Origin: Pelosinus fermentans JBW45
GTDB taxonomy: Bacteria; Bacillota; Negativicutes; DSM-13327
NCBI RefSeq assembly: GCF_000271665.2
Contig: NZ_CP010978.1
Coordinates: forward strand, 5,166,501 to 5,230,500
Direction of reading: 5' to 3'
Length of the DNA stretch: 64,000 bases
This document shows positions 1 through 64,000 of the stretch, in pieces. The notes under the pieces were generated by a model, which saw only the letters and a list, made by a program, of their open reading frames with translations, ran no database searches and was not told the DNA's origin. Each line of letters begins with the position of its first letter. The first letter of the stretch is position 1. A program made the translations under genes and the position numbers.

Positions 1-304
1 TTTGCGTAATATTATTCTTGACCACTAGATCAGCCTGACAAACTGGCGTATACCCTAACACCAAAATGGGCACTTCAAACCCTGCATTTCGTAATTCTAC
101 TGCTTCATTGACAATCGCTACGGCCAAACGGTCTGCTCCCGCCTGTAATGCAGTCCGTGCAACAGCTACCGCTCCATGCCCATACCCATCAGCCTTAACA
201 ACGGCACAAACTTTTGCATCACGGTTTGTTGCTTTTCTGATTTCGGTTACATTATGAGCAATAGCTGTTAAATCAATCTCTGCCCATACAGGTCGATTAA
301 ACAT
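1..304 (-). CDS. alr: Alanine racemase, N-terminal part (cut by window edge)
   Basis: PLP-dependent racemase that makes D-alanine for peptidoglycan. The reverse strand reads MFNRPVWAEIDL followed by AVVKADGYGHGA, which is the classic alanine racemase N-terminus; the Lys in VVKADGYGHG is the one that binds PLP. Only about 101 residues are inside the window and the rest lies to the left. The ATG at 302-304 is preceded by AGGAGGG at 311-317. The next genes upstream on this strand are the hypAB/Spo0E-like group, so alr may be last in that run or have its own promoter in the 305-377 gap. Family identity is confident; whether it is the biosynthetic or a sporulation-associated racemase cannot be told from this fragment. 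Confidence 0.93.
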   Translation of the reverse strand, partial: MFNRPVWAEIDLTAIAHNVTEIRKATNRDAKVCAVVKADGYGHGAVAVARTALQAGADRLAVAIVNEAVELRNAGFEVPILVLGYTPVCQADLVVKNNITQ

Positions 305-377
305 ATCTTACCCTCCTAAGCAAAAAATAGGTGACAAAGAGACGTTATTTTGGGGGCTTTGTACCTATGAAATAAGA

Positions 378-554
378 TCATCGTCTTACGTGCTGCATCT
401 TTACTCTCTCATATTCTACAATTAATTTATCTAATTGAATACTGACTTCTGCAACTTCTAGGTCTATTAAATTACCTGATTTTTTTTCTACCAATTCATG
501 AAGGTGTATGCGTACACGTTCAATTTCTTGTGCCAGCTTTTGCAGATTAAGCAT
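378..554 (-). CDS. Spo0E-like aspartyl-phosphate phosphatase
   Basis: A 58-residue helical protein with the Spo0E family pattern: two amphipathic helices and the signature SIQLDKLIVEY (family S-x-x-L-D). Family members dephosphorylate Spo0A~P or related response regulators and delay sporulation; the target here is inferred. The open frame extends to 611, but I place the start at the ATG at 552-554. That ATG overlaps the hypB stop codon (TGATG), has AAGGAGAG just upstream, and gives the usual family length of 55-60 aa. The overlap implies translational coupling to hypB, an unusual partner. Confidence 0.8.
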   Translation of the reverse strand: MLNLQKLAQEIERVRIHLHELVEKKSGNLIDLEVAEVSIQLDKLIVEYERVKMQHVRR

Positions 555-1222
555 CACTTGCTCTCCTTGCCTTTTTTTATTTGCACTTGTTTCATAAGCC
601 AATTGAACCAAGCTTCAAGTCCTTCACCAGTCTGGCATGAAACCGGCAATAGGGTAACTTCAGGATGAATAGCAGTAATGTCTTTTTCTGCAGCTTTTAG
701 GTCAAAATTAGTATATGGCAGTAAATCTACCTTATTTAAAATGACAGCGCTGGCTTGTTTAAAGATTAATGGATACTTTAAAGGTTTATCGTCACCTTCT
801 GTAATACTAAGAACCGTTACTTTACAGTCCTCACCAATATTGAATTCCGCCGGACAAACCAGATTTCCTACATTTTCGATAACAATAATATCAAGTTCCC
901 CAAGATCAAGACAGTCAAGCACGCCTTGAATCATATTCGCATCTAGATGACAGCCACCGCCTGTATTAATCTGCACCACAGGTACGCCATGCTGTTCAAT
1001 ACGCTCGGCATCCTTCGCCGTAAATAAATCACCTTCAATAACAGCGATTGAAAGTGTTTCTTTTAATGCTTTAATGGTCTTTTCTAATAAAGACGTTTTG
1101 CCACAACCAGGTGACCCTAGTAAATTTATTACAAAGATACCTGCTTTTTCAAATCGTTCCTGCAATGCAGCAGCAACCTGATCATTTTTCTCTAAAATAT
1201 TAGTCATTACTTTTATTTGCAC
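554..1222 (-). CDS. hypB: Hydrogenase nickel incorporation GTPase HypB
   Basis: GTPase that, with HypA, delivers nickel to [NiFe]-hydrogenase (or urease) precursors in the cytoplasm. The P-loop GSPGCGKTS is near residue 37, GGGCHLDA and NLVCPAEFNIGE carry the conserved Cys/His/Cys metal site at the dimer interface, and NKVDLLPY is the G4 motif. At 222 aa it is normal length and has no His-rich N-terminal nickel-storage stretch. The start is GTG at 1220-1222: GGAGG lies 9 nt upstream, inside the last codons of hypA. An internal ATG five codons in is a weaker alternative. It sits between hypA and the Spo0E-like gene; no hydrogenase structural genes are in the window. Confidence 0.95.
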   Translation of the reverse strand: MQIKVMTNILEKNDQVAAALQERFEKAGIFVINLLGSPGCGKTSLLEKTIKALKETLSIAVIEGDLFTAKDAERIEQHGVPVVQINTGGGCHLDANMIQGVLDCLDLGELDIIVIENVGNLVCPAEFNIGEDCKVTVLSITEGDDKPLKYPLIFKQASAVILNKVDLLPYTNFDLKAAEKDITAIHPEVTLLPVSCQTGEGLEAWFNWLMKQVQIKKGKESK

Positions 1223-1223
1223 T

Positions 1224-1565
1224 TTATTCTACCTCCAGATAATCAACTGCTAACTCTCGGCCCGATACCACTAGGATATTAGCCGAGTGGCATAAGGGAC
1301 ATAGGAAAGAATATCGTTCCACTGTAAATTGCTGCCCACAGCTATTGCATTTGCCAACCAGAGGTATAATCGTAATATCTACCACTGCGCCATCAGCTAT
1401 CGTATTTGCAGCTAAAGCCGCAAAGCCAAATTTAAGAGATTCAGGCTCAACTTGAGTCATCTGGCCAATTAGCAGTTTAATGCAACTTATCTTTACCGCA
1501 TTATGCTCTGCAGCAGTTTTTAATACGATGTCCAATATTCCTTGAGCAATGGACATTTCATGCAT
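1224..1565 (-). CDS. hypA: Hydrogenase nickel/zinc chaperone HypA
   Basis: Nickel chaperone that works with HypB in [NiFe]-hydrogenase maturation. It begins MHEMSIAQGI, where His2 is the family nickel ligand, and has a C-terminal zinc ribbon with two CxxC pairs (CNSCGQQF and CPLC). I start at the ATG at 1563-1565, which gives the conserved MHEMS N-terminus (113 aa) with GGAGTG upstream, rather than the longer frame to 1598. It is the first gene of hypA-hypB-spo0E-like. Confidence 0.95.
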   Translation of the reverse strand: MHEMSIAQGILDIVLKTAAEHNAVKISCIKLLIGQMTQVEPESLKFGFAALAANTIADGAVVDITIIPLVGKCNSCGQQFTVERYSFLCPLCHSANILVVSGRELAVDYLEVE

Positions 1566-1700
1566 ATACTTCACTCCACGTTTACCATTTTCATACAATT
1601 AATTCGTCATGAAAGGATGATTTCCTGCCATAGCAATAAGTTCAATGATTCACATTCGATGTTTATTACACGATTGGAACTATTTACATAATATAAACTC

Positions 1701-1730
1701 GAATAATCACTTTCTATTTCGCTGATACTA
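1701..1730 (+). promoter_or_regulatory. Candidate sigma-G promoter of the SASP gene
   Basis: GAATA at 1701-1705 and GATACTA at 1724-1730 are separated by 18 bp. This fits the sigma-G pattern (GHATR, 18 bp, CATWHTA) with one mismatch at the first -10 base. It lies about 32 bp before the SASP start codon, as expected for a forespore gene. Confidence 0.45.
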
Positions 1731-1761
1731 TGATTACACCAACACAAGGAGGTGATTATCA

Positions 1762-2025
1762 ATGGCCAGAAGTAACAAACCTGTTAACCCAGGCGCGGAA
1801 AACGCTCTCGATCGCATGAAGCTTGAGATCGCTAGCGAGTTAGGAATTGCTGATCGAGTACGTGCTCAAGGTTGGTCAACCATGACTTCCGCTGACTGCG
1901 GACGTGTGGGCGGACAAATGGTTCGCAGAATGATTGAGCAATATGAATCCGGCATGAGCGGAACTACCACTCAAGCAATGAACAGCACATTAACTGCTCA
2001 ATATGATGCGAACAAACAGCCTTAA
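1762..2025 (+). CDS. Alpha/beta-type small acid-soluble spore protein
   Basis: An 87-aa DNA-binding spore protein that coats and protects the chromosome in the dormant spore and is degraded at germination by the Gpr protease. It carries both conserved regions: ALDRMKLEIASELGI, including a Gpr-cleavage-type EIASE-like site, and GGQMVRRMIEQYE. It has a Cys in the middle (TSADCGRVGG) where many homologues have Gly-Asn or Ala, which is slightly unusual. A strong ribosome site AAGGAGGTGAT precedes the ATG. It is monocistronic, followed at once by a strong hairpin terminator. Confidence 0.95.
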   Translation: MARSNKPVNPGAENALDRMKLEIASELGIADRVRAQGWSTMTSADCGRVGGQMVRRMIEQYESGMSGTTTQAMNSTLTAQYDANKQP

Positions 2026-2035
2026 TCGTATGCAT

Positions 2036-2063
2036 GGGCGGCTTAAAGCCGCCCTTTATTTAT
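2036..2063 (+). terminator. Rho-independent terminator after SASP gene (probably bidirectional)
   Basis: GGGCGGC at 2036-2042 pairs with GCCGCCC at 2048-2054 and is followed by TTTATTTATTT. It sits between the SASP gene and the convergent PBP gene, so it may serve both. Confidence 0.85.
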
Positions 2064-2075
2064 TTGTTAGTATTT

Positions 2076-4037
2076 CTATCGTGCTTCAAAATAAACGTTA
2101 ATCTCTGTTCCTGCTTCTACAATTGTATTTGCCATTATACTTTGTCTTACCGCAACACCTGTTCCCACAGGAACAATCGATAGTCCTGCTTGCGTTAATG
2201 CATCTCCTGCTTCACGGATGCTCTTTCCAACCACATTCGGTACAACTACCTTTCCTGGAGGGGCTTGAATGTTAGGCAAGGGCATCGAACTCGTTTGAAT
2301 ATTTTCTTTTGGAGCAGGAAATTCATTGGCAATTTGAGGGTAAATATTAAGATGACGCATAATTTTCCCTAAAATTTCGCCTGCAATGGGCGCTGCAATC
2401 TCACCTCCATAATAGCTTCCTTTAGGATCATCAAGGACAACTAAAATTGCAACTTGAGGATCTTCTACTGGACCAAAGCCAACAAATGAGGCTACATAAC
2501 GTCCTGCAGAATAGCCACTGCCATCATCTTGCAGCTTTTCTGCTGTACCTGTTTTCCCGGCAAAACGGTATCCTTTAATAGAAGCTTTTTTACCGCCACC
2601 TTCCAATACCACCTTTTCCATTAAGGCCGTTAACCGATTCGCTGTTTCGGGGCTAATCGCCTGACGCACCGATTGAGTGACCCCTTCACGCTCAATAGAA
2701 CCATCCACATTTCGTACTTCTTTGATAATGTACGGCTTTAAGAGTACTCCATCATTGGCAATCGCCGATACAGCCGTAATGAGCTGCAATGGTGTGACAG
2801 CAATACTTTGCCCAATGGACATCGTCGCCACATCTGAGTCACGCATATCTTCTGGCCTAAATAACAACCCTTCTTCCTCACCGGGTAATTCAATACCCGT
2901 TGCCTTGCCGAAACCAAAGGCCTTGGCATATTCGATCAATTTATAAGCTCCCAGCCTCATACCAATCTGTACAAAAATGGTATTAATGGATTGTTCAATA
3001 ACTTCGACAAAGGAAACATTTCCATAACTTTCATCACTCCAATTTCGAATACGCCGCCCTGACACTTCTACATAGCCATTATCAATAAATCGCTCTTCGG
3101 GGTACAACTGTCCTTCCTGCAATGCAGCAGCTGCTACAACACTTTTAAAGGTAGATCCGGGTTCATAATTATATGCCACTGCCCGATTCTTCCACTCCCG
3201 CATGCTATATTTATAAAACTGATTGGGATTATAAGTAGGCCGATTGGCCATGGCCAGTATTTCTCCCGTGTGGGGATTCATGACAATCACGGTTGCCCCC
3301 TGGGGGCGATTGGTCAGCATTGCCTTATCCAAGCTCTGCTCAACAATAAATTGAATTGTACTATCTAAGGTAAGGTATACATTTTTCCCCTGCTTAGGTG
3401 GAGCAAATGTAAAAATAGACTTAAAAATGGGGATGCCCCGGCTATCGGTATCAACAAAGTGTTCCACAGAGGTTCCTTTAATGACTTTATCCAATGCCAT
3501 TTCCATGCCATCTAAACCAACGTCATCCGTACCCACAAATCCCAAAACGTGAGCAGCCAAATTATCATTGGGATAATACCGCTTACTTTCTTCTAAAAAG
3601 CCTAGGCCTCTAAGATTAGATTCTTTGATCACAGCCTCTATTTGCTTTGTTACCCCAGGTTCGATCATGCGCTTGATCCAAATAAAACGTCCCCCTGCAG
3701 ATAATCTTTCTTTCATATCTCCAGGCTGCATTTCTAATAACGGAGCCAACAGCGATACTATACTATCCGGGTCTTTAATTTCAGAAGGATCGGCATATAA
3801 GGACTTGGTTAAATTGCTAACTGCCAATTCCCGTCCTTCCCTATCATAAATCGTTCCACGAGGCGACTGTAAAATCTGACTGTCTTTCACTTGGTTTGCC
3901 ACCTTTGCGGCCATACGATCACCGTCGATAAACTGCAGCCAGCCAATGCGCACTGCCAAAATAAAAATCATCATCAGTAGTAGAACTAAAAATGAAGCTA
4001 TACGTCGCTGCAAGATTACAGCGTTTTTTTCCATCAT
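2076..4037 (-). CDS. spoVD: SpoVD/FtsI-type penicillin-binding protein with PASTA domain
   Basis: Class B peptidoglycan transpeptidase (653 aa), anchored in the inner membrane with its catalytic domain outside. It has an N-terminal TM helix (residues 12-32), a PBP dimerisation domain, and transpeptidase motifs SxxK (STFK near 292), SxN (SIN near 345) and KTGT (near 495), plus one C-terminal PASTA domain (VVVPNVVGKSIREAGDAL, about 590-650). One PASTA and this length match SpoVD, the spore cortex enzyme, or a division PBP3/FtsI. Lone placement away from the mra/mur cluster and next to a SASP gene favours SpoVD. Start ATG at 4037 with AGGAAGGG upstream; a second ATG follows directly. Confidence 0.85.
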   Translation of the reverse strand: MMEKNAVILQRRIASFLVLLLMMIFILAVRIGWLQFIDGDRMAAKVANQVKDSQILQSPRGTIYDREGRELAVSNLTKSLYADPSEIKDPDSIVSLLAPLLEMQPGDMKERLSAGGRFIWIKRMIEPGVTKQIEAVIKESNLRGLGFLEESKRYYPNDNLAAHVLGFVGTDDVGLDGMEMALDKVIKGTSVEHFVDTDSRGIPIFKSIFTFAPPKQGKNVYLTLDSTIQFIVEQSLDKAMLTNRPQGATVIVMNPHTGEILAMANRPTYNPNQFYKYSMREWKNRAVAYNYEPGSTFKSVVAAAALQEGQLYPEERFIDNGYVEVSGRRIRNWSDESYGNVSFVEVIEQSINTIFVQIGMRLGAYKLIEYAKAFGFGKATGIELPGEEEGLLFRPEDMRDSDVATMSIGQSIAVTPLQLITAVSAIANDGVLLKPYIIKEVRNVDGSIEREGVTQSVRQAISPETANRLTALMEKVVLEGGGKKASIKGYRFAGKTGTAEKLQDDGSGYSAGRYVASFVGFGPVEDPQVAILVVLDDPKGSYYGGEIAAPIAGEILGKIMRHLNIYPQIANEFPAPKENIQTSSMPLPNIQAPPGKVVVPNVVGKSIREAGDALTQAGLSIVPVGTGVAVRQSIMANTIVEAGTEINVYFEAR

Positions 4038-4137
4038 TTATAATCAACCCTTCCTAAGAACACAATACTGCAACGTCTTATTATTCGTCTCATTTGCAGT
4101 ATTTCCCTGCAAGAAAAGGATCTTATCGTAGCCACTA

Positions 4138-4177
4138 GTAATGAAAAAAACACCTTCAGCGGTGTTTTTTTCATTAC
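4138..4177 (-). terminator. Terminator hairpin of the amino acid permease gene
   Basis: A perfect 17-bp stem (4138-4154 with 4161-4177) and a 6-nt loop; its arms contain A7/T7 tracts, so it can stop transcription on either strand. It lies 13 bp past the permease stop and upstream of the PBP gene. Confidence 0.85.
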
Positions 4178-4189
4178 AAAGAGATACAT

Positions 4190-5584
4190 CTATTGTTGAA
4201 GAGATTTTTTATCTCCGTTACCTTTATGCATTCCTGCCGCATAATACGAAGCAGCGATCAGTCCAAACCAGATTGGCGCAATATACAATGCAACACGAGT
4301 ATCTGGATTAAAGAACATGGCTATGGCAACGAATGCTAAGAAAGCTAAACTGATCCAATTGGATATAGGTGAAAAAGGCATCGGATATTTAATTTGCGCA
4401 ATTTGTTCAGGTGACAAACTCTCGCGATACTTCAGCTGAATCAACAAGATAATTCCCCATATCCAAAGTGCACCAAAGGTAGCAACACTTGTAACATACA
4501 CAAATACCTGTGCAGGAACCATATAATTAAGTACTACGCCGATCAATAAGAAACCTGACGAAACCAAAATTCCTTTTACAGGAACATGGCGGTCATTTAA
4601 TTTACTAAACATTGTTGGAGCTTTTCCTTGTAATGATAAGTTATAAAGCATTCTGCCTGTACTAAACAGCCCACTATTACAAGAAGACAAGGCTGCAGTC
4701 AGTACTACGAAGTTGATAATGCCAGCTGCTGCCCTTACTCCAAGTTTATTGAAAGTCAAAACGAAAGGACTGCCCATTGTGCCAATTTGATTCCAGGGAT
4801 ATAACGACATTATGATCGTTAAGGAACCAACATAAAATATGAGAATACGCCAGAACACTTTATCAATCGCAGCCGGTAAGGATTTTTCAGGATTTTTTGC
4901 TTCACCGGCTGTAACTCCAATCAATTCAATGCCTAAATAGGAGAACATTACCATGGTACTCGCCATAATCATACCTTCTATACCATGAGGGAAAAACCCG
5001 CCATTAGACCAGAGGTTGGAAATGCCGATTGCCACCCCATGATTGGCAACACCAAAAGCGATCATGGCCGAGCCAGCCACAATCATCGCTAAAATCGTTA
5101 CTACTTTAATTAAAGCAAACCAAAACTCAAACTCACCAAAAGCACGAACACTGACTAAATTAACAGATGCCATTAAAACCAAAGCACACAAGGCAGGAAT
5201 CCACTGGGGCACTTCCGGCACCCAAAAGGAAAAATATACCCCAACTGCCGTAATCTCTGCCATACATGTGACAACCCACATAAACCAGTACGTCCATCCT
5301 GTAATATAACCAGCCAGAGGCCCTAAGAAAATATTGGAATGGGCACTAAAGGTACCGGAAACGGGATAAGCAACTGTTACTTCACCTAGGGCACGCATAA
5401 TATAGAACATAATAATACCAGCCAGAAAATATACAAGTATCAATGATGGGCCGGCAGCTTTTATTGCAGCACCAGCTCCAAGAAATAACCCTACACCAAT
5501 CGCTCCGCCTAATGCAATTAACTGAATATGACGTTCCTCTAATCCCCGATGCAATCCTTCCTGCAATGCATTATTTTTTTCCAC
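4190..5584 (-). CDS. Amino acid permease, APC superfamily (AAT type)
   Basis: A 464-aa inner-membrane permease with about 12 TM helices. The N-terminal RHIQLIALGGAIGVGLFLGAG is the substrate/Na+-site signature of the amino acid transporter (AAT) group, which includes AroP, ProY, GabP and the D-Ala/Ser/Gly permease CycA. It lies downstream of alanine dehydrogenase on the same strand, so alanine or a related small amino acid is a reasonable substrate guess. A hairpin and a repeat element separate the two genes, so it may have its own promoter; I saw no -24/-12 site directly upstream. The ATG at 5582-5584 has GGGGGAG upstream. Confidence 0.9.
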   Translation of the reverse strand: MEKNNALQEGLHRGLEERHIQLIALGGAIGVGLFLGAGAAIKAAGPSLILVYFLAGIIMFYIMRALGEVTVAYPVSGTFSAHSNIFLGPLAGYITGWTYWFMWVVTCMAEITAVGVYFSFWVPEVPQWIPALCALVLMASVNLVSVRAFGEFEFWFALIKVVTILAMIVAGSAMIAFGVANHGVAIGISNLWSNGGFFPHGIEGMIMASTMVMFSYLGIELIGVTAGEAKNPEKSLPAAIDKVFWRILIFYVGSLTIIMSLYPWNQIGTMGSPFVLTFNKLGVRAAAGIINFVVLTAALSSCNSGLFSTGRMLYNLSLQGKAPTMFSKLNDRHVPVKGILVSSGFLLIGVVLNYMVPAQVFVYVTSVATFGALWIWGIILLIQLKYRESLSPEQIAQIKYPMPFSPISNWISLAFLAFVAIAMFFNPDTRVALYIAPIWFGLIAASYYAAGMHKGNGDKKSLQQ

Positions 5585-5748
5585 AAATTCTCCCCCTCAT
5601 ATATTATACTTGGGATTACGGTAGGTTATTTTATGACCACCTCCTTACAATCCATGCAGGCCTTATTATAAACTATCATACACCGATATGGCGGAAATTC
5701 AATCATCTCATTATTCTATATATTCAGATAATTAATTTTATAATATAC

Positions 5749-5791
5749 GCAAAAAGCATACTCTTAGCACAGATATGAGTATGCTTTTTGC
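5749..5791. terminator. Bidirectional hairpin between ald and the permease gene
   Basis: A perfect 15-bp stem (5749-5763 with 5777-5791), a 13-nt loop, and A5/T5 tracts in the arms. It could stop ald transcription on the minus strand. Confidence 0.6.
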
Positions 5792-5810
5792 TACTTTGTT
5801 GATTTACTAA

Positions 5811-5911
5811 AGGTGGCGATAGAGTTTTTACTCATCTGAATCTCAATCGCACTTAGCGGCTCTTAACTCCCACTTATAAAAAATGGGAGTCTTAGAGCAG
5901 GTTTAATCACC
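5811..5911 (+). repeat. Dispersed hairpin repeat, family 1, copy A
   Basis: About 100 bp that shares AGGTGG...CTCATCTGAATCT...CACTTAGCGGCTCTTAACTCCCA / TGGGAGTCTTAGAG...GTTTAATCACC-type blocks with two other places in the window (19034-19112 inverted, 45615-45712). The right half folds into a stem around ACTCCCA/TGGGAGT. It begins about 20 bp past the previous hairpin and ends 10 bp before the ald stop codon. Confidence 0.75.
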
Positions 5912-5921
5912 AGCAAACTTT

Positions 5922-7040
5922 TTAACTTAATACGGTTGTTACGGGAGTGTAAGGTAAATTCTGATCATCGGCTACAGCCTTAAATGTTACTTTTCCATCA
6001 TAAACATTAAGTCCTCTTGCCAATCCTGCATCATCAATAAGGGCTTGTTTCCAGCCTTTATTAGCAATCTGCAGCGCATATGGCAATGTTGAATTTGTTA
6101 AGGCCAAGGTGGACGTGCGAGCCACCGCTCCTGGCATATTGGCTACAGAATAATGGATTACGCCGTGCTTGGTATAGGTAGGTTCGCTATGAGTTGTAAT
6201 TCGATCAATCGTTGAAACTGAACCTCCTTGATCAATTGCCACATCTACAATGACGGAACCAGCTTCCATGGTTTTTACCATTTCTTCGCTCACTAACTTA
6301 GGGGCTTTTGCTCCAGGTATGAGTACAGCGCCCACTAAAAGATCCGCTTGTTTTACCCATTTTGCAATATTATAGCTATTTGACATAACAGTCGTTACTC
6401 TACCACCAAAAATATCATCTAAGTAAGCAAGACGATCTGTCGATTTATCAAGAATCGTAACACGTGCACCCATACCAACAGCCATCTTAGCTGCATTCGT
6501 ACCTACAATGCCACCACCAACAATTACGACTTGACCTGATTCTACCCCAGGTACGCCTCCTAGAAGGATGCCTTTGCCGCCCCAAGGCTTTTCCAAGAAC
6601 TGTGCACCAATTTGTACTGCCATACGACCCGCCACTTCACTCATTGGTGATAATAAAGGCAATGAATTATTCCGGCCTACAATGGTTTCATAGGCAATAC
6701 CAATCACCTTTTTCTCTAATAATGCCTTCGTTAGTTCAGGCTCGGGAGCTAAATGTAAGTACGTAAATAAAATTTGACCTTCATGAAATAATTCATACTC
6801 TGGCATCAACGGCTCTTTCACCTTAATAATCATTTCTGAGGTATCAAATAATTCTTTTTTATCAGCGATAATCGTAGCTCCTACTTGCTTATAGCTTTCA
6901 TCAGAAAAGCCGCTACCAATACCTGCATTTTTTTCAATTAATACAGTATGCCCTGCTCTACAAAGATCCTCTGCCCCTGCCGGAGTCAGGCCCACACGGT
7001 TTTCATTGTTTTTAATCTCTTTTGCTACGCCAATAATCAT
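5922..7040 (-). CDS. ald: Alanine dehydrogenase
   Basis: NAD-dependent oxidative deamination of L-alanine to pyruvate and ammonium, in the cytoplasm (372 aa). Catalytic residues sit at standard numbering: Arg15 (NENRVGLTP), Lys75 (IIKVKEP) and His96 (FTYLHLA). The Rossmann glycine motif [14 protein letters not shown] follows near residue 170. The ATG at 7038-7040 has GGAGGGG upstream. A full-consensus sigma-54 promoter lies about 65 bp upstream and a TyrR-like sigma-54 activator gene is immediately upstream. Together these predict induction by an amino acid, probably alanine, so that it can be used as carbon and nitrogen source or for germination-linked metabolism. Confidence 0.97.
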
Positions 7041-7105
7041 AATAAATCCCCTCCACTTTCGTTATTATATATAAAGACACCATTAGTATTATGATCTTAT
7101 AGTAA

Positions 7106-7121
7106 TGCAAAAACCGTGCCA
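7106..7121 (-). promoter_or_regulatory. Sigma-54 (-24/-12) promoter of ald
   Basis: The minus strand reads TGGCACGGTTTTTGCA, matching the consensus TGGCACGrNNNTTGCW at every defined position with correct spacing. The predicted start is near 7094, giving a leader of about 54 nt. The 7130-7330 stretch between this promoter and the regulator gene contains GGAA/TTCC-type inverted repeats (for example around 7255-7270) that might be activator sites; this is not established. Confidence 0.9.
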
Positions 7122-7334
7122 TACAGAGAATTTCTATGATACATCAGCCCTTCTATCTAAACAAATATCAGGTTTTTACTTGTTACACTTCAAAAGTAGT
7201 CACATTTTAAAACCTCGCTGTTCAGTCGAAGATCCAGTAAGATCTACTTATTCCGGAACTATTAATTTCCACAATGGATTCCACTGTTACGAATAGGTTC
7301 CATTTTATTGAATTAAATTCCATAAATCACCAGT

Positions 7335-8885
7335 TCAATCCAGTGAAAAGTCGTATTTTCGCAATTTTTTTAGTACTGCGGTATGGGATAACCCTAATAC
7401 TGCTCCCATACGTCTCGAAGATCGAAAACGACGAAGAGTTTCTTTTAATATAATCACTTCCACTTCTGCCAGCCGCTCCTCTAATGTTTGATATTTTTCG
7501 AATTGCACCGTAGGCGGTGCTGTCTGGGAGCCAGACAACCTTCCCAAAAAGATATGTTCTGGTTGAACCATTGTTCCATCAACTAAATTCACTGATCTCT
7601 CAATAATATTTTTTAGTTCCCGTACATTACCTGGCCAATTATAATCCTGCAGCCGCTGTAATGCAGCAGCAGAAAAACCCTGAACTGGATTATGTAGTTT
7701 CTCAGCAAAATGTCTTAAAAAAAGTTCTCCTAATAGTTGAATGTCTTCAAAGCGTTCCCTGAGGGGTGGTATTAAAAGAGGTATTACATTTAAACGATAA
7801 TATAAATCTTCTCGAAAAATTTTATCCGCAACCATATCTTCTAAATTGCGGTTAGTTGCCGCAATAATACGTACATCAACAGCCACTTCTTTCGTACTTC
7901 CCACACGCCTTACCCGCTTTTCCTGCAGTACCCGCAGTAGTTTAACTTGAAGGTGGGCAGATACTTCTCCTACTTCATCTAGAAATAATGTGCCACCATT
8001 GGCTAGTTCGAACATCCCTGGTTTGCCGCCCTTGGCTGCACCTGTAAAAGCCCCTCGTGCGTATCCAAAAAGCTCACTTTCTAGTAATGTCTCAGGAATC
8101 GCAGCACAGTTAATCGGTACAAATGCAGCGGAAGCTCTCGTTGATGAGCTGTGCAAAGCTCTGGCAAATAGTTCTTTACCCGTTCCTGTTTCCCCGCGGA
8201 TTAATATGGTAGAATCGCTGGCAGCATATCGCCGCGCCTGGTTGACTACTTGTCCCATAACTGCACTGGCATAGGGAATATCCGCAAAGGTCATCGGCAA
8301 GGAAGCTGTCATGTTATTCATTAGGCTTCTTACTTCTTGTGTATCGCGAATTAAGGCAACCACGCCAACAACTTCATTATCATTATTCTTTAGAGGAATT
8401 GTACTGACTACACAATAACTATTACCCCCATCAATATATACCTCTCGATTATGGTACTGACAGCCTGTCTGCAGCGTTTCCTGGATTAGCAGATTTTTAA
8501 ACAAGGCAGCCCCTAAGGGTTTGCCTACTGCTTTCTTCACAGGTAAATTCAAAATCCGCGCTGCTGCCGGATTGTATTGTGCAATAAGACCATCAGAATT
8601 AACAGATAAAATACCATCATGTACAGATGTTAAAATTGCATCAAGCTGTTCAGCTCGTTCTTTAGATGGCATGGCAGAGATCTCGTCGATTCTTTGTATG
8701 CCAGTAATGCAAGATAGTTCCGCTATGCATTCCTTGCATTGCTGCACAGATACGCTCTGACACTCCAAATAAATTTTATTCTTCTCAACTTCCATAGATA
8801 CGATATTAATTCTACGTTTTGCTAGGATAGCGGTAATATCATGAACAACTCCGATACGATCGATGTATAATATTCGCAAATACAT
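7335..8885 (-). CDS. TyrR-like sigma-54-dependent activator (ACT-PAS-AAA+-HTH)
   Basis: A 516-aa enhancer-binding protein. Residues 1-72 are an ACT domain (RIGVVHDITAILAKRRINIVSMEV), a typical amino acid sensor; about 78-180 is a PAS domain; about 195-430 is an AAA+ domain with Walker A GETGTGKE near 228, the intact sigma-54 contact loop GAFTGA near 279 and Walker B GGTLFLDEV. The C-terminus is a Fis/TyrR-type HTH (MGAVLGLSHTAVLKKLRKY). This order matches TyrR and its Gram-positive relatives. It lies directly upstream of ald and its -24/-12 promoter, so ald is the likely target and alanine or a related amino acid the likely effector. Start ATG at 8885, with AGGAGCG upstream. Confidence 0.93.
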   Translation of the reverse strand: MYLRILYIDRIGVVHDITAILAKRRINIVSMEVEKNKIYLECQSVSVQQCKECIAELSCITGIQRIDEISAMPSKERAEQLDAILTSVHDGILSVNSDGLIAQYNPAAARILNLPVKKAVGKPLGAALFKNLLIQETLQTGCQYHNREVYIDGGNSYCVVSTIPLKNNDNEVVGVVALIRDTQEVRSLMNNMTASLPMTFADIPYASAVMGQVVNQARRYAASDSTILIRGETGTGKELFARALHSSSTRASAAFVPINCAAIPETLLESELFGYARGAFTGAAKGGKPGMFELANGGTLFLDEVGEVSAHLQVKLLRVLQEKRVRRVGSTKEVAVDVRIIAATNRNLEDMVADKIFREDLYYRLNVIPLLIPPLRERFEDIQLLGELFLRHFAEKLHNPVQGFSAAALQRLQDYNWPGNVRELKNIIERSVNLVDGTMVQPEHIFLGRLSGSQTAPPTVQFEKYQTLEERLAEVEVIILKETLRRFRSSRRMGAVLGLSHTAVLKKLRKYDFSLD

Positions 8886-8932
8886 CTTTTACACGCTCCT
8901 CTTATCCATATCAGGATTTCTTCATCCAAATA

Positions 8933-8983
8933 AGGTCAACAAAATCAGCTGGTGTTAAAAACCCAACTGAATTTTGTTGACCT
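8933..8983 (-). terminator. Hairpin downstream of the 53-aa ORF
   Basis: Left arm 8933-8952 (AGGTCAACAAAATCAGCTGG) pairs almost perfectly with 8963-8983. It lies between the small ORF and the TyrR-like gene. There is no clear T-run, so it could also be a leader structure of the regulator gene. Confidence 0.5.
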
Positions 8984-9072
8984 CATTGTACAACTTTGTA
9001 TAGTACTTCTTCAAACTAAATTTATTTTCCTGCTGCGACTAGGTGATTCTAGAGAAAAATCATCCTAAATCC

Positions 9073-9234
9073 CTATCCTTTAAATCCCACTGGCTTTATT
9101 GGTGAATTGCCTAACATTTTCGCTAACACGTCTTTAAACTCTTCCTGCTGCTTCTTTTTCATTCCGTCCCTGGATTGCGGGTTGTCATGCTTTTGGAAAT
9201 CAATTGGATAAACCCTTGATACCTTAGTAATCAT
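9073..9234 (-). CDS. Small hypothetical protein (53 aa)
   Basis: A short ORF starting MITKVSRVYPIDFQKHD and ending NSPIKPVGFKG, with a good ribosome site (GGAGGG, 9243-9248) before the ATG. It is hydrophilic, with a Lys/Gln/Glu-rich middle (MKKKQQEEFKDVLAKML) likely to be an amphipathic helix. It has no signal peptide or TM segment and I do not recognise the family. It sits in the 8886-9401 gap between the NamZ gene and the TyrR-like regulator and is followed by a hairpin, which supports a separate small gene. Confidence 0.6.
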   Translation of the reverse strand: MITKVSRVYPIDFQKHDNPQSRDGMKKKQQEEFKDVLAKMLGNSPIKPVGFKG

Positions 9235-9401
9235 TCGAACCGCCCTCCTTACTTCTTCTATATTAAATATATCGAAATATAACAGGCTCTTCTTAACTAT
9301 TTTTGTAATTTATTTCCATTTTTTCTTTAACACCAGTTGTATTAAGATGGATCTAATATAAAAGTGAAGAAGTTTCTTGCCAGATGCTCTCGACTGCTTA
9401 T

Positions 9402-10667
9402 TTAATATAAATAGTATTTCTTAGACATAGTCTTAAACTGATCCATCTCTTTTTCCCATAAACTATATAACTCATTTAATGAATATGTACCTTTTCTAAC
9501 ACTGTCGTCACCCGTAACCAAATCAATAGAGCTTTCATTTTTTCCATTACGCGTAAAGGAAAATTTATCACCGCTCATTTCTTGTATACTATATAGCAAG
9601 CTAATACCTGTTTTTACCGGCAGGAATGTCCTTTTATCAATCACATGCAGCTGCACGCCTGCGCATGCCTCATTTTGATATAATCCAAAGTTTGGAGTAA
9701 AATAAGCCGGACGAAAGATCACTCCAGGCAGGTGTAATGCTGTCATTTTTTCTGCCAGCTCATATGCATTAAGCCACGGTGCGCCAACAAACTCAAAAGG
9801 TCTTGTTGTTCCCACACCTTCTGAAATATTAGTACCACCTAAAATACCCGTTCCAGGATAGACAAGGGCTGTATCAGGTGTAGGGATATTAGGTGATGTC
9901 ATCACCCAGGGCAAATGGGTTTCTTCAAAACTCATGGTTCTTTGCCAGCCTGTCATTTCAATAACCACCAAATCACAACCAATACCAAACTCCGCATTAA
10001 ATAGTCTGGCCAGCTCTCCTACCGTCATGCCATGCCTTGTTGGGATCGGATACATTCCAATAAAGGATTCAAATCCGGGCTTGATAAGATTCCCTTCAAC
10101 CATAGTGCCGCCAATTGGATTGGGTCTATCAAAGATCACCATAGTTTTCCCCAATTCCTTGCAAGCCTGCATCGCATAAGCCATCGTATAAATATAGGTA
10201 TAGGAACGAGCACCTACATCCTGTATATCAAAAGCCAATACATCAATATCAGCCAACATTTCCAGGGTAGGTTTTTTCGTTGCACCATATAAACTATAAA
10301 TGGGCAGTCCAGTCTTTTCATCAACACCAGTATTCACAGAATCCCCAGCTTTGGCAGCACCACGAATCCCATGTTCCGGAGAAAATAAGGCGACTAAATT
10401 TGTTTTTTCATGCAGCACATCCACTGAACTCTGAAAAGAGCTATTTATTCCTGTAGAGTTCGTAATTAAACCAACCCGTTTTCCTGCAAAAATCTGTGAA
10501 TAGGCATCGATCCGGTCAATGCCTATTCGTACTGGTACAGATTGCTTGAATTCTAGATTCTTCTTTGGCCTTGCTTGCTTCTTTGTCTCACCAACGCTTA
10601 TAAGATTTGCCATACCTATAACAAGTACCATGAATAATAGCATCACTCTTACGGTATTACGATTCAT
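9402..10667 (-). CDS. Exo-beta-N-acetylmuramidase NamZ-type protein (DUF1343)
   Basis: Exported DUF1343 protein of about 421 aa. The founding member NamZ removes N-acetylmuramic acid from the non-reducing ends of peptidoglycan fragments, so wall recycling or turnover is the likely role. Family blocks are visible: GLITNSTGI, LFSPEHGIRGAAKAGD, YSLYGATKKP, FDIQDVGARSYTY, DRPNPIGG and PNIPTPDTALVYPGTG. A signal peptide is formed by the hydrophobic stretch after MNRNTVR. I start at the ATG at 10665-10667 (GGAG 9 nt upstream), not the TTG seven codons earlier. Confidence 0.88.
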   Translation of the reverse strand: MNRNTVRVMLLFMVLVIGMANLISVGETKKQARPKKNLEFKQSVPVRIGIDRIDAYSQIFAGKRVGLITNSTGINSSFQSSVDVLHEKTNLVALFSPEHGIRGAAKAGDSVNTGVDEKTGLPIYSLYGATKKPTLEMLADIDVLAFDIQDVGARSYTYIYTMAYAMQACKELGKTMVIFDRPNPIGGTMVEGNLIKPGFESFIGMYPIPTRHGMTVGELARLFNAEFGIGCDLVVIEMTGWQRTMSFEETHLPWVMTSPNIPTPDTALVYPGTGILGGTNISEGVGTTRPFEFVGAPWLNAYELAEKMTALHLPGVIFRPAYFTPNFGLYQNEACAGVQLHVIDKRTFLPVKTGISLLYSIQEMSGDKFSFTRNGKNESSIDLVTGDDSVRKGTYSLNELYSLWEKEMDQFKTMSKKYYLY

Positions 10668-10731
10668 TAATTTTAGTCTCCATTTCAAAGAAAGAGCCCG
10701 CGAGCTGTGGTTGCTCGAAGGCTATCTCATT

Positions 10732-11424
10732 TTACTTATTGCTTGCGCCTGTAATTAATTCTCTTTTTGTATGTTTTTCTGCTACCGCAGCCGTTTCTTC
10801 AATGCCAGTAATAATATGCTGCATCGACATTTCAATATTTCCTAAGATATCATTAATCTTTTTGGTTGCCTCTACACTATCTTCCGATAACTTGCGGACT
10901 TCAGTGGCTACGACTGCAAAGCCTCTGCCATGTTCGCCTGCCCGAGCTGCCTCAATCGCTGCATTTAAACCAAGTAAATTCGTCTGCTGGGATACCTTAT
11001 TAATAAAATCAATCACTTCGTGAGTATTATTAATATGACTTTTAGCTTCACTTACGGATTGTGATAACACAGCAACCTTCTCATTCAATTCTTCGCTCAT
11101 TAAAACCTGAGATTTAATTAAATGGTACAGCATACCCGTAATAAAATCATCTACCACTTTAACATTCGGCGATTTATATTCTTCAATTAATTGATTTACT
11201 TTCTGATTGCCGGTAATATTCAGCACTACATTAACTATTGGCATTTTAAGACCGTCACGAACATCTGTAAAGGTACGAATTCCTAATCTTTGTGCCAGTT
11301 GTATTGCTACAGCATCTGATTTTACATCCACAACCCCGACAACTTCTATGTCCGGTACTTGACTCACCATTTCTATAATCCCAACGCCACCTCTACCGCC
11401 ACCAACTAACAAAATATTAATCAC
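10732..11424 (-). CDS. Soluble Rossmann-domain / chemoreceptor-signalling fusion
   Basis: A 230-aa cytoplasmic protein. The N-terminal half is Rossmann-like ([18 protein letters not shown], then [22 protein letters not shown]), resembling NAD-binding or homoserine-dehydrogenase-type domains. The C-terminal half is a short chemoreceptor signalling hairpin with the tip [31 protein letters not shown]-type sequence. It has no TM or HAMP region. I start at GTG (11422-11424), with GGAGGC 6 nt upstream; the longer frame to 11508 has no ribosome site. The fusion suggests metabolite or redox sensing fed to a CheA/CheW-like complex, but the ligand is unknown. It sits 64 bp upstream of the NamZ gene on the same strand. 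Confidence 0.8.
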
Positions 11425-11673
11425 ATATTCGCCTCCCAATATTGTTACAAAGCCAAGCATTCTCTTATGATATATTATACTATAAATCTCCATTATCCAC
11501 ATCAGCATATTTTCATTGTTTTTTCTTCCCTACTATAGTAAAAGAGGGGGATCTTTATAAGTTTTCCTATTAAACAAATAAACCAAAAAGGATTTTTCTC
11601 TTACTTCTTAGAATACTCATTAGTCTAAGAAGCATATGACTATATTTCAATTATTAACGAAAGGAATGAAGTG

Positions 11674-12597
11674 ATGACCTATCTCCTACTCCTTATTTTT
11701 TTACTCTCTTTACCCAATCTTGCACAAGCTCAGCAACTGATAATGGAGGGGAAAACAACTGTCAAATACGAATCACGCCAATACAAACATCCCAATATTG
11801 CCAATATGGACTTTGTCGAACGGACGATACGTCTAACTGGAACAGCTCCACTCTCTGCACGAACCTCACTTTTTCTGCGTTTAGGTCATCAGTCTTATAG
11901 CGGTGATGCGGCGGATTCAGCTAAAACGGCAATTGATCAATATGGCCTGCGATGGAAGAATGCCCGTACAACGGTTACGATCGGCAGCCAAGAGACTTAT
12001 ATAGGTGCATCTGGAGCTATGTTCGATAATAGCTTGAACGTTGGCGAAGGAATGTTACAGGGTATTGATATTCGTGATAAAAGAGGCCACAATGCTTATC
12101 ATCTGTCTAGCGGCCGCCTTGATTCAGCTCTTTTTGACGATAATCAATCCCGCAATTTTTTTGGAATGGAATGGGCTCGTTATTCCGGCAGTATCCGATT
12201 ATTATTTAGCTATCTACGCATACCAAATCTACCAACACAGGCTGACGATTTTTCGGGATTTAGCATCAGTTCACCCATGGGCAAAGCAGAATGGCTTACT
12301 GAGCTGATTCATTCCTCCGCTCCCACTGAAAATCAAGCTTTTCTTCTGGGCATGAAATACTACCCGACTAAGCAGCAAACTATTAAATTAATTATTGGAA
12401 AATTACTCGATAACTCTGTTCCAAAAGGAAAATCCAGCCTAGGGGGTTACGATAATGGTATCCGCGGCTTCCAGCTATCTACTATTCATGCGCTAACTCC
12501 GTCCAATCGATTAGCTGTGAAATATAGTCACGTAAAAACCATTACAGGCAATATGCCGATTCGAAAAATGGAAATAGAATATACGCAATTATTTTAA
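11674..12597 (+). CDS. Putative outer membrane beta-barrel protein
   Basis: 307 aa with a clear signal peptide (LLLLIFLLSLPNLAQAQ, cut after AQA). The mature part is made of alternating polar/apolar beta-strand-like segments (for example FVERTIRLTGTA, ARTSLFLRLGHQ, GSIRLLFSYLR, NRLAVKYSHVK) with no TM helices, and it ends in MEIEYTQLF. A C-terminal Phe after alternating residues is the usual outer-membrane insertion signal. It is therefore probably a porin-like barrel of the diderm envelope, but I cannot assign a family. AAGGA lies 8 nt before the chosen ATG; a GTG one codon earlier is possible. Confidence 0.65.
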   Translation: MTYLLLLIFLLSLPNLAQAQQLIMEGKTTVKYESRQYKHPNIANMDFVERTIRLTGTAPLSARTSLFLRLGHQSYSGDAADSAKTAIDQYGLRWKNARTTVTIGSQETYIGASGAMFDNSLNVGEGMLQGIDIRDKRGHNAYHLSSGRLDSALFDDNQSRNFFGMEWARYSGSIRLLFSYLRIPNLPTQADDFSGFSISSPMGKAEWLTELIHSSAPTENQAFLLGMKYYPTKQQTIKLIIGKLLDNSVPKGKSSLGGYDNGIRGFQLSTIHALTPSNRLAVKYSHVKTITGNMPIRKMEIEYTQLF

Positions 12598-12647
12598 AAG
12601 CCATCCACCTAATTTAAAAGGCAGATGTAAACTATAAATGATTATGC

Positions 12648-12678
12648 AAATTGCCGCTCCTTGAAGGAGCGGCAATTT
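12648..12678. terminator. Bidirectional terminator between convergent genes
   Basis: A 13-bp stem (12648-12660 with 12666-12678) with a TTGAA loop and flanking A/T tracts, between the beta-barrel gene (+) and the charged secreted protein gene (-). Confidence 0.85.
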
Positions 12679-12694
12679 TATTTGCTATTTGATC

Positions 12695-13018
12695 TTATCT
12701 ATGTTCCCGTATTTTACGGAATTCTATTTCATGGCGTTCTTTTTCACCTTTCTGCCTGTCGTGCCATTGATTTTCTGTTTCATGAGGACGTCGCTTCATT
12801 TCTTGTTCATGTCGTTTCTTCTCAGCACGTTCCCGTTCTTTTCGGTCCTTTTCACCACGTTCTGGTTGATTTGGTTTTTGTTCTTGCCGATCATATTGTT
12901 GCTGCATGGGAATTGAACCCTGGTGTTGAGGTGAAGCTTCTATTACTGATGCACCTATTCCTAGCTGCATGACGCCTAACATTGAGTAAATAGCTATTTT
13001 TTTAAATATACTTTTCAT
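12695..13018 (-). CDS. Secreted highly charged hypothetical protein
   Basis: 107 aa with a signal peptide (KKIAIYSMLGVMQLGIGASVIEAS). The mature part is very rich in Glu, Arg, Lys and Gln (EKDRKERERAEKKRHEQEMKRR), likely a single long charged helix or coiled coil, in the periplasm or at the cell surface. AGGAG lies upstream of the ATG. I do not recognise a family. The low-complexity composition also produces long open frames on the opposite strand, which I regard as shadows. It could be a periplasmic chaperone-like or metal-responsive protein, but nothing in the sequence shows this. Confidence 0.7.
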   Translation of the reverse strand: MKSIFKKIAIYSMLGVMQLGIGASVIEASPQHQGSIPMQQQYDRQEQKPNQPERGEKDRKERERAEKKRHEQEMKRRPHETENQWHDRQKGEKERHEIEFRKIREHR

Positions 13019-13134
13019 TTATATTTCTCCTTTATTAGATTAACCTCATTATAATTTAGAGATATGACAAAGAAGTGACAATTCGTTTTTCCAGTCACCT
13101 TTTATCGATTTAATAACTTCAAAATAACAACAAA

Positions 13135-13176
13135 ATCGCCCTAGCAAGAAGGTCCTCTCCTCGCTAAGGCGGTTAT
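13135..13176 (-). terminator. Terminator of the cotJ operon
   Basis: The minus strand forms a stem of CCGCCTTAGC with GCTAGGGCG around a 16-nt loop, followed by ATTTTGTTGTT, shortly after the cotJC stop codon. Confidence 0.7.
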
Positions 13177-13184
13177 TATGATCC

Positions 13185-13778
13185 CTATTTCCTCATCTCA
13201 TACCCACACCACGTGTTCATCTTGCTCATATGTTCCTGCACATCATTGAGACATTCACCAAATCTCTGAAAATGCACCACTTCTCTTTGCCATAAGAAGC
13301 GCAGTGTATCTTTTACACAAGGATCATCAGTTAAATCAATAAGATGCTCATAAGTGGTACGGGCTTTTTGCTCTGCTGCCATATTCTCAGCTAAATCGGT
13401 AATAGGATCGCCAAGGCAAGCAATGTATTTTGCTGACCAGGGAACGCCATTAGCATCCGTCCAAAATAGTCCATGATTGTGCTGAGCATATTGACCACCC
13501 CATCCGGCTGCTTCCATATCCTTAGGATCAGCGCCCTCAATTAATTTATATACTAAAGCAGCAATCATTTCCATATGAGCCAATTCCTCGGTACCTATGT
13601 CTGTTAGTAAAGCTTTTGCTTTATCCGTCGGCATTGAGTAGCGTTGGTTCAAATACCGTAGTGAGGCTGACAACTCGCCGTCCGGTCCACCATACTGAGT
13701 AATAACCAGCTTGGCAAATGCCGGGTCAGGTCTACTAATTTTTACAGGACGTTCTAAACTTTTTTCATATATCCACAT
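13185..13778 (-). CDS. cotJC: Spore coat protein CotJC (manganese-catalase-like)
   Basis: 197 aa with a ferritin-like di-metal fold related to manganese catalases. It begins MWIYEKSLERPVKISRPDP, the standard CotJC start, then TQYGGPDGELSASLRYLNQRY, EELAHMEMI and EVVHFQRFGE; the Glu/His residues are the likely metal ligands. Members are inner coat components made in the mother cell and may protect against peroxide. The ATG at 13776-13778 has GGAGG 9 nt upstream; the longer frame to 13862 runs into cotJB. It is last in cotJA-cotJB-cotJC. Confidence 0.96.
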   Translation of the reverse strand: MWIYEKSLERPVKISRPDPAFAKLVITQYGGPDGELSASLRYLNQRYSMPTDKAKALLTDIGTEELAHMEMIAALVYKLIEGADPKDMEAAGWGGQYAQHNHGLFWTDANGVPWSAKYIACLGDPITDLAENMAAEQKARTTYEHLIDLTDDPCVKDTLRFLWQREVVHFQRFGECLNDVQEHMSKMNTWCGYEMRK

Positions 13779-13794
13779 AAAGCGATTCCTCCAT

Positions 13795-14052
13795 CTACAT
13801 TTCCCATGGCCATGGACCCATAGCCCATTGCCATGGTTCTTTAGAATATCCGCCAAATCCAAAATTTAAAAGAGGTCCAAATTCATCTTGATAAGCTTTT
13901 TTACGTTTTTCCAGCATTTGAACGGCACAGTTGAAATCATTAATCGCCTCTACATCACAAGGATGAGTATCTAAATATAAATTAAGTTCTACAGCAACAA
14001 ATTGCATTTCTTGAATTTTCTTTAGCATACTCATTTGCTTTTCACAATTCAC
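13795..14052 (-). CDS. cotJB: Spore coat protein CotJB
   Basis: 85-aa coat polypeptide that is assembled with CotJA and CotJC. Family features are seen: KKIQEMQFVAVELNLYLDTHP, then AINDFN, then YQDEFGPL, and a Trp/Pro-rich end (PWQWAMGPWPWEM). I prefer the GTG at 14050-14052, because GGGAGGTG lies 6 nt upstream; the GTG three codons earlier would overlap that ribosome site. It is followed 16 bp later by cotJC. Confidence 0.93.
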   Translation of the reverse strand: MNCEKQMSMLKKIQEMQFVAVELNLYLDTHPCDVEAINDFNCAVQMLEKRKKAYQDEFGPLLNFGFGGYSKEPWQWAMGPWPWEM

Positions 14053-14070
14053 TGCTTTCACCTCCCAATG

Positions 14071-14358
14071 TTACCTTGGTATCGGATATACACCATATAA
14101 GCTCGGGAATAAGGTTCCCTTCTTTAACGCCTCTTGAGGACTAAAAGCTTCATCATAGCACTGCCATGGAACGTATGCATGGGCTAACATCATCTTTGCG
14201 CTTGTCTTTTGACAATTACATGTATCATTCATATTCCACATATTCATATTGTCCCTTTCCAGCTCTTCTTGTTCATCATTTTCTTCAATGCGTTCGTCCT
14301 TTTCTTCAGCCCGTTCGCCTTTTTCTTCAACCTGTGCATCATCCACATTCCTTTTCAC
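14071..14358 (-). CDS. cotJA: Spore coat-associated protein CotJA with acidic N-terminal extension
   Basis: 95 aa. The C-terminal half is typical CotJA (AYVPWQCYDEAFSPQEALKKGTLFPSLYGVYPIP). The first 35-40 residues are an unusual Glu-rich stretch (EEKGERAEEKDERIEENDEQEE) not seen in the short classical CotJA, and may be a local expansion. GTG start at 14356-14358, with GGGGAGG 8 nt upstream. First gene of the operon, behind a sigma-E-type promoter. Confidence 0.92.
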   Translation of the reverse strand: MKRNVDDAQVEEKGERAEEKDERIEENDEQEELERDNMNMWNMNDTCNCQKTSAKMMLAHAYVPWQCYDEAFSPQEALKKGTLFPSLYGVYPIPR

Positions 14359-14384
14359 TGATCCATCCTCCCCTCATACTACTT

Positions 14385-14401
14385 ATTACATTTTATGTAA
14401 T
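14385..14401. promoter_or_regulatory. Inverted repeat just after the cotJ transcription start
   Basis: ATTACAT-TTT-ATGTAAT, 7-bp arms, at about +1 to +16 of the predicted cotJ transcript. It could be an operator for a late-sporulation regulator or a leader hairpin; nothing distinguishes these. Confidence 0.35.
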
Positions 14402-14407
14402 GGTGTC

Positions 14408-14437
14408 ACTGTATGTGACTTAAAATAAGAAAAATGC
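14408..14437 (-). promoter_or_regulatory. Sigma-E promoter of cotJABC
   Basis: On the minus strand, -35 GCATTTT (14431-14437) and -10 CATACAGT (14408-14415) are spaced 15 bp apart. The sigma-E consensus is KMATATT, 14-15 bp, CATACAnT; only one -35 base differs. The predicted start is near 14400, 42 nt before the cotJA GTG. Mother-cell sigma-E control matches what is known for cotJ in Bacillus. Confidence 0.75.
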
Positions 14438-14452
14438 TAGAACATAGTCATT

Positions 14453-14570
14453 TTGAACCACAAGCATAAAACCGCTTACTAGGACACAAAGAACACAGAT
14501 TGGAGAAGAATAACTCCCCCAATCTGTGTTCTTTGTATATCTCTGTATCCTCTGCGTTTAACGTTTTCCT
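14453..14570. repeat. Dispersed ACAAAG hairpin repeat, family 2, copy 1
   Basis: Starts GAACCACAAG and contains GACACAAAGAACACAGATTGG; 14487-14503 pairs perfectly with 14519-14535. It shares the GAACCACAAAG...GACACAAAG vocabulary with copies near 24.85, 24.97 and 28.74 kb. It fills most of the gap between cotJA and the pspC-like gene. Confidence 0.65.
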
Positions 14571-14607
14571 TAGAAAATTTATATTTTCTATACTTATAAA
14601 AAACTGG

Positions 14608-14883
14608 TTAGCCAATGGATGGCATAATCAAAAAGGCAAGTATGTATAATAAGATACCCGCCCCGCGGTATAAGATTAACAACGCCCAGGCTAATCGAAT
14701 GAGACTGACATCAATGCCAGTATAGTCACTAACCCCGGCACATACACCGAAAAGCATGCCGCGAGCTGGATCAAGAGCCAGCTGCTTGTGTAATGAATTG
14801 ATTCCATCTGCGTCACCTTGGAAAAATTGCCATGCTGTTAATCCACTTACTAAGTAAGCTCCTATACGAATAAGACCAAACAT
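14608..14883 (-). CDS. PspC-domain membrane protein
   Basis: 91 aa. A first hydrophobic stretch (residues 5-20) precedes a PspC domain (LDPARGMLFGVCAGVSDYTGIDVSLIRLAWALL) and a final TM segment (GILLYILAFLIMPSIG). PspC proteins sense or signal envelope stress. Having a TM segment before the PspC domain is less common than the usual N-terminal PspC. A strong ribosome site GGAGGTGAG precedes the ATG. It appears to be a single-gene unit. Confidence 0.8.
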   Translation of the reverse strand: MFGLIRIGAYLVSGLTAWQFFQGDADGINSLHKQLALDPARGMLFGVCAGVSDYTGIDVSLIRLAWALLILYRGAGILLYILAFLIMPSIG

Positions 14884-14951
14884 AGCATTCTCACCTCCCT
14901 AGTATGTTATCCCACATCCTTCATAAATTTATACTTTTGTTATACGATGTT

Positions 14952-14983
14952 GAATAGAGACGGCTTAGCAGCCGTCTCTATTC
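14952..14983. terminator. Hairpin between ftsW-like and pspC-like genes
   Basis: A perfect 13-bp stem (14952-14964 with 14971-14983) and a 6-nt loop. There is no immediate T-run on the minus strand, so it is a probable, not certain, terminator. The remaining 14984-15211 stretch is AT-rich with no gene seen. Confidence 0.6.
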
Positions 14984-15211
14984 ACTAAGGACATTGTATT
15001 TTTTTTAGAATAGGATTATCAGATTCTGTACTATCAGAAAAAAACGTAGACGCGCTATTTATTTTCACCCTCAAAATTTATAAATTTTGATATTACAAGT
15101 AGAACTTTATCAGATAAACAAACACATACAAAAGCATTTTCAGTAATATATTGCATAGTGATAGACAATATTTAATAGTTCGTAGGTTTGTGCCTGTTTA
15201 ACATTCTCACA

Positions 15212-16399
15212 TTATTTAACTCTGTTTAAGCTTCTGGCTTGTCTCGCTAATTTTAAACGAGTGCTGCGGCTGGCATCTGGCTCTGGTGCAGTATCTTGAA
15301 GTACAACACCATCTGCCTGACGCCCTACACTCAGAATCAGACCAATTGCCATTAAATTAACAATTAATGATGTGCCTCCGAAACTAATAAAAGGCAATGG
15401 CACACCAACTACTGGAAATATACCTGAAACCATAGAGATGTTAATAATGGCCTGTCCTACGATTAAAAAAATACTGCCCATCGTCAATAATTTACCTAAT
15501 CCATCTGGAGCCTTCAAGGCAATGCGCACACCGTAATAGGCTAATAAACCCATAAGGCATAATACCCCTAGAGCACCGATAAATCCCATTTCCTGACACA
15601 ATACAGCAAAAGCAAAATCGGTATGAGCTTCCGGCAAATAGTTAAATTTACTTGATCCCATACCAAGCCCCGATCCCCAAAATCCGCCAGAACCAATTGC
15701 CAGCAGACCTTGTACCGTCTGATAACCGATACCCAATTGGTAATCCCAAGGATTGATCCATGCGGCGATACGCTCCGCCCGATAGCTGGCTGCAAAGGTT
15801 GCATATATAAATAAGGCAATGCCGCCGCCCACTAAAGTTAACAACTGCTGTTTTGGCAATCCGGCAATGATGTACAACATAAGGCTTGTACCAACGATAA
15901 TGACTGCCGTCCCCATATCCGGCTGCTTTAATACGATCATTCCTAATATTGCTGCAATATAGAAAGGTGCAGAAAGCAGCGTAATTCTGCGCTTACGGTC
16001 AATTAGCGGACCTAAGAATCCAGCAGTAATCATAAGGCCGGTCAGTTTTGCCAATTCCGAAGGCTGGAATTGAAAGCCAATATTTAACCAACGCCGTGCA
16101 CCATTCACTTCAATACCAATAAAATGTACCGCAATTAGCAAACCGACTGTTAATAACATGAATGGGAAAAGAAAACGATTAAATCGATGATAATCGATTC
16201 TGCTGATAACCAGCATCGCCACGATTCCAATACTAAAGGAAATCAGATGCCTTTTTAAATAATAATAACCATCTCCCATTTGTTGCCCAGCTTCTACAAA
16301 ACTAGCACTGAAAATATTTACTGTACCGATCAAAAATAACAACATGGAAATGCATATAACAGCCTCAGCATTACTCCGCCATAATTGAGATAACTTCAT
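15212..16399 (-). CDS. FtsW/RodA/SpoVE-family peptidoglycan glycosyltransferase
   Basis: 395-aa SEDS-family polytopic membrane protein that polymerises lipid II, with about 10 TM helices. The signatures are NGARRWLNIGFQFQPSELAKL, LKQPDMGTAVII, GSSKFNYLPEAHTDFAFAVLCQE and PLPFISFGGTS. The overall pattern is closest to FtsW or SpoVE rather than RodA. Its natural partner would be a class B PBP such as the SpoVD-type protein at 2-4 kb, which supports a SpoVE assignment, but division FtsW cannot be excluded. GAAGGAG precedes the ATG. Confidence 0.88.
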   Translation of the reverse strand: MKLSQLWRSNAEAVICISMLLFLIGTVNIFSASFVEAGQQMGDGYYYLKRHLISFSIGIVAMLVISRIDYHRFNRFLFPFMLLTVGLLIAVHFIGIEVNGARRWLNIGFQFQPSELAKLTGLMITAGFLGPLIDRKRRITLLSAPFYIAAILGMIVLKQPDMGTAVIIVGTSLMLYIIAGLPKQQLLTLVGGGIALFIYATFAASYRAERIAAWINPWDYQLGIGYQTVQGLLAIGSGGFWGSGLGMGSSKFNYLPEAHTDFAFAVLCQEMGFIGALGVLCLMGLLAYYGVRIALKAPDGLGKLLTMGSIFLIVGQAIINISMVSGIFPVVGVPLPFISFGGTSLIVNLMAIGLILSVGRQADGVVLQDTAPEPDASRSTRLKLARQARSLNRVK

Positions 16400-16531
16400 T
16401 TTGTTTCTCCTTCACTACCCAATATCTCTATTATACAAAATTAATCCCCTAGACCCAATAACCAAATTGAGATTTTAGAATATTATATAAGGAAATCGGC
16501 ATTTATAAATTGGGATAACCGAGGTGATTAC

Positions 16532-17527
16532 ATGGAAATCCAACCCTATCAACTCGTTGTAATTGATGATACGACTCATGCTTTACTGCTCGTTGATGGT
16601 CAACAAGGGGAAATCATCGCTGAAATGCCCTACCCGCCAGAGTACACCCCAACCGAGCTGCTGCTATCATCTGACCAGAGTAAAGTCTATATGCCTGTAG
16701 TAAAAACGAATGGGAAAGGCGCGCTCTTCGTAGGAAATTTGGAACAAAAATCCGTCTACCGCTTACCGATAGAGCTGCCTCCTCCTACGCAATTTACACT
16801 CGCACCAAAAGGAAATTATGCCTATATAGCAGATCCAAATGGCGGATTATATTCTCTGACCATACCGAGTATGTCCCTAACAGCCTGGGGAAATCCAGCA
16901 GAAGCTGCCTGTGTTGGCCTCGCTGCTGATCATGATGCTATCTACAGCGTCTGGGAACATGACAATCAAGGTACGCTGGCAGTTTTTAGCCCTGCAGGTC
17001 AGTTACTACAGGAATACTCTTTACCGGGAATCCCCACTAACGTAATTCTTCATGGCGATGAACATATTCTAGTACCTTTTACTAGTACAACATTTACCCT
17101 GGAAGGCATTATGATCTTCACAATCATAAAGGCAACGGAAACAACTCCTGCGTCCATGACGTCGCAAAGCTGCTTATACCCCAAGAATAAAACCTCATGT
17201 CCAGCTTATCCTTCCCACATTGCAGCTTCTCCTAATGAGCAAACTGCTTATGTTGTCAATGAAGAAAGTGCCTCTATTACAGTGATTGACCTTACCACTG
17301 CATCCATTTCCCGCCTCATTGAGCTGAATCGTTCTATATCCTGCCTACATATTGTACCTGGCAGTCAGTTAGCTATCGCTACCAGCCATATTTTTGCTGA
17401 CCTTAGCATGATTGATTTAGCCAATGGCCGCCTATTATCCGTTACAGATACAAAGCGTGAATTGTTAGGCTATATAACGATTGTACCGATTCTTCCTACA
17501 GATCTCGATACAACTACAACCATCTAG
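16532..17527 (+). CDS. Beta-propeller (YncE/YVTN-type) protein of unknown function
   Basis: 331 aa made of repeating beta-blade units of about 45 residues, for example ALLLVDGQQGEIIAEMPYPPEYTPTELLLSSDQSKVYMPV-type blades and AYVVNEESASITVIDL near residue 245. It has no signal peptide, so it is cytoplasmic or possibly mother-cell/coat-associated. CGAGGTG lies upstream of the ATG. Its stop codon TAG (17525-17527) forms the first three bases of an inverted-repeat element, so the C-terminus may have been altered when that element arrived. Function unknown. Confidence 0.75.
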   Translation: MEIQPYQLVVIDDTTHALLLVDGQQGEIIAEMPYPPEYTPTELLLSSDQSKVYMPVVKTNGKGALFVGNLEQKSVYRLPIELPPPTQFTLAPKGNYAYIADPNGGLYSLTIPSMSLTAWGNPAEAACVGLAADHDAIYSVWEHDNQGTLAVFSPAGQLLQEYSLPGIPTNVILHGDEHILVPFTSTTFTLEGIMIFTIIKATETTPASMTSQSCLYPKNKTSCPAYPSHIAASPNEQTAYVVNEESASITVIDLTTASISRLIELNRSISCLHIVPGSQLAIATSHIFADLSMIDLANGRLLSVTDTKRELLGYITIVPILPTDLDTTTTI

Positions 17528-17686
17528 TACCTTGTCAGCCTTAATCCAGTGGATACTGACGGTCTATTCTACGCACCCCTTCGTTGTCGTCGGTCGGCAT
17601 ACTCCCGGTATGCTTCCCTCCTCCGCCTTGTACTGCGAAAAATAGCCTCGCCATGATCCTACCGTTTTAAAGCTGACAAGGTACTA
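17525..17686. repeat. 162-bp inverted-repeat (MITE-like) structured element
   Basis: Ends are perfect 15-bp inverted repeats: TAGTACCTTGTCAGC at 17525-17539 and GCTGACAAGGTACTA at 17672-17686. Inside are further nested pairings (CTATT...AATAG, CGCA...TGCG) and a hairpin GCATAC-TCCCG-GTATGC near 17600. It has no ORF and is more GC-rich than the surroundings. The left end overlaps the stop codon of the propeller gene. Confidence 0.8.
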
Positions 17687-17691
17687 GTTAA

Positions 17692-17733
17692 CGAATAAAG
17701 ACTTGGCATAACGCCAAGTCTTATTCGTTAACT
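17692..17733 (-). terminator. Terminator of the DUF2935 gene
   Basis: GTTAACGAATAAAGACTTGGC pairs with GCCAAGTCTTATTCGTTAAC (one bulged A) around ATAAC, directly after the DUF2935 gene stop codon on the minus strand. It abuts the inverted-repeat element. Confidence 0.7.
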
Positions 17734-17741
17734 GTAAGTAT

Positions 17742-18929
17742 TCAATCCTTTTTCTTCCCTAATTGACGGGGCCACTTGCCACTCCATTTATATTTAGCAT
17801 CACTATTTTTAGTATCAATTACCTGTACTGTAGAAGAGCTATCATCCTCTTCAATCAGGATATCCTCTAGAACTAGCTTCTCTTCCACGGCTTTTCCTTT
17901 GCTCTCAAAATGACTATGTTTTTGTTCCTTATTTCCTTTTACTTTATTACTGATTTTCGCTTGTGGTGCTTCCTCTACTTTTGGCTCTCTTTCTTTTGGT
18001 TCTGGTAAAACCTCTTCTTCTCGCCCCGAATTCATCATACCAGGTATAGAGCATTTTTCCAGATCTGCAAGGTTAGATATCGAAGAGGGCTCATCACAGT
18101 ATTCTAACGATGCAGCCGTTGTGTTCTTCATAATTCCTTTTTCCATCATTGTCAAAATTAAGAGAAAATGATCGGCTTCTCGCCTTACATGATCGGCTAG
18201 TAGAGCCGGGATCAAACCGACTAACCGACACTCTCTGATCATCTCTTCAGCAGCACGTTTAAAATCCCTAATGCGCAACACAGCAGCACGAACATCCTGC
18301 AGGAAACGTTTGAACGAGGCCACTTCCGGATAGCCCTGCAGCATACTAGAAAAGTCACGACCTTGCAGATAAAGGTCATCAAATTCTTGAGAAAAACTAT
18401 TCGCTGTTTGAATTAGGTTCCGCTCTGACGGATCTAACAAATGACTAATAAATTTAGCATGGTCTGCCATAATTCGCAGCCAAAATACATTTTCCTGGGC
18501 CTTTGTGCCCCCAGATAAAGCCACTTTTCCATTTTTAATTTTATCTAACAGGCGCATAAAATACTCGGCTTCGCGAGCCATATGATCAAGAAGTAACGGA
18601 AAGTTATAGCCACCCAGCTTGCACTCTAACATGCGATGTAATAAATCACGCTTAAACGTATAAAACTCTTTTAATAAGGCCTGGGTGTCAGTCACTAGCT
18701 CCATGAATTTCTTGTCATTTTGCAATCGCTCTGCCCGTACGCGCAAAGACTCAAACTCCTGGTAAAAAGCTTGAGCATCATCAATAAAATCTTCCTGATC
18801 ACAAGGCAGCCCCGACTTAATAAATAAAGCATGCTCTTCCATAATCCGTATCCAAAATTTTACTTCTTCTAAGTTGAGTGGTTCCAAGGGCTCAGGAACC
18901 ATATATGACATGAGTTGACGCGACGACAT
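17742..18929 (-). CDS. Double DUF2935 domain protein with charged C-terminal tail
   Basis: 395 aa. Two helical-bundle DUF2935 repeats are clear: EEVKFWIRIMEEHALFIKSGL... HMAREAEYFMRLLD and ENVFWLRIMADHAKFISHLL... HVRREADHFLLIL. Each has paired E-H and H-x-x-x-E motifs like a di-metal or ferritin-like four-helix bundle. Members are common in spore formers and of unknown function. Most are about 260 aa; here a Glu/Lys/Ser-rich tail of about 125 residues (after about 270) is added, ending in a basic KWPRQLGKKKD. ATG at 18927-18929 with GGGAGAG upstream; the GTG nine codons earlier lacks a site. Confidence 0.85.
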   Translation of the reverse strand: MSSRQLMSYMVPEPLEPLNLEEVKFWIRIMEEHALFIKSGLPCDQEDFIDDAQAFYQEFESLRVRAERLQNDKKFMELVTDTQALLKEFYTFKRDLLHRMLECKLGGYNFPLLLDHMAREAEYFMRLLDKIKNGKVALSGGTKAQENVFWLRIMADHAKFISHLLDPSERNLIQTANSFSQEFDDLYLQGRDFSSMLQGYPEVASFKRFLQDVRAAVLRIRDFKRAAEEMIRECRLVGLIPALLADHVRREADHFLLILTMMEKGIMKNTTAASLEYCDEPSSISNLADLEKCSIPGMMNSGREEEVLPEPKEREPKVEEAPQAKISNKVKGNKEQKHSHFESKGKAVEEKLVLEDILIEEDDSSSTVQVIDTKNSDAKYKWSGKWPRQLGKKKD

Positions 18930-19033
18930 AGCAACACTCTCCCTTTTTGATCCCACTACACATTTATTACATTCTATGCCGAAACTTTAAATTCTGTCAT
19001 AAAAAAATGGAACCTGGCAGTTTTATTTTTATC

Positions 19034-19112
19034 GATGACTAAACCGCTCTAAAACTCCCATTCTATAACAGTGGGAGTTAAGAGCGGCTAAGTCGCACTT
19101 ATCCACCACCTA
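19034..19112 (-). repeat. Dispersed hairpin repeat, family 1, copy B (inverted)
   Basis: The minus strand reads AGGTGGTGGATAAGTGCGAC, TTAGCCGCTCTTAACTCCCA, then TGGGAGTTTTAGAGCGG and TTTAGTCATC. This matches copies at 5811-5911 and 45615-45712, but lacks the left third. The ACTCCCA/TGGGAGT arms form the hairpin. Confidence 0.75.
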
Positions 19113-19154
19113 AAGCATATAAATGTTATATTCCTTTTTCTAAAAACATAGCAA

Positions 19155-19200
19155 GAAACCTTCTACGATAGCATATCTTCGACTATCCCAGAAGGTCTCT
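19155..19200 (-). terminator. Probable terminator of trmB
   Basis: The minus strand has AGACCTTCT...ATAG pairing with CTAT...AGAAGGTTTCT around a loop, shortly after the trmB stop codon. Confidence 0.5.
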
Positions 19201-19222
19201 TTCTTCTACCATTCCTATACTA

Positions 19223-19918
19223 TTATGGAAATTTTACTTCACACCGATTAATCGGTGTGCCCATACCGCTAAATTTCTTTTCATATTCCGTCATAACATT
19301 GCCTTGATAATCACTGTTGTGCAAATCAAAGGTTACCTTAGCGACCTGCAGATTGCAAGCCTCAAATTGTTCTAAAGAAAATTCAAATAAAGGTCTGTTG
19401 TCTGTTTTAAAAAATATTTCACCACCAGCATGCAAAAGAATCCGATACTTGTTTAAAAAATTTACATGGGTTAACCGACGCTTCGCATGTCTAACCTTCG
19501 GCCATGGATCGCAAAAATTAATATATAACCGATCGACTTCCCCTGGAGCAAAAATATCCAATACGTGATTAATATCAAACACCAGCAAACGAACATTGGT
19601 CAGTCCCTTTTCTCTCACTTTTTGGGCTGCATAATATAAGACATCCTGCTGCGCTTCAATGCCAATAAAATTAATTTTTGGATTTTTCTCAGCCAGTTCA
19701 CTAATAAATTGCCCCTTACCTGTACCTAATTCAACGTAAAGAGGTGCTTTTCGGCCAAAAACTTCATGCCACTGCCCCTTTCGATGTTCATGTGCATTTA
19801 ATGTTTCTAGGCTAGAACCTGGCTGCTCAGGCACACCAAAAGGTATCTCTTTTATTACTACAATATCACCATATTCTTCCAATGCCGCATCCACCCACGG
19901 CTTTCTTCTCAGTCGCAT
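19223..19918 (-). CDS. trmB: tRNA (guanine-N7-)-methyltransferase TrmB
   Basis: SAM-dependent methyltransferase that forms m7G46 in the variable loop of tRNAs (231 aa). Family blocks: VELGTGKGQFISELAEKNP (SAM-binding motif I), NFIGIEAQQDVLYYAAQKV, YINFCDPWPKVRHAKRRLTH and FFKTDNRPLFEFSLEQF. Normal length and complete. The start codon at 19918 follows AGGTGGGAATGGG. It lies 22 bp downstream of the AcoR-like regulator and may be co-transcribed with it. Confidence 0.96.
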   Translation of the reverse strand: MRLRRKPWVDAALEEYGDIVVIKEIPFGVPEQPGSSLETLNAHEHRKGQWHEVFGRKAPLYVELGTGKGQFISELAEKNPKINFIGIEAQQDVLYYAAQKVREKGLTNVRLLVFDINHVLDIFAPGEVDRLYINFCDPWPKVRHAKRRLTHVNFLNKYRILLHAGGEIFFKTDNRPLFEFSLEQFEACNLQVAKVTFDLHNSDYQGNVMTEYEKKFSGMGTPINRCEVKFP

Positions 19919-19940
19919 CCCATTCCCACCTGTACCTTTA

Positions 19941-21845
19941 CTATTCTTTGTCTAAACCAAACTTTTTCAAATATCGATATAGTGTAACACGGCTGACATC
20001 CAGCATATTTGCCAAGCGGCTAATATTACCGCCAGCAACTTTCCAAGCCTCAACAAATATATCCTTATCCTCTTTCCATGCCGTGCTGACACCAGTCTCA
20101 CCTAATAAACTTATGTCCTTTAGAGCAATTGTATTGCCCTCTGTATTAAAGAAGGCTTGTTCCGCAACCCCCTGGAGCTGTTTAATATTTCCAGGCCATT
20201 CATAAGACATTAAGAGCTCTTTTGCTTCACTCTGCAACTCTTTCACTGGCATATTATGTTGTTCCGCTAATTCACAAATAATATGTTCTGCGAGCAGAGG
20301 AATATCTTCCCGCCTCGCCCGCAATGGAGGAATACGAATCATGCTTTTTGAGATGACCTCGTGCAAGGGCGAGAAGAAAGCCCCCTTCTCCGTGAGCCGC
20401 TTTAAATCACTATCACAAGCAGCAATAATGCGAATATCAAAACCACGCTCCACCTTTTCACCTAAACGGCATACCTTACACGTTGTTAGAGCATTTGCTA
20501 AACGAGCTGCCACATGCATGGGCATCTTTTCAATCTCATCCAAAAATAAAGTTCCACCATTTGCCAATTCCAATTTTCCTGGACGGCTTTCATCTCGATA
20601 TTCACCACTGCCAAACAGCTCTTCTTCCAGTACCTCCGGTAATATATCACCACACTTTAAAGAAATAAGAGGTCCAGCGGCTCTGCCGCTTGCCTGATGA
20701 ATCGCATGGGCCATACGCTGTTTACCTGTACCCGATTCACCCTGCAGCAATAGATGATGATTATTCCGGGCCACTCTGCCTGCTTTTTCCTGCATGGTAA
20801 TAAAGACAGGAGTTTCTCCAACCATACTGGTCAGACTATACCTAGCCTTATATCCAACAGCATGAGCGACAAGAGTTCTTAAATCTTCAATTGGCAATGA
20901 TACCGCCACTACGCTTGTTACCGCTTTATCCTGTTCTAAAGGCACTACTGTTGTAATATCTTCATAGGTTTTTCGCTGGGTAATCCATGTGACTTCCTTG
21001 TTATAGGATGGTATACCTTTGAAACCTTTATACAAGGGTGTATGTCGATAATTTAAGACCACATCATTTAAATTCGCCACTACATCCTTCGTCCCTACGG
21101 CATCAATACCCGCTAAGCGGCTTTTCCCCAATTTATTGCTATATACAACATCGCCGCCTGGTATGATATGATACACTGCAAAGGGTACAGAATCCAAAAT
21201 AACATGACGAGCCTCCAGCTGCGCCAGCATTGTCAAATGTTGTTCCATAGCATATCGAATACTAAGCAGCAAGGAAACAACTGCGCTATGAGGTAACTCT
21301 TCTTGCTCTACAGAAACAATGGTCACAATATATACAAGTTGTCCATCTACCATAATAGGAACAGAACAGGCATCACCGTCTTGGCACTCTTTAATCCACA
21401 TTTCCGGACCAAATAATAAAAAGGGAGATTTATGTTCATGTACAATACTAATACTTGACGTTCCGATATCTTCCTCAGCAAGCCTGGCCCCCTCTAATTG
21501 ACCAGGGCTCTTTTGGAAAAAAGGCAGGGCATAATTTTTCATTACATAACAATCTTGATCAAGTAACAGCAAGCTTAAGTTATATACATTAAAATGTTCT
21601 CGTGTCTCGTTATATAATCCATTCAAATAGTCCATAGCAGGATGATGCAAATATTGCCGCCGAGCCAGCTCGTCCTTGGAAAGCTTCACTAATTTCGGCA
21701 TGACTTGGGAAGTGATCCCCAGTTCTTTACTTTGTTCCCAAGACTCGGCCACCCATGGATGCACATTAGGATCCATCACGCCTTCATCAATAAATTTTTT
21801 ATAATAATTCATTAGTTTTTCTTTACTGCGCCGTTCCCGTATCAT
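19941..21845 (-). CDS. AcoR-like AAA+ regulator lacking the GAFTGA loop
   Basis: 634 aa with the AcoR-type architecture: an N-terminal helical/GAF region (WVAESWEQSKELGI, GTSSISIVHEHKSPFLLFGPE), a PAS-like region, an AAA+ domain with Walker A GESGTGKQ near 365, and a Fis HTH (GNISRLANMLDVSRVTLYRYLKKFGL). Walker B GGTLFLDEIEKMP is intact. Where family members have ELFGY..GAFTGA, this protein reads ELFGSGEYRDESRPGKLELANGG, so the sigma-54 contact motif is absent. It is therefore probably not a sigma-54 activator but a regulator of sigma-70-type promoters or a repressor, as known for TyrR of E. coli, which also lacks GAFTGA. Effector unknown. GGAGG precedes the ATG. Confidence 0.88.
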   Translation of the reverse strand: MIRERRSKEKLMNYYKKFIDEGVMDPNVHPWVAESWEQSKELGITSQVMPKLVKLSKDELARRQYLHHPAMDYLNGLYNETREHFNVYNLSLLLLDQDCYVMKNYALPFFQKSPGQLEGARLAEEDIGTSSISIVHEHKSPFLLFGPEMWIKECQDGDACSVPIMVDGQLVYIVTIVSVEQEELPHSAVVSLLLSIRYAMEQHLTMLAQLEARHVILDSVPFAVYHIIPGGDVVYSNKLGKSRLAGIDAVGTKDVVANLNDVVLNYRHTPLYKGFKGIPSYNKEVTWITQRKTYEDITTVVPLEQDKAVTSVVAVSLPIEDLRTLVAHAVGYKARYSLTSMVGETPVFITMQEKAGRVARNNHHLLLQGESGTGKQRMAHAIHQASGRAAGPLISLKCGDILPEVLEEELFGSGEYRDESRPGKLELANGGTLFLDEIEKMPMHVAARLANALTTCKVCRLGEKVERGFDIRIIAACDSDLKRLTEKGAFFSPLHEVISKSMIRIPPLRARREDIPLLAEHIICELAEQHNMPVKELQSEAKELLMSYEWPGNIKQLQGVAEQAFFNTEGNTIALKDISLLGETGVSTAWKEDKDIFVEAWKVAGGNISRLANMLDVSRVTLYRYLKKFGLDKE

Positions 21846-22081
21846 ACAAATCCTCCATATATTTCATATTCTCTACATACCAGTATACAAATGATCCACC
21901 ATTGGAAGATCTTTCTTTTAAATTTTGAAGAAAAGACAAGGTAATGTCTGTTTATCATTATCTTATCGAATTTATGTTTTCCTAGAAAAATAATATCACA
22001 TATTGAATAAAATCCATAGTTTTCTTGTTATTATTCTTTCCAATCCATGCATTTTTTCAATCATTTGCTTTCACAAAAAAA

Positions 22082-22119
22082 ATGAGTAGGTAGGCGTATT
22101 CCTGCCTAACCTACTCAAT
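22082..22119 (-). terminator. Terminator of the H-NOX chemoreceptor gene
   Basis: TGAGTAGGTTAGGC pairs with GCCTACCTACTCA around an 8-nt loop and is followed on the minus strand by a run of eight T. The rest of the 21846-22136 gap is AT-rich with no gene seen. Confidence 0.85.
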
Positions 22120-22136
22120 AAAGACAACCGGCTCTA

Positions 22137-23933
22137 TCAAGTACGATACTGATTGATATCTTGCCCGAAATGCTGGATTACAACCTTAAATTCACCAATT
22201 TTCCCCATCATATCTACAAGCTTGTCATTATAAATCTGAACTGATGCACTGACTTCCTGACTCGCTGCCGAATTCTCCTGGGAAATTGCTGCCAAGGACT
22301 CAATTTTACCATACACCTGCCCAAGTCCAGTCATCTCATATTCCAATTTTCCAATCATCTCTACAATATTCGTAGCAACATTCTGTACATTACCTACATG
22401 GCGGCTATTACTAGCTACTACCTCATTGAGCTGATGACTTTCCACTGCCAATACATCATATTCTTCCTCAATCATCGATACCACACCACTAATAATCTCC
22501 ATTAAAATCTTAAGATCACTGGTAATACTATCCGAATGATGATGCGACTGCTCTGCTAATTTGCGTACTTCTTCTGCTACAACAGCAAAACCTCTGCCCT
22601 GCTCACCGGCCCGTGCTGCCTCAATCGCAGCATTGAGGGCCAATAGATTGGTCTGTCCTGCAATCGCTGCCACCATCCCCGTAATTTCCGTAATTTTAGC
22701 AGCTTGGGACTGCAGGTTATTGGCCGACTCTTTCACTTCAGCGAATTTCTCCAGACTATGCTGTAACTTAGATCCCGATGTCTCTACCTCTCGAAAACCT
22801 TGATTAATTTCCGATACGGCTGCTTCTAGTTGTATTTTGTTACGATTTTGCTCTACGACAAAGGTTTTTAACGTCTCTAAATTACCACTTAAAATACCAA
22901 CTGCCTCAGTAGTCTCAATAGCCTGATTACCAGCAGCAGTTGCTACGTCATACACCACGCCGGAAATACCCCGGGAAGTATCCTTCATTTCATCAGCTAA
23001 TACATTAAAGGTATCCGCATATTTATTCATTTCATCGCCAGTACCTTTAAATCCTACAAACTCACGCTTTAATCGTTTTTTATACAAGGATAAGCCTTGC
23101 ATAATACCTTCGAACTCATCACCAGTATAAAGATTGGTTTCATGGAAGTACTTGCGCTCCTGCATATTTTGGAGTTCTTCATGGATCGCAGCAAAAGGTG
23201 TTAACAAAAGGGAAGATACAATCCCTGCAATCCCCCCACTAACCACAGCTGACCATAAGGGAACAGAAACACCAAACAAGGCTAATATCCCATTTGCTGC
23301 AGCAGTCATGAGAGCAACCGCTACGCCGATCTTGACGGGCAATCTTTTGATAAAACCAAAAGATAACAGCTGATTCACACGATATTTTTTATTATATGTA
23401 ATAGGTTTCGAGAACCGAATTTTTAATTTTACATGCTCAGCAGACTTTTCCAAGACTTCTGTTTTAATCTCTTCCTTAAAATGCTCTGCACCACCGAGAA
23501 GAAGACCATTGAGATAACCAAACATCCCTCGTTTTGATTTATAACTAAAAATTGCCTCATATTCTGAAATGGGTTCAATTAAAATCTCTGGCGGATTAGC
23601 ACCTGGAATTCGTTGTACAACAACTACATGCACATCATACATGGATCTAAGAAAAGAATACAAGGTCTCCTGCTGAAAAAAAGCTGGATAGACAGCTAAG
23701 AAAGCTCTAACGTTATCTTTCCCAATGGTTAACCAAATGTCATCCTCTGATTTGTCTAAGGAAGTCGCCAAAGAGGTTATAAACTTTTTGACCCCATTGT
23801 CCTCAACGTCTTCCGTTGGGCCAACAATACGATCCTTCGCCCATCCTGCACTCGCCATTGCTTTGTTGACCAAATCCTGGCCCCACGCATTACGAGCAGT
23901 ACTGATCCAAGTGGCAACAACTGTTCCCTTCAT
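22137..23933 (-). CDS. H-NOX (heme gas sensor) methyl-accepting chemotaxis protein
   Basis: 598-aa transducer. Residues 1-185 are an H-NOX domain that aligns without gaps to the Thermoanaerobacter H-NOX chemoreceptor as I recall it: proximal heme ligand His102 (MYDVH), Pro115, heme-propionate motif Y131-x-S133-x-R135 (YKSKR), and distal-pocket Trp9, Asn74 and Tyr140. That Tyr/Trp/Asn trio is the O2-stabilising type. Two TM helices follow (about 210-260), then a chemoreceptor signalling domain with tip [23 protein letters not shown]-type sequence. I choose ATG at 23931-23933 (start MKGTVVATW), with GGAG 8 nt upstream; a GTG three codons earlier is less likely. Predicted role: oxygen or NO taxis in a strict anaerobe. 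Confidence 0.93.
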
Positions 23934-24094
23934 TCCTATCACTCCATTTTAAATATATAACAGTATTTTCTACATTGCATCGTGATGTTGTATATAGCAT
24001 TTCGCCATATTTTTACAAAATCCTGCCTTTAAAAATGTTTATCCATACCAGCTAGGAATAGAGGAGTGCTATCTCTTAATAAATAATGTCTAAA

Positions 24095-24112
24095 CTGTGA
24101 TATTCGTCACAG
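24095..24112 (+). promoter_or_regulatory. Crp/Fnr-type operator upstream of the siroheme reductase gene
   Basis: CTGTGATATTCGTCACAG is a two-fold symmetric TGTGA-N6-TCACA box, overlapped by GTCACAGACTGTGAC. A TATAAT -10 hexamer lies at 24132-24137. With a start near 24144, the box centre falls at about -40.5, the class II activator position. Confidence 0.7.
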
Positions 24113-24175
24113 ACTGTGACAAACATCCACTTATAATAAAAAGAAAGCACCATTACCATCTAAGGAGGGTCTTTC

Positions 24176-24841
24176 ATGACAATACCATTAGCAAGCATAC
24201 CCTTTCTAAACAAAAAAATTAAATTCCCCGTAACACCCCACATACCTGGTGGTTTAACTACCGCTGCTCAACTTAGACAAATTGCCGATATCGCTGATAA
24301 ATATAATGGATCATTAAAGATAGTGGGAAATACGATTACGATTATAGGACTTAACCTTGCAGATGGAGAAAAAGCCATAGCCGAACTTGGCTGCCAAGGT
24401 GAATCTTTCATTGCAAAACAAGTACGTGCCGTTGCTTTCTGTCCTGGAAAACCCGACTGTCCTAGAGCGCTGCAAGATAGTACAGGCTTAGGTCTTGCCC
24501 TGGACAAAGAATTCTTCGGTCAAGAATTACCCAGTAAGCTGCGCATTGGTGTTAGTGGCTGTCCAAATTGCTGCATTGAACCATTTGTTAAAGATATTGG
24601 CATGTATGGCACAGCCAAAGGATATACCTTAGTGGTCGGCGGCAACTCAGGCTTTTCTGCACAAATTGCAACCCCCGTCGCCGAAAAGGTACGTGCCGAT
24701 GAGATTACGTCTATCGTGAACAGCATATTAACCTACTTCCGCCAGCATGGAAAAAGCAAAGAACGCTTAGGACAGGTTATTGAAAGGCTCGGCTGGGATC
24801 ACTTTTCACAAGAAACAATACCAGAGAATTATCGGAAATAA
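24176..24841 (+). CDS. Small siroheme [4Fe-4S] sulfite/nitrite reductase-like protein
   Basis: 221 aa. A ferredoxin-like half (IPGGLTTAAQLRQIADIADKY) precedes the siroheme/[4Fe-4S] motif, with Cys residues in CPGKPDCPRA and GCPNCC (Cys-x5-Cys and Cys-x3-Cys). Length and layout match the low-molecular-weight assimilatory-type sulfite reductase of sulfate reducers and similar NirB-like single-domain enzymes. The electron donor is not encoded next to it. It stands alone behind a strong ribosome site (AGGAGGG) and the Crp/Fnr-type operator, which predicts control by redox, NO or nitrite. Whether sulfite or nitrite is reduced cannot be told. Confidence 0.82.
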   Translation: MTIPLASIPFLNKKIKFPVTPHIPGGLTTAAQLRQIADIADKYNGSLKIVGNTITIIGLNLADGEKAIAELGCQGESFIAKQVRAVAFCPGKPDCPRALQDSTGLGLALDKEFFGQELPSKLRIGVSGCPNCCIEPFVKDIGMYGTAKGYTLVVGGNSGFSAQIATPVAEKVRADEITSIVNSILTYFRQHGKSKERLGQVIERLGWDHFSQETIPENYRK

Positions 24842-24852
24842 TAAAAACATTT

Positions 24853-24916
24853 GAACCGCGAAGGAACGCAAAGAACACGAAGAAATATTTTCTATTCTTC
24901 GTGTTCTTTGCATTTC
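24853..24916. repeat. Dispersed ACAAAG-type hairpin repeat, family 2, copy 2
   Basis: Starts GAACCGCGAAGG; the 16-bp arm GCAAAGAACACGAAGA (24868-24883) pairs perfectly with 24896-24911. It lies right after the siroheme reductase stop codon and may act as its terminator. Confidence 0.7.
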
Positions 24917-24969
24917 ATAACGCTATACATTATTTAAAACTCTTTTATAATAAAGCAGATAAACGAATC

Positions 24970-25059
24970 GAACCACAAAGGCGCAAAGTACACAAAGGAT
25001 TTTATTTTTTGTGTTCTCCTTTGTGTGCTGCGATAGCGGCATTGTGCCTTTGTGGTTCA
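24970..25059. repeat. Dispersed ACAAAG-type hairpin repeat, family 2, copy 3
   Basis: GAACCACAAAGGCGCAAAG at the left is the inverse of GTGCCTTTGTGGTTC at the right, with an inner CACAAAGGA/TCCTTTGTG pairing. It is 53 bp from copy 2. The rest of 25060-25326 is intergenic, with a weak GTGG/CCAC hairpin near 25220 that may end the citXG transcript. Confidence 0.7.
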
Positions 25060-25326
25060 TATAACAAAAAAACCCGCTTCCGCGAGAATAGCTGTAGTAC
25101 TTTATAAAATTCGGGGCAACGGAGTTCCCCCAAGATTATCTCAGCATCCACCCCAACACTAAGTAATCATTAACTCCGCTGCTTCATTATCTATTCTACC
25201 ACAGTTTTCATAACTATAAAAGTGGGAATAGCCACTCTTTTAGAAAAACTTTATTTTTTTTCTACATGAATCTTTATTTTTGCTATATTATATACTGCTG
25301 CTCCATCCCTCCCTTTCTTACGACAG

Positions 25327-26691
25327 TTATAATGAATGCAAAAACCATGTCACAGCCAACAAATCTGCAACGCCACCAGGACTGACATTTTCTTGAATAA
25401 ATTCTTGATCTAAAGCCTTACACCGATCCCGTCCATCACTAGTTTCCATACCGCCTGCCTCAATTACCATTTGCGCCTGTTCCCGAACCCATACTCTCAT
25501 CTTATCAGGATGATGGCGGTGCATGACGGTAGTATCATCTACGCAAGTCATAAGCACCAACAACGTATGTACTAAAGCGTCATTGATTGATAGCCCCTTA
25601 TCCAAGGCATCCCGCAAGGCCGGCAAAGCCTTATATCGTACCGATGGCAAACCTTCTGCTAATTCTCCACGAATACCCGTAATGCCATAGGTAACATATA
25701 AACGTTCTCCAGCAGTCAGCTCTTGCCCACTCTTATGAATAGCCCCTGCCAATTCTTTTTCTACAATCCCATTTACCATTTGTGAAGCATGTTCTAGTAC
25801 AGTGCTTTGCGTTACAGGCAATGAACGTCCATGAAGCCATCCAGCAATCCCCGTCATAATTCCGAGTAAAAAAATCAATCCCTTTTGCGTGTTAACGCCC
25901 CGAGTGGCCGCTAGCATCGCTTGTTCAGCTTCCAAACCGATAATTCTTAGTACTGGCAATAAGGCTTCTACAGTTCCTTCATGAAGAATCCCGGCCTGAG
26001 CACAACGATTCATATAACTGCCGAGAGAAGCTGAGCTTGCCATGAAACTATAAAAATCCATATCCTGATGAGCACCACTATTGATTCGGTCCACCAAACC
26101 TGGCGAGGGGGTACATGTGACTTCATATAACATAGCTTCAATCGCCAATGCTCCGATTCTTTCAGCAACAGGGCTAATACACCTGGTTTCATAGGCTCTA
26201 AATTGATATAACAGCTTTTCCACTACATGCAACAAATCCTGCATACTATGCCGTCCTTCTCGCCGGCACACTACAAATTCTCCGCCACAAACAAAACAGT
26301 TCCGCCCTTTCCCCTTATCCCGACGGGATAAGAGCATACCGGCTTGGTCAAATACATCAATATCCAATAGCCGAGAAAAAGCAAATGCCTCCTCAATCTT
26401 CTCCGCTGCTTTCTTGACTAACCACCCCTCATTGTCGATTGCAAGTAAGGCTTCCGGACCTGTTGATAGATTGATCTGCTCCTCTCCTAGGATTTCAAAT
26501 TGTTTTTTCACTTCTTGCGCAGCATAATCCCTAAGGCGTCTTAAGACAGGAGTGTCTTTTACTGCCCCTGGCACATTTAAGGTAATACTGACTATCGTCT
26601 CTTGATACTTTTCTTTAAACACTTGCTGCCTATTATACCTAGCTTCTTTTGCTGCTAAGACATCTTCTAATGTAACGAGCTTAGTTTTCAT
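25327..26691 (-). CDS. CitX-CitG fusion: citrate lyase holo-ACP synthase / triphosphoribosyl-dephospho-CoA synthase
   Basis: 454 aa. The N-terminal part (about 1-180) is CitX, which transfers the phosphoribosyl-dephospho-CoA group to the citrate lyase acyl carrier subunit: SRLLDIDVFDQAG and CFVCGGEFVVCRREGRHS are visible. The C-terminal part (about 185-454) is CitG, which makes the precursor: TCTPSPGLVDRINSGAHQDMDFYSF, ARGVNTQKGLIF and YGITGIRGELAEGLPSVR. CitX-CitG fusions are known. No citrate lyase subunit genes (citCDEF) are in the window, so it is an orphan here. GGAG lies 8 nt before the ATG. The NERD protein gene is 22 bp upstream. Confidence 0.9.
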   Translation of the reverse strand: MKTKLVTLEDVLAAKEARYNRQQVFKEKYQETIVSITLNVPGAVKDTPVLRRLRDYAAQEVKKQFEILGEEQINLSTGPEALLAIDNEGWLVKKAAEKIEEAFAFSRLLDIDVFDQAGMLLSRRDKGKGRNCFVCGGEFVVCRREGRHSMQDLLHVVEKLLYQFRAYETRCISPVAERIGALAIEAMLYEVTCTPSPGLVDRINSGAHQDMDFYSFMASSASLGSYMNRCAQAGILHEGTVEALLPVLRIIGLEAEQAMLAATRGVNTQKGLIFLLGIMTGIAGWLHGRSLPVTQSTVLEHASQMVNGIVEKELAGAIHKSGQELTAGERLYVTYGITGIRGELAEGLPSVRYKALPALRDALDKGLSINDALVHTLLVLMTCVDDTTVMHRHHPDKMRVWVREQAQMVIEAGGMETSDGRDRCKALDQEFIQENVSPGGVADLLAVTWFLHSL

Positions 26692-26713
26692 TGTAACACT
26701 CCATTTTTTCCAG

Positions 26714-27439
26714 CTACTTCTTCTGCAAGGAAGAAAGGATTTCTACGACTTTATGAATTAAGGTTTTATTCAAATATTGACGATTTTTGCAGGTCAGAAT
26801 ATAATGATTCAATTGATTATCATGAAATAAAACGGGTACACTACTATTATGAGCCCTTACATGGACTGCTTCATTCGTGAATAAAACAATACCCTCGACC
26901 CATACATTAATCCCTTGTTCCTTTAAAAATTTAGACAGTTTATATACTTGCCCTTTCACCTGCTTTACAGGGTTGACCATTTTCTTAGAATATTTTCCGC
27001 CGCCCCGCCCTACTTTATGCTGCGTCCATTCCGCATCTTGTGCATCTCCTACAATGTGACCATTGTGATTTTTAACCTCTACTACATATACCCCTTTCAT
27101 ACCTACTATAATCAAGTCCGTTTCTTGACTATAATTTTGATACGAAATACTCACATTAGTAAAGACATGATAGTCCTCAGGAAGGTGCAGTGCTTCTACT
27201 AAGCCTATCGTTTCCCCTTTTGCACCAAAACGAAATATAACTCCGCGTCTAATATAATAACTGGATAAAACAATGGCAATGATCAGCGGCGCTAAATAAT
27301 ACCACTGATTTACCTGCAATTTATGCACAAAAATTAGATAAAAAGACATACACACAAGCACTAAAAGTACGATTCCTGCAAATAGACTTCGATTGGCCTT
27401 TCCGCTTAAATTATTTCTCCCCTTATGAAATTGAGCCAT
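26714..27439 (-). CDS. NERD-domain membrane protein
   Basis: 241 aa. Two N-terminal TM helices (about 17-38 and 47-63) precede a NERD domain (nuclease-related, PD-(D/E)XK-like): TDLIIVGMKGVYVVEVKNHNGHIVGD contains the D...E-x-K catalytic-type residues, followed by NPVKQVKGQVYKLSKFLKEQG. The NERD fold is predicted to act on nucleic acid, but most members are uncharacterised. I start at ATG 27437-27439 (GGGAG 8 nt upstream) rather than the GTG at 27502, which has no ribosome site. It probably shares a transcript with citXG; no functional link is evident. Confidence 0.82.
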   Translation of the reverse strand: MAQFHKGRNNLSGKANRSLFAGIVLLVLVCMSFYLIFVHKLQVNQWYYLAPLIIAIVLSSYYIRRGVIFRFGAKGETIGLVEALHLPEDYHVFTNVSISYQNYSQETDLIIVGMKGVYVVEVKNHNGHIVGDAQDAEWTQHKVGRGGGKYSKKMVNPVKQVKGQVYKLSKFLKEQGINVWVEGIVLFTNEAVHVRAHNSSVPVLFHDNQLNHYILTCKNRQYLNKTLIHKVVEILSSLQKK

Positions 27440-27586
27440 ACCTTTTACTCCCTTATGTTCTCTAGACTTTATCTCGTGATCCAAGTCACCAGATACGTTC
27501 ACCGTCGACTCTAATGACTTAACACTTCACCTCGGAGTCAACTCTTTCTCGTCCGTACAATCTATAAGGTTACTTATTCTGTTTAA

Positions 27587-27618
27587 ACCTAAAAAAACCT
27601 CCACGGCATCGGAGGTTT
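27587..27618 (-). terminator. Hairpin in the divergent gap
   Basis: AACCTCC and GGAGGTT flank an 8-nt loop; on the minus strand it is followed by seven T. It lies between the NERD gene (-) and the hydrolase gene (+), with no minus-strand gene just upstream of it, so it may block antisense readthrough. Confidence 0.5.
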
Positions 27619-27714
27619 TATTCTTTGGCATTCTTCTTAACAAAAATATCACGTCTATTATCTTATCATCTTCTACAATATAATTGATAGTATACATCAC
27701 TGGAGGCTGGCAAC

Positions 27715-28686
27715 ATGTATGAAGATACTGCATTAAAAGCATATAAACGCAAAATTCATTGGCAAGTGCTGTTAGTAATTATCATTGTTCTCGTCTTTGT
27801 CATAAATGTAGCTGGTTTATTCGCTGGTGCGGTTTTTTATAAAGAATTCTGCGTATTAAATACCCGCACCAGCTTAGAGAGATTCAATCCACTCAAATCT
27901 CGCTTACAAAGAGGTCTGCAAACAAAAAATTGGCACTCTACCAATATCCAGTCGCCTTTTGGCTATTACTTAAAAGGAACCTACTTACCTTATGCAGATC
28001 CTTCTAATAAGACGGTCATTATCGTACACGGCATTGCTGCCAACCGCTTAATGAGCTTATGGTATGTGAATATCTACCTGGATCAGGGCTACAATGTTTT
28101 AATCTATGACTCAAGAGCCCATGGCGAAAGCGGCGGAACCTCCACAACATGGGGATTCTATGAAAAATACGATCTTGAGGCATGGGTGAAATGGGTGGCC
28201 AGCGAGCATCCAAAGGGAGTCATTGGCGTACATGGAATCTCCATGGGAGCAGCGACAGCACTTATGCAAGCACAGCTCAATGAATCCTCTAAACAAGTAG
28301 ATTTTTATATTATTGACAGCGCTTATAGCAACTTAGAAGACTTGCTAACCAAACAAATTGGTGCCGCCGTAAATTCTCATAATCCCCTATGGATCAAAAC
28401 CTTATTAAAATATTCCAGCGCAGTGGCCTATATCCAAAATCGTTTTTTTTATGAAGATGTATCTCCGATCCACGCGGTTGAAACCGTCACTACACCCATC
28501 TTATATCTACATGGAGAGACAGATCCCCTTGTTCCTGTGAGTATGTCCCACCAATTATATGCCGCTACCAAAGGCTATCGCCAAATCCATACCTTCCCTG
28601 ACACAGGACATGCCATGGCTATTTTCGACAGCCAAGCCGAATACCGAAATGTCATTACCCATTTTATTGAAACAACGACAAAATAA
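27715..28686 (+). CDS. Membrane-anchored alpha/beta hydrolase
   Basis: 323 aa. An N-terminal TM anchor (residues 17-42) is followed by an alpha/beta-hydrolase domain on the outer face of the membrane: oxyanion region VIIVHGIAANR, nucleophile GISMG (near 180), an acid in HGETDPLVPV and His in DTGHAMAIF near the C-terminus. It resembles the YtaP/FrsA-like and BAAT-related esterase group; substrate unknown. TGGAGG lies upstream of the ATG and a TATAAT at about 27680 may be its -10. A family 2 repeat follows the stop codon. Confidence 0.85.
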   Translation: MYEDTALKAYKRKIHWQVLLVIIIVLVFVINVAGLFAGAVFYKEFCVLNTRTSLERFNPLKSRLQRGLQTKNWHSTNIQSPFGYYLKGTYLPYADPSNKTVIIVHGIAANRLMSLWYVNIYLDQGYNVLIYDSRAHGESGGTSTTWGFYEKYDLEAWVKWVASEHPKGVIGVHGISMGAATALMQAQLNESSKQVDFYIIDSAYSNLEDLLTKQIGAAVNSHNPLWIKTLLKYSSAVAYIQNRFFYEDVSPIHAVETVTTPILYLHGETDPLVPVSMSHQLYAATKGYRQIHTFPDTGHAMAIFDSQAEYRNVITHFIETTTK

Positions 28687-28738
28687 CAAATATGTGAAAA
28701 ACTCTACTCGTTTTTAAAAAAACATATAAAAACGTATT

Positions 28739-28806
28739 GAACTACAAAGACGCAAAGGACACAAAGTGGTCTATTTATAACTTATTTGTATCTCCTTTGT
28801 GGTTCA
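28739..28806. repeat. Dispersed ACAAAG-type repeat, family 2, copy 4
   Basis: GAACTACAAAGACGCAAAGGACACAAAG on the left and CTCCTTTGTGGTTC on the right; less perfect than the other copies. It lies just after the hydrolase gene. Confidence 0.6.
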
Positions 28807-28852
28807 TAAATTTTATGTTGTTCCACCTATAAAACTTATACTCTCTGTCTAT

Positions 28853-28879
28853 AAAAAAAGCCTCTAAAAGCTGAGGCTT
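28853..28879 (-). terminator. Terminator of the 44-aa membrane protein gene
   Basis: GAAGCCTC and GAGGCTT flank an 8-nt loop, followed on the minus strand by a T7 run immediately after the small gene's stop codon. Confidence 0.85.
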
Positions 28880-28883
28880 CTTT

Positions 28884-29018
28884 TTATTGTTTATCTAAGT
28901 GGTTTGCAATACGTCTTAATGATTTTGCAATATGGTATAGCAGATAGAAAAAGCCTCCCGCTGCAGCAACATGGGCTATGCCAAAAGCAATGCCAATTGC
29001 AGGATTTGAATGCATCAT
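28884..29018 (-). CDS. Small membrane protein (44 aa), unknown
   Basis: MMHSNPAIGIAFGIAHVAAA then GGFFYLLYHIAKSLRRIANHLDKQ: one or two short hydrophobic segments followed by a basic tail, so likely inserted in the membrane. GGAGGTGAAAAT gives an excellent ribosome site, and a terminator follows the stop codon directly, so this is a complete small transcription unit. The family is not recognised. The 29019-29246 gap upstream holds the dapB-like promoter on the other strand. Confidence 0.75.
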   Translation of the reverse strand: MMHSNPAIGIAFGIAHVAAAGGFFYLLYHIAKSLRRIANHLDKQ

Positions 29019-29182
29019 ATTTTCACCTCCATTCTTACTATACACTTATTATCACATACGCCAATGACAACAATATGACAATACTATCCCTTATAAGACA
29101 TACTAACATGCTTTTTTAAAACTTTTTGAATCTCGAAAATTATATCCATTTATTAACATTTGTAGAATTTAAAGTAAATTAT

Positions 29183-29211
29183 TTGACTAACTGACAACTT
29201 AATGTTATTAT
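29183..29211 (+). promoter_or_regulatory. Sigma-A promoter of the dapB-like gene
   Basis: TTGACT (29183-29188), 17 bp, TATTAT (29206-29211); predicted start near 29218, about 30 nt before the GTG start codon. Confidence 0.75.
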
Positions 29212-29246
29212 AGGATTGTTAGTATATTAAATGGGGGGCGAATAAG

Positions 29247-30065
29247 GTGAAAATCGCATTAGTAGGATTGGGTAGAACAGGGAAAGTTGTGGCAGAATAT
29301 CTTCTTTCGCAGAATGTGCTTAGCATGGTATTGTGTAGACCGAATAGTACTAATGCTAATAAGGATCTTGGGGAGATATTGGATCGTAACGATACAGGAA
29401 TTATGATTGAAACCAGCGATCATTTAGAAAGAAAACTATTTCAATATAAGCCAGATATTCTTATTGATTTTTCACGCGCAAGCTTTTTAACCGATAACAT
29501 TCACATCTTAGAAAAGTGCGGCGTAAGTGTAGTTACAGCAGTAACTGACTATGATTCTGCAGAATTGGAAAAAATAAAAAATGTAGCACAAAAAGGTAAT
29601 ATTGGAATTGTCCTGGCACCTAATATTACATATGGCGTTAATGTGTTAATGTTGATGACTGAAATAGCAGCGGAGTTAATGAACTCCTATGATTTTGAAA
29701 TTTATGAAGAACACCATAAACAGAAAAAAGACAGTCCATCAGGAACTGCCAAGAAAATTGCTTTGAAAATACAGGAGGGTCTGGATCGTAATGATGAGAT
29801 CCCCACTCATGCCGTTCGAGCAGGCGGTATTATTGGAAAGCATAAAGTTATCATCTGCGGTGAATATGATTCCATCGAAATCTCTCATCAATCCTACTCC
29901 AAAAAAGCCTTTGCCGAAGGCGCTTACAAAGTATCTCAATTTCTGATAGGAAAAACGGGTTTTTATGAAATGAGCGATGTTTTTGAACAAGAAAGAGAAC
30001 AGAGAAGACAAATCATAGCTGTACGCAAAATGATGGAAGATATGAATATTTTGAATTTAGCATAG
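29247..30065 (+). CDS. DapB-family dihydrodipicolinate reductase-like protein
   Basis: 272 aa. The NAD(P)-binding start IALVGLGRTGKVVAEYL deviates slightly from the usual GxxGRMG. The catalytic region EEHHKQKKDSPSGTAKKI (about 153-172) contains the His-His, the Lys and the PSGTA substrate loop typical of 4-hydroxy-tetrahydrodipicolinate reductase, an enzyme of lysine, diaminopimelate and spore dipicolinate synthesis. No other dap gene is adjacent, and the flanks are divergent from housekeeping DapB, so it may be a paralogue with a shifted role. GTG start with GGGGGG upstream. Confidence 0.8.
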   Translation: MKIALVGLGRTGKVVAEYLLSQNVLSMVLCRPNSTNANKDLGEILDRNDTGIMIETSDHLERKLFQYKPDILIDFSRASFLTDNIHILEKCGVSVVTAVTDYDSAELEKIKNVAQKGNIGIVLAPNITYGVNVLMLMTEIAAELMNSYDFEIYEEHHKQKKDSPSGTAKKIALKIQEGLDRNDEIPTHAVRAGGIIGKHKVIICGEYDSIEISHQSYSKKAFAEGAYKVSQFLIGKTGFYEMSDVFEQEREQRRQIIAVRKMMEDMNILNLA

Positions 30066-30080
30066 AAAATCTGCTATAAT
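30051..30080 (+). promoter_or_regulatory. Sigma-A promoter of the 35-aa gene
   Basis: TTGAAT (30051-30056), 18 bp, TATAAT (30075-30080). It overlaps the end of the dapB-like gene, giving the small gene its own promoter. Confidence 0.7.
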
Positions 30081-30113
30081 GTCGTAGTAGATCGATTCTA
30101 TGGAGGTGATTGT

Positions 30114-30221
30114 ATGGGAAAAGTATCCCCTAAAAGCAGTTATAAGAACATTAAAACGGCAGAGAAAAGTACAAAGTTCTTCATTGACAAACAGGCACCT
30201 AAAAAGCCAGTAAAAAAATAA
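30114..30221 (+). CDS. Small basic hypothetical protein (35 aa)
   Basis: MGKVSPKSSYKNIKTAEKST then KFFIDKQAPKKPVKK: Lys-rich, no TM segment. It has a strong ribosome site (GGAGGTGATTGT), its own promoter and a perfect palindromic terminator. It resembles small basic proteins seen in spore formers, but I cannot name a family; it might bind nucleic acid. Confidence 0.65.
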   Translation: MGKVSPKSSYKNIKTAEKSTKFFIDKQAPKKPVKK

Positions 30222-30261
30222 TAAGATCGTAGAACCTACCTTTTTAGGCCAGGTATTGCTT

Positions 30262-30309
30262 AAAAAGCTCCTGTAAAAATTCGTATACGAATTTTTACAG
30301 GAGCTTTTT
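30262..30309. terminator. 48-nt perfect palindromic terminator
   Basis: 30262-30285 is fully complementary to 30286-30309, with A5 at one end and T-rich at the other: a very strong bidirectional hairpin between the 35-aa gene (+) and the aldo/keto reductase gene (-). No gene is seen in the remaining 30310-30468. Confidence 0.9.
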
Positions 30310-30468
30310 TTTGCAATCTTGGTGGTATGTAGTTGATTCTGATTTTGCTTCAGAGAAGCTGGATTCAAAACTAATATCTCCTTATCCTTGATATAATTGA
30401 CTACTTCTATATTATATATTGTAGAATTTCACATATCTTAAATAATGAGGTTGTTTATTGCTGTCGCT

Positions 30469-31455
30469 CTATTCTTCTATTCCTATCATGCCTGCTGGAG
30501 TATAACGTTCCCCCACAATTGTATACTGAGCGATGATAGATTCAATATGATTTAGATCTTCCCTGCTTAATTCTACTTTTGTTGCTTTTATATTCTCCAG
30601 CAAATATTTCAGCCTCTTCGTACCAGGAATGGGAATCACATCCTCACCTTTAGCGAGAACCCAAGCTAACGACAATTGAGCTCCAGTAATTCCTTTGTCT
30701 TGTGCAATGTTTCCAATCGCCTCTGCGAATTTCTGATTACTGCACAATGCCTCCCCCTGTAAGCGCGGTAAACTCTTACGAAAATCCCCCTCTTGACTTA
30801 GAACCTCCGAACTGAGTTGGCCACTCAACAGTCCACGGCTTAAGGGACTATAGGCAACAAGTCCAATGCCTAACTCTCGCAAAGTTGGCAACACACTTGT
30901 TTCCACATTCCGTGTCAAAAGAGAAAACTCGGATTGAACAGCGGATAAGGGATGTACTCGATGAGCTCGGCGAATTGTATCAGATGAAGCTTCTGAAATT
31001 CCAATATAGCGAACTTTCCCTTCCTTGATCAGATCTGCCATAGCTCCGATGGTGTCCTCAATGGGAGTATTGTGGTCCACCCGATGTATATAATATAAAT
31101 CAATGACTTCACGATTTAATCTTCGCAAACTGGCCTCAGCAGCCTGCTTAACATATTGGGGACTGCCATCAATTCTTCGTTCATAGGCTCCCGGCTCCCT
31201 TACAATGCCAAATTTAGTAGCGACAAATGCCTCACCGCGCCACCTCTTTAGTACCGATCCTATAAGCTCTTCATTATGACCATACCCATACGTATCAGCA
31301 GTATCTAAAAAGGTTATTCCCGACTCAAGGGCTGCTTGAATCGTATTTTGCGATTCTTGATAATCTGCCTTGCCATAAAACTCACTCATACCCATACAAC
31401 CCAATCCAATGGCTGATATTTCTGGTCCGTTTTTTCCTAGTAGTCTTTTCTTCAT
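30469..31455 (-). CDS. Aldo/keto reductase
   Basis: NAD(P)H-dependent carbonyl reductase with a TIM-barrel fold, 328 aa. The catalytic tetrad is recognisable: Asp and Tyr in [13 protein letters not shown], Lys in FVATKFG, and His in DLYYIHRVD. Cofactor-site residues [15 protein letters not shown] and PIPGTKR fit the AKR13-like stress/detoxification group. The ATG at 31453-31455 has GGGAG upstream; the ATG nine codons earlier is less likely. It has its own promoter, arranged back to back with the MerR gene promoter. Physiological substrate unknown. Confidence 0.93.
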
Positions 31456-31517
31456 TCTTTCTAACTCCCTCTGCTCATTCATTTTTCTTACTCATTGGTG
31501 TTGTATCACTCGGTAGT

Positions 31518-31546
31518 ATTGTAATTTTATTTTACATCTTTGTCAA
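31518..31546 (-). promoter_or_regulatory. Sigma-A promoter of the aldo/keto reductase gene
   Basis: The minus strand has TTGACA (31541-31546), 17 bp and TACAAT (31518-31523). It is divergent from the MerR promoter, with the two -35 boxes only 14 bp apart, so a shared regulator is possible. Confidence 0.75.
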
Positions 31547-31560
31547 TATATCTTACATTG

Positions 31561-31589
31561 TTGTTACTATTACCTATAAAGTATATAAT
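31561..31589 (+). promoter_or_regulatory. Sigma-A promoter of the MerR gene
   Basis: TTGTTA (31561-31566), 17 bp, TATAAT (31584-31589). The predicted leader is about 105 nt before the MerR start codon. Confidence 0.7.
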
Positions 31590-31701
31590 AAGACATAAAA
31601 GAAATGTCCTATCAGGACGCAGCGTTTTAAAATCCTGTTTTATAAGGAATACAAAGAACAAGTCTCATCATAAGACAAAATTTAGCTAAAGGATGAACAT
31701 A

Positions 31702-32214
31702 ATGCCAAAACACAATTTATCCGTATCTACCATACTCGATATCCCTCTCCTGTCGCGAATTATTGTAGGAATTGGCGAAGTGTCAAACATCACAGGTGTT
31801 TCAGCCAGACAGCTTCGTTATTGGGAATCCAAAGGAATCATCAGCTCTATAGGAGACAATGCTGGCACCAATCGGAAATATGACTATACCAATATTGAAA
31901 AAATTATTTTAATTAAAGACTTTCTAGATCAAGGCTTTACCCTGGAAGCATCCGCCAAGCGACTGGAAGAACGTATCCTGCGCCTTAATGAAGCAATTGT
32001 TCAATTAGCCAATCAGCATAACACCCCCATACAAGAATCGGTAGAATCCATCGAGGATACGAACGAGCCTTATCATCTCCTTGATGGTGAGCCATATCGT
32101 CTTTTGGGATATGCTACCCACAGTGTAACAAAGGAAAAGTTAGAAATTTACTTACCTTCTGATAAAAACCAAGAGAAACTACTGGCAAAGCCTCTAGAGG
32201 AAGAACATCATTGA
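31702..32214 (+). CDS. MerR-family transcriptional regulator
   Basis: 170 aa. The winged helix begins after an N-terminal extension of about 20 residues: IGEVSNITGVSARQLRYWESKGIISS, then NRKYDYTNIEKIILIKDFLDQG, and a coiled-coil dimerisation helix near residues 75-105. The C-terminal part is Glu-rich with no Cys-type metal site, so it is not a classical metal sensor. The ATG at 31702 fits the AAAGGATG site better than the ATG three codons earlier. It lies 53 bp upstream of the aas-lplT pair and probably regulates it, or the divergent aldo/keto reductase gene. Confidence 0.85.
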   Translation: MPKHNLSVSTILDIPLLSRIIVGIGEVSNITGVSARQLRYWESKGIISSIGDNAGTNRKYDYTNIEKIILIKDFLDQGFTLEASAKRLEERILRLNEAIVQLANQHNTPIQESVESIEDTNEPYHLLDGEPYRLLGYATHSVTKEKLEIYLPSDKNQEKLLAKPLEEEHH

Positions 32215-32267
32215 ATATTCACTACTGATGTTAGATCGACTAAACAATAGGATGAGGGAGTAAAACA

Positions 32268-34391
32268 ATGCTGAGATATTTGTTGAGAATTCTACTTCGC
32301 TTACTCTTTAAAGCAAAAGTAATCGGCTTTAAGGAGATGCGTTTTGACGGTCCTACGATTGTATTACCCAATCATGTATCCTTTTTAGATGCAGTATTCT
32401 TATATGCCTATTTACCCAGTACTATTTGCTATGTAATTAATACAGATATTGCGGAAAAACTGCGCTTTTATCTCCAATTTATTAATCATATTAAAATTGA
32501 TCCTTTAAACCCTTACTCATTAAAGAAAATCCTGGCCTTATTAAAAGCAGGAAAACCCTTAGTCATCTTCCCAGAAGGACGTATTACCCGTACGGGAAGT
32601 TTAATGAAGATCTATAGCGGCATCGGATTTATTGCCTTTCGGACCAATGCAGCAATTTATCCAGTGATCTTCTCAGGGTTAGAGTATTCCAAATTCTCAC
32701 GAATTCAAGATAAAGTACGCTCAATATGGTTCCCAGAAGTAATGATGTATGCTGACAAAGTTATTCATCTGGAATCCGGCGGGAGTAAAAGCATCAGACT
32801 GCAGAAAAGAGAAATTGGTGACAAAATTCGTACGATTTTGGAAAACACCATGTTCAAAGCTAAAGAATATACGCAGATTAAAATCAATTTATTTAATGAG
32901 TTATTGCTGGCGGGCAAGACTCACGGCATGAGTAAGATGATGGCAGAGGATAGCAGCGGTAAGATTACCTATCGTAAAACGATTATTAGCAGCTATGTCT
33001 TGGCAAGTGCATTTCGTACAGTTCTTGTATCAGACGAAAGGGTTGGAGTCTTATTACCCAATTCCATCGGCCATGTCGTTACGCTGTTTGCCTTATTTTA
33101 CGTAAATAAAACGCCTGCGATTCTAAACTTTAGCGCAGGTATACAAAACAATTTAGACTGTGGAGAAACAGCGGGAATCAAAACCATACTTACCTCTCGT
33201 ACCTTTGTGGAAAAAGCTAATTTTCAATCCTATGTCAGCCAATTGGCTGCTAAATTTACCATCCTTTATCTCGAGGATTTGAAAAGTACCCTATCGGGTA
33301 CTGATAAACTATCAGGCTTGTTCAGCTACTTTGTAAGAAAAAAAGCATCTCCCATTGGCAATAGAGAAATCATACTCTTTACCAGCGGCAGTGAAAGCAA
33401 GCCCAAAGGGGTTGTATTGGCCCATTCCAGTATCCGGGCTAACATTCATCAAATTTCTTGCGTAATCGATTATACCCACCGAGATAAAATGCTAAATGCT
33501 CTGCCTATGTTTCACTCTTTTGGTCTGACGGCAGGAACGCTGCTGCCCATTATGGAAGGAATGGAAGTATTCTTGTACCCCAGTCCCCTGCACTATAAAA
33601 TTATTCCCGAAATTGCCTATGATCGAAATGTTACTATCTTGTTAGGAACGCCAACCTTTCTGATGGGATATGGGAGATATGCTCATAACTATGACTTTTA
33701 TAATGTACGATTTGTTTTGGCCGGCGGCGAAAAATTAAAAGATGATGTGCGCAATCTTTGGAATGAGAAATTTGGCATACGTCTTTTTGAAGGCTACGGA
33801 ACCACAGAAATGTCCCCGGTACTCAGTTTCAACACGCCTATGTTTAATCGCCGCGGAACTGTCGGTAAATTTCTTCCAGGCATTGAATGGCGATTGGAAG
33901 CCGTAGAAGGCATCGAGGAAGGTGGAAACCTCTTCGTAAAAGGACCAAATGCCATGAAAGGCTACCTATTGCATGGCAAAGGCTTTATACCTTCAGAAAA
34001 ATGGTATAATTGCGGCGATGTCGTTGCCATTGATAAAGAAGGTTTTATTACCATAAAATCACGCTTAAAACGCTTCGCGAAAATTTCCGGCGAGATGATT
34101 AGCTTGGATGCTGTTGAAAAAGTTGCCGAAAGCTGCTTTGCTACTGATAAAAATGCAGCAATCAATATTTCAGATACAAAAAAAGGTGAAAAGATCATTT
34201 TGTACACACTCCATAAAGATGCGACTAAACAGCTGCTGCGAGAATACATCAGCCAGAGCGGACAAAGCATGCTCGTTATGCCAACCTCATTGCGAATTGT
34301 CGATACCTTACCCTTACTAGGGAGCGGCAAGATTGACTATGTAACCCTAAAAGAAATGGCCGCAAAGGAGCTGGAAAACGGTGCGTCTTAA
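32268..34391 (+). CDS. aas: Aas-type lysophospholipid acyltransferase / acyl-ACP synthetase
   Basis: 707-aa bifunctional membrane enzyme. The N-terminal PlsC domain has HxxxxD in NHVSFLDA (about 35-42) and FPEGRITRTG; the C-terminal AMP-binding domain has LFTSGSESKPKGV (about 369-381), YGTTEMSPV and NCGDVVAIDKEGFITIKSR. In E. coli, Aas (719 aa) re-acylates lysophosphatidylethanolamine brought in by LplT. The same domain order, similar length and an adjoining lplT make the assignment strong. GGGAG precedes the ATG. It overlaps the start of lplT by 11 bp, so the two are translationally coupled. Confidence 0.93.
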   Translation: MLRYLLRILLRLLFKAKVIGFKEMRFDGPTIVLPNHVSFLDAVFLYAYLPSTICYVINTDIAEKLRFYLQFINHIKIDPLNPYSLKKILALLKAGKPLVIFPEGRITRTGSLMKIYSGIGFIAFRTNAAIYPVIFSGLEYSKFSRIQDKVRSIWFPEVMMYADKVIHLESGGSKSIRLQKREIGDKIRTILENTMFKAKEYTQIKINLFNELLLAGKTHGMSKMMAEDSSGKITYRKTIISSYVLASAFRTVLVSDERVGVLLPNSIGHVVTLFALFYVNKTPAILNFSAGIQNNLDCGETAGIKTILTSRTFVEKANFQSYVSQLAAKFTILYLEDLKSTLSGTDKLSGLFSYFVRKKASPIGNREIILFTSGSESKPKGVVLAHSSIRANIHQISCVIDYTHRDKMLNALPMFHSFGLTAGTLLPIMEGMEVFLYPSPLHYKIIPEIAYDRNVTILLGTPTFLMGYGRYAHNYDFYNVRFVLAGGEKLKDDVRNLWNEKFGIRLFEGYGTTEMSPVLSFNTPMFNRRGTVGKFLPGIEWRLEAVEGIEEGGNLFVKGPNAMKGYLLHGKGFIPSEKWYNCGDVVAIDKEGFITIKSRLKRFAKISGEMISLDAVEKVAESCFATDKNAAINISDTKKGEKIILYTLHKDATKQLLREYISQSGQSMLVMPTSLRIVDTLPLLGSGKIDYVTLKEMAAKELENGAS

Positions 34392-35556
34392 ACCTTCGCC
34401 CCTCAACGCCCTATTCTTAGCTCAATTTATATCTGCCTTTGTTGATAACATGATCTTATTCATTGCCTTGGGGATTATCCATAGAGATGGTTATCCTGGC
34501 TATTATCTGCCTCTTGTACAAAGCACTTTTTTATTATCTTTTATTGTTTTATCTCCCTGGGTTGGCAGGTTTGCGGATAAGAAAGCAAAATCTCAAGTAC
34601 TAATGGTGGGCAACGTCATAAAAACATTGGGAATACTCCTTCTTCTTGCAAAATGCGACCCCGCATTGAGCTACGGCGTGGTAGGTATCGGTGCTGTCAT
34701 TTATAGTCCCGCGAAGTATGGTATCCTGCCCTTTCTGGCAAGAGGAGAAGATGCCCTCCTGCGGGCAAACTCCAGCTTAGAAAGCTACACCATAGTAGCC
34801 ATTCTCACCGGTTCTGTTGCAGGTGGTTATTTATCCGATATATCCATTGTGCTGTCATTGATAGCCTGTATCGTGCTTTATGTCATATCCATTGGCGTGA
34901 ATACTCTGATACCAAAAGATCCCGGTAATAGAGGCATTCAATATCGTAACGCGATTATAGAATTTGCTAGCGATGCAGCAACCCTGTTTCACAATAAACA
35001 AAGCCATTTTTCCCTGATCGGTACCGGCTCATTTTGGATGGCATCTGCTGTCCTTAGGATGATTATTTTTGCATGGGTGCCCCTAACTCTTGGCATTCGC
35101 AGCGGGGTAGATATTAGCATGATTATTGCCGTTACCGGCATTGGCATAGCCATAGGGGCAGTCATTACTCCCTATCTCATTACCGTGAGAGATTATCAGC
35201 GCACTGCATGGTATGGTTTGGGTATGGGAATTTGCATCCTAGCATTCTTATGGGTTACGACCTTACCCATCGCCATTATCCTTTTACTCTTAATCGGCTG
35301 TATGGGAGGTATCTTTATCGTTCCTATGAATGCGTGTCTGCAACATGTCGGTCATCAAACCATAGGAGCAGGCAAGACCATTGCCATCCAAAATTTTGTG
35401 GAAAATAGTTTTATGTTTCTCGGGGTAGGGGCCTATACTCTTGCTTTTAAATTAGGCATATCTATTTATACCTCACTGGCTGCTGCTGGTATAGTCTTAC
35501 TAGCCTTTGTTGCCTACTTGCTTGTGCTAACCTATAAAAGAATAGAAACCACCTAA
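34381..35556 (+). CDS. lplT: Lysophospholipid transporter LplT (MFS)
   Basis: 391-aa major facilitator protein with about 12 TM helices that flips lysophospholipids to the inner leaflet for re-acylation by Aas. Family-like features: FISAFVDNMILFIAL, GRFADKKAKSQVLMVGN (the MFS A-motif), YSPAKYGILP, ANSSLESYTIVAILTGSVAGG. E. coli LplT is 397 aa. GTG start with AAGGAG upstream, overlapping aas. In a diderm spore former this pair recycles lysolipids that appear in the envelope. Confidence 0.92.
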   Translation: MRLKPSPLNALFLAQFISAFVDNMILFIALGIIHRDGYPGYYLPLVQSTFLLSFIVLSPWVGRFADKKAKSQVLMVGNVIKTLGILLLLAKCDPALSYGVVGIGAVIYSPAKYGILPFLARGEDALLRANSSLESYTIVAILTGSVAGGYLSDISIVLSLIACIVLYVISIGVNTLIPKDPGNRGIQYRNAIIEFASDAATLFHNKQSHFSLIGTGSFWMASAVLRMIIFAWVPLTLGIRSGVDISMIIAVTGIGIAIGAVITPYLITVRDYQRTAWYGLGMGICILAFLWVTTLPIAIILLLLIGCMGGIFIVPMNACLQHVGHQTIGAGKTIAIQNFVENSFMFLGVGAYTLAFKLGISIYTSLAAAGIVLLAFVAYLLVLTYKRIETT

Positions 35557-35603
35557 AAAAGATCGAGCCCTCCGTATCTAGTATTCGGAGGGCTCGATCT
35601 TTT
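35557..35603 (+). terminator. Terminator of aas-lplT
   Basis: A perfect 18-bp stem (35557-35574 with 35586-35603) ending in TTTT, directly after the lplT stop codon. Confidence 0.92.
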
Positions 35604-35714
35604 CATTTCAAAAAAACAAAATCACTTAGCTAAATAAAACACCATTTGAGGGCATACTAACATATATCATCAGTTAAAGCAATCGGACGATCGATTTAAA
35701 GGTAGGAGATATTT

Positions 35715-36287
35715 ATGACAAATGATAAATCAACATTACTCAAAATAAGCGTACTATTCCTAGCGACTCAACTCGTACTCATTTTGGAATTGGCCAAATC
35801 AGGCCAATCCAGCTATGCTCGAAGCGTTATAGCAACCACCTTTTGTTGGACGTTGTATACGTTTTTAGAGGCTAGATACGGGTTTTATATGAATACCTAT
35901 GTGAGGGGCATCGTCATTCTCTCTTTGCTGGGAGATAGTTTCTTCGGCAGCTATTTAGACTTTTATCAAACATCCTTCACTTTCGATAAAATGCTGCACG
36001 TATTTGGCTCCTATTCCTTCTCTCTATTTGCTTATATTTTAGCTGTTCAATTACTTCGTCATCCCCTAAGCAGTCCATTTAAATTCATATTCATTCTGTC
36101 CCTGGGACTTAGTATTGGGGCTTTTTATGAGATTATAGAATTTCTTACCGATACCATTTCACATCCAACTCCCATTAGCCAACCAAGTCTGCTGGATACG
36201 GATCTAGACTTAATGGGTGATCTAATCGGAGCAATGATCGCTGCCATCCATGGAACTTATAGGACCTTTATGAATCAAAACTTTTGA
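35715..36287 (+). CDS. YjdF-like (DUF2238) membrane protein
   Basis: 190 aa with about five TM helices. Conserved family patches are FDKMLHVFGSYSFSL, GAFYEIIEFLTD and DTDLDLMGDLIGAMI; the repeated Asp/Glu/His residues on the membrane face suggest metal or substrate binding. Family function is unknown. It has its own ribosome site (GGAG). It converges with the ABC permease gene, with only 16 bp between the two stop codons and no room for a separate terminator. Confidence 0.85.
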   Translation: MTNDKSTLLKISVLFLATQLVLILELAKSGQSSYARSVIATTFCWTLYTFLEARYGFYMNTYVRGIVILSLLGDSFFGSYLDFYQTSFTFDKMLHVFGSYSFSLFAYILAVQLLRHPLSSPFKFIFILSLGLSIGAFYEIIEFLTDTISHPTPISQPSLLDTDLDLMGDLIGAMIAAIHGTYRTFMNQNF

Positions 36288-36303
36288 TTCCTTCTTTGTT
36301 CTA

Positions 36304-37089
36304 TCAATAATACCCCAATGTTCCTTGAAGTTTCGCCTTTCGTGCACACCAGATAAAAACTAGGAGTCCCCCCCCAAAATAAATTATAGACTGAGAACAA
36401 AGTAATAGCAGACTGCCATCTTTCCATAATTCATATAGTGGTTGCATCTTCAACAAAGTATCACGTAGTAAAATAATCCCTTGAGTCGTCGGTAATGTCT
36501 TAGCAACTAATGCCAGCCATCTAGGAAATTGTTCTACAGGAAGCATAGAACCATTCAGAAAAAGCAGCGCATTTGCCGTTAAACCGGCAAGTTCGCCTAC
36601 TCGTTTAAAAATTAACGTCATGCCGGCAATTATGAACCCGAAACCAAACAATCCAGCCATGGTAATGATAAAAATAACAAGTCCCTGCCATTGTAAAGAA
36701 ATATTTGCTTTTAATGTCCATAATATAACAACCGCAAATAATAAAATATTAATTGTCGCAGTAATTAATGTGGCAAGAGATCGACCAATTAATATAAGGA
36801 ATACAGGAACAGGGCTCATAAAAATCTGTTCTAATGTACCTGCCTGGGCTTCTCCCAGTAAATCACGACACATGCCGGAAATAACAATGGAGGAATACAA
36901 CCACATAGAATAACCAATTAGCGTATAGGTAAGCTGTCCTGTGCTCACCTGCCCTCCACCGATAATAAAGCCTATGCCAATGAAGACAATCCCCATCATC
37001 ACCAGCTGCAAAAAGGTTTCAAATTTGTAGTTCCAGGCAATCAGCAAACCTTTATAGGTTTCATTAAGCATAGTTTTTAATGTTGTCAT
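36304..37089 (-). CDS. ABC-2 type transporter permease
   Basis: 261 aa with six TM helices, ABC-2 family (ISGMCRDLLGEAQAGTLEQIFMSPVPVFLILIGRSLATL is the conserved cytoplasmic loop). It pairs with the ATPase encoded just upstream, whose end it overlaps by 26 bp. I start at the ATG at 37087-37089 with GGAG 10 nt upstream. Last gene of the six-gene export operon that lies downstream of the NRPS locus. Export of a lipophilic product or a polymer is typical for the family; the substrate here is unknown. Confidence 0.88.
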   Translation of the reverse strand: MTTLKTMLNETYKGLLIAWNYKFETFLQLVMMGIVFIGIGFIIGGGQVSTGQLTYTLIGYSMWLYSSIVISGMCRDLLGEAQAGTLEQIFMSPVPVFLILIGRSLATLITATINILLFAVVILWTLKANISLQWQGLVIFIITMAGLFGFGFIIAGMTLIFKRVGELAGLTANALLFLNGSMLPVEQFPRWLALVAKTLPTTQGIILLRDTLLKMQPLYELWKDGSLLLLCSQSIIYFGGGLLVFIWCARKAKLQGTLGYY

Positions 37090-38062
37090 GATTATCAATC
37101 TCCTTTTCGTTTTTTACCAGTTTTAAAAATACTTCCTCTAAATCTGGCTCTAACGGAGAAACAGAAAGTAACGCCATTCCCTTTTCTCTGATTTTATCAA
37201 GCAAGGTATATAACTTTGTTTGACTGTCAATTGCCCCTGTTAATAACGTCACTCCTTCTTCCTCTTTGATGATGAAGTCCTTTAATTCATCATTCCTGTG
37301 ACCGTTAAACACTCCCTGTATCTTAATCTGATAATACCCCTGTCCAAAAAGCATGAGTAATTCATTAAGATTCTTGTCCGCAATTATTTTCCCTTTATGC
37401 ATGATAGCTACGCGCTCACAAAGCGCCTGCACTACGTCTAATTGATGGGAAGTAATGATCACCGTTTTCTTGTAATCTTGTGCTAATCGCTTCAGTAATG
37501 CTTTCATAATTTGCATCGCTTCCACATCTAGCCCCAGGGTCGGCTCATCTAAAATGAGAATGGGAGGATCAGCAATCAGCGCGCAGGCAATCGCAATTCT
37601 TTGCTGCATTCCCCGTGAAAAATTTCGTATGATATCATTACGCCTATCCCAGAGTTCCAATTCTTTTAAGAGTGATTCGCCCCGCTCCTTACTAATTTTC
37701 CTGGCGCAGCCCTTTAAACTGCCAAAGTACATTAAATTTTGCCACGCAGTCAAAGGCCAGTAAATATTTCTCGTTCCTTCTAAAACCACGCCGATTTGCC
37801 GCATCGCTTCCCCATGATCTCGTGCTACGTCGCAGCCATTTAGCAATATATGTCCAGTCGTTGGAGTTATCAATCCACACATCATTTTTATCGTCGTAGT
37901 TTTTCCTGCACCATTTGATCCCAGAAAGCCGAAGACTTCGCCCTTTCGTATATCAAGATTAACGTTATCAACTGCTGTAAAATGATTTCCACTGCTGTTA
38001 CCATAGATCTTACTAAGACTGTTGATTTCTACTGCTTTATTCGTTATATTATTCTCATTCAA
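37064..38062 (-). CDS. ABC transporter ATP-binding protein (DrrA/ABC-2 partner)
   Basis: 332-aa ATPase: Walker A GSNGAGKTTTIKM, signature NFSRGMQQRIAIACAL, Walker B PPILILDEPTLGLD, switch His in VIITSHQ. The C-terminal extension of about 90 residues is usual for DrrA-type ATPases partnering ABC-2 permeases. I place the start at TTG 38060-38062: the GGAGGG ribosome site lies inside the codons that follow the ATG at 38077, so that ATG cannot use it. It sits between tolC and the ABC-2 permease gene. Confidence 0.9.
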   Translation of the reverse strand: MNENNITNKAVEINSLSKIYGNSSGNHFTAVDNVNLDIRKGEVFGFLGSNGAGKTTTIKMMCGLITPTTGHILLNGCDVARDHGEAMRQIGVVLEGTRNIYWPLTAWQNLMYFGSLKGCARKISKERGESLLKELELWDRRNDIIRNFSRGMQQRIAIACALIADPPILILDEPTLGLDVEAMQIMKALLKRLAQDYKKTVIITSHQLDVVQALCERVAIMHKGKIIADKNLNELLMLFGQGYYQIKIQGVFNGHRNDELKDFIIKEEEGVTLLTGAIDSQTKLYTLLDKIREKGMALLSVSPLEPDLEEVFLKLVKNEKEIDNHDNIKNYA

Positions 38063-38114
38063 AATTAATCCCTCCATCTTTTAGGGTTCATGTGTTTCCG
38101 TTTTTCAAATTACA

Positions 38115-39443
38115 TTAGTCAATACCCATTGCTTTATCTAATTTAGCCTTACTGCTATTATAGTCGTACAGTGCTTGATTATAATTAGTCTTGGCCTTAA
38201 CCAACGCCAATTGAGCATCAATAACATCTAAATTCCTGCCGACACCTTCTTTATAGCAAACCTCATTGATTCTAAAGGCTTCTTGAGCCTTATCTACAGC
38301 AGCTTTGCTTGTCCCAATGCGTTCTTCTGCTACCTTCAGATTTAAATAAGCCTGGCTTACCTCAAGAACCGCGGTCTCTCGTATCTGCTCGACTCCGTGC
38401 CGTTCTTTATCTAAGGAGCTTTCCGCTCCCTTCACTTTTGCTTTTGTAAGACCAGAATCGAATAAATTGATTGAGGCAGTAAGACTTACCATCCAGTAAT
38501 CCTGTTTCGCCCCGGGAAAATTGTCGTCAGCCCAATTATTGGTGCCTTTAAAACTAACTTGCGGCAAATTGTCGCTTTTAGCCACTTTTACCCCACTCTT
38601 GGCGATATCAATCTTCGCTTGCACTTGAATGATATCTGGACGATGGTTTAATGCATATGTTACGCAATCATCGACGGTAAACGTATATTTTTGATAGATT
38701 AAATCATCTTTTAGCTTAATCTCACTAGTAAGAGGCAGACTCATCACGTTTTTTAAGCTGACCATTGCTAAGTTGTATTTATTTTGAGCTCCCATGACAT
38801 CTTGCCGGGCGTTGATCACTTCCACCTCAGAACGGAGTACGTCAGACTTGTTTACTACACCTTCTTCATACTGAGCCTGAACACTATTCAAATGTTCCAT
38901 GAGATTAGTAAGGGATTCCTGGTTCACTTGTAACTGATTAAGCGCTTCCAAAACATTGAAATAGGCGGTTGTCGTGTCAAGCTTAAGCTGCTGTTTGTTT
39001 TTCTTAACTTCAAGGTCGGCAACCTGAAATTTTTTTTTCGCTTGGTCAAGCTGACCTTCTAAATTACCCCCAGTATAAAGAGGTACACTAACGCTGATCG
39101 AATTTCCGAATGAAGTATATTCACCACCGAATTCAATATTAGCCAATGACGTACCAGAAAAATACTTCTCCAATGAATATTGGGGGAGTCCCGTTCGAGT
39201 AACCTTATGGGAGTATGTAAGACTGGGACCAAATTTTGCCTTTGCTTCGGCAATCGCCCAATTTGAAATCATTTTATCATCTTCCGTCGTTTTTATAATG
39301 GGGTTATTTTGCAGCGCCAAAGCAATGCTGTCAGTGAGTGATAATTCTATGGGAGCTGCCAATACATACGAAGGATTTACCAGAAGTATTCCCGCAATCA
39401 GTACTGCAAGCAAACATTTTCTCCATATTTGTTGTCTTATCAT
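38115..39443 (-). CDS. TolC-family outer membrane efflux channel
   Basis: 442 aa with a signal peptide (LLAVLIAGILLVNPSYVLAA) and two outer-membrane-efflux repeats: SLTDSIALALQNNPIIKTTE near the N-terminus and DDCVTYALNHRPDIIQVQAKIDIAKSGVKVAKSDNLPQ in the middle. Long coiled-coil helices alternate with short beta segments (ISVSVPLYTGG, VSLTASINLFDSG). It forms a trimeric channel across outer membrane and periplasm and so implies a double membrane. AAGGAGGG precedes the ATG. It partners the HlyD adaptor encoded 40 bp upstream. Confidence 0.95.
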   Translation of the reverse strand: MIRQQIWRKCLLAVLIAGILLVNPSYVLAAPIELSLTDSIALALQNNPIIKTTEDDKMISNWAIAEAKAKFGPSLTYSHKVTRTGLPQYSLEKYFSGTSLANIEFGGEYTSFGNSISVSVPLYTGGNLEGQLDQAKKKFQVADLEVKKNKQQLKLDTTTAYFNVLEALNQLQVNQESLTNLMEHLNSVQAQYEEGVVNKSDVLRSEVEVINARQDVMGAQNKYNLAMVSLKNVMSLPLTSEIKLKDDLIYQKYTFTVDDCVTYALNHRPDIIQVQAKIDIAKSGVKVAKSDNLPQVSFKGTNNWADDNFPGAKQDYWMVSLTASINLFDSGLTKAKVKGAESSLDKERHGVEQIRETAVLEVSQAYLNLKVAEERIGTSKAAVDKAQEAFRINEVCYKEGVGRNLDVIDAQLALVKAKTNYNQALYDYNSSKAKLDKAMGID

Positions 39444-39483
39444 GTTACATATCCCTCCTTAATAAATGATTATGGCCACTAGC

Positions 39484-40371
39484 CTACTTCGATGGTGTAA
39501 TGGCGATTTGTGCAGTCATATTCCAGTGCAGTCGATCATCCCAGTGCTCTGGAGCGATGAACACCGTGTAAGTCATATCTCCTCGTTTTTTCTCTCCATA
39601 AGACCGGATAAACTTCACCTTTCCAGGAATATCCACGCCTGGTATTCCATCAAAGGTCAGGTTCACTATATCGCCCATCTTGACCTTGGCTACAGCCAAT
39701 TCCGTTAAGTCATCGCTACGCACTTCCCATCCGGATTCATCGGCAATCCGCACCAGCACTTTACCTGCAGCGGCATGTTCGCCCACCTTCACATCCAGGA
39801 AAACCACTGTTCCATTTATCGGTGCCCTTATTTCGGTCTTATCTAACACTCTTTGAGATTCGGCTGCCTTTCCTTCTCCTGCAGTCAGGTCTGCTTGAGC
39901 CTGCATCAAGCCTGCCCGCTTTCGTTCTACCTCCATCTGAGTCTGTTCGATTTTCTGCCTAGTTGCAGCACCGGCTTTTTCAAGTCGCTGCTGACGCTGC
40001 AATTCTCGTTCTGCGTCCGCCAGGTTCACGTGGGCTTGCTCTACTGCAGCGACAGCCCCAGCTACGTTTGATCGGGCACTCCCCACTCGATCCTGATACT
40101 CCTCGCGCACTAGCCGGATAATAGGTTGTCCAGCCCCTATACGATCCCCTTCTTTGACCAATATTTCACCAATCGTTCCCTCCACAGGCATCGCCATCTC
40201 AGCATACTGTATCGGATACACGATTCCCTCTGCCAGTACTCTATCATCAGCTTTCACCACTGGTATATCCTTCTTTTCTCCTGGACGACCGTTTAAAAAC
40301 CACCAAGAACTTATCGCCAACACTGCCATCAATATCAAACACAGCAGCCAATGCCGTTTTATAATTGCCAT
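39484..40371 (-). CDS. HlyD/MacA-family periplasmic adaptor
   Basis: 295 aa. N-terminal TM anchor (LLCLILMAVLAISSWWFL), then a biotinyl-lipoyl-like half (MAMPVEGTIGEILVKEGDRIGAGQPIIRL), a long coiled-coil hairpin rich in Gln/Glu/Arg (about 90-160), and the second half (IRAPINGTVVFLDVKVGEHAAAGKVLVRIAD). This bridges an inner-membrane ABC permease to TolC in tripartite pumps such as MacAB-TolC. Gene order (ATPase, permease, adaptor, channel) fits. GGGGAG precedes the ATG. Confidence 0.95.
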   Translation of the reverse strand: MAIIKRHWLLCLILMAVLAISSWWFLNGRPGEKKDIPVVKADDRVLAEGIVYPIQYAEMAMPVEGTIGEILVKEGDRIGAGQPIIRLVREEYQDRVGSARSNVAGAVAAVEQAHVNLADAERELQRQQRLEKAGAATRQKIEQTQMEVERKRAGLMQAQADLTAGEGKAAESQRVLDKTEIRAPINGTVVFLDVKVGEHAAAGKVLVRIADESGWEVRSDDLTELAVAKVKMGDIVNLTFDGIPGVDIPGKVKFIRSYGEKKRGDMTYTVFIAPEHWDDRLHWNMTAQIAITPSK

Positions 40372-40395
40372 ATAAACGTCTCCCCTTGCTTCATA

Positions 40396-42822
40396 TTATT
40401 CATAACTTAATACATCCCGCACGCTCAGCTGAGCTGCATTCCTAGCTGGCAGCAAACTTGCCAGTACCGACAACATAGTCGATAGTCCTAACCAAATGGC
40501 TACCCCCAGAAAGCTGAATGAAAAAGCCAAGGGATTCTTCAGAAACAGTATCCCTACTTGATGGCTTAACAGCCCCGCCACTGGCACGGCCAAAACCATT
40601 CCCGCCGTCCAACTCAACAGACCAATACATAGGGCCTCTACCACAAATACTTTACCAATATCTACGCTGGAAGCGCCAATCGATCGCATTACGCCAATCT
40701 CTCTGGTCCTCTCCAGCACATTAATCCCCATAGTTCCTGTCAATCCTAAAGCCCCAACCACCGCCAACAATACTGCCATAATAAGTAAAAATGTAGTAAT
40801 GATATCAAACTGAGAGCGAATACGTTTTTTTTGCTCCCAAGTAATACTTACATTTTGAATACGCAGACTGTTTTTTTTCAGATGTTCTTCCAATGCCCTT
40901 CCTAAGATACTTTGCTCTTTGGCGTCCGATGAATTTGCCATAATCTGTACTGAACGAGCTCGTCCGGTCTCTTGCACCGCTCCAGTAAACCAATCGTAGG
41001 AAGCGTAAACAATCGGTCCAGCTAGAATTCCCTGGACAATTCCTACCACCGTGAACCGCAATTTACGTTCTCCCACCATGACCACCACCGGTTCACCGAC
41101 CTTTAGCTGGGGACTATCTTTCAAAACCTCCGTATTTACCACTAAAGCACTTTCATCATTGGGCAAGAGCCAACGTCCCTCGATAAGTTGGGGTTGAATC
41201 ATCTTTGTGTTTACTGGCGGAGCCAGAATAAACACATTCTTACTAGCCTCAGACTCCTTTTGTTCATCTTCCAGCACCCGCCCTGATGTTCTTCCCCAAC
41301 ATTCTACGGCCTTAACCCCGGATACCTGTAATACCTCCTGCTCAATTCGGCTAGTCCGATAACTCTGGGTAAATTGCACTGAGACATCATAATGAAAGTA
41401 ATCCAATGCTTGATCCAAGGTTGCGTCCAAAGAGGAACGTACAGAAAACACTGCCATAAATACCGTGCCGGCCACAGTTAGAGTCAGCAGAGTAAGTGCC
41501 AAACGACCTTTACGTCTAAAGGTATTTCGAAGTGACAGTAGTATCGGACGCGGCAGTTTTTTCAGTCGTTCCAAACCAATGTCTACCCACCGGTCCATCC
41601 GTCCTTTCGCCTGAATGCCGCTGATACCATAATCATTTATCGCCTCTCGAACAGTTACGCCTGTCCCATGCCAGATTGGTCCCAAGGCTGCTAATAATGG
41701 CACTACAATGGCCACCATCATTTCCAGCATAATGACCCTAGCTGGTAATTCCAATCCACCGGAATCGAAATTGAACATTCCAGAGACAAAACTCGTCACC
41801 ATACTGGCAGCCAACGCACCTAACGGCGCTGCCACTAACAGTGCCAGAAGCCCATACGCCCCCACAAGACTCAGATACATTCGCAAAATCTGATCCTTAC
41901 GTGCGCCAATGGATTTCATAATCCCTACCTGACGCACCTGCTGAGTTAAAATGGCTGATATCGTATTAACCAACAAGAAAGTTCCCAGCAACAACGATAA
42001 TACTCCTAATACTGCCAGCAGCAGCAGCAGCGCATTGATAGCCCCCTGCATTTGATGTTCTCCTGGCGTGTGTACCTGCAGCCTTGACACCAGAGTGTCG
42101 CCCTGTTCAATTTTTCTCCAAGCCTGCCGTCCAACCGTTTTGATTGGCTCCGTATCTTTACCCCGCAGAACCCAAGGTTCAACTACTAAATCGACCTGAT
42201 CCAGTTGACGCGACTCATCCAATTTTTCCAAGGTATCCATGCTGATATAACCGTAATAGTTTCCGCTGAACAAGCTCGGAATCTTACTCGAATCATATAC
42301 AGTCCCAGTCACTTTCATAGATCGTTTACGTCCAGTAGAAGTCTCCACTATAATCCTATCACCTTGGTTTACTCCTAGCTCAGTCATAGACGAACGCTCC
42401 AATAGTACATCACCATCCCCTGGAGGCCAAGCTCCGGATATATAACGCACCACATTTACTTTCTGTTTGAAATAGTCTGGAATCGCAACCAAAACCAGCT
42501 GGCACCACTGACCATCACTGGTACTAACCCGCAAGTTCACGTTGCGCCGTCCCTCAGCCTCTTTAATATTCTTTATGCTGCGGATAGTCTGTACCAATTC
42601 TTCATCAAAAGGATCCGCAAACAAGCTGGCATTGGCCGGTGACGCTGTCTCCCAACTAGCGGCTAGATCCCGCTGAAACATCAAATAGGAGCTGTAAACC
42701 ATCCCTACTGCAAACACCCCAACTGAGATGGACAGTACCACTAACATCGTTCGCAGCTTATTGCCCCAAATATCCGTCCATACCTTGCGCCAGCGTGGAG
42801 ATAATAGAACATAGCTGGTCAT
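40396..42822 (-). CDS. Large FtsX-like ABC permease (MacB/LolE-type, two FtsX domains)
   Basis: 808 aa. The first half has an N-terminal TM, a large periplasmic domain and an FtsX block ([32 protein letters not shown]). The second half repeats this ([26 protein letters not shown]) with three more TM helices at the end. It is a duplicated FtsX permease without an ATPase domain; ATP hydrolysis comes from the adjoining gene, whose stop codon it overlaps (ATGA). Such pumps drive mechanotransmission to a MacA-TolC type assembly and export peptides, lipopeptides or lipoproteins. A nearby NRPS locus makes peptide export attractive, but this is inference. Confidence 0.92.
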
Positions 42823-43571
42823 AAATTCCCCTCCCCAGCTGTCGGAACGATCAGCCCTTCAGATACTGTTACAATCCGACTGCTTCGCCGAGCTAAATCC
42901 TCATCATGAGTAACCATCAGAATGGTTTTTCCTCCAAGAGTCAGTTCTCTAAACAGTTCAATAACTGCTTCAGCAGTTCGCGAATCCAAATTACCCGTAG
43001 GTTCGTCCGCCACCAAGAGGGGAGGATCATTAGACAGGCAGCGGGCAATAGCTACCCGTTGCTGCTGTCCTCCAGACAGGTTCGCCGGTACTTTGTCCGC
43101 CTGATTTTCTACGCCTACCAATTTCAAGAGTTCCATAGCCCGTTCCGGTCGTTCTGCCGGATCGTAGACGTTACAAAAATCCATGGGCAGCATCACATTC
43201 TCCAGTACTGTTAATGTCGGCAGTAATTGAAAAAATTGAAACACAACTCCTACCGTCCGCCCCCGCCATACTGCAATCTGATTCTCCGTCAGAGTATGCA
43301 CTGGTGTACCCGCCACCCACACGTCTCCAGAGGTAGGCCGATCTATACCAGTAATCATATTGATTAAGGTGGATTTCCCGTTGCCTGATTTGCCTACCAC
43401 TGCCACAAATTCGCCCTTATCTACTTGAAGATCGATTCCTTTCAAAGCCACAAATTCACCGGCACCAGTTATATAAACCTTACGCACAGCTGTAAGCGCT
43501 ACCGCAGGCGCTTCCGGTTTGGGCCGCGGTAAATCTACAGCCGCTAACCAAGGCAGCAATTTCCCGATCAT
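42819..43571 (-). CDS. ABC transporter ATPase, LolD/MacB type
   Basis: 250 aa: Walker [17 protein letters not shown]-loop [21 protein letters not shown], signature [16 protein letters not shown], Walker [16 protein letters not shown], switch MVTHDEDLA. The [11 protein letters not shown] segment is typical of the MacB/LolD/FtsE group that partners FtsX-type permeases. First gene of the six-gene operon; GGGGGG precedes the ATG. A terminator separates it from the phosphopantetheinyl transferase gene, so it probably has its own promoter in 43572-43633. Confidence 0.94.
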
Positions 43572-43633
43572 TGTATAAATCCCCCCTTGCAGCTCTCAGC
43601 CGCCTTAAGTCATGTAGCTTAGCTACAAAAAGA

Positions 43634-43675
43634 AGTAAGCCCTTCGCAGTTACTGCGGGGCTTACTATTTTTTTT
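43634..43675. terminator. Terminator after the PPTase gene
   Basis: AGTAAGCCC (43634-43642) pairs with GGGCTTACT (43658-43666), with an inner CGCAGT/ACTGCG extension; T-rich flanks on both strands. It ends the NRPS-side transcription unit before the efflux operon. Confidence 0.85.
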
Positions 43676-43698
43676 GTTCACATATCACTTTTTAAAAA

Positions 43699-44322
43699 CT
43701 ATAAAAGAGGAGGCAGACTCATAAATGTAAATATATACTGGCCAATTCTTCTGCATCCAACTTCAAAAGCATATCCTTCAATATAATCTGGCCCAACTTT
43801 CGTCAACAGTTTACCCCTAAATCGACTGGCATCTTCATCCCAAATAAGTTCAGCATCAAAATAAGTAAGAAATTGATTCATTATTGGGGAAAAAGCTTTA
43901 AAGGCGCTTTCCTTTGCAGAAAAGACCATAATCAATCTCTCAATCTTCCGATCCTTACTGTCATTTACCCAGCCAGCCTCCCTTATCGTACATACTACCT
44001 TTATGATATCCTTTGGTATGGTTTCATCGATCCTTTCAATATCTAGACCAATTCCCGCAGCCTTTTCTTTGCGTGCCACCGCAGCAAGTGCTACTTCACC
44101 CGAATGACTTATAGCACCCACCACACCTTTGGGCCATAAAGGTTCATTATGAACACCCTTAAGAATAGGAAAATTTTTTATATTTATTTTACTTAAAGCA
44201 CTATGGGCTGCCGCCCTGCCTATACAAAACTCAATTCTGCGTTTTGGTACAGCTTTAAAACTAAGAACTCCTAACTCTTCTGGATGCAGCATCAATTCAT
44301 TATAATCATCAGAGGTTTTCAT
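43699..44322 (-). CDS. 4'-phosphopantetheinyl transferase (Sfp/EntD type)
   Basis: 207 aa. It loads the phosphopantetheine arm from CoA onto the Ser of carrier (T) domains of NRPSs. Motifs: GAISHSGEVALAAVA, GIGLDIERIDE (Mg2+-binding Asp and Glu) and FSAKESAFKAFSP (W/F-S-x-K-E-S-x-x-K). PLWPKGVVGAISHS matches the EntD-like subgroup. It lies after the NRPS genes and the DUF362 gene on the same strand, and should activate the five T domains seen here plus any outside the window. The ribosome site is weak, and the start at 44322 is the first ATG. Confidence 0.93.
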   Translation of the reverse strand: MKTSDDYNELMLHPEELGVLSFKAVPKRRIEFCIGRAAAHSALSKINIKNFPILKGVHNEPLWPKGVVGAISHSGEVALAAVARKEKAAGIGLDIERIDETIPKDIIKVVCTIREAGWVNDSKDRKIERLIMVFSAKESAFKAFSPIMNQFLTYFDAELIWDEDASRFRGKLLTKVGPDYIEGYAFEVGCRRIGQYIFTFMSLPPLL

Positions 44323-44412
44323 GGAAAATCCAAAATCCCTGCTAAAAGGCGATACTATAGCATCAATTCTTCACACGCCCTTCCTTCTGTCATGCCAATG
44401 AATTTTTTAGAA

Positions 44413-45558
44413 TTATCTAAATAGCAGTTTATGCAGCCAATGTTTTTTTATATCAACTGCTTTCATGGGGCATAACTCATGGCAGCAAAAACAACTTATA
44501 CATTTATTGAGATCTAGTTTAGGCTTCCCTGAACTCATATCAATGATCTTCGCAGGACATCCCCTAGCGCACTCACCGCAGGAAATGCAACTATCATAGT
44601 TAAATACGGGTTGCGCCCGCAAGGCATTGATTAAGAATTCTTCGACAAATTTGGGAACCTTTCCACTTACCAGGCTTTTACCTAAAGAGCCTGGCAATTT
44701 AAAAGGAGGTATATGTATATCGTCTAACTGCAGCCCCTTAACTGATAGATCTTTAAGCTCTCCACCGAAAATCCCCCTTTCCTTTGCAATTTTTACAGTC
44801 GGAACTTGCAGTGGCTGTATCCCCATAATATGAGCCCCTGCTGTATCCAAGGCATAAGGATTTTCAGATGCCAGAATCAATCCAACCTGTCTTTTTTCCC
44901 CCGCAGAAGGTCCATCCCCTTCCATACCTTCGATCGCGTCAATAATCGTAAAGACAGGCTTAATATACTCGCAGATATCAACCAAATGATGAGCAAAATT
45001 ATCTGCATTATTCATTTTGAAATGATATTCAGCTTTGGTAAGCCCAGGGATAACGCCAAATAAGTTTTTTACTGCTCCAGTGTAAAGCATCATTCCATGG
45101 GTCTTAAATTTAGCTGCCGACACAATAAAATCAACATCTTCGGCAACTTTTATGATTTGCATTTGCTTCAGTTTCTGCGCCTTTTCATTCACGATATCAA
45201 CGGCTGACGTATCATAGTTTAATTCACAGCCTGTATTTTCTGCGACCTGTGTCATTCCTGAAGCTTTATAAATGCTGATCAATCGTTTTACAGTAAAGGG
45301 ACCGCCTGGACTATCCCCGATAATGACTCTGCACCCTAGCCCTTGAAGATACCTGACAATCGCCTCAACGACTGCCGGATGAGTGGTCACTGCATCTTCT
45401 GGAGCATTTTTTTTCAATAAGTTAACTTTAACCAAAACCCTGGATCCGTTTTTTATCCTGCTTTTGATTTCGGAAATATTATCCAAACACTCATAAACTG
45501 CTTTTTCAACTTCTTCATACTTGTAGGTTTTAGATTGAGTAATACTAACTATCTCCAT
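44413..45558 (-). CDS. DUF362 / 2x[4Fe-4S] ferredoxin protein
   Basis: 381 aa. The N-terminal 300 residues are DUF362 (VLVKVNLLKKNAPEDAVTTHPAVVEAIVRYL, GDSPGGPF, AAKFKTHGMMLYTGAVKNLFGVIPG, DAIEGMEGDGPSAGEKR). A C-terminal bacterial ferredoxin has two clusters (CISCGECARGCPAKI and CISCFCCHELCPMKAV). DUF362 proteins are uncharacterised; the fold and clusters suggest electron transfer to a substrate. It sits between NRPS-2 and the PPTase gene, so it may tailor the peptide or be an unrelated passenger. A family 1 repeat lies between it and NRPS-2. GGAG 7 nt before the ATG. Confidence 0.88.
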   Translation of the reverse strand: MEIVSITQSKTYKYEEVEKAVYECLDNISEIKSRIKNGSRVLVKVNLLKKNAPEDAVTTHPAVVEAIVRYLQGLGCRVIIGDSPGGPFTVKRLISIYKASGMTQVAENTGCELNYDTSAVDIVNEKAQKLKQMQIIKVAEDVDFIVSAAKFKTHGMMLYTGAVKNLFGVIPGLTKAEYHFKMNNADNFAHHLVDICEYIKPVFTIIDAIEGMEGDGPSAGEKRQVGLILASENPYALDTAGAHIMGIQPLQVPTVKIAKERGIFGGELKDLSVKGLQLDDIHIPPFKLPGSLGKSLVSGKVPKFVEEFLINALRAQPVFNYDSCISCGECARGCPAKIIDMSSGKPKLDLNKCISCFCCHELCPMKAVDIKKHWLHKLLFR

Positions 45559-45614
45559 TTTCCTTCTCCAATCATAATTTGTGATTATTGCACTAAATAA
45601 AGAAGACTCGCTTC

Positions 45615-45712
45615 AGATGGAGTTTTACTCCACCTGAATCTTAGTCCCGCTTATCCTTAGGACTTAGCCTCTCTAAGACTCCCACAGGAGTCTTAGAGAG
45701 AGTTTAGTCATC
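45615..45712 (+). repeat. Dispersed hairpin repeat, family 1, copy C
   Basis: AGATGGAGTTTTACTCCACC and TGAATCTTAGTCCCGCTTAT and then GACTTAGCCTCTCTAAGACTC with CAGGAGTCTTAGAGAGAG and TTTAGTCATC. It shares these blocks with 5811-5911 and 19034-19112. Two consecutive hairpins are visible (GGAGT/ACTCC and CTCTCTAAGACTC/GAGTCTTAGAGAG). Its right end runs into the NRPS-2 stop codon (45711-45713). Confidence 0.78.
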
Positions 45713-48700
45713 AGATAAATCCAACTTTCTTGCAGTGCTCCATCATCAACCTGACTCCTGTCGGATTTAGTTCAGGCCATTTAAAGTTTAACTCTTTCAA
45801 AATATTTTCTGTTTTTTCGTTACGTATCATAAATGAAGTTTTGCTGGCGCCTTCAAAAAACATATTCGAGTGAACAAGTATCCTGGCAATATGACTTTTG
45901 GCTTCTTCATCTTCATATTTCTCGTATAAATACTTTATAAAATCGTCTACAGGAATTGTCTTTGTATGCATCCCTGCGTATTTTAAAAGTTCCCCCAGTG
46001 AAACAAGACTAATCTGATTGGTATTAAACAGATGGTAGGTTTCATTTTTTAAATTTACCTTATCAAAAAGTAAGACCACTGCTTTAGCGACATAATCGAT
46101 AAAAGAAAAATTCAATGTTTTCTCATCTATTTCCGGAAAATGTCCAATTTTTATCAAGGATTTCACAAGGGTATAAAAAGCATTATCCTCTATATTCTCT
46201 TGAAATACACCTGTTTCAGAGTCAAATACAAGATTCCCAACCCTGAAAACATTTGCCTTCAGTCCTTCTTCCCTTGCTTTTACTAAAAACTTTTCGGCTT
46301 CCAATTTCGTTGCTACATAATAGTTGTCCGAATTCTGCCCTAAATCACAATCATATTCTGTGAATATGAGACTTGCTTTTCCATCTATATATCCACTCCC
46401 TACACTCGTGGTAGATATGAAATTGTATGCTTTTTTCTTGCCAGTATTTGCAAATTCAACAAGCCTTTCATTTCCCTTTACATTCACAGCATGAAACTCG
46501 GAGTAATGCCCATAATGCTTAACATTGGCTGCAGAATTTATGATGCAATCAATAGTGTCTGCCAACTCCATATATTTTTTAGGATCTAACCCAAGATACT
46601 CTTTTGATAAATCACCATTAAACACACAAATTCTGCTTTCTAAATTGCCATGATCATTCCTGTTAAGATTAAAATAGAATTCTAGTTTGCCCCATAATCT
46701 TATCTTTGCCTCCTCGTCGTCTTCACCCCGAATCGGTAAATACACCATATAATCGGTATCTTTTAATAAATGGTGCAGAATATGTATTCCAAGATAACCG
46801 GTACTACCTGCCAGTAGGATATTTTTGTACTGAGCTATTTCAAAAAGACCAACCTGTTCATATTTCTGATTCTTAATTTTATATTCCTTCAGCTTACTGC
46901 GCAGGTTACCATCAAAGCAAATCGAATTGTCCTTCGTGGCTGCGACTTCATTCATCGCATCAATCGTTGCTTTTAATCTGTCTTTAGAATATTTTATTGT
47001 ATCTGAAAGGTTCCTAATGGTCTGACACTGAAAAATGTCATTTATGCCGATCTCAAAATCCAGTGCCAGCTTGGCTACAACTTGTATGGCTTTTATGGAA
47101 TTGCCGCCAAGCATAAAGAAATTGTCATCGATTCCGATTCTATTGATCTCAAGTATATCTTGCCAGACTTTTTGGATTCTTCCATCAGCTTCATTTCGTG
47201 GAGCGATATAACATTCTCCTGTATTTCCCCATCCATCAGGAACAGGCAATGCCTTTCTGTCAATCTTGCCATTGGGAGTCAAAGGCAGCTTATCAAGCTG
47301 GGTAAAGTATAACGGCACCATATATTCGGGCAGTTCTTTTGATAGGTGTATCTTAAGTTCATTAGCTGTCAATTCACGATCTGCTACTACATATGCTGCC
47401 AGATATTTGTCCCCTTGCTTATCCTCTCGGAGGATTACTACCCCTTCCTTAATTTCTTTATGCTTTAACATCTGATTTTCTATTTCTCCCAGTTCCATCC
47501 TAAATCCTCTAATCTTGACCTGGTGGTCGATCCTGCCAAGAAACTCTATATTGCCGTCCGGCAGCCATCTTACCAAGTCTCCTGTCCGATACATCCGCAC
47601 ACCAGACTTGAACGGGTTCGGGGCAAACTTCTCCGCCGTCAAATCCGGCCTGTTTAAATAACCTCTGGCTAGACCATCGCCTGAAATGCACAACTCTCCC
47701 GGAATACCAATTGGTTGCAGTCTATCATTTCTATCTAATATATAGACGTTTGTATTGTCCATAGGACGACCGATGGACGGTAGAGTATCAGCTGAGTCCA
47801 CAGACATGATACGCCCCCAGGTAGCAACCACTGTGTTCTCAGTTGGTCCATAATGATTGACCAACGTAAAGGGTATATCCAAATGAGGTCTACGATGCAG
47901 TTTATCTCCGCCTGTCAGCATGGTCCTCAAGGATATCTCGCGAGGCCAAACTTCGGCCAAAAGAGCTTCCGCCAAGGGTGTCGGCATAAAGCTTATGGTA
48001 ATCAAGTTGTCGTGCAGCCACTTAATGAGTTCTGTCGTTGATACTCTGATTTCATCACTGGGAATATATAGCCCCGCACCGGAAACCAGATAAGGCCATG
48101 TTTCCCAAACCGAAGCATCAAACGCCGGTCCAGCCACTAGAGTAGCCCTGTCCTCAGAGGTAATATGATGTACACGCCGGTGCCAGAACACAAGATTCAC
48201 CAAGCTGGCATGCTCAATTTCAACCCCTTTTGGTTTACCCGTGGAACCGGATGTGTAAATCACATACGCTAAATCGTGTGAAGTATTTTCTCTTACTACG
48301 TTAGCAGCATTTCCTTGATATAATTCCTCTTCTTCTAAGTTAATAATATCCCCGTTAAAAGCTATTTTACTAACCAAGTGTGCTTGGGTTAATAAGACTC
48401 GCGAACCACTATCCACCAGCATATAGTTGATTCTTTCCACTGGATACTCAGGATCAATGGGCAGATAAGCCCCTCCTGCCTTCAAAATACCCATGAGCCC
48501 AATCATCATTGCGGGAGAACGTTCTGCCATAATTCCCACAATATTGTTTGCTGTTACGCCTTTACGTCTTAAAACACCTGCCAGTTGGTTCGCTTTTTCA
48601 TTTAATACTTTATACGTTAGCTTTTGCTCTTCAAAAACCACAGCTATATTATCAGGCGTCCCCCTAACCTGCTCTTCAAAGAGTTCTGATATGGTCTTAT

Positions 48701-51700
48701 CTTTGGGGTAGTCTCTTCTTTTTGTATCATTAAAAGTATCTAAAAGCTCCTTCTGCTCTTCTGCTGTGAGCATGTCTATATCTTTTACCAGTATTCCCGG
48801 ATTACTGATTACGCCCAAAATCATTGTTTTGATATGCCCCTTCAGCATTCCAATAAATCTTCTATCATAGACTAAGGAATTATACATGAATTTAATGTTT
48901 AACTCCTTACCGGGAATAACCACCATATTAAAATCATAATTCGTCTGTTCAAAAACTTCAGTTGCTTTTATATCAACACCATAATTACCGTTCATTACCT
49001 CTTCTATCGGATAATTTTCAAAAGCAATAATGTGATCAAATAAAGTATTTTCTACACTTGTCCTTGCCTGTATTTCGGCAAGAGGATAATAGCTATACCC
49101 CTCAGACTCTATGGCAGCTAATTGTACTTCTTGCAGCAATTGCGCTAAGGGTTGATTGCTATCGAATTTTATTCTTACAGGTAATGTATTGATAAATAAC
49201 CCCACCATGTTTTCTACGCCCATTAACTCATGAGGTCTTCCCGATACAACCGCACCAAAGACAACATCATCCGTATTGTTATACCGTGCAAGTAAGAGTC
49301 CCCAAATCGTCTGGATTATTGTGCTAAGAGTCACATTGCTTCTCCTGGCTATTTGTTCAAGACCACATCGTATCTCCTCATCCAAACTAAAAAGAAGCTC
49401 TTCTTGTTCATATCGTCCCGGTACTAGGGTACTGCTATTTTTAGAAAGGGATACCTGTTCTTCATAATCACGCAAATATCCTTCCCAATAGTTCTGTGCC
49501 TTTTGATGTTCCTGGTCGTCAAGCCATTTAATATAGTTGCTATATGGATATACTTTTCCTAACTCCGGCAGCCTGTTTTCCTGCAAACGGGCATACATCC
49601 CAAAAAACTCTTTAAGAATAATTCCTAGGCACCATCCATCCATAATGATATGGTGAAAACTCCATATGAGCTTATAAGAAGCAGTCCCTGTTTGGATCAC
49701 ACTGAATCGTATCGGCATGCCTTTTTGCAGATCAAATCCTCTTATTTTATCTTTTATTTTAAATGTTTCAATAAATAATTCCTGATCGACTTCTGGTAAG
49801 TCGCTAATATCCACAGCATCGATACACGCCTTTTGCTCCTTCATAACAACCTGGATCGGTTTTGCCAGCTTTTCATAGACAAATACAGTTCTTAAAATGT
49901 CATATCCTTCGATAAGCTTGTTAAAACTTTCTTCCAGATGAGCTATGTCCAGTCTGCCATCTATGGATAAAATTGCTTGTTCCAAATACGCTGAAGATTC
50001 CTTGTCCTTCATTGCATGATATAACATACCTTCTTGCATAGGACTCAATTTATATAAATCTTTTATGTTTCTTGTATCTAAAGTATGTAGCGCAGTTTCA
50101 AGTTCATCAATGGTGAATTTTTTTAAAGTAAAATCACTGGGAGTCATTTCTGTGTAGTCAAGGGCTGCACAATGAGCTGCTACATGAATTAAATTTCCCC
50201 GAAAACCTTCTGCAAATTTTACGATAGTAGCCCTATCATACTCAGCCTTATGATAAGTAAAATTCAGTACTAACTTTCCCTGTCTCACCATACCGTTTAT
50301 ATCAATGGCATAGGGCTGTTCCATATTTAGTGATACACATCTTCCTACAGAAACATCCGATATCCTAAATGCACCATCGGCATCCTCCTCGAATTGTCCA
50401 AGATAGTTAAAGCTGATTTCAGGCTTTAGATTAAACTGCAAGTTTCTCTTATTCTGTGGCAAAGTTAGGTACTTTAGAATACCATAGCCAATTCCTTTAT
50501 TCGGAATCTGCCGCATTCCTTCTTTTACCGATTTTATCCGATGTGCAAGATCCCTCTTTTTTCCCATATTAAGTATCACAGGATATTGAGTAGTAAACCA
50601 GCCCACTGTTCTTGATATATCAAACTCTTTAATGATATCTTCCCTGCCATGCCCCTCCAGGTTGATTAATACCCGATCCTCGCCGGTCCATTCCTTAACC
50701 GCAAGTCCCAATGCCGTAAGCAAAATATCATTGATTTCGGTGTTATACCCTTGATTAACTTCTTTAAGCAATCTTTCCGTATCTTGCGTGGTGAATTCGA
50801 TCTGTACCTGTTCGGAGCCTTCATATTTTCTTTCAGTAATGATCCGATCCTTAGGCAGCGTTTTTACAGGTACCCCTTCCATTTCCGCCCAATAGTCTAC
50901 TTCTTTTAACAGTTCTTGGCTGTTGGCATACGTAGATAGCTGAACTGTCCAAGCATTATAAGAATCCGTTTTATCAGCAAATTGTATTGCTTCCTGCTTT
51001 AATGCCTGCATATACCCATTAAAAAGATCCTGAAGTATAATTCTCCAGGATATCCCATCTACGGCTATATGATGGATCACGATTAAAAGCTGATCCCCTG
51101 TTTTCGTCTTGAAAAGACCCGCTTTAACCAATGGACCATGTGAAAGTTCTAAGCTTTCTTGTATCCGATTCGCTTCTGCTTCGATGATATCCCGTACATC
51201 ATCATATTGTAACAAATCAAATACTTCTAAGGAATACAGTATACCTTCAAGCCCCCTGTTGAACAGAACGACCTCATCCTCTTCCTGATTAGCGACCATT
51301 CTCAATGCATCATGATGTTCTATCAGTTTACAAAATACACTTCTTAGAACTTCTTCTGCAAAGCCTTCTTGCCGATAGAGCATAACTGCTTGATTAAAGT
51401 GGTGCTTTTCTGCAAAGCCTTGTTTAAATAACCAGTGCTGTATTGGCGTCAAACTTACTTTCCCTTTAATAATACCTTGTTCTGCCCTGCGCGCTACAGT
51501 TTGAACAAAATCACCCAATTCCTCAATAACTGGATGCTTGAACAAATCTTTCATTTCCAGTTTTAACCTGTAAGCGTTTAATCTTGACAATATCTGGATC
51601 GCCTTTATGGAGTCTCCTCCCAGATTAAAGAAGTTATCCCTTATCCCAACCCGCTCTGCTTTTAATACTTCCTGCCATACCTTTGCCAATATTGCTTCTT

Positions 51701-54614
51701 TATCATTCCTTGGCGCAATGTACACCCCACCAGAGGCCTTACTGCAATCAGGCTCCGGCAGTGCCCTCCTGTCGACCTTATCATTGGAAGTCAAAGGCAT
51801 ACAATCAAGTCGTATTATGTAGGAAGGCACCATATAATCAGGCAATTCTTTTAATAAATGTTCCCTCAGTTCATCGATTGTCAATTCATCGTCTGTTACA
51901 AAATATGCAACCAGAGATTTGTCCCCTTGCTGATCCTCCCGGTCAATTACGGCTGCTTCTTTAACCAACGGATGCTTTAACAGCTCTGCTTCAATTTCTC
52001 CCAATTCAATCCTAAAGCCCCTGATCTTTACCTGGTGATCAATTCTGCCAAGAAATTCGATGTTGCCATCGGGAAGCCATCTTGCCAGATCCCCTGTCTT
52101 GTACATCTTCTCCCCATTTCGATACGGATTGGCTACAAACTTTTCCGCTGTCAATTCTGGTTTGTTTAGATAACCTCTAGCTAACCCGTCGCCGCCGATG
52201 CACAACTCGCCTGCCGAAGCAATTGGCAAAAGTTGGTTATTCCTATCAAGAATATAGATTTCTGTATTACTGATCGGTCTCCCGATTGGCACCGGACTAT
52301 ATTCCAATTCTAGTTCGTTATATTTCCAGGTAGTTGCAATAACCGTTGACTCCGTAGGCCCATAAGCGTTACTATACACAAGCCTTTCCTTCCACTTATC
52401 AACCAATCCTTTAGTTATAGCGGACCCACCTGTGATTAAATGCTTCAGTTTAGTGACCCTTTCCGGATCAATACCTGCTAAATAGGTTGGAGGAAGAAGT
52501 GCTATCGTTATTTCGTTTTTGTCGATAAAATTCTCAAAATCAGCAAGATGATGAATCGTTTCATGATCAACCATATACAGCGTTGCGCCTGTCAGCAGAC
52601 TCGTAAAGATTTCCCAAACAGAAGCATCGAAGGAACTACTGGCAAATTGCAGCATATTATCTTTCTCATCCACATGGTAATTCCGCTGAAAAAACGTCTT
52701 CAAATTTGCCATTCCCTTATGCTCGATCATAACTCCCTTGGGTTTTCCTGTTGATCCTGAGGTATAGATGATATATGCTAAATCACTCGGTTTATTTATA
52801 TTTTCTAATCCTTCATTGTCCCCTTTGTATATACCGTCATCTTCAATATCGATCACTTCACCTTGATAGCTCACTTTTTCTTTGAAGTGTTTTTGTGTCA
52901 GCAGAATACCTGTAGAACTGTCCTCCAGCATATATGTTATTCTCTCCATAGGATAGTTTGGATCGATCGGCAGATAAGCACCGCCTGCCTTAAGTACCCC
53001 CAGTATGCCGATTACCATCTCAATTGACCGATCGAGCATGATACCTACGATACGGTCAGGTTTAACTCCTTTACTTCTCAAAACCTTTGCTAGTTTGTTT
53101 GCCTTAGTGTTCAGTTCCTGGTAGGTGAGTTGTCTATTTTCAAATACCACAGCTGCATGATCAGCTACTCTATGAACCTGTTCTTCAAATAACTCATGGA
53201 TTGTCTTCTCTTTTGGATACTCCACCTTTGTATTATTGAAATCGTATAAAATTCTTTGTTTCTCGTCTTTAGGAATGATTTCTAATTCAAAGACACTTTT
53301 CTCACTGTTTTCAATCACTTCACTAAGCAAATATTTGAAATGCGCAATAACGGTTTCGATAGGCATAAATTTTTCAAATAAACCAATCTGGTAATCAAAA
53401 TCAATGTAGATATCCCTTTCATCGTTGTACTCCCTCACAAATATCGTCAAAGCATTCCGTTCATGCTGGTGAGTCATGCTCACAATATCATAATCACTAG
53501 CAGTGACATAATTCTCACTAAAATCGCGATTTACGTAAGAAAGAGATATATCAAATATATTACTTTTTTCCTTAACCTGCTCAAAAGCCGTTCTGTATAT
53601 TTCTCCAATGGGAAACTTCTGGTGTCTATAGCATTCCATAAGTTCACCTTTTATCGTAAGCATGAGTTCTTTAAAGTCCATGTCTTTTCCCGGATTTATT
53701 CGTAAAGGTACTACATTTGCAAAAAGTCCTAGGGTTTGCTTATATTTTGCCTTTCCTCTGTTTAGGGTGGGAACGCCGATAACAACCTCTTCCTTGTTAC
53801 AAACCCTGCTGAAATAGGTAAACAGCACTCCCAAAATTAAGTGGAAGACCGTACAACCATTTGCCTCACTAAATGCAATCATTTTATTGTAGGAAGGCCT
53901 TTTGATACTAAATGTAACCCTATCACTTACTATTGAACTATCCATACTGATATTACTATCCGTGTTCCTGTTAAACAGCGGTTCCGGAATCGTTCGATAT
54001 TTCGCCTTCCAAAATTCCTTATCGCTTAAAAATACTGGAGAATGAAGATATTTTTGGTTATCGGCAATAAAATCCGTATAGGAATAGGTTATTCTTTCAA
54101 TTTCTGTAGCACCTGTCATGAGTTGATTATAATTTTCAATGACTTGTTTATACATCATAGATAAGCCAAATCCATCAATCATGATATGGTGAAATTTCAT
54201 AAACCAGAAATAGGTATTGTCATCTGACTTAAGTAAAGCAAACTGAAATAAATTCCCTTCAAAATTAAGGGGTTCTGAGAATTCCTCTTTCATCCAACTT
54301 AGGCAAGTTTCATCAGGATTTTCTTCATTAGAAAAATCATAAAAGGGAACTTCATACGCAATTTCTGATAATATTCTCAGATAAGGTTCTCCCTTTTTAT
54401 CAACTACATTCATACGCAGAGAATCATTACGTTTTATCAATATTGCAATTGATTTATTTAAAACCGCCTTATCTATTTGCCCTGTAATAGCCATAAATCC
54501 GCCTAAGTTATAGATCGGCTTTCCCGAATACAGGCACTGCTCCAGCCAGATATCCTTTTGATAAGAAGCCAATGGATATTCTGTATATTCAGGCTCCAGC
54601 TCCATTTTATGCAT
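45711..54614 (-). CDS. NRPS-2: C-A-T-E-C-A-T-reductase
   Basis: 2967-aa two-module nonribosomal peptide synthetase. C1 (HHIMIDG about 145); A1 (FDASVWE about 661; pocket residues read against GrsA: D-A-W-L-I-G-A-V-I, hydrophobic substrate); T1 (LGGDS about 997); E (HHIAVDG about 1179, EGHGRE, RTVGWFTTQYP), so this residue becomes D; C2 (HHIIMDG about 1653); A2 (about 2164; D-A-W-F-L-G-H-V-V, close to the known Leu code); T2 (LGGNS about 2501); terminal thioester reductase from about 2590 (ILLAGSTGYLG, catalytic Tyr/Lys in YYVATK). The reductase predicts NAD(P)H release as aldehyde or alcohol. GAGGGG lies 11 nt before the ATG; 22 bp after the condensation-fold gene. Confidence 0.96.
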   Translation of the reverse strand: MHKMELEPEYTEYPLASYQKDIWLEQCLYSGKPIYNLGGFMAITGQIDKAVLNKSIAILIKRNDSLRMNVVDKKGEPYLRILSEIAYEVPFYDFSNEENPDETCLSWMKEEFSEPLNFEGNLFQFALLKSDDNTYFWFMKFHHIMIDGFGLSMMYKQVIENYNQLMTGATEIERITYSYTDFIADNQKYLHSPVFLSDKEFWKAKYRTIPEPLFNRNTDSNISMDSSIVSDRVTFSIKRPSYNKMIAFSEANGCTVFHLILGVLFTYFSRVCNKEEVVIGVPTLNRGKAKYKQTLGLFANVVPLRINPGKDMDFKELMLTIKGELMECYRHQKFPIGEIYRTAFEQVKEKSNIFDISLSYVNRDFSENYVTASDYDIVSMTHQHERNALTIFVREYNDERDIYIDFDYQIGLFEKFMPIETVIAHFKYLLSEVIENSEKSVFELEIIPKDEKQRILYDFNNTKVEYPKEKTIHELFEEQVHRVADHAAVVFENRQLTYQELNTKANKLAKVLRSKGVKPDRIVGIMLDRSIEMVIGILGVLKAGGAYLPIDPNYPMERITYMLEDSSTGILLTQKHFKEKVSYQGEVIDIEDDGIYKGDNEGLENINKPSDLAYIIYTSGSTGKPKGVMIEHKGMANLKTFFQRNYHVDEKDNMLQFASSSFDASVWEIFTSLLTGATLYMVDHETIHHLADFENFIDKNEITIALLPPTYLAGIDPERVTKLKHLITGGSAITKGLVDKWKERLVYSNAYGPTESTVIATTWKYNELELEYSPVPIGRPISNTEIYILDRNNQLLPIASAGELCIGGDGLARGYLNKPELTAEKFVANPYRNGEKMYKTGDLARWLPDGNIEFLGRIDHQVKIRGFRIELGEIEAELLKHPLVKEAAVIDREDQQGDKSLVAYFVTDDELTIDELREHLLKELPDYMVPSYIIRLDCMPLTSNDKVDRRALPEPDCSKASGGVYIAPRNDKEAILAKVWQEVLKAERVGIRDNFFNLGGDSIKAIQILSRLNAYRLKLEMKDLFKHPVIEELGDFVQTVARRAEQGIIKGKVSLTPIQHWLFKQGFAEKHHFNQAVMLYRQEGFAEEVLRSVFCKLIEHHDALRMVANQEEDEVVLFNRGLEGILYSLEVFDLLQYDDVRDIIEAEANRIQESLELSHGPLVKAGLFKTKTGDQLLIVIHHIAVDGISWRIILQDLFNGYMQALKQEAIQFADKTDSYNAWTVQLSTYANSQELLKEVDYWAEMEGVPVKTLPKDRIITERKYEGSEQVQIEFTTQDTERLLKEVNQGYNTEINDILLTALGLAVKEWTGEDRVLINLEGHGREDIIKEFDISRTVGWFTTQYPVILNMGKKRDLAHRIKSVKEGMRQIPNKGIGYGILKYLTLPQNKRNLQFNLKPEISFNYLGQFEEDADGAFRISDVSVGRCVSLNMEQPYAIDINGMVRQGKLVLNFTYHKAEYDRATIVKFAEGFRGNLIHVAAHCAALDYTEMTPSDFTLKKFTIDELETALHTLDTRNIKDLYKLSPMQEGMLYHAMKDKESSAYLEQAILSIDGRLDIAHLEESFNKLIEGYDILRTVFVYEKLAKPIQVVMKEQKACIDAVDISDLPEVDQELFIETFKIKDKIRGFDLQKGMPIRFSVIQTGTASYKLIWSFHHIIMDGWCLGIILKEFFGMYARLQENRLPELGKVYPYSNYIKWLDDQEHQKAQNYWEGYLRDYEEQVSLSKNSSTLVPGRYEQEELLFSLDEEIRCGLEQIARRSNVTLSTIIQTIWGLLLARYNNTDDVVFGAVVSGRPHELMGVENMVGLFINTLPVRIKFDSNQPLAQLLQEVQLAAIESEGYSYYPLAEIQARTSVENTLFDHIIAFENYPIEEVMNGNYGVDIKATEVFEQTNYDFNMVVIPGKELNIKFMYNSLVYDRRFIGMLKGHIKTMILGVISNPGILVKDIDMLTAEEQKELLDTFNDTKRRDYPKDKTISELFEEQVRGTPDNIAVVFEEQKLTYKVLNEKANQLAGVLRRKGVTANNIVGIMAERSPAMMIGLMGILKAGGAYLPIDPEYPVERINYMLVDSGSRVLLTQAHLVSKIAFNGDIINLEEEELYQGNAANVVRENTSHDLAYVIYTSGSTGKPKGVEIEHASLVNLVFWHRRVHHITSEDRATLVAGPAFDASVWETWPYLVSGAGLYIPSDEIRVSTTELIKWLHDNLITISFMPTPLAEALLAEVWPREISLRTMLTGGDKLHRRPHLDIPFTLVNHYGPTENTVVATWGRIMSVDSADTLPSIGRPMDNTNVYILDRNDRLQPIGIPGELCISGDGLARGYLNRPDLTAEKFAPNPFKSGVRMYRTGDLVRWLPDGNIEFLGRIDHQVKIRGFRMELGEIENQMLKHKEIKEGVVILREDKQGDKYLAAYVVADRELTANELKIHLSKELPEYMVPLYFTQLDKLPLTPNGKIDRKALPVPDGWGNTGECYIAPRNEADGRIQKVWQDILEINRIGIDDNFFMLGGNSIKAIQVVAKLALDFEIGINDIFQCQTIRNLSDTIKYSKDRLKATIDAMNEVAATKDNSICFDGNLRSKLKEYKIKNQKYEQVGLFEIAQYKNILLAGSTGYLGIHILHHLLKDTDYMVYLPIRGEDDEEAKIRLWGKLEFYFNLNRNDHGNLESRICVFNGDLSKEYLGLDPKKYMELADTIDCIINSAANVKHYGHYSEFHAVNVKGNERLVEFANTGKKKAYNFISTTSVGSGYIDGKASLIFTEYDCDLGQNSDNYYVATKLEAEKFLVKAREEGLKANVFRVGNLVFDSETGVFQENIEDNAFYTLVKSLIKIGHFPEIDEKTLNFSFIDYVAKAVVLLFDKVNLKNETYHLFNTNQISLVSLGELLKYAGMHTKTIPVDDFIKYLYEKYEDEEAKSHIARILVHSNMFFEGASKTSFMIRNEKTENILKELNFKWPELNPTGVRLMMEHCKKVGFI

Positions 54615-54636
54615 GTTACTATCGTCCCCTCAAATT

Positions 54637-55914
54637 TTATTTTAAATTCTGCAGATATTCGCTAGATAGTATTTGATCAAATAGCTTGAACACTTCCTCA
54701 GCATGATAGAGATCCTTTGATACACTCACTTTCATATACAGCTTACCGCAAAGGGTAGAAGATACGAGAAGGATTGATTGAGACTTAAAGGAAAAATAGA
54801 TGGAATCCACTAATCTCTCCATTACAGGATAGGATATAACGCCCAGATTGGAATAGGTAAGCGAAAAGTCCCCTAAAGGGGACCTTTCTGGTATCGGTTT
54901 TTTACTCTGCTCTAACCACTGTGTTTTAACTTTTTCGTAGGATATAGAAACTGCAGCTCCCAGACATGACAAACTATAAGGAAGTCCCCTTTTAAACCAT
55001 CGAAACATAGATTTTACTTGTTTGTCTATTTCCTTGCCTTGAAAAAATTGTGCTGGAAGACTTGCGATCAAATTTCCATAGGTATATTCCGGTGAATAGG
55101 GTGAGAGTGGATGGATGTCCATGGGCATCGAAATGACAACACGTTTCTTATCAGGTACATACTGGAATAATCCTTTGACTACTATTTCGCAGGTATATTC
55201 CGTTAGCGTCATTTTTTTAGCCTTGCATAGCAGCAATATTTTTTTAGTCTCATCCCTGTCAAAGCCGTATGTCTTGGTGGCATAATTATTACTTTTGGCA
55301 GGAGTCTTACCATAACTTAAGTCTACAGTATCCTGTCCAGGATTTTTGCCAGCTTTTAAAATAAAATCAGTAAGAAAAATTGGCAGCCATAAGAAGGCAT
55401 TGACTCTCTTCATCATACGTAAAATTCCATGCAAAAAATTCGTATGTATTGTTTGTTCATCTCTGCCTTTTTGTTTATCACCTTCATAATATTGAAGCCA
55501 TTTTTGAATCCAAAAGACTAGACATCTTCCATTTGCTACAATATGGTTCATACTTATAACAACCGTATATTCATCCACAACAGATAGGTTAAAAGGAAGA
55601 CGCGTATTAGTCGGGTAATACTCCTTCAATAGGGTGTCCTTATCATACTTCTTACTTAGCTTTTCTTCCTCAAAACTCAACAGTTGTTCTAGTTCTTCAG
55701 TTGAAAACCGCCCCCATTCAAACTTATTCTTTTCAGGATATTCAATGATTTTCGTTTGGAGTAATCGATTTTCAAGGATTAGTTCTCGATAACTTCCAAC
55801 CAATTTTTCACCATTAATCTTCTCCTTAAAAACCATTGTTGCTCTCATACTGTTTGATGAAGTAAACTCTTCCGTTCCTAAAAAATATGAGCCTGCCAGT
55901 TGAACAAGCTTCAT
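54637..55914 (-). CDS. Stand-alone condensation-fold acyltransferase-like protein
   Basis: 425 aa with the chloramphenicol-acetyltransferase/condensation fold. The active-site motif is NHIVANG (residues 123-129) instead of HHxxxDG: the catalytic second His (His124) is kept, while the first His and the Asp are both Asn. The sequence SPLGDFSLTYSNLG and the MDIHPLSP/YTYGNLIASLPA region fit alcohol acyltransferase / PapA-like relatives more than NRPS C domains. It starts inside the NRPS-1 stop codon (ATGA) and ends 22 bp before NRPS-2, so it is co-translated with both. Possible roles: acylating the peptide, esterifying the alcohol formed by the NRPS-2 reductase, or joining the two halves. Confidence 0.82.
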   Translation of the reverse strand: MKLVQLAGSYFLGTEEFTSSNSMRATMVFKEKINGEKLVGSYRELILENRLLQTKIIEYPEKNKFEWGRFSTEELEQLLSFEEEKLSKKYDKDTLLKEYYPTNTRLPFNLSVVDEYTVVISMNHIVANGRCLVFWIQKWLQYYEGDKQKGRDEQTIHTNFLHGILRMMKRVNAFLWLPIFLTDFILKAGKNPGQDTVDLSYGKTPAKSNNYATKTYGFDRDETKKILLLCKAKKMTLTEYTCEIVVKGLFQYVPDKKRVVISMPMDIHPLSPYSPEYTYGNLIASLPAQFFQGKEIDKQVKSMFRWFKRGLPYSLSCLGAAVSISYEKVKTQWLEQSKKPIPERSPLGDFSLTYSNLGVISYPVMERLVDSIYFSFKSQSILLVSSTLCGKLYMKVSVSKDLYHAEEVFKLFDQILSSEYLQNLK

Positions 55915-58900
55915 ATTTTCTCACCCCATTGATCTGGCTGCAAAACGCCTACTATTTGTTTTATAAGTTGAGCATTTCCTTTTACATAATCAGGTTCTAA
56001 CATAACATCATGTGTGCCGAAGCCTTTGTATTCCATATAATTTCCTATGGTTTTCTGCACCCATTCATCAGCCTTAGAACAATTTTGTTGGTCTTTATGA
56101 GAATATATCTGACATAAATCAGCCGTAATTTTCTCATCGTTAAGTAAGCCATTAAGATAATTTAAATAATTCATTGTCTTGCTTTGAATGAATTTTTTTA
56201 TATTTTTCTTTTCTTTTTCGGATACATCCATATTCTCCATAAAGTCATCGACACGTTCCATTAAGAGTTCCAAGCTCTCATCCGGTATTTTTAGGTATTG
56301 GCAATCTAACAAAAGGAGTCCAGCTACATCGTAACCTTGCCTTTCTAGTTCTCTTGCAACCGCAACCGTTAAAATTCCCCCTGCAGAAAAGCCACCCAAA
56401 ACGTACGGCCCCTGGGCTTGTATGCTAGTTATCATTTTTACATATTCTTTAACTTTAGCATCACTTTCTACTAAATTAAAACAATATAATGTATACTCTT
56501 TCAATTCAGTCGCCAGATGTCTATATATTAGTCCTAATGGCACTGCCGGAGGAAAGAAGAACAGGTTCGGTTGATTACCATTGTTTTCGTTAAATCTTAT
56601 ATAATCGCTGTATACCTGTTTGACCGAATCCGATTTTTCAGTGCATTTTGCAAGTTCTGTTATCGTAGGGTTCTTAAAAATTTGATCATAAGGTATTTCT
56701 ACCCCAAATTCCTCATAGATTCTCGCTACCAGGGTTATGACTTTTAGGGAATAACCACCCAGTTCAAAGAAGTTATCTTCAATCCCAACTTTTTCAACCC
56801 CTAAAACGTCCTGCCAAATCTCTGCCAGCTTTTCTTCCACTTCATTTCTCGGCGCTATGTATTCCGTTTTGGTCTGAGCCCTTCCTTCCGGTTCCGGCAG
56901 TGCCTTTCTATCGATTTTTCCGTTTGGTGTTAACGGCATCTTTTCAAGCTGTACAAAAACTGACGGAATCATGTACTGTGGCAGTGTTTGGTCTAAATAT
57001 TCCCTGAGTTCCGAGATGGCAATTTCCTGCCCAGCTACCATATATGCGCATAAATACTTATTACCCTTCCCATCTTCTTTGACAATCACTAACACTTCTT
57101 TTATCAGCGGATGGTTTATCAGCCCAGCTTCGATCTCACCCAGTTCGATTCGAAAACCTCTAAGTTTGATTTGCTGGTCGATTCGACCTAAAAATTCAAT
57201 ATTACCATCCGGCAGCCATCTAGCAAGGTCACCTGTCCGGTACATTTTCTCACCTAGCACGAACGGGTTTGCTACAAACTTTTCTGCTGTCAATTCCGAT
57301 CTGTTTAAATAGCCTCTAGCCAAACCATCTCCCGCGATACATAGTTCTCCCGGAACACCGACGGGTTGTAAATTTCCGCCCTGGCTTACTATATAAATGC
57401 AGGTATTGGCTATAGGAGCCCCAATGGGTACGCTCATTTCCTCATCTTGCAGATGTTTTATCTCGTAGTAGGTCGCATAAACGGTGGTCTCTGTCGGACC
57501 ATATACATGCACAATCCTTCCACTGCCCAAATATTCATAGGCTTTACGTACATGATGTGCGGAAACCATTTCTCCACCAAACAGCACTTTTCTTATATTT
57601 TTCAAACATGCAATATTTACGTCCACCAGCGTATTAAACAGAGCAGTCGTAATAAAGAAGACTGTTACTTTTTCCTGATCGATCACCTTGCTCAGCCTAT
57701 TCATATCTACTACATTAACCTTGTCAATCAGCACCAGTTTCGCTCCGTTTAGCAACGCTCCATAAATATCAAAAACCGAACCGTCAAAAGCGTAATTAGA
57801 TAGCTGCAACAATACATCATCAATCGTGATCTCAATGTAATTCGTGTTTTTGACAACCCGAACTACATTATAATGCATGGTCAAATTTCCTTTAGGTTTC
57901 CCCGTGGACCCTGAGGTATAAATGACATAGGCTAAATCTTGGGAGGTATTTACTTTTTCCAAGTTTGCAGCATCTTCCTTGTACAATTCCATATCATCTA
58001 AGTCGATCATATCTCCATTGAAAACTATAGTATCAACTAAGTGCTGCTGCGTTACTAAGATTCTTGCTCCGCTATCTTCCAGCATATAGTTGATTCTTTC
58101 TGCCGGATATTCCGGATCAATGGGCAGGTACGCCCCTCCAGCCTTCAAGATCCCCATGATGCCAACGATCATTTCCGGTGAGCGTTCTACAATCATGCCG
58201 ACTATGCTATTGGCTTTTACGCCCTTCTTCCTTAAATTTCTTGCCAATTGGTTGGCTCGTTGGTTCAGTTCTCGATAGGTTAGCTGCTGCTCTACAAAGG
58301 TTATAGCAATATGATCAGGGTTCTTTGCGGCTTGCTCCTCAAACAGTTCCTGAATGGTTTTATCTTGTGGATAGGTCGTTTTCGCATTATTGAATTCAAC
58401 CAGAATTTGGTGTTTCTCATCCTCTGATGCGAGCTCAATATCTCCCAGTTTAATTCCCGGCTGTGCTGCAATATTTCTTAATATATTTGTAAAATGCCGT
58501 CCTAACCGTTCCATTGTTTCTTTCTTAAACAGTCTGGTATAGTATTCCAAGATGAGCTCTAAGCGATTGTTTACTTCGATAGCTTCTAAAGTTAAGTCGA
58601 ATTTCGCCACTTTATGTTCAAATTCATAAGGTGAAAATCTTAAATTATTCATTTCTAACACTGCTGCACCGGCATTTTGAACAGTAAACATGGTATCAAA
58701 CAGAGGATTTCGGCTTAGATTTCTTGTTATCTTTAACTTGTCCACCAATTCTTCAAATTGATAGTCCTGATATTCATAGGCATCCAATGCATTGTCTTTG
58801 ACCTCTTGCAAAAATTCTAGGAAACTTTTGCTTTCTGTTGGGTTGTTCCGCATTGCCAGAGTATTGACGAACATACCGACCATATTTTCTAAATCTGCAT

Positions 58901-61900
58901 GGGATCTGCCTGCAATGGGTGATCCTACAATAATGTCTTCCTGACCCGTATATTTTGATAATAAAACATTATATGCCGCCAGCAGCACCATGTATAAGGT
59001 AGTACCAGTTTCCATAGCAAGTTTGTTTAACGCTTCTGTCAATTCTTCTTCTACGGAAAAGTTGATCCTATCTCCCGCAAAGCTTCTGACGATTGGCCGG
59101 GGATAATCACTTGGCATATTGAGTACAGGAAGTTCTCCTGTAAAGGCTTTTAGCCAATATTCCTCTTGTTTCTTTAACGCTTTGCTTTGGAACATTTCAT
59201 TCTGCCAAGCCGAAAAATCTTTATACTGAATCCGCAGTTCCGGCAGTTCCTGCCCCTCGTATAAACCTGCCAGTTCTTTCACTATAATGCTCATTGATAC
59301 ACCATCAGATATGATATGGTGCATATCAAACAACACAATATGCTTGTTTTCGCCTAATTCGATCAGTCCCACTCTGAGTAATGCTGCTTTGCCCAGATCA
59401 AAGGGACGCACAAAAGATTGAATGATATTCGGTATATCTTTTTTTCCCTTTTGCATGCTGTCGATGGTAAACTCAATTTCTTTGTGTATCCTTTGCATAG
59501 GCTCCCTGTTAATAACCGCAAAGGAAGTCCGTAATGTTTCGTGACGCTGAATGAGATTTTTGAGTACATCTTCCAATCGATCTTTTTCCAAAGCCCCTTC
59601 TACTGTAAATACAGCGGGCATATTATAATTCATATTTTCCGGCTCAAACTGATTCAGGATAAACATTCTCTTTTGCGCAGAGGAAACTGGATAATATTCT
59701 TGGTTCGCTACTGGTTCAATGGTCGCATAATCACTTTCCCCAGCACCTTCGATGGTTTTAATCATTGCCTTGATGGTTTGCGCTTTAAATACTTCCTGCA
59801 GAGATATTTCTGCCCCAAGTTCCTTATGTATTTTGGCAACAAGAGTAATGGCCTTTAAGGAATGACCGCCCAATTCGAAAAAGTTATCTTCAATCCCGAC
59901 CTTCTCAACATCTAAAACCTCCTGCCAAATTTCCGCCAGCTTCTTCTCCACAGCGTTTCTTGGTGCGACATATTCCGTTCCCGTATTAATCCGCCCCTCA
60001 GGCTCCGGCAGCGCTTTCCTGTCAATTTTCCCGTTTGACGTTAACGGCATCTTGTCAAGCTGTACAAAAGCTGACGGAAGCATATAATCGGGTATTGCTT
60101 TTGCAAGGTGCTCCCTCAGTTCTGCTACGGTGAGTGCCTGTTCGGCTACAAAATAGGCACATAAATACTTGTCGCCCTTACTGTCTTCCTTGGCAATGAC
60201 GATTGTTTCTTTCATAGACGGATGTTTTAAAAGTTCAGCTTCGATCTCACCTAATTCGATTCTAAAGCCCCTAATCTTCACCTGATGATCCATTCTGCCC
60301 AAATACTCGATAGCACCATCCGGTAACCATCTCGCCAGATCGCCCGTCCGATACATCTTTTCCCCTTGGGAAAATGGATTTTCTACAAACTTCTCTGCTG
60401 TCAATTCTGGTCTATTTACATAGCCCCTGGCCAATCCCTCTCCGGCAATACAAAGTTCACCGGCTATACCGATGGGCTGTAACTTATTGGTTCCATTCAT
60501 AATATACAAATTGATATTATCAATCGGCTTACCAATGGGTATAGATGCATGTTTTTCTTCTGTTAAGCATGCAAAATGTGATGCATCAATGGTTGCTTCC
60601 GTGGGACCATATTGATTAATTAGTTTTACATTAGACTTCGTATTACATATTTCATGAAATCTTTCAACTAAGTTTGCTTGTAATGCTTCCCCACCGACAA
60701 ATACCATTTTCAAACTTGATAAATGCTCTTGATTGACCTGCTCTTCCATATATTCCAAAAGTATATTTAATAAGGAAGGTACAAATTGGATCACTGTTAC
60801 TTTTTTTTCACTAATCGCCTTGATAATTTTTGCCGGATCTTTTTCCCCTTGTGGCTCTAAAAGACATACTTTGGCGCCTGCCATCCCCCACCACAATACT
60901 TCCCATACGGATGCATCGAAAGTATATGATGTTTTTTGCAGTATAATGTCCTCTTCTGTTACAGGATATTGATTTTGCAGCCAGCTTAAAGTATTTACCA
61001 GCGAGTGGTGTTCAATTTCGACTCCTTTTGGTTTTCCCGTGGACCCCGAAGTATAGATCACATACGCTAGGTCTTGCGGAGTATTTATAGGTATCAAATT
61101 GGCAGGATCTCCTGAATATAAACCTTGGTGGTCTAAATCAATTGTTTCTCCTTTAAACGGAGCTATATGAAACAAATGTTCCTGGGTTAATAAGATGCTG
61201 GTTCCACTATCCGTCAGCATATAGCAGATCCTTTCCGGCGGATACTCCGGGTCAATAGGCAGATAAGCCCCCCCAGCTTTCAATATTCCCATAATTCCGA
61301 TCATCATTTCCGGTGAGCGTTCCACCATAATTCCAACGATACTGTTGGCTTTTACGCCCTTGCTGCGTAAGACTCGTGCCAATTGATTGGCTTTATTATT
61401 CAAGTCTCCATAAGTGAGACGCTTATCACCAAATAGTACCGCGATATTATCTGGCTGCCTTGCTGCCTGCTTCTCAAAAAGCTCCTGCATTGTCTGATCT
61501 TTCGGATAGACGGTTTCTGTATTATTAAAATCATAGAGTATTTGATTTTTCTCATGTTCTGATAAAATTTCTATATCCGTGATCTTGATTTGCGGCTGAA
61601 CTACAATACTTTTCAGGATGCTAACAAAGTGACTTCCCAATCGCTCAATTGATTCTCGCTTAAATAGCTTGGTATAATATTGCAGCGTAAACTCTAAACG
61701 ACCATTTACTTCTACTGCCTCTAAGCTTAGATCAAATTTTGCAGTTTTGTTGGCAAATTCATAAGGAGAAAATTTCAAATTATTAATTTCTAGTGCGGCA
61801 ATGTCCATGTTCTGTAAAGAAAACATCGTATCAAACAACGGATTTCGGCTTATATCTCTTGCTATATCCAGCTTGTCTACCAGTTCTTCAAATTGATAGT

Positions 61901-64000
61901 CCTGATGCTCGTAACCTTTCAGCGAGTTTCCCTTGACCTCTCGCAAGAATTCTAGAAAGTTTTTGCTCCCTGCCGGGAAATTTCGCATCGTCAGCGTATT
62001 AACAAACATACCCACAATATTTTCTAAATTCGCATGGGGCCTGCCTGTAATCGGTGTCCCTACTATAATATCTTCCTGATCCGTATATTTTGACAATAAA
62101 ATATTGTATGCTGCCATCAATACCATATATAAGGTTGTACCGGTTTCCATGGCAAGTTTATTTAACTCTCTTGTCAGTTCTTCTCCTAAAGTAAACTTTA
62201 GCCAGTCTCCCTCAAAGCTTTTAACTGGTGGTCTTGGATAATCACTCGGCATATTGAGTACCGGAAGTTCGCCTCCTAAGGTCTGTAACCAATATGCCTC
62301 CCGATGTTTAAATATTTCACTTGCCTGCAAGTTTTTTTGCCAAGCCGAAAAATCTTTGTACTGAACCTGCAGCTCCGGCAATTCCATACCTTCATACAAG
62401 CTTGCCAACTCTTTTGCCAAAATCCCCATAGATACGCCATCAGAGATAATATGATGCATATCAAATAACATAACATGGCTGTTTTCATCCAATTCAACCA
62501 GCCCCACTCTAAGCAACGGAGCCTTGCTTAAATCAAAGGGACGTACAAAATTCTGAAAAATATTTCCTATATCCTCTTTTTCCCCGTAGAAACACTCAAT
62601 GGTAAAAGCAGTTTCTTTGTGTACTCGTTGTACCGGTTCCCCATTAATTAATTCAAAGGAGGTCCGTAAGGTTTCATGTCTTTGGATTAGTTTTGTCCAC
62701 ACCTCTTCAAACCGCTGTTTGCTTAAAACACCCTCCACCTTAAATGCTGCGGACATATTATAGGCAGTACCATTTACGCCAAATTGATTTAAGATAAACA
62801 TTCTCTTTTGCGCTGAGGATACGGGATAATATTCTTGTTCAGCTGCTGCTTCAATAGCCGCATAGTTATTTTCTGCCGCACCATTGATAATTTTGATTAA
62901 TTCTTTGATGGTTTGGGCTTTAAATATTTGCTGCAGGGGCACCTCTGCCCCAAATTCCTTATGTACCTTGGCTACAAGGCTTATTGCCTTTAACGAATGA
63001 CCACCCAGTTCAAAAAAATTATCTTCGATTCCGACCTTTTCCACGCCTAAAACACTCTGCCAGATTTGTGCCAGCTTTTCTTCCCCTTCATTCCTCGGTG
63101 CTACATATTTCGTTCCAATCCTTCCCTCTGGTTCCGGTAAAACTTTTCTATCGATTTTACCATTGGATGTTAACGGCATCTTCTCAAGCTGGACAAAGAT
63201 TGACGGTATCATGTACTCAGGCAATGTTTTACTTAAATGTTCCCTAAGCTCCCTAGTAGTAAGTTCCTGTTCGGCTACAATGAAAGCACATAAATATTTC
63301 TGATCATTTGTATCCTCTTTATCAATCACCACTGCTTCTTTTATGGACGGATAGTTTATTATTTCGGTTTCGATCTCACCTAGTTCGATTCGGAATCCTC
63401 GGATTTTGACTTGATAATCAATCCGGCCCAAAAATTCAATATTGCCGTCCGGCAGCCATCTAGCTAGATCCCCTGACCGATACATCCGCTTACCCGGTAC
63501 GAAAGGATTTTCTACAAATTTTTCGGCTGTCAATTCCGGTCTGTTCAAATAACCTTTTGCCAAACCATCACCGGATATGCAAAGTTCCCCAGCTATACCA
63601 ATCGGCTGCAAATTATTATTTCTGTCCACGATATAGATTTGTGTATTATCCACAGGGCGACCTATCGGAGGCAGGACATCATTGGGCTCATCCCGGCTGA
63701 CAGAAGCCCAGGTTGTAACGACAGTGTTCTCAGTTGGACCGTAATGATTTACCAACGTAAAGGGGATCTCTTTTGAAGGTCTGCGGTGCAGCTTATCCCC
63801 ACCTGTTAATAATGCCCTAAGCTGAATTTCACCTGACCACTCCTCAGCCAATAATGCCTCGGCCATTGGTGTCGGCATAAAACTTACAGTAATCAGGTTG
63901 TCCTTGAGCCACTGAATCAGCCCTGTTGTTGATGCTCTGGTTTCATTATTAGGTATCCATAACTCTGCACCGGACGTCAAATAGGGCCAAATCTCCCAAA
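55911..64000 (-). CDS. NRPS-1: (partial A)-T-C-A-T-C-A-T-TE, runs off the window
   Basis: About 2696 residues visible; the frame stays open to 64000, so the N-terminus lies to the right. Module a: A domain cut at the edge (pocket W-F-L-G-H-V-V, Leu-like), T near 63010. Module b: C (HHIISDG near 62450), A (FDASVWE near 60915; D-A-W-Q-F-G-Q-I-D, Gln/Glu-like), T near 59880. Module c: C, A (FDGSVFD near 57785; D-G-F-F-L-G-V-V-Y, identical to the classic Ile code), T (LGGYS near 56755), then a type I thioesterase (GFSAGG near 56390, GTHDVML near the end). No epimerase. The TE should hydrolyse or cyclise a peptide. The TTG at 63978-63980 is internal, not a start. Confidence 0.96.
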   Translation of the reverse strand, partial: WEIWPYLTSGAELWIPNNETRASTTGLIQWLKDNLITVSFMPTPMAEALLAEEWSGEIQLRALLTGGDKLHRRPSKEIPFTLVNHYGPTENTVVTTWASVSRDEPNDVLPPIGRPVDNTQIYIVDRNNNLQPIGIAGELCISGDGLAKGYLNRPELTAEKFVENPFVPGKRMYRSGDLARWLPDGNIEFLGRIDYQVKIRGFRIELGEIETEIINYPSIKEAVVIDKEDTNDQKYLCAFIVAEQELTTRELREHLSKTLPEYMIPSIFVQLEKMPLTSNGKIDRKVLPEPEGRIGTKYVAPRNEGEEKLAQIWQSVLGVEKVGIEDNFFELGGHSLKAISLVAKVHKEFGAEVPLQQIFKAQTIKELIKIINGAAENNYAAIEAAAEQEYYPVSSAQKRMFILNQFGVNGTAYNMSAAFKVEGVLSKQRFEEVWTKLIQRHETLRTSFELINGEPVQRVHKETAFTIECFYGEKEDIGNIFQNFVRPFDLSKAPLLRVGLVELDENSHVMLFDMHHIISDGVSMGILAKELASLYEGMELPELQVQYKDFSAWQKNLQASEIFKHREAYWLQTLGGELPVLNMPSDYPRPPVKSFEGDWLKFTLGEELTRELNKLAMETGTTLYMVLMAAYNILLSKYTDQEDIIVGTPITGRPHANLENIVGMFVNTLTMRNFPAGSKNFLEFLREVKGNSLKGYEHQDYQFEELVDKLDIARDISRNPLFDTMFSLQNMDIAALEINNLKFSPYEFANKTAKFDLSLEAVEVNGRLEFTLQYYTKLFKRESIERLGSHFVSILKSIVVQPQIKITDIEILSEHEKNQILYDFNNTETVYPKDQTMQELFEKQAARQPDNIAVLFGDKRLTYGDLNNKANQLARVLRSKGVKANSIVGIMVERSPEMMIGIMGILKAGGAYLPIDPEYPPERICYMLTDSGTSILLTQEHLFHIAPFKGETIDLDHQGLYSGDPANLIPINTPQDLAYVIYTSGSTGKPKGVEIEHHSLVNTLSWLQNQYPVTEEDIILQKTSYTFDASVWEVLWWGMAGAKVCLLEPQGEKDPAKIIKAISEKKVTVIQFVPSLLNILLEYMEEQVNQEHLSSLKMVFVGGEALQANLVERFHEICNTKSNVKLINQYGPTEATIDASHFACLTEEKHASIPIGKPIDNINLYIMNGTNKLQPIGIAGELCIAGEGLARGYVNRPELTAEKFVENPFSQGEKMYRTGDLARWLPDGAIEYLGRMDHQVKIRGFRIELGEIEAELLKHPSMKETIVIAKEDSKGDKYLCAYFVAEQALTVAELREHLAKAIPDYMLPSAFVQLDKMPLTSNGKIDRKALPEPEGRINTGTEYVAPRNAVEKKLAEIWQEVLDVEKVGIEDNFFELGGHSLKAITLVAKIHKELGAEISLQEVFKAQTIKAMIKTIEGAGESDYATIEPVANQEYYPVSSAQKRMFILNQFEPENMNYNMPAVFTVEGALEKDRLEDVLKNLIQRHETLRTSFAVINREPMQRIHKEIEFTIDSMQKGKKDIPNIIQSFVRPFDLGKAALLRVGLIELGENKHIVLFDMHHIISDGVSMSIIVKELAGLYEGQELPELRIQYKDFSAWQNEMFQSKALKKQEEYWLKAFTGELPVLNMPSDYPRPIVRSFAGDRINFSVEEELTEALNKLAMETGTTLYMVLLAAYNVLLSKYTGQEDIIVGSPIAGRSHADLENMVGMFVNTLAMRNNPTESKSFLEFLQEVKDNALDAYEYQDYQFEELVDKLKITRNLSRNPLFDTMFTVQNAGAAVLEMNNLRFSPYEFEHKVAKFDLTLEAIEVNNRLELILEYYTRLFKKETMERLGRHFTNILRNIAAQPGIKLGDIELASEDEKHQILVEFNNAKTTYPQDKTIQELFEEQAAKNPDHIAITFVEQQLTYRELNQRANQLARNLRKKGVKANSIVGMIVERSPEMIVGIMGILKAGGAYLPIDPEYPAERINYMLEDSGARILVTQQHLVDTIVFNGDMIDLDDMELYKEDAANLEKVNTSQDLAYVIYTSGSTGKPKGNLTMHYNVVRVVKNTNYIEITIDDVLLQLSNYAFDGSVFDIYGALLNGAKLVLIDKVNVVDMNRLSKVIDQEKVTVFFITTALFNTLVDVNIACLKNIRKVLFGGEMVSAHHVRKAYEYLGSGRIVHVYGPTETTVYATYYEIKHLQDEEMSVPIGAPIANTCIYIVSQGGNLQPVGVPGELCIAGDGLARGYLNRSELTAEKFVANPFVLGEKMYRTGDLARWLPDGNIEFLGRIDQQIKLRGFRIELGEIEAGLINHPLIKEVLVIVKEDGKGNKYLCAYMVAGQEIAISELREYLDQTLPQYMIPSVFVQLEKMPLTPNGKIDRKALPEPEGRAQTKTEYIAPRNEVEEKLAEIWQDVLGVEKVGIEDNFFELGGYSLKVITLVARIYEEFGVEIPYDQIFKNPTITELAKCTEKSDSVKQVYSDYIRFNENNGNQPNLFFFPPAVPLGLIYRHLATELKEYTLYCFNLVESDAKVKEYVKMITSIQAQGPYVLGGFSAGGILTVAVARELERQGYDVAGLLLLDCQYLKIPDESLELLMERVDDFMENMDVSEKEKKNIKKFIQSKTMNYLNYLNGLLNDEKITADLCQIYSHKDQQNCSKADEWVQKTIGNYMEYKGFGTHDVMLEPDYVKGNAQLIKQIVGVLQPDQWGEKI

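Follow-up and report, generated by a model that had tools for sequence, protein, structure and literature searches.

An H-NOX-MCP chemoreceptor of Pelosinus fermentans JBW45, orthologous to the Thermoanaerobacter receptor and with a predicted O2-type pocket

Described H-NOX chemoreceptors and the Pelosinus gene

The closest described relative of the receptor reported here is the H-NOX-MCP of Thermoanaerobacter tengcongensis / Caldanaerobacter subterraneus, which we take to be the protein named 'Tar4H'. Its solved H-NOX domain (Tt/Ct/Cs H-NOX; PDB 1u4h, 1u55, 1xbn) is likewise the H-NOX domain of an MCP. In the portions of PMC8738867 and PMC9814294 that deal with strict anaerobes, their H-NOX proteins are described as carrying a distal Tyr and an MCP fusion, with a probable role in chemotaxis to O2; unfused H-NOX proteins, such as that of Shewanella, are NO-type in print. 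The relevant part of PMC7356049 describes a hydrogen-bond triad, Tyr140 with Trp9 and Asn74, and affinity is also held, in published excerpts, to depend on heme distortion, dynamics, and access besides the pocket residues. For the reference receptor, the text of PMC9814294 on this protein proposed O2 avoidance or metabolic adaptation, noted that the domain binds NO and CO too, gave a Soret band near 416 nm for its oxy complex, and in 2021 described the O2-sensor role in the anaerobic host as not yet demonstrated. No in-cell taxis test of any H-NOX-MCP was found in the literature searched, with most subscription journals outside its scope.

The DNA analysed (the window) is a stretch of 64,000 nucleotides from the single-contig genome (5,380,816 bases) of P. 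fermentans JBW45, and it carries the only H-NOX match in that genome. The gene (22137..23933, minus strand; 598 aa) was delimited from the open reading frame list, Pfam matches, and a GGAG stretch at 23942-23945. The start codon is the ATG at 23933, with the GGAG 8 nt upstream; the alternative GTG at 23942, given as the start in the open reading frame list, overlaps that stretch. The first-pass annotation, which had called this frame an H-NOX chemoreceptor, was correct: the N-terminus matches HNOB (PF07700) over residues 2-159 (E 1.8e-39; 135.7 bits against a curated cut-off of 25.5), and residues 386-565 match MCPsignal (E 3.2e-29; 22239..22778, minus strand), with the conserved hairpin tip at residues 438-449. 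The heme domain comprises residues 1-187 (23373..23933, minus strand) and contains W9, N74, H102, P115, the YxSxR motif at 131-135, and Y140. Between the two domains lies a hydrophobic stretch (residues ~198-251; 23181..23342, minus strand; Kyte-Doolittle windows >1.5) that is probably a two-helix membrane hairpin, predicted to lack a sizeable outside domain. The protein thus has both the MCP fusion (386-565) and the hydrophobic segment (198-251) of an O2-binding H-NOX-MCP.

The receptor is an ortholog of the Thermoanaerobacter/Caldanaerobacter H-NOX-MCP and one more member of a class of sensors known from anaerobes. A phmmer search against solved structures aligned it with 1xbn/1u4h (E ~2.5e-40), and up to and including residue 166 the alignment is gap-free; its residue numbers are therefore those of the reference H-NOX, as had been claimed of it. 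W9, N74, H102, P115, Y131, S133, R135, and Y140 all align, in agreement with the residues named in the first-pass annotation and the structural alignment that it proposed as a check. F78 and L144 also share their numbers with the T. tengcongensis domain; the two domains differ at positions 5 and 75 (V in the receptor, I at both in T. tengcongensis) and are ~35% identical. The proximal His and YxSxR motif that define an H-NOX domain are present (H102, Y131, S133, R135; invariant in 59/59 homologs of the class), as is the distal combination of Tyr140, Trp9, and Asn74 that marks the O2-binding H-NOX-MCP of anaerobes. Clostridium H-NOX-MCP (e.g. L109, L116, L117, L119-L122) are closer in sequence, at 48-52% identity over the domain, with the same MCP fusion and pocket residues.

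A predicted model of the H-NOX domain, built from 56 aligned sequences, had a mean pLDDT of 88.8. Its best fold matches by E-value were T. tengcongensis H-NOX chains (1e-19 to 1e-15), and the remaining H-NOX structures followed at 1e-11 and weaker. TM-scores overlapped, however, at 0.85-0.90 for the T. tengcongensis chains and 0.77-0.87 for other bacterial H-NOX, so fold alone cannot tell an O2-type from an NO-type domain.

Distal tyrosine and MCP fusion in sampled genomes

An H-NOX gene is present in 9/10 genomes of the receptor's family (the Pelosinus genome included) and in 59/380 genomes of its class, spread over 31 of 102 genera. In the phylum sample it was found in 40/398 genomes, one of these 40 being under the curated cut-off. 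Every one of the 59 class proteins is an MCP fusion of 577-601 aa, and W9, N74, F78, H102, P115, Y131, S133, R135, and Y140 occur in all of them. Judged by this conservation, the pocket residues are not due to chance, since they are invariant in 59/59 class homologs, yet only 31 of the 187 domain columns are invariant.

The whole set comprised 181 loci, of which 180 held 182 H-NOX frames, or 152 distinct ones; a weak match in one genome (G563, locus L181), below the Pfam cut-off and missed by the HMM, enters no count. All 141 distinct MCP-fused frames have Tyr at column 140. The full W/N/Y trio is present in 139 of them; the exceptions are two C-terminal pieces of broken genes, both gapped at W9 and one of them also at N74. 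Among the 11 unfused frames, column 140 is present in nine (L081, L085, L089, L170-L174, L176) and holds Tyr in none (L in 5, I in 2, F in 2); the two without this column, N-terminal pieces of the broken fused genes L175 and L177, stand outside the nine. These nine have the H-NOX fold in common with the receptor, and seven of them keep H102, P115, and YxSxR. Unlike the receptor, they have I, F, or L for the distal Tyr and no MCP domain in the frame. The broken genes themselves, from two other genomes of the phylum, are H-NOX-MCP genes split over two frames by a frameshift or an assembly error.

How the loci were gathered bears on these counts. Eighty named loci were collected by patterns containing W9 and P115 and hence provide no test of those two residues; Tyr140 and N74 were in neither pattern used. 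With the 80 named loci removed, Tyr140 was found in 59/59 fused proteins of the class, in 27/27 of the phylum sample (L060-L089), and in 2/2 broken genes (L170-L181). A tree of 145 frames separated the fused from the six unfused frames without error, with modest support (0.65); it omits the 7 of 152 distinct frames shorter than 140 residues, namely unfused L172-L174 and the four pieces from L175 and L177.

Among the sampled frames, then, distal Tyr with MCP fusion is a rule without exception. The survey puts numbers on a published dichotomy, in that the two features always go together. The first-pass annotation had added that most bacterial H-NOX proteins lack the distal Tyr; the unfused frames (0/9) and the published accounts cited above agree with this, within the scope of the Bacillota frames sampled. 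It had also presented the O2 pocket as a surprise in an anaerobe, which was unwarranted, as distal Tyr, MCP fusion, and anaerobic host form a described pattern.

Ligand and direction of the response

The O2-type pocket named in the first-pass annotation is backed by the alignment and by its conservation in the class and in fused frames, and O2 binding by this predicted pocket is well supported by homology. We consider it likely that the protein is a membrane-anchored, O2-binding chemoreceptor, with movement away from O2 as the likeliest outcome. This reading draws on the gap-free match to a solved O2-binding H-NOX, the top rank of T. tengcongensis chains among fold matches by E-value, the invariant pocket, the split of fused and unfused frames at Tyr140, and the corresponding split in the tree, and also on the output machinery of the host: the Pelosinus genome has 39 MCP-domain matches, 11 CheW-domain matches spread over 10 frames, three of them as long as a CheA (674, 689, and 884 aa), and three flagellin-domain matches. 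By homology, His102 and the YxSxR motif would hold a ferrous heme, O2 would bind on the distal side with a hydrogen bond from Tyr140, and Trp9 and Asn74 would keep Tyr140 in place. Ligand binding would then shift the H-NOX domain, a change that may be relayed through the membrane hairpin and a coiled coil to the MCP tip, where it would alter CheA activity and flagellar rotation; most likely the cell would leave O2.

The direction of that response is the less certain part. O2-avoidance taxis, as the first-pass annotation predicted it, is a reasonable inference already in print (in the part of PMC9814294 on the reference receptor); sequence does not reveal the sign of a taxis response, and NO is a ligand of the reference protein as well. 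The earlier interpretation is in effect the published one and is partly supported: right on the pocket, inferential on avoidance, and not new. Its description of the host as an apparent anaerobe has support at the level of the genus, as the passage of PMC6107796 on one Pelosinus isolate describes a motile, strict, fermentative anaerobe. The genome also contains one gene for cytochrome bd subunit I. A NorB-type NO reductase gene (L209 5323-7254; G000:C1 ~3519322-3521253) was found in this genus of fermentative anaerobes; it is the only NorB in the genome (E 3.7e-48 to a solved NorB), and the small cytochrome c gene upstream of it is probably norC. Two hybrid cluster protein (hcp) genes pass the NCBI cut-offs; two further Prismane-family genes encode CO dehydrogenases. 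With host genes for O2 (cytochrome bd) and for NO (norB and two hcp), either gas could be met by the cell.

The ligand in the cell could accordingly be NO, or NO together with O2, the receptor steering the cell from nitrosative stress. The reference H-NOX binds NO as well (PMC9814294, in its account of that domain), the host has NorB with its adjoining cytochrome c gene and the two hybrid cluster proteins, and the region between the receptor gene and its divergent neighbour contains a CRP/FNR-type site like those upstream of both hcp genes. We nevertheless regard this as unlikely: the pocket is of the O2 type, the Tyr is replaced by I, F, or L in the unfused H-NOX sampled from this phylum, and the site, as described below, tracks the neighbour and so says nothing about the receptor. 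A version in which the receptor answers NO as well as O2, the distal-Tyr pocket serving a two-gas stress-avoidance receptor, builds on NorB, on both hcp genes, and on the siroheme reductase encoded next to the receptor gene, with its CRP/FNR site of the hcp type; it, too, seems improbable.

An attractant response to O2, by which the cell would position itself as a microaerophile does and seek O2 traces for its cytochrome bd oxidase, appears unlikely. The bd subunit I gene speaks for it, but strict anaerobes also use such oxidases to scavenge O2. The description of a Pelosinus isolate as a strict fermentative anaerobe (PMC6107796, same passage) weighs against it as well, and the unreadable sign gives it no help. 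That the receptor is degenerate or non-functional has next to no probability, as the frame is open, every key residue is conserved, the gene occurs in 9/10 family genomes, and no evidence of decay was found. Binding of O2 with movement away from it remains the preferred reading, and a mesophilic, motile Pelosinus with one H-NOX gene would offer a convenient place to test the role of the receptor.

The divergent siroheme reductase gene and other neighbours

Divergent to the receptor gene, 243 bp from start to start, lies a gene for a single-domain siroheme nitrite/sulfite reductase-like protein with a NIR_SIR domain (24176..24841, plus strand; 221 aa), here labelled sirA. A CRP/FNR-type palindrome, TGTGATATTCGTCACA (24096..24111, no strand assigned), lies upstream of sirA, its end 64 nt from the start of that gene. 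Exact matches to TGTGA-N6-TCACA, this palindrome among them, number 7 in the genome, against 8 for a reversed control pattern; over the 10 family genomes the counts are 72 and 27. Each hcp gene also has an exact site upstream, ending 65 nt from one and 77 nt from the other, and a CRP-family gene adjoins one of the two. The remaining four exact sites have no obvious NO genes beside them, as judged by eye. The section of PMC1274295 on Desulfovibrio HcpR gives the consensus wTGTGAnnnnnnTCACAw, and the same paper, where it treats T. tengcongensis, reports a CRP-like site for hcp of that species also.

The site was looked for in 21 distinct stretches upstream of sirA: 12 contained it exactly, two with one mismatch, six with two mismatches, and one (L033) with four. 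Sites with no mismatch or a single one arose in no more than 0.6% of mononucleotide shuffles (500 per stretch), those with two mismatches in ~4-5%, and the four mismatches of L033 in 89%; by these rates the two-mismatch sites are individually weak and L033 is without a site. In three loci (L008, L231, L232) sirA and the receptor gene are separated, by 748 to 1921 bp from start to start, and the first base of the site still lies 80-85 nt from the start codon of sirA. A slightly looser pattern matched 10 of 140 distinct stretches upstream of receptor genes, all from Negativicutes, the class of the receptor. A site of an HcpR/CRP-type NO-stress regulon was thus not found to belong to the receptor gene in these stretches, as the site tracks sirA. 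Sensing of NO by the receptor, as argued from the CRP-like site, was rejected on the same ground of a distance kept to sirA when the genes part; the likely link to NO or nitrite stress is that of sirA and provides no evidence on the ligand of the receptor. We conclude that sirA is probably a member of an NO/nitrite-stress regulon, perhaps under control of the CRP-like protein whose gene adjoins one hcp gene. While sirA adjoins the Pelosinus receptor gene, it was not found in the available flanks of the Clostridium H-NOX-MCP loci.

Pelosinus, Sporomusa, and some other Negativicutes repeatedly have trmB, sirA, and genes for a sigma-54 regulator and a DUF2935 protein close to the receptor gene. 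Any of the four was present in only 26/130 loci, a count in which some genomes appear twice, some matches are weak, and some loci are short or ended by contig ends. A conserved partner gene for the receptor was rejected on this frequency, and the recurrence is read as shared synteny. In the window, the product of the DUF2935 neighbour (17742-18956, minus strand) is 404 aa long and contains two DUF2935 stretches; relatives in Pelosinus and Sporomusa likewise have this gene close to that of the receptor. A second MCP signalling stretch occurs in a 258-aa protein (10732-11508, minus strand), after an N-terminus that by eye is nucleotide-binding-like; this protein has no obvious membrane helices. 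On the other side of sirA, the frame at 25327-26691 (minus strand) is a CitX-CitG fusion, which joins citrate lyase prosthetic-group enzymes in a single chain.
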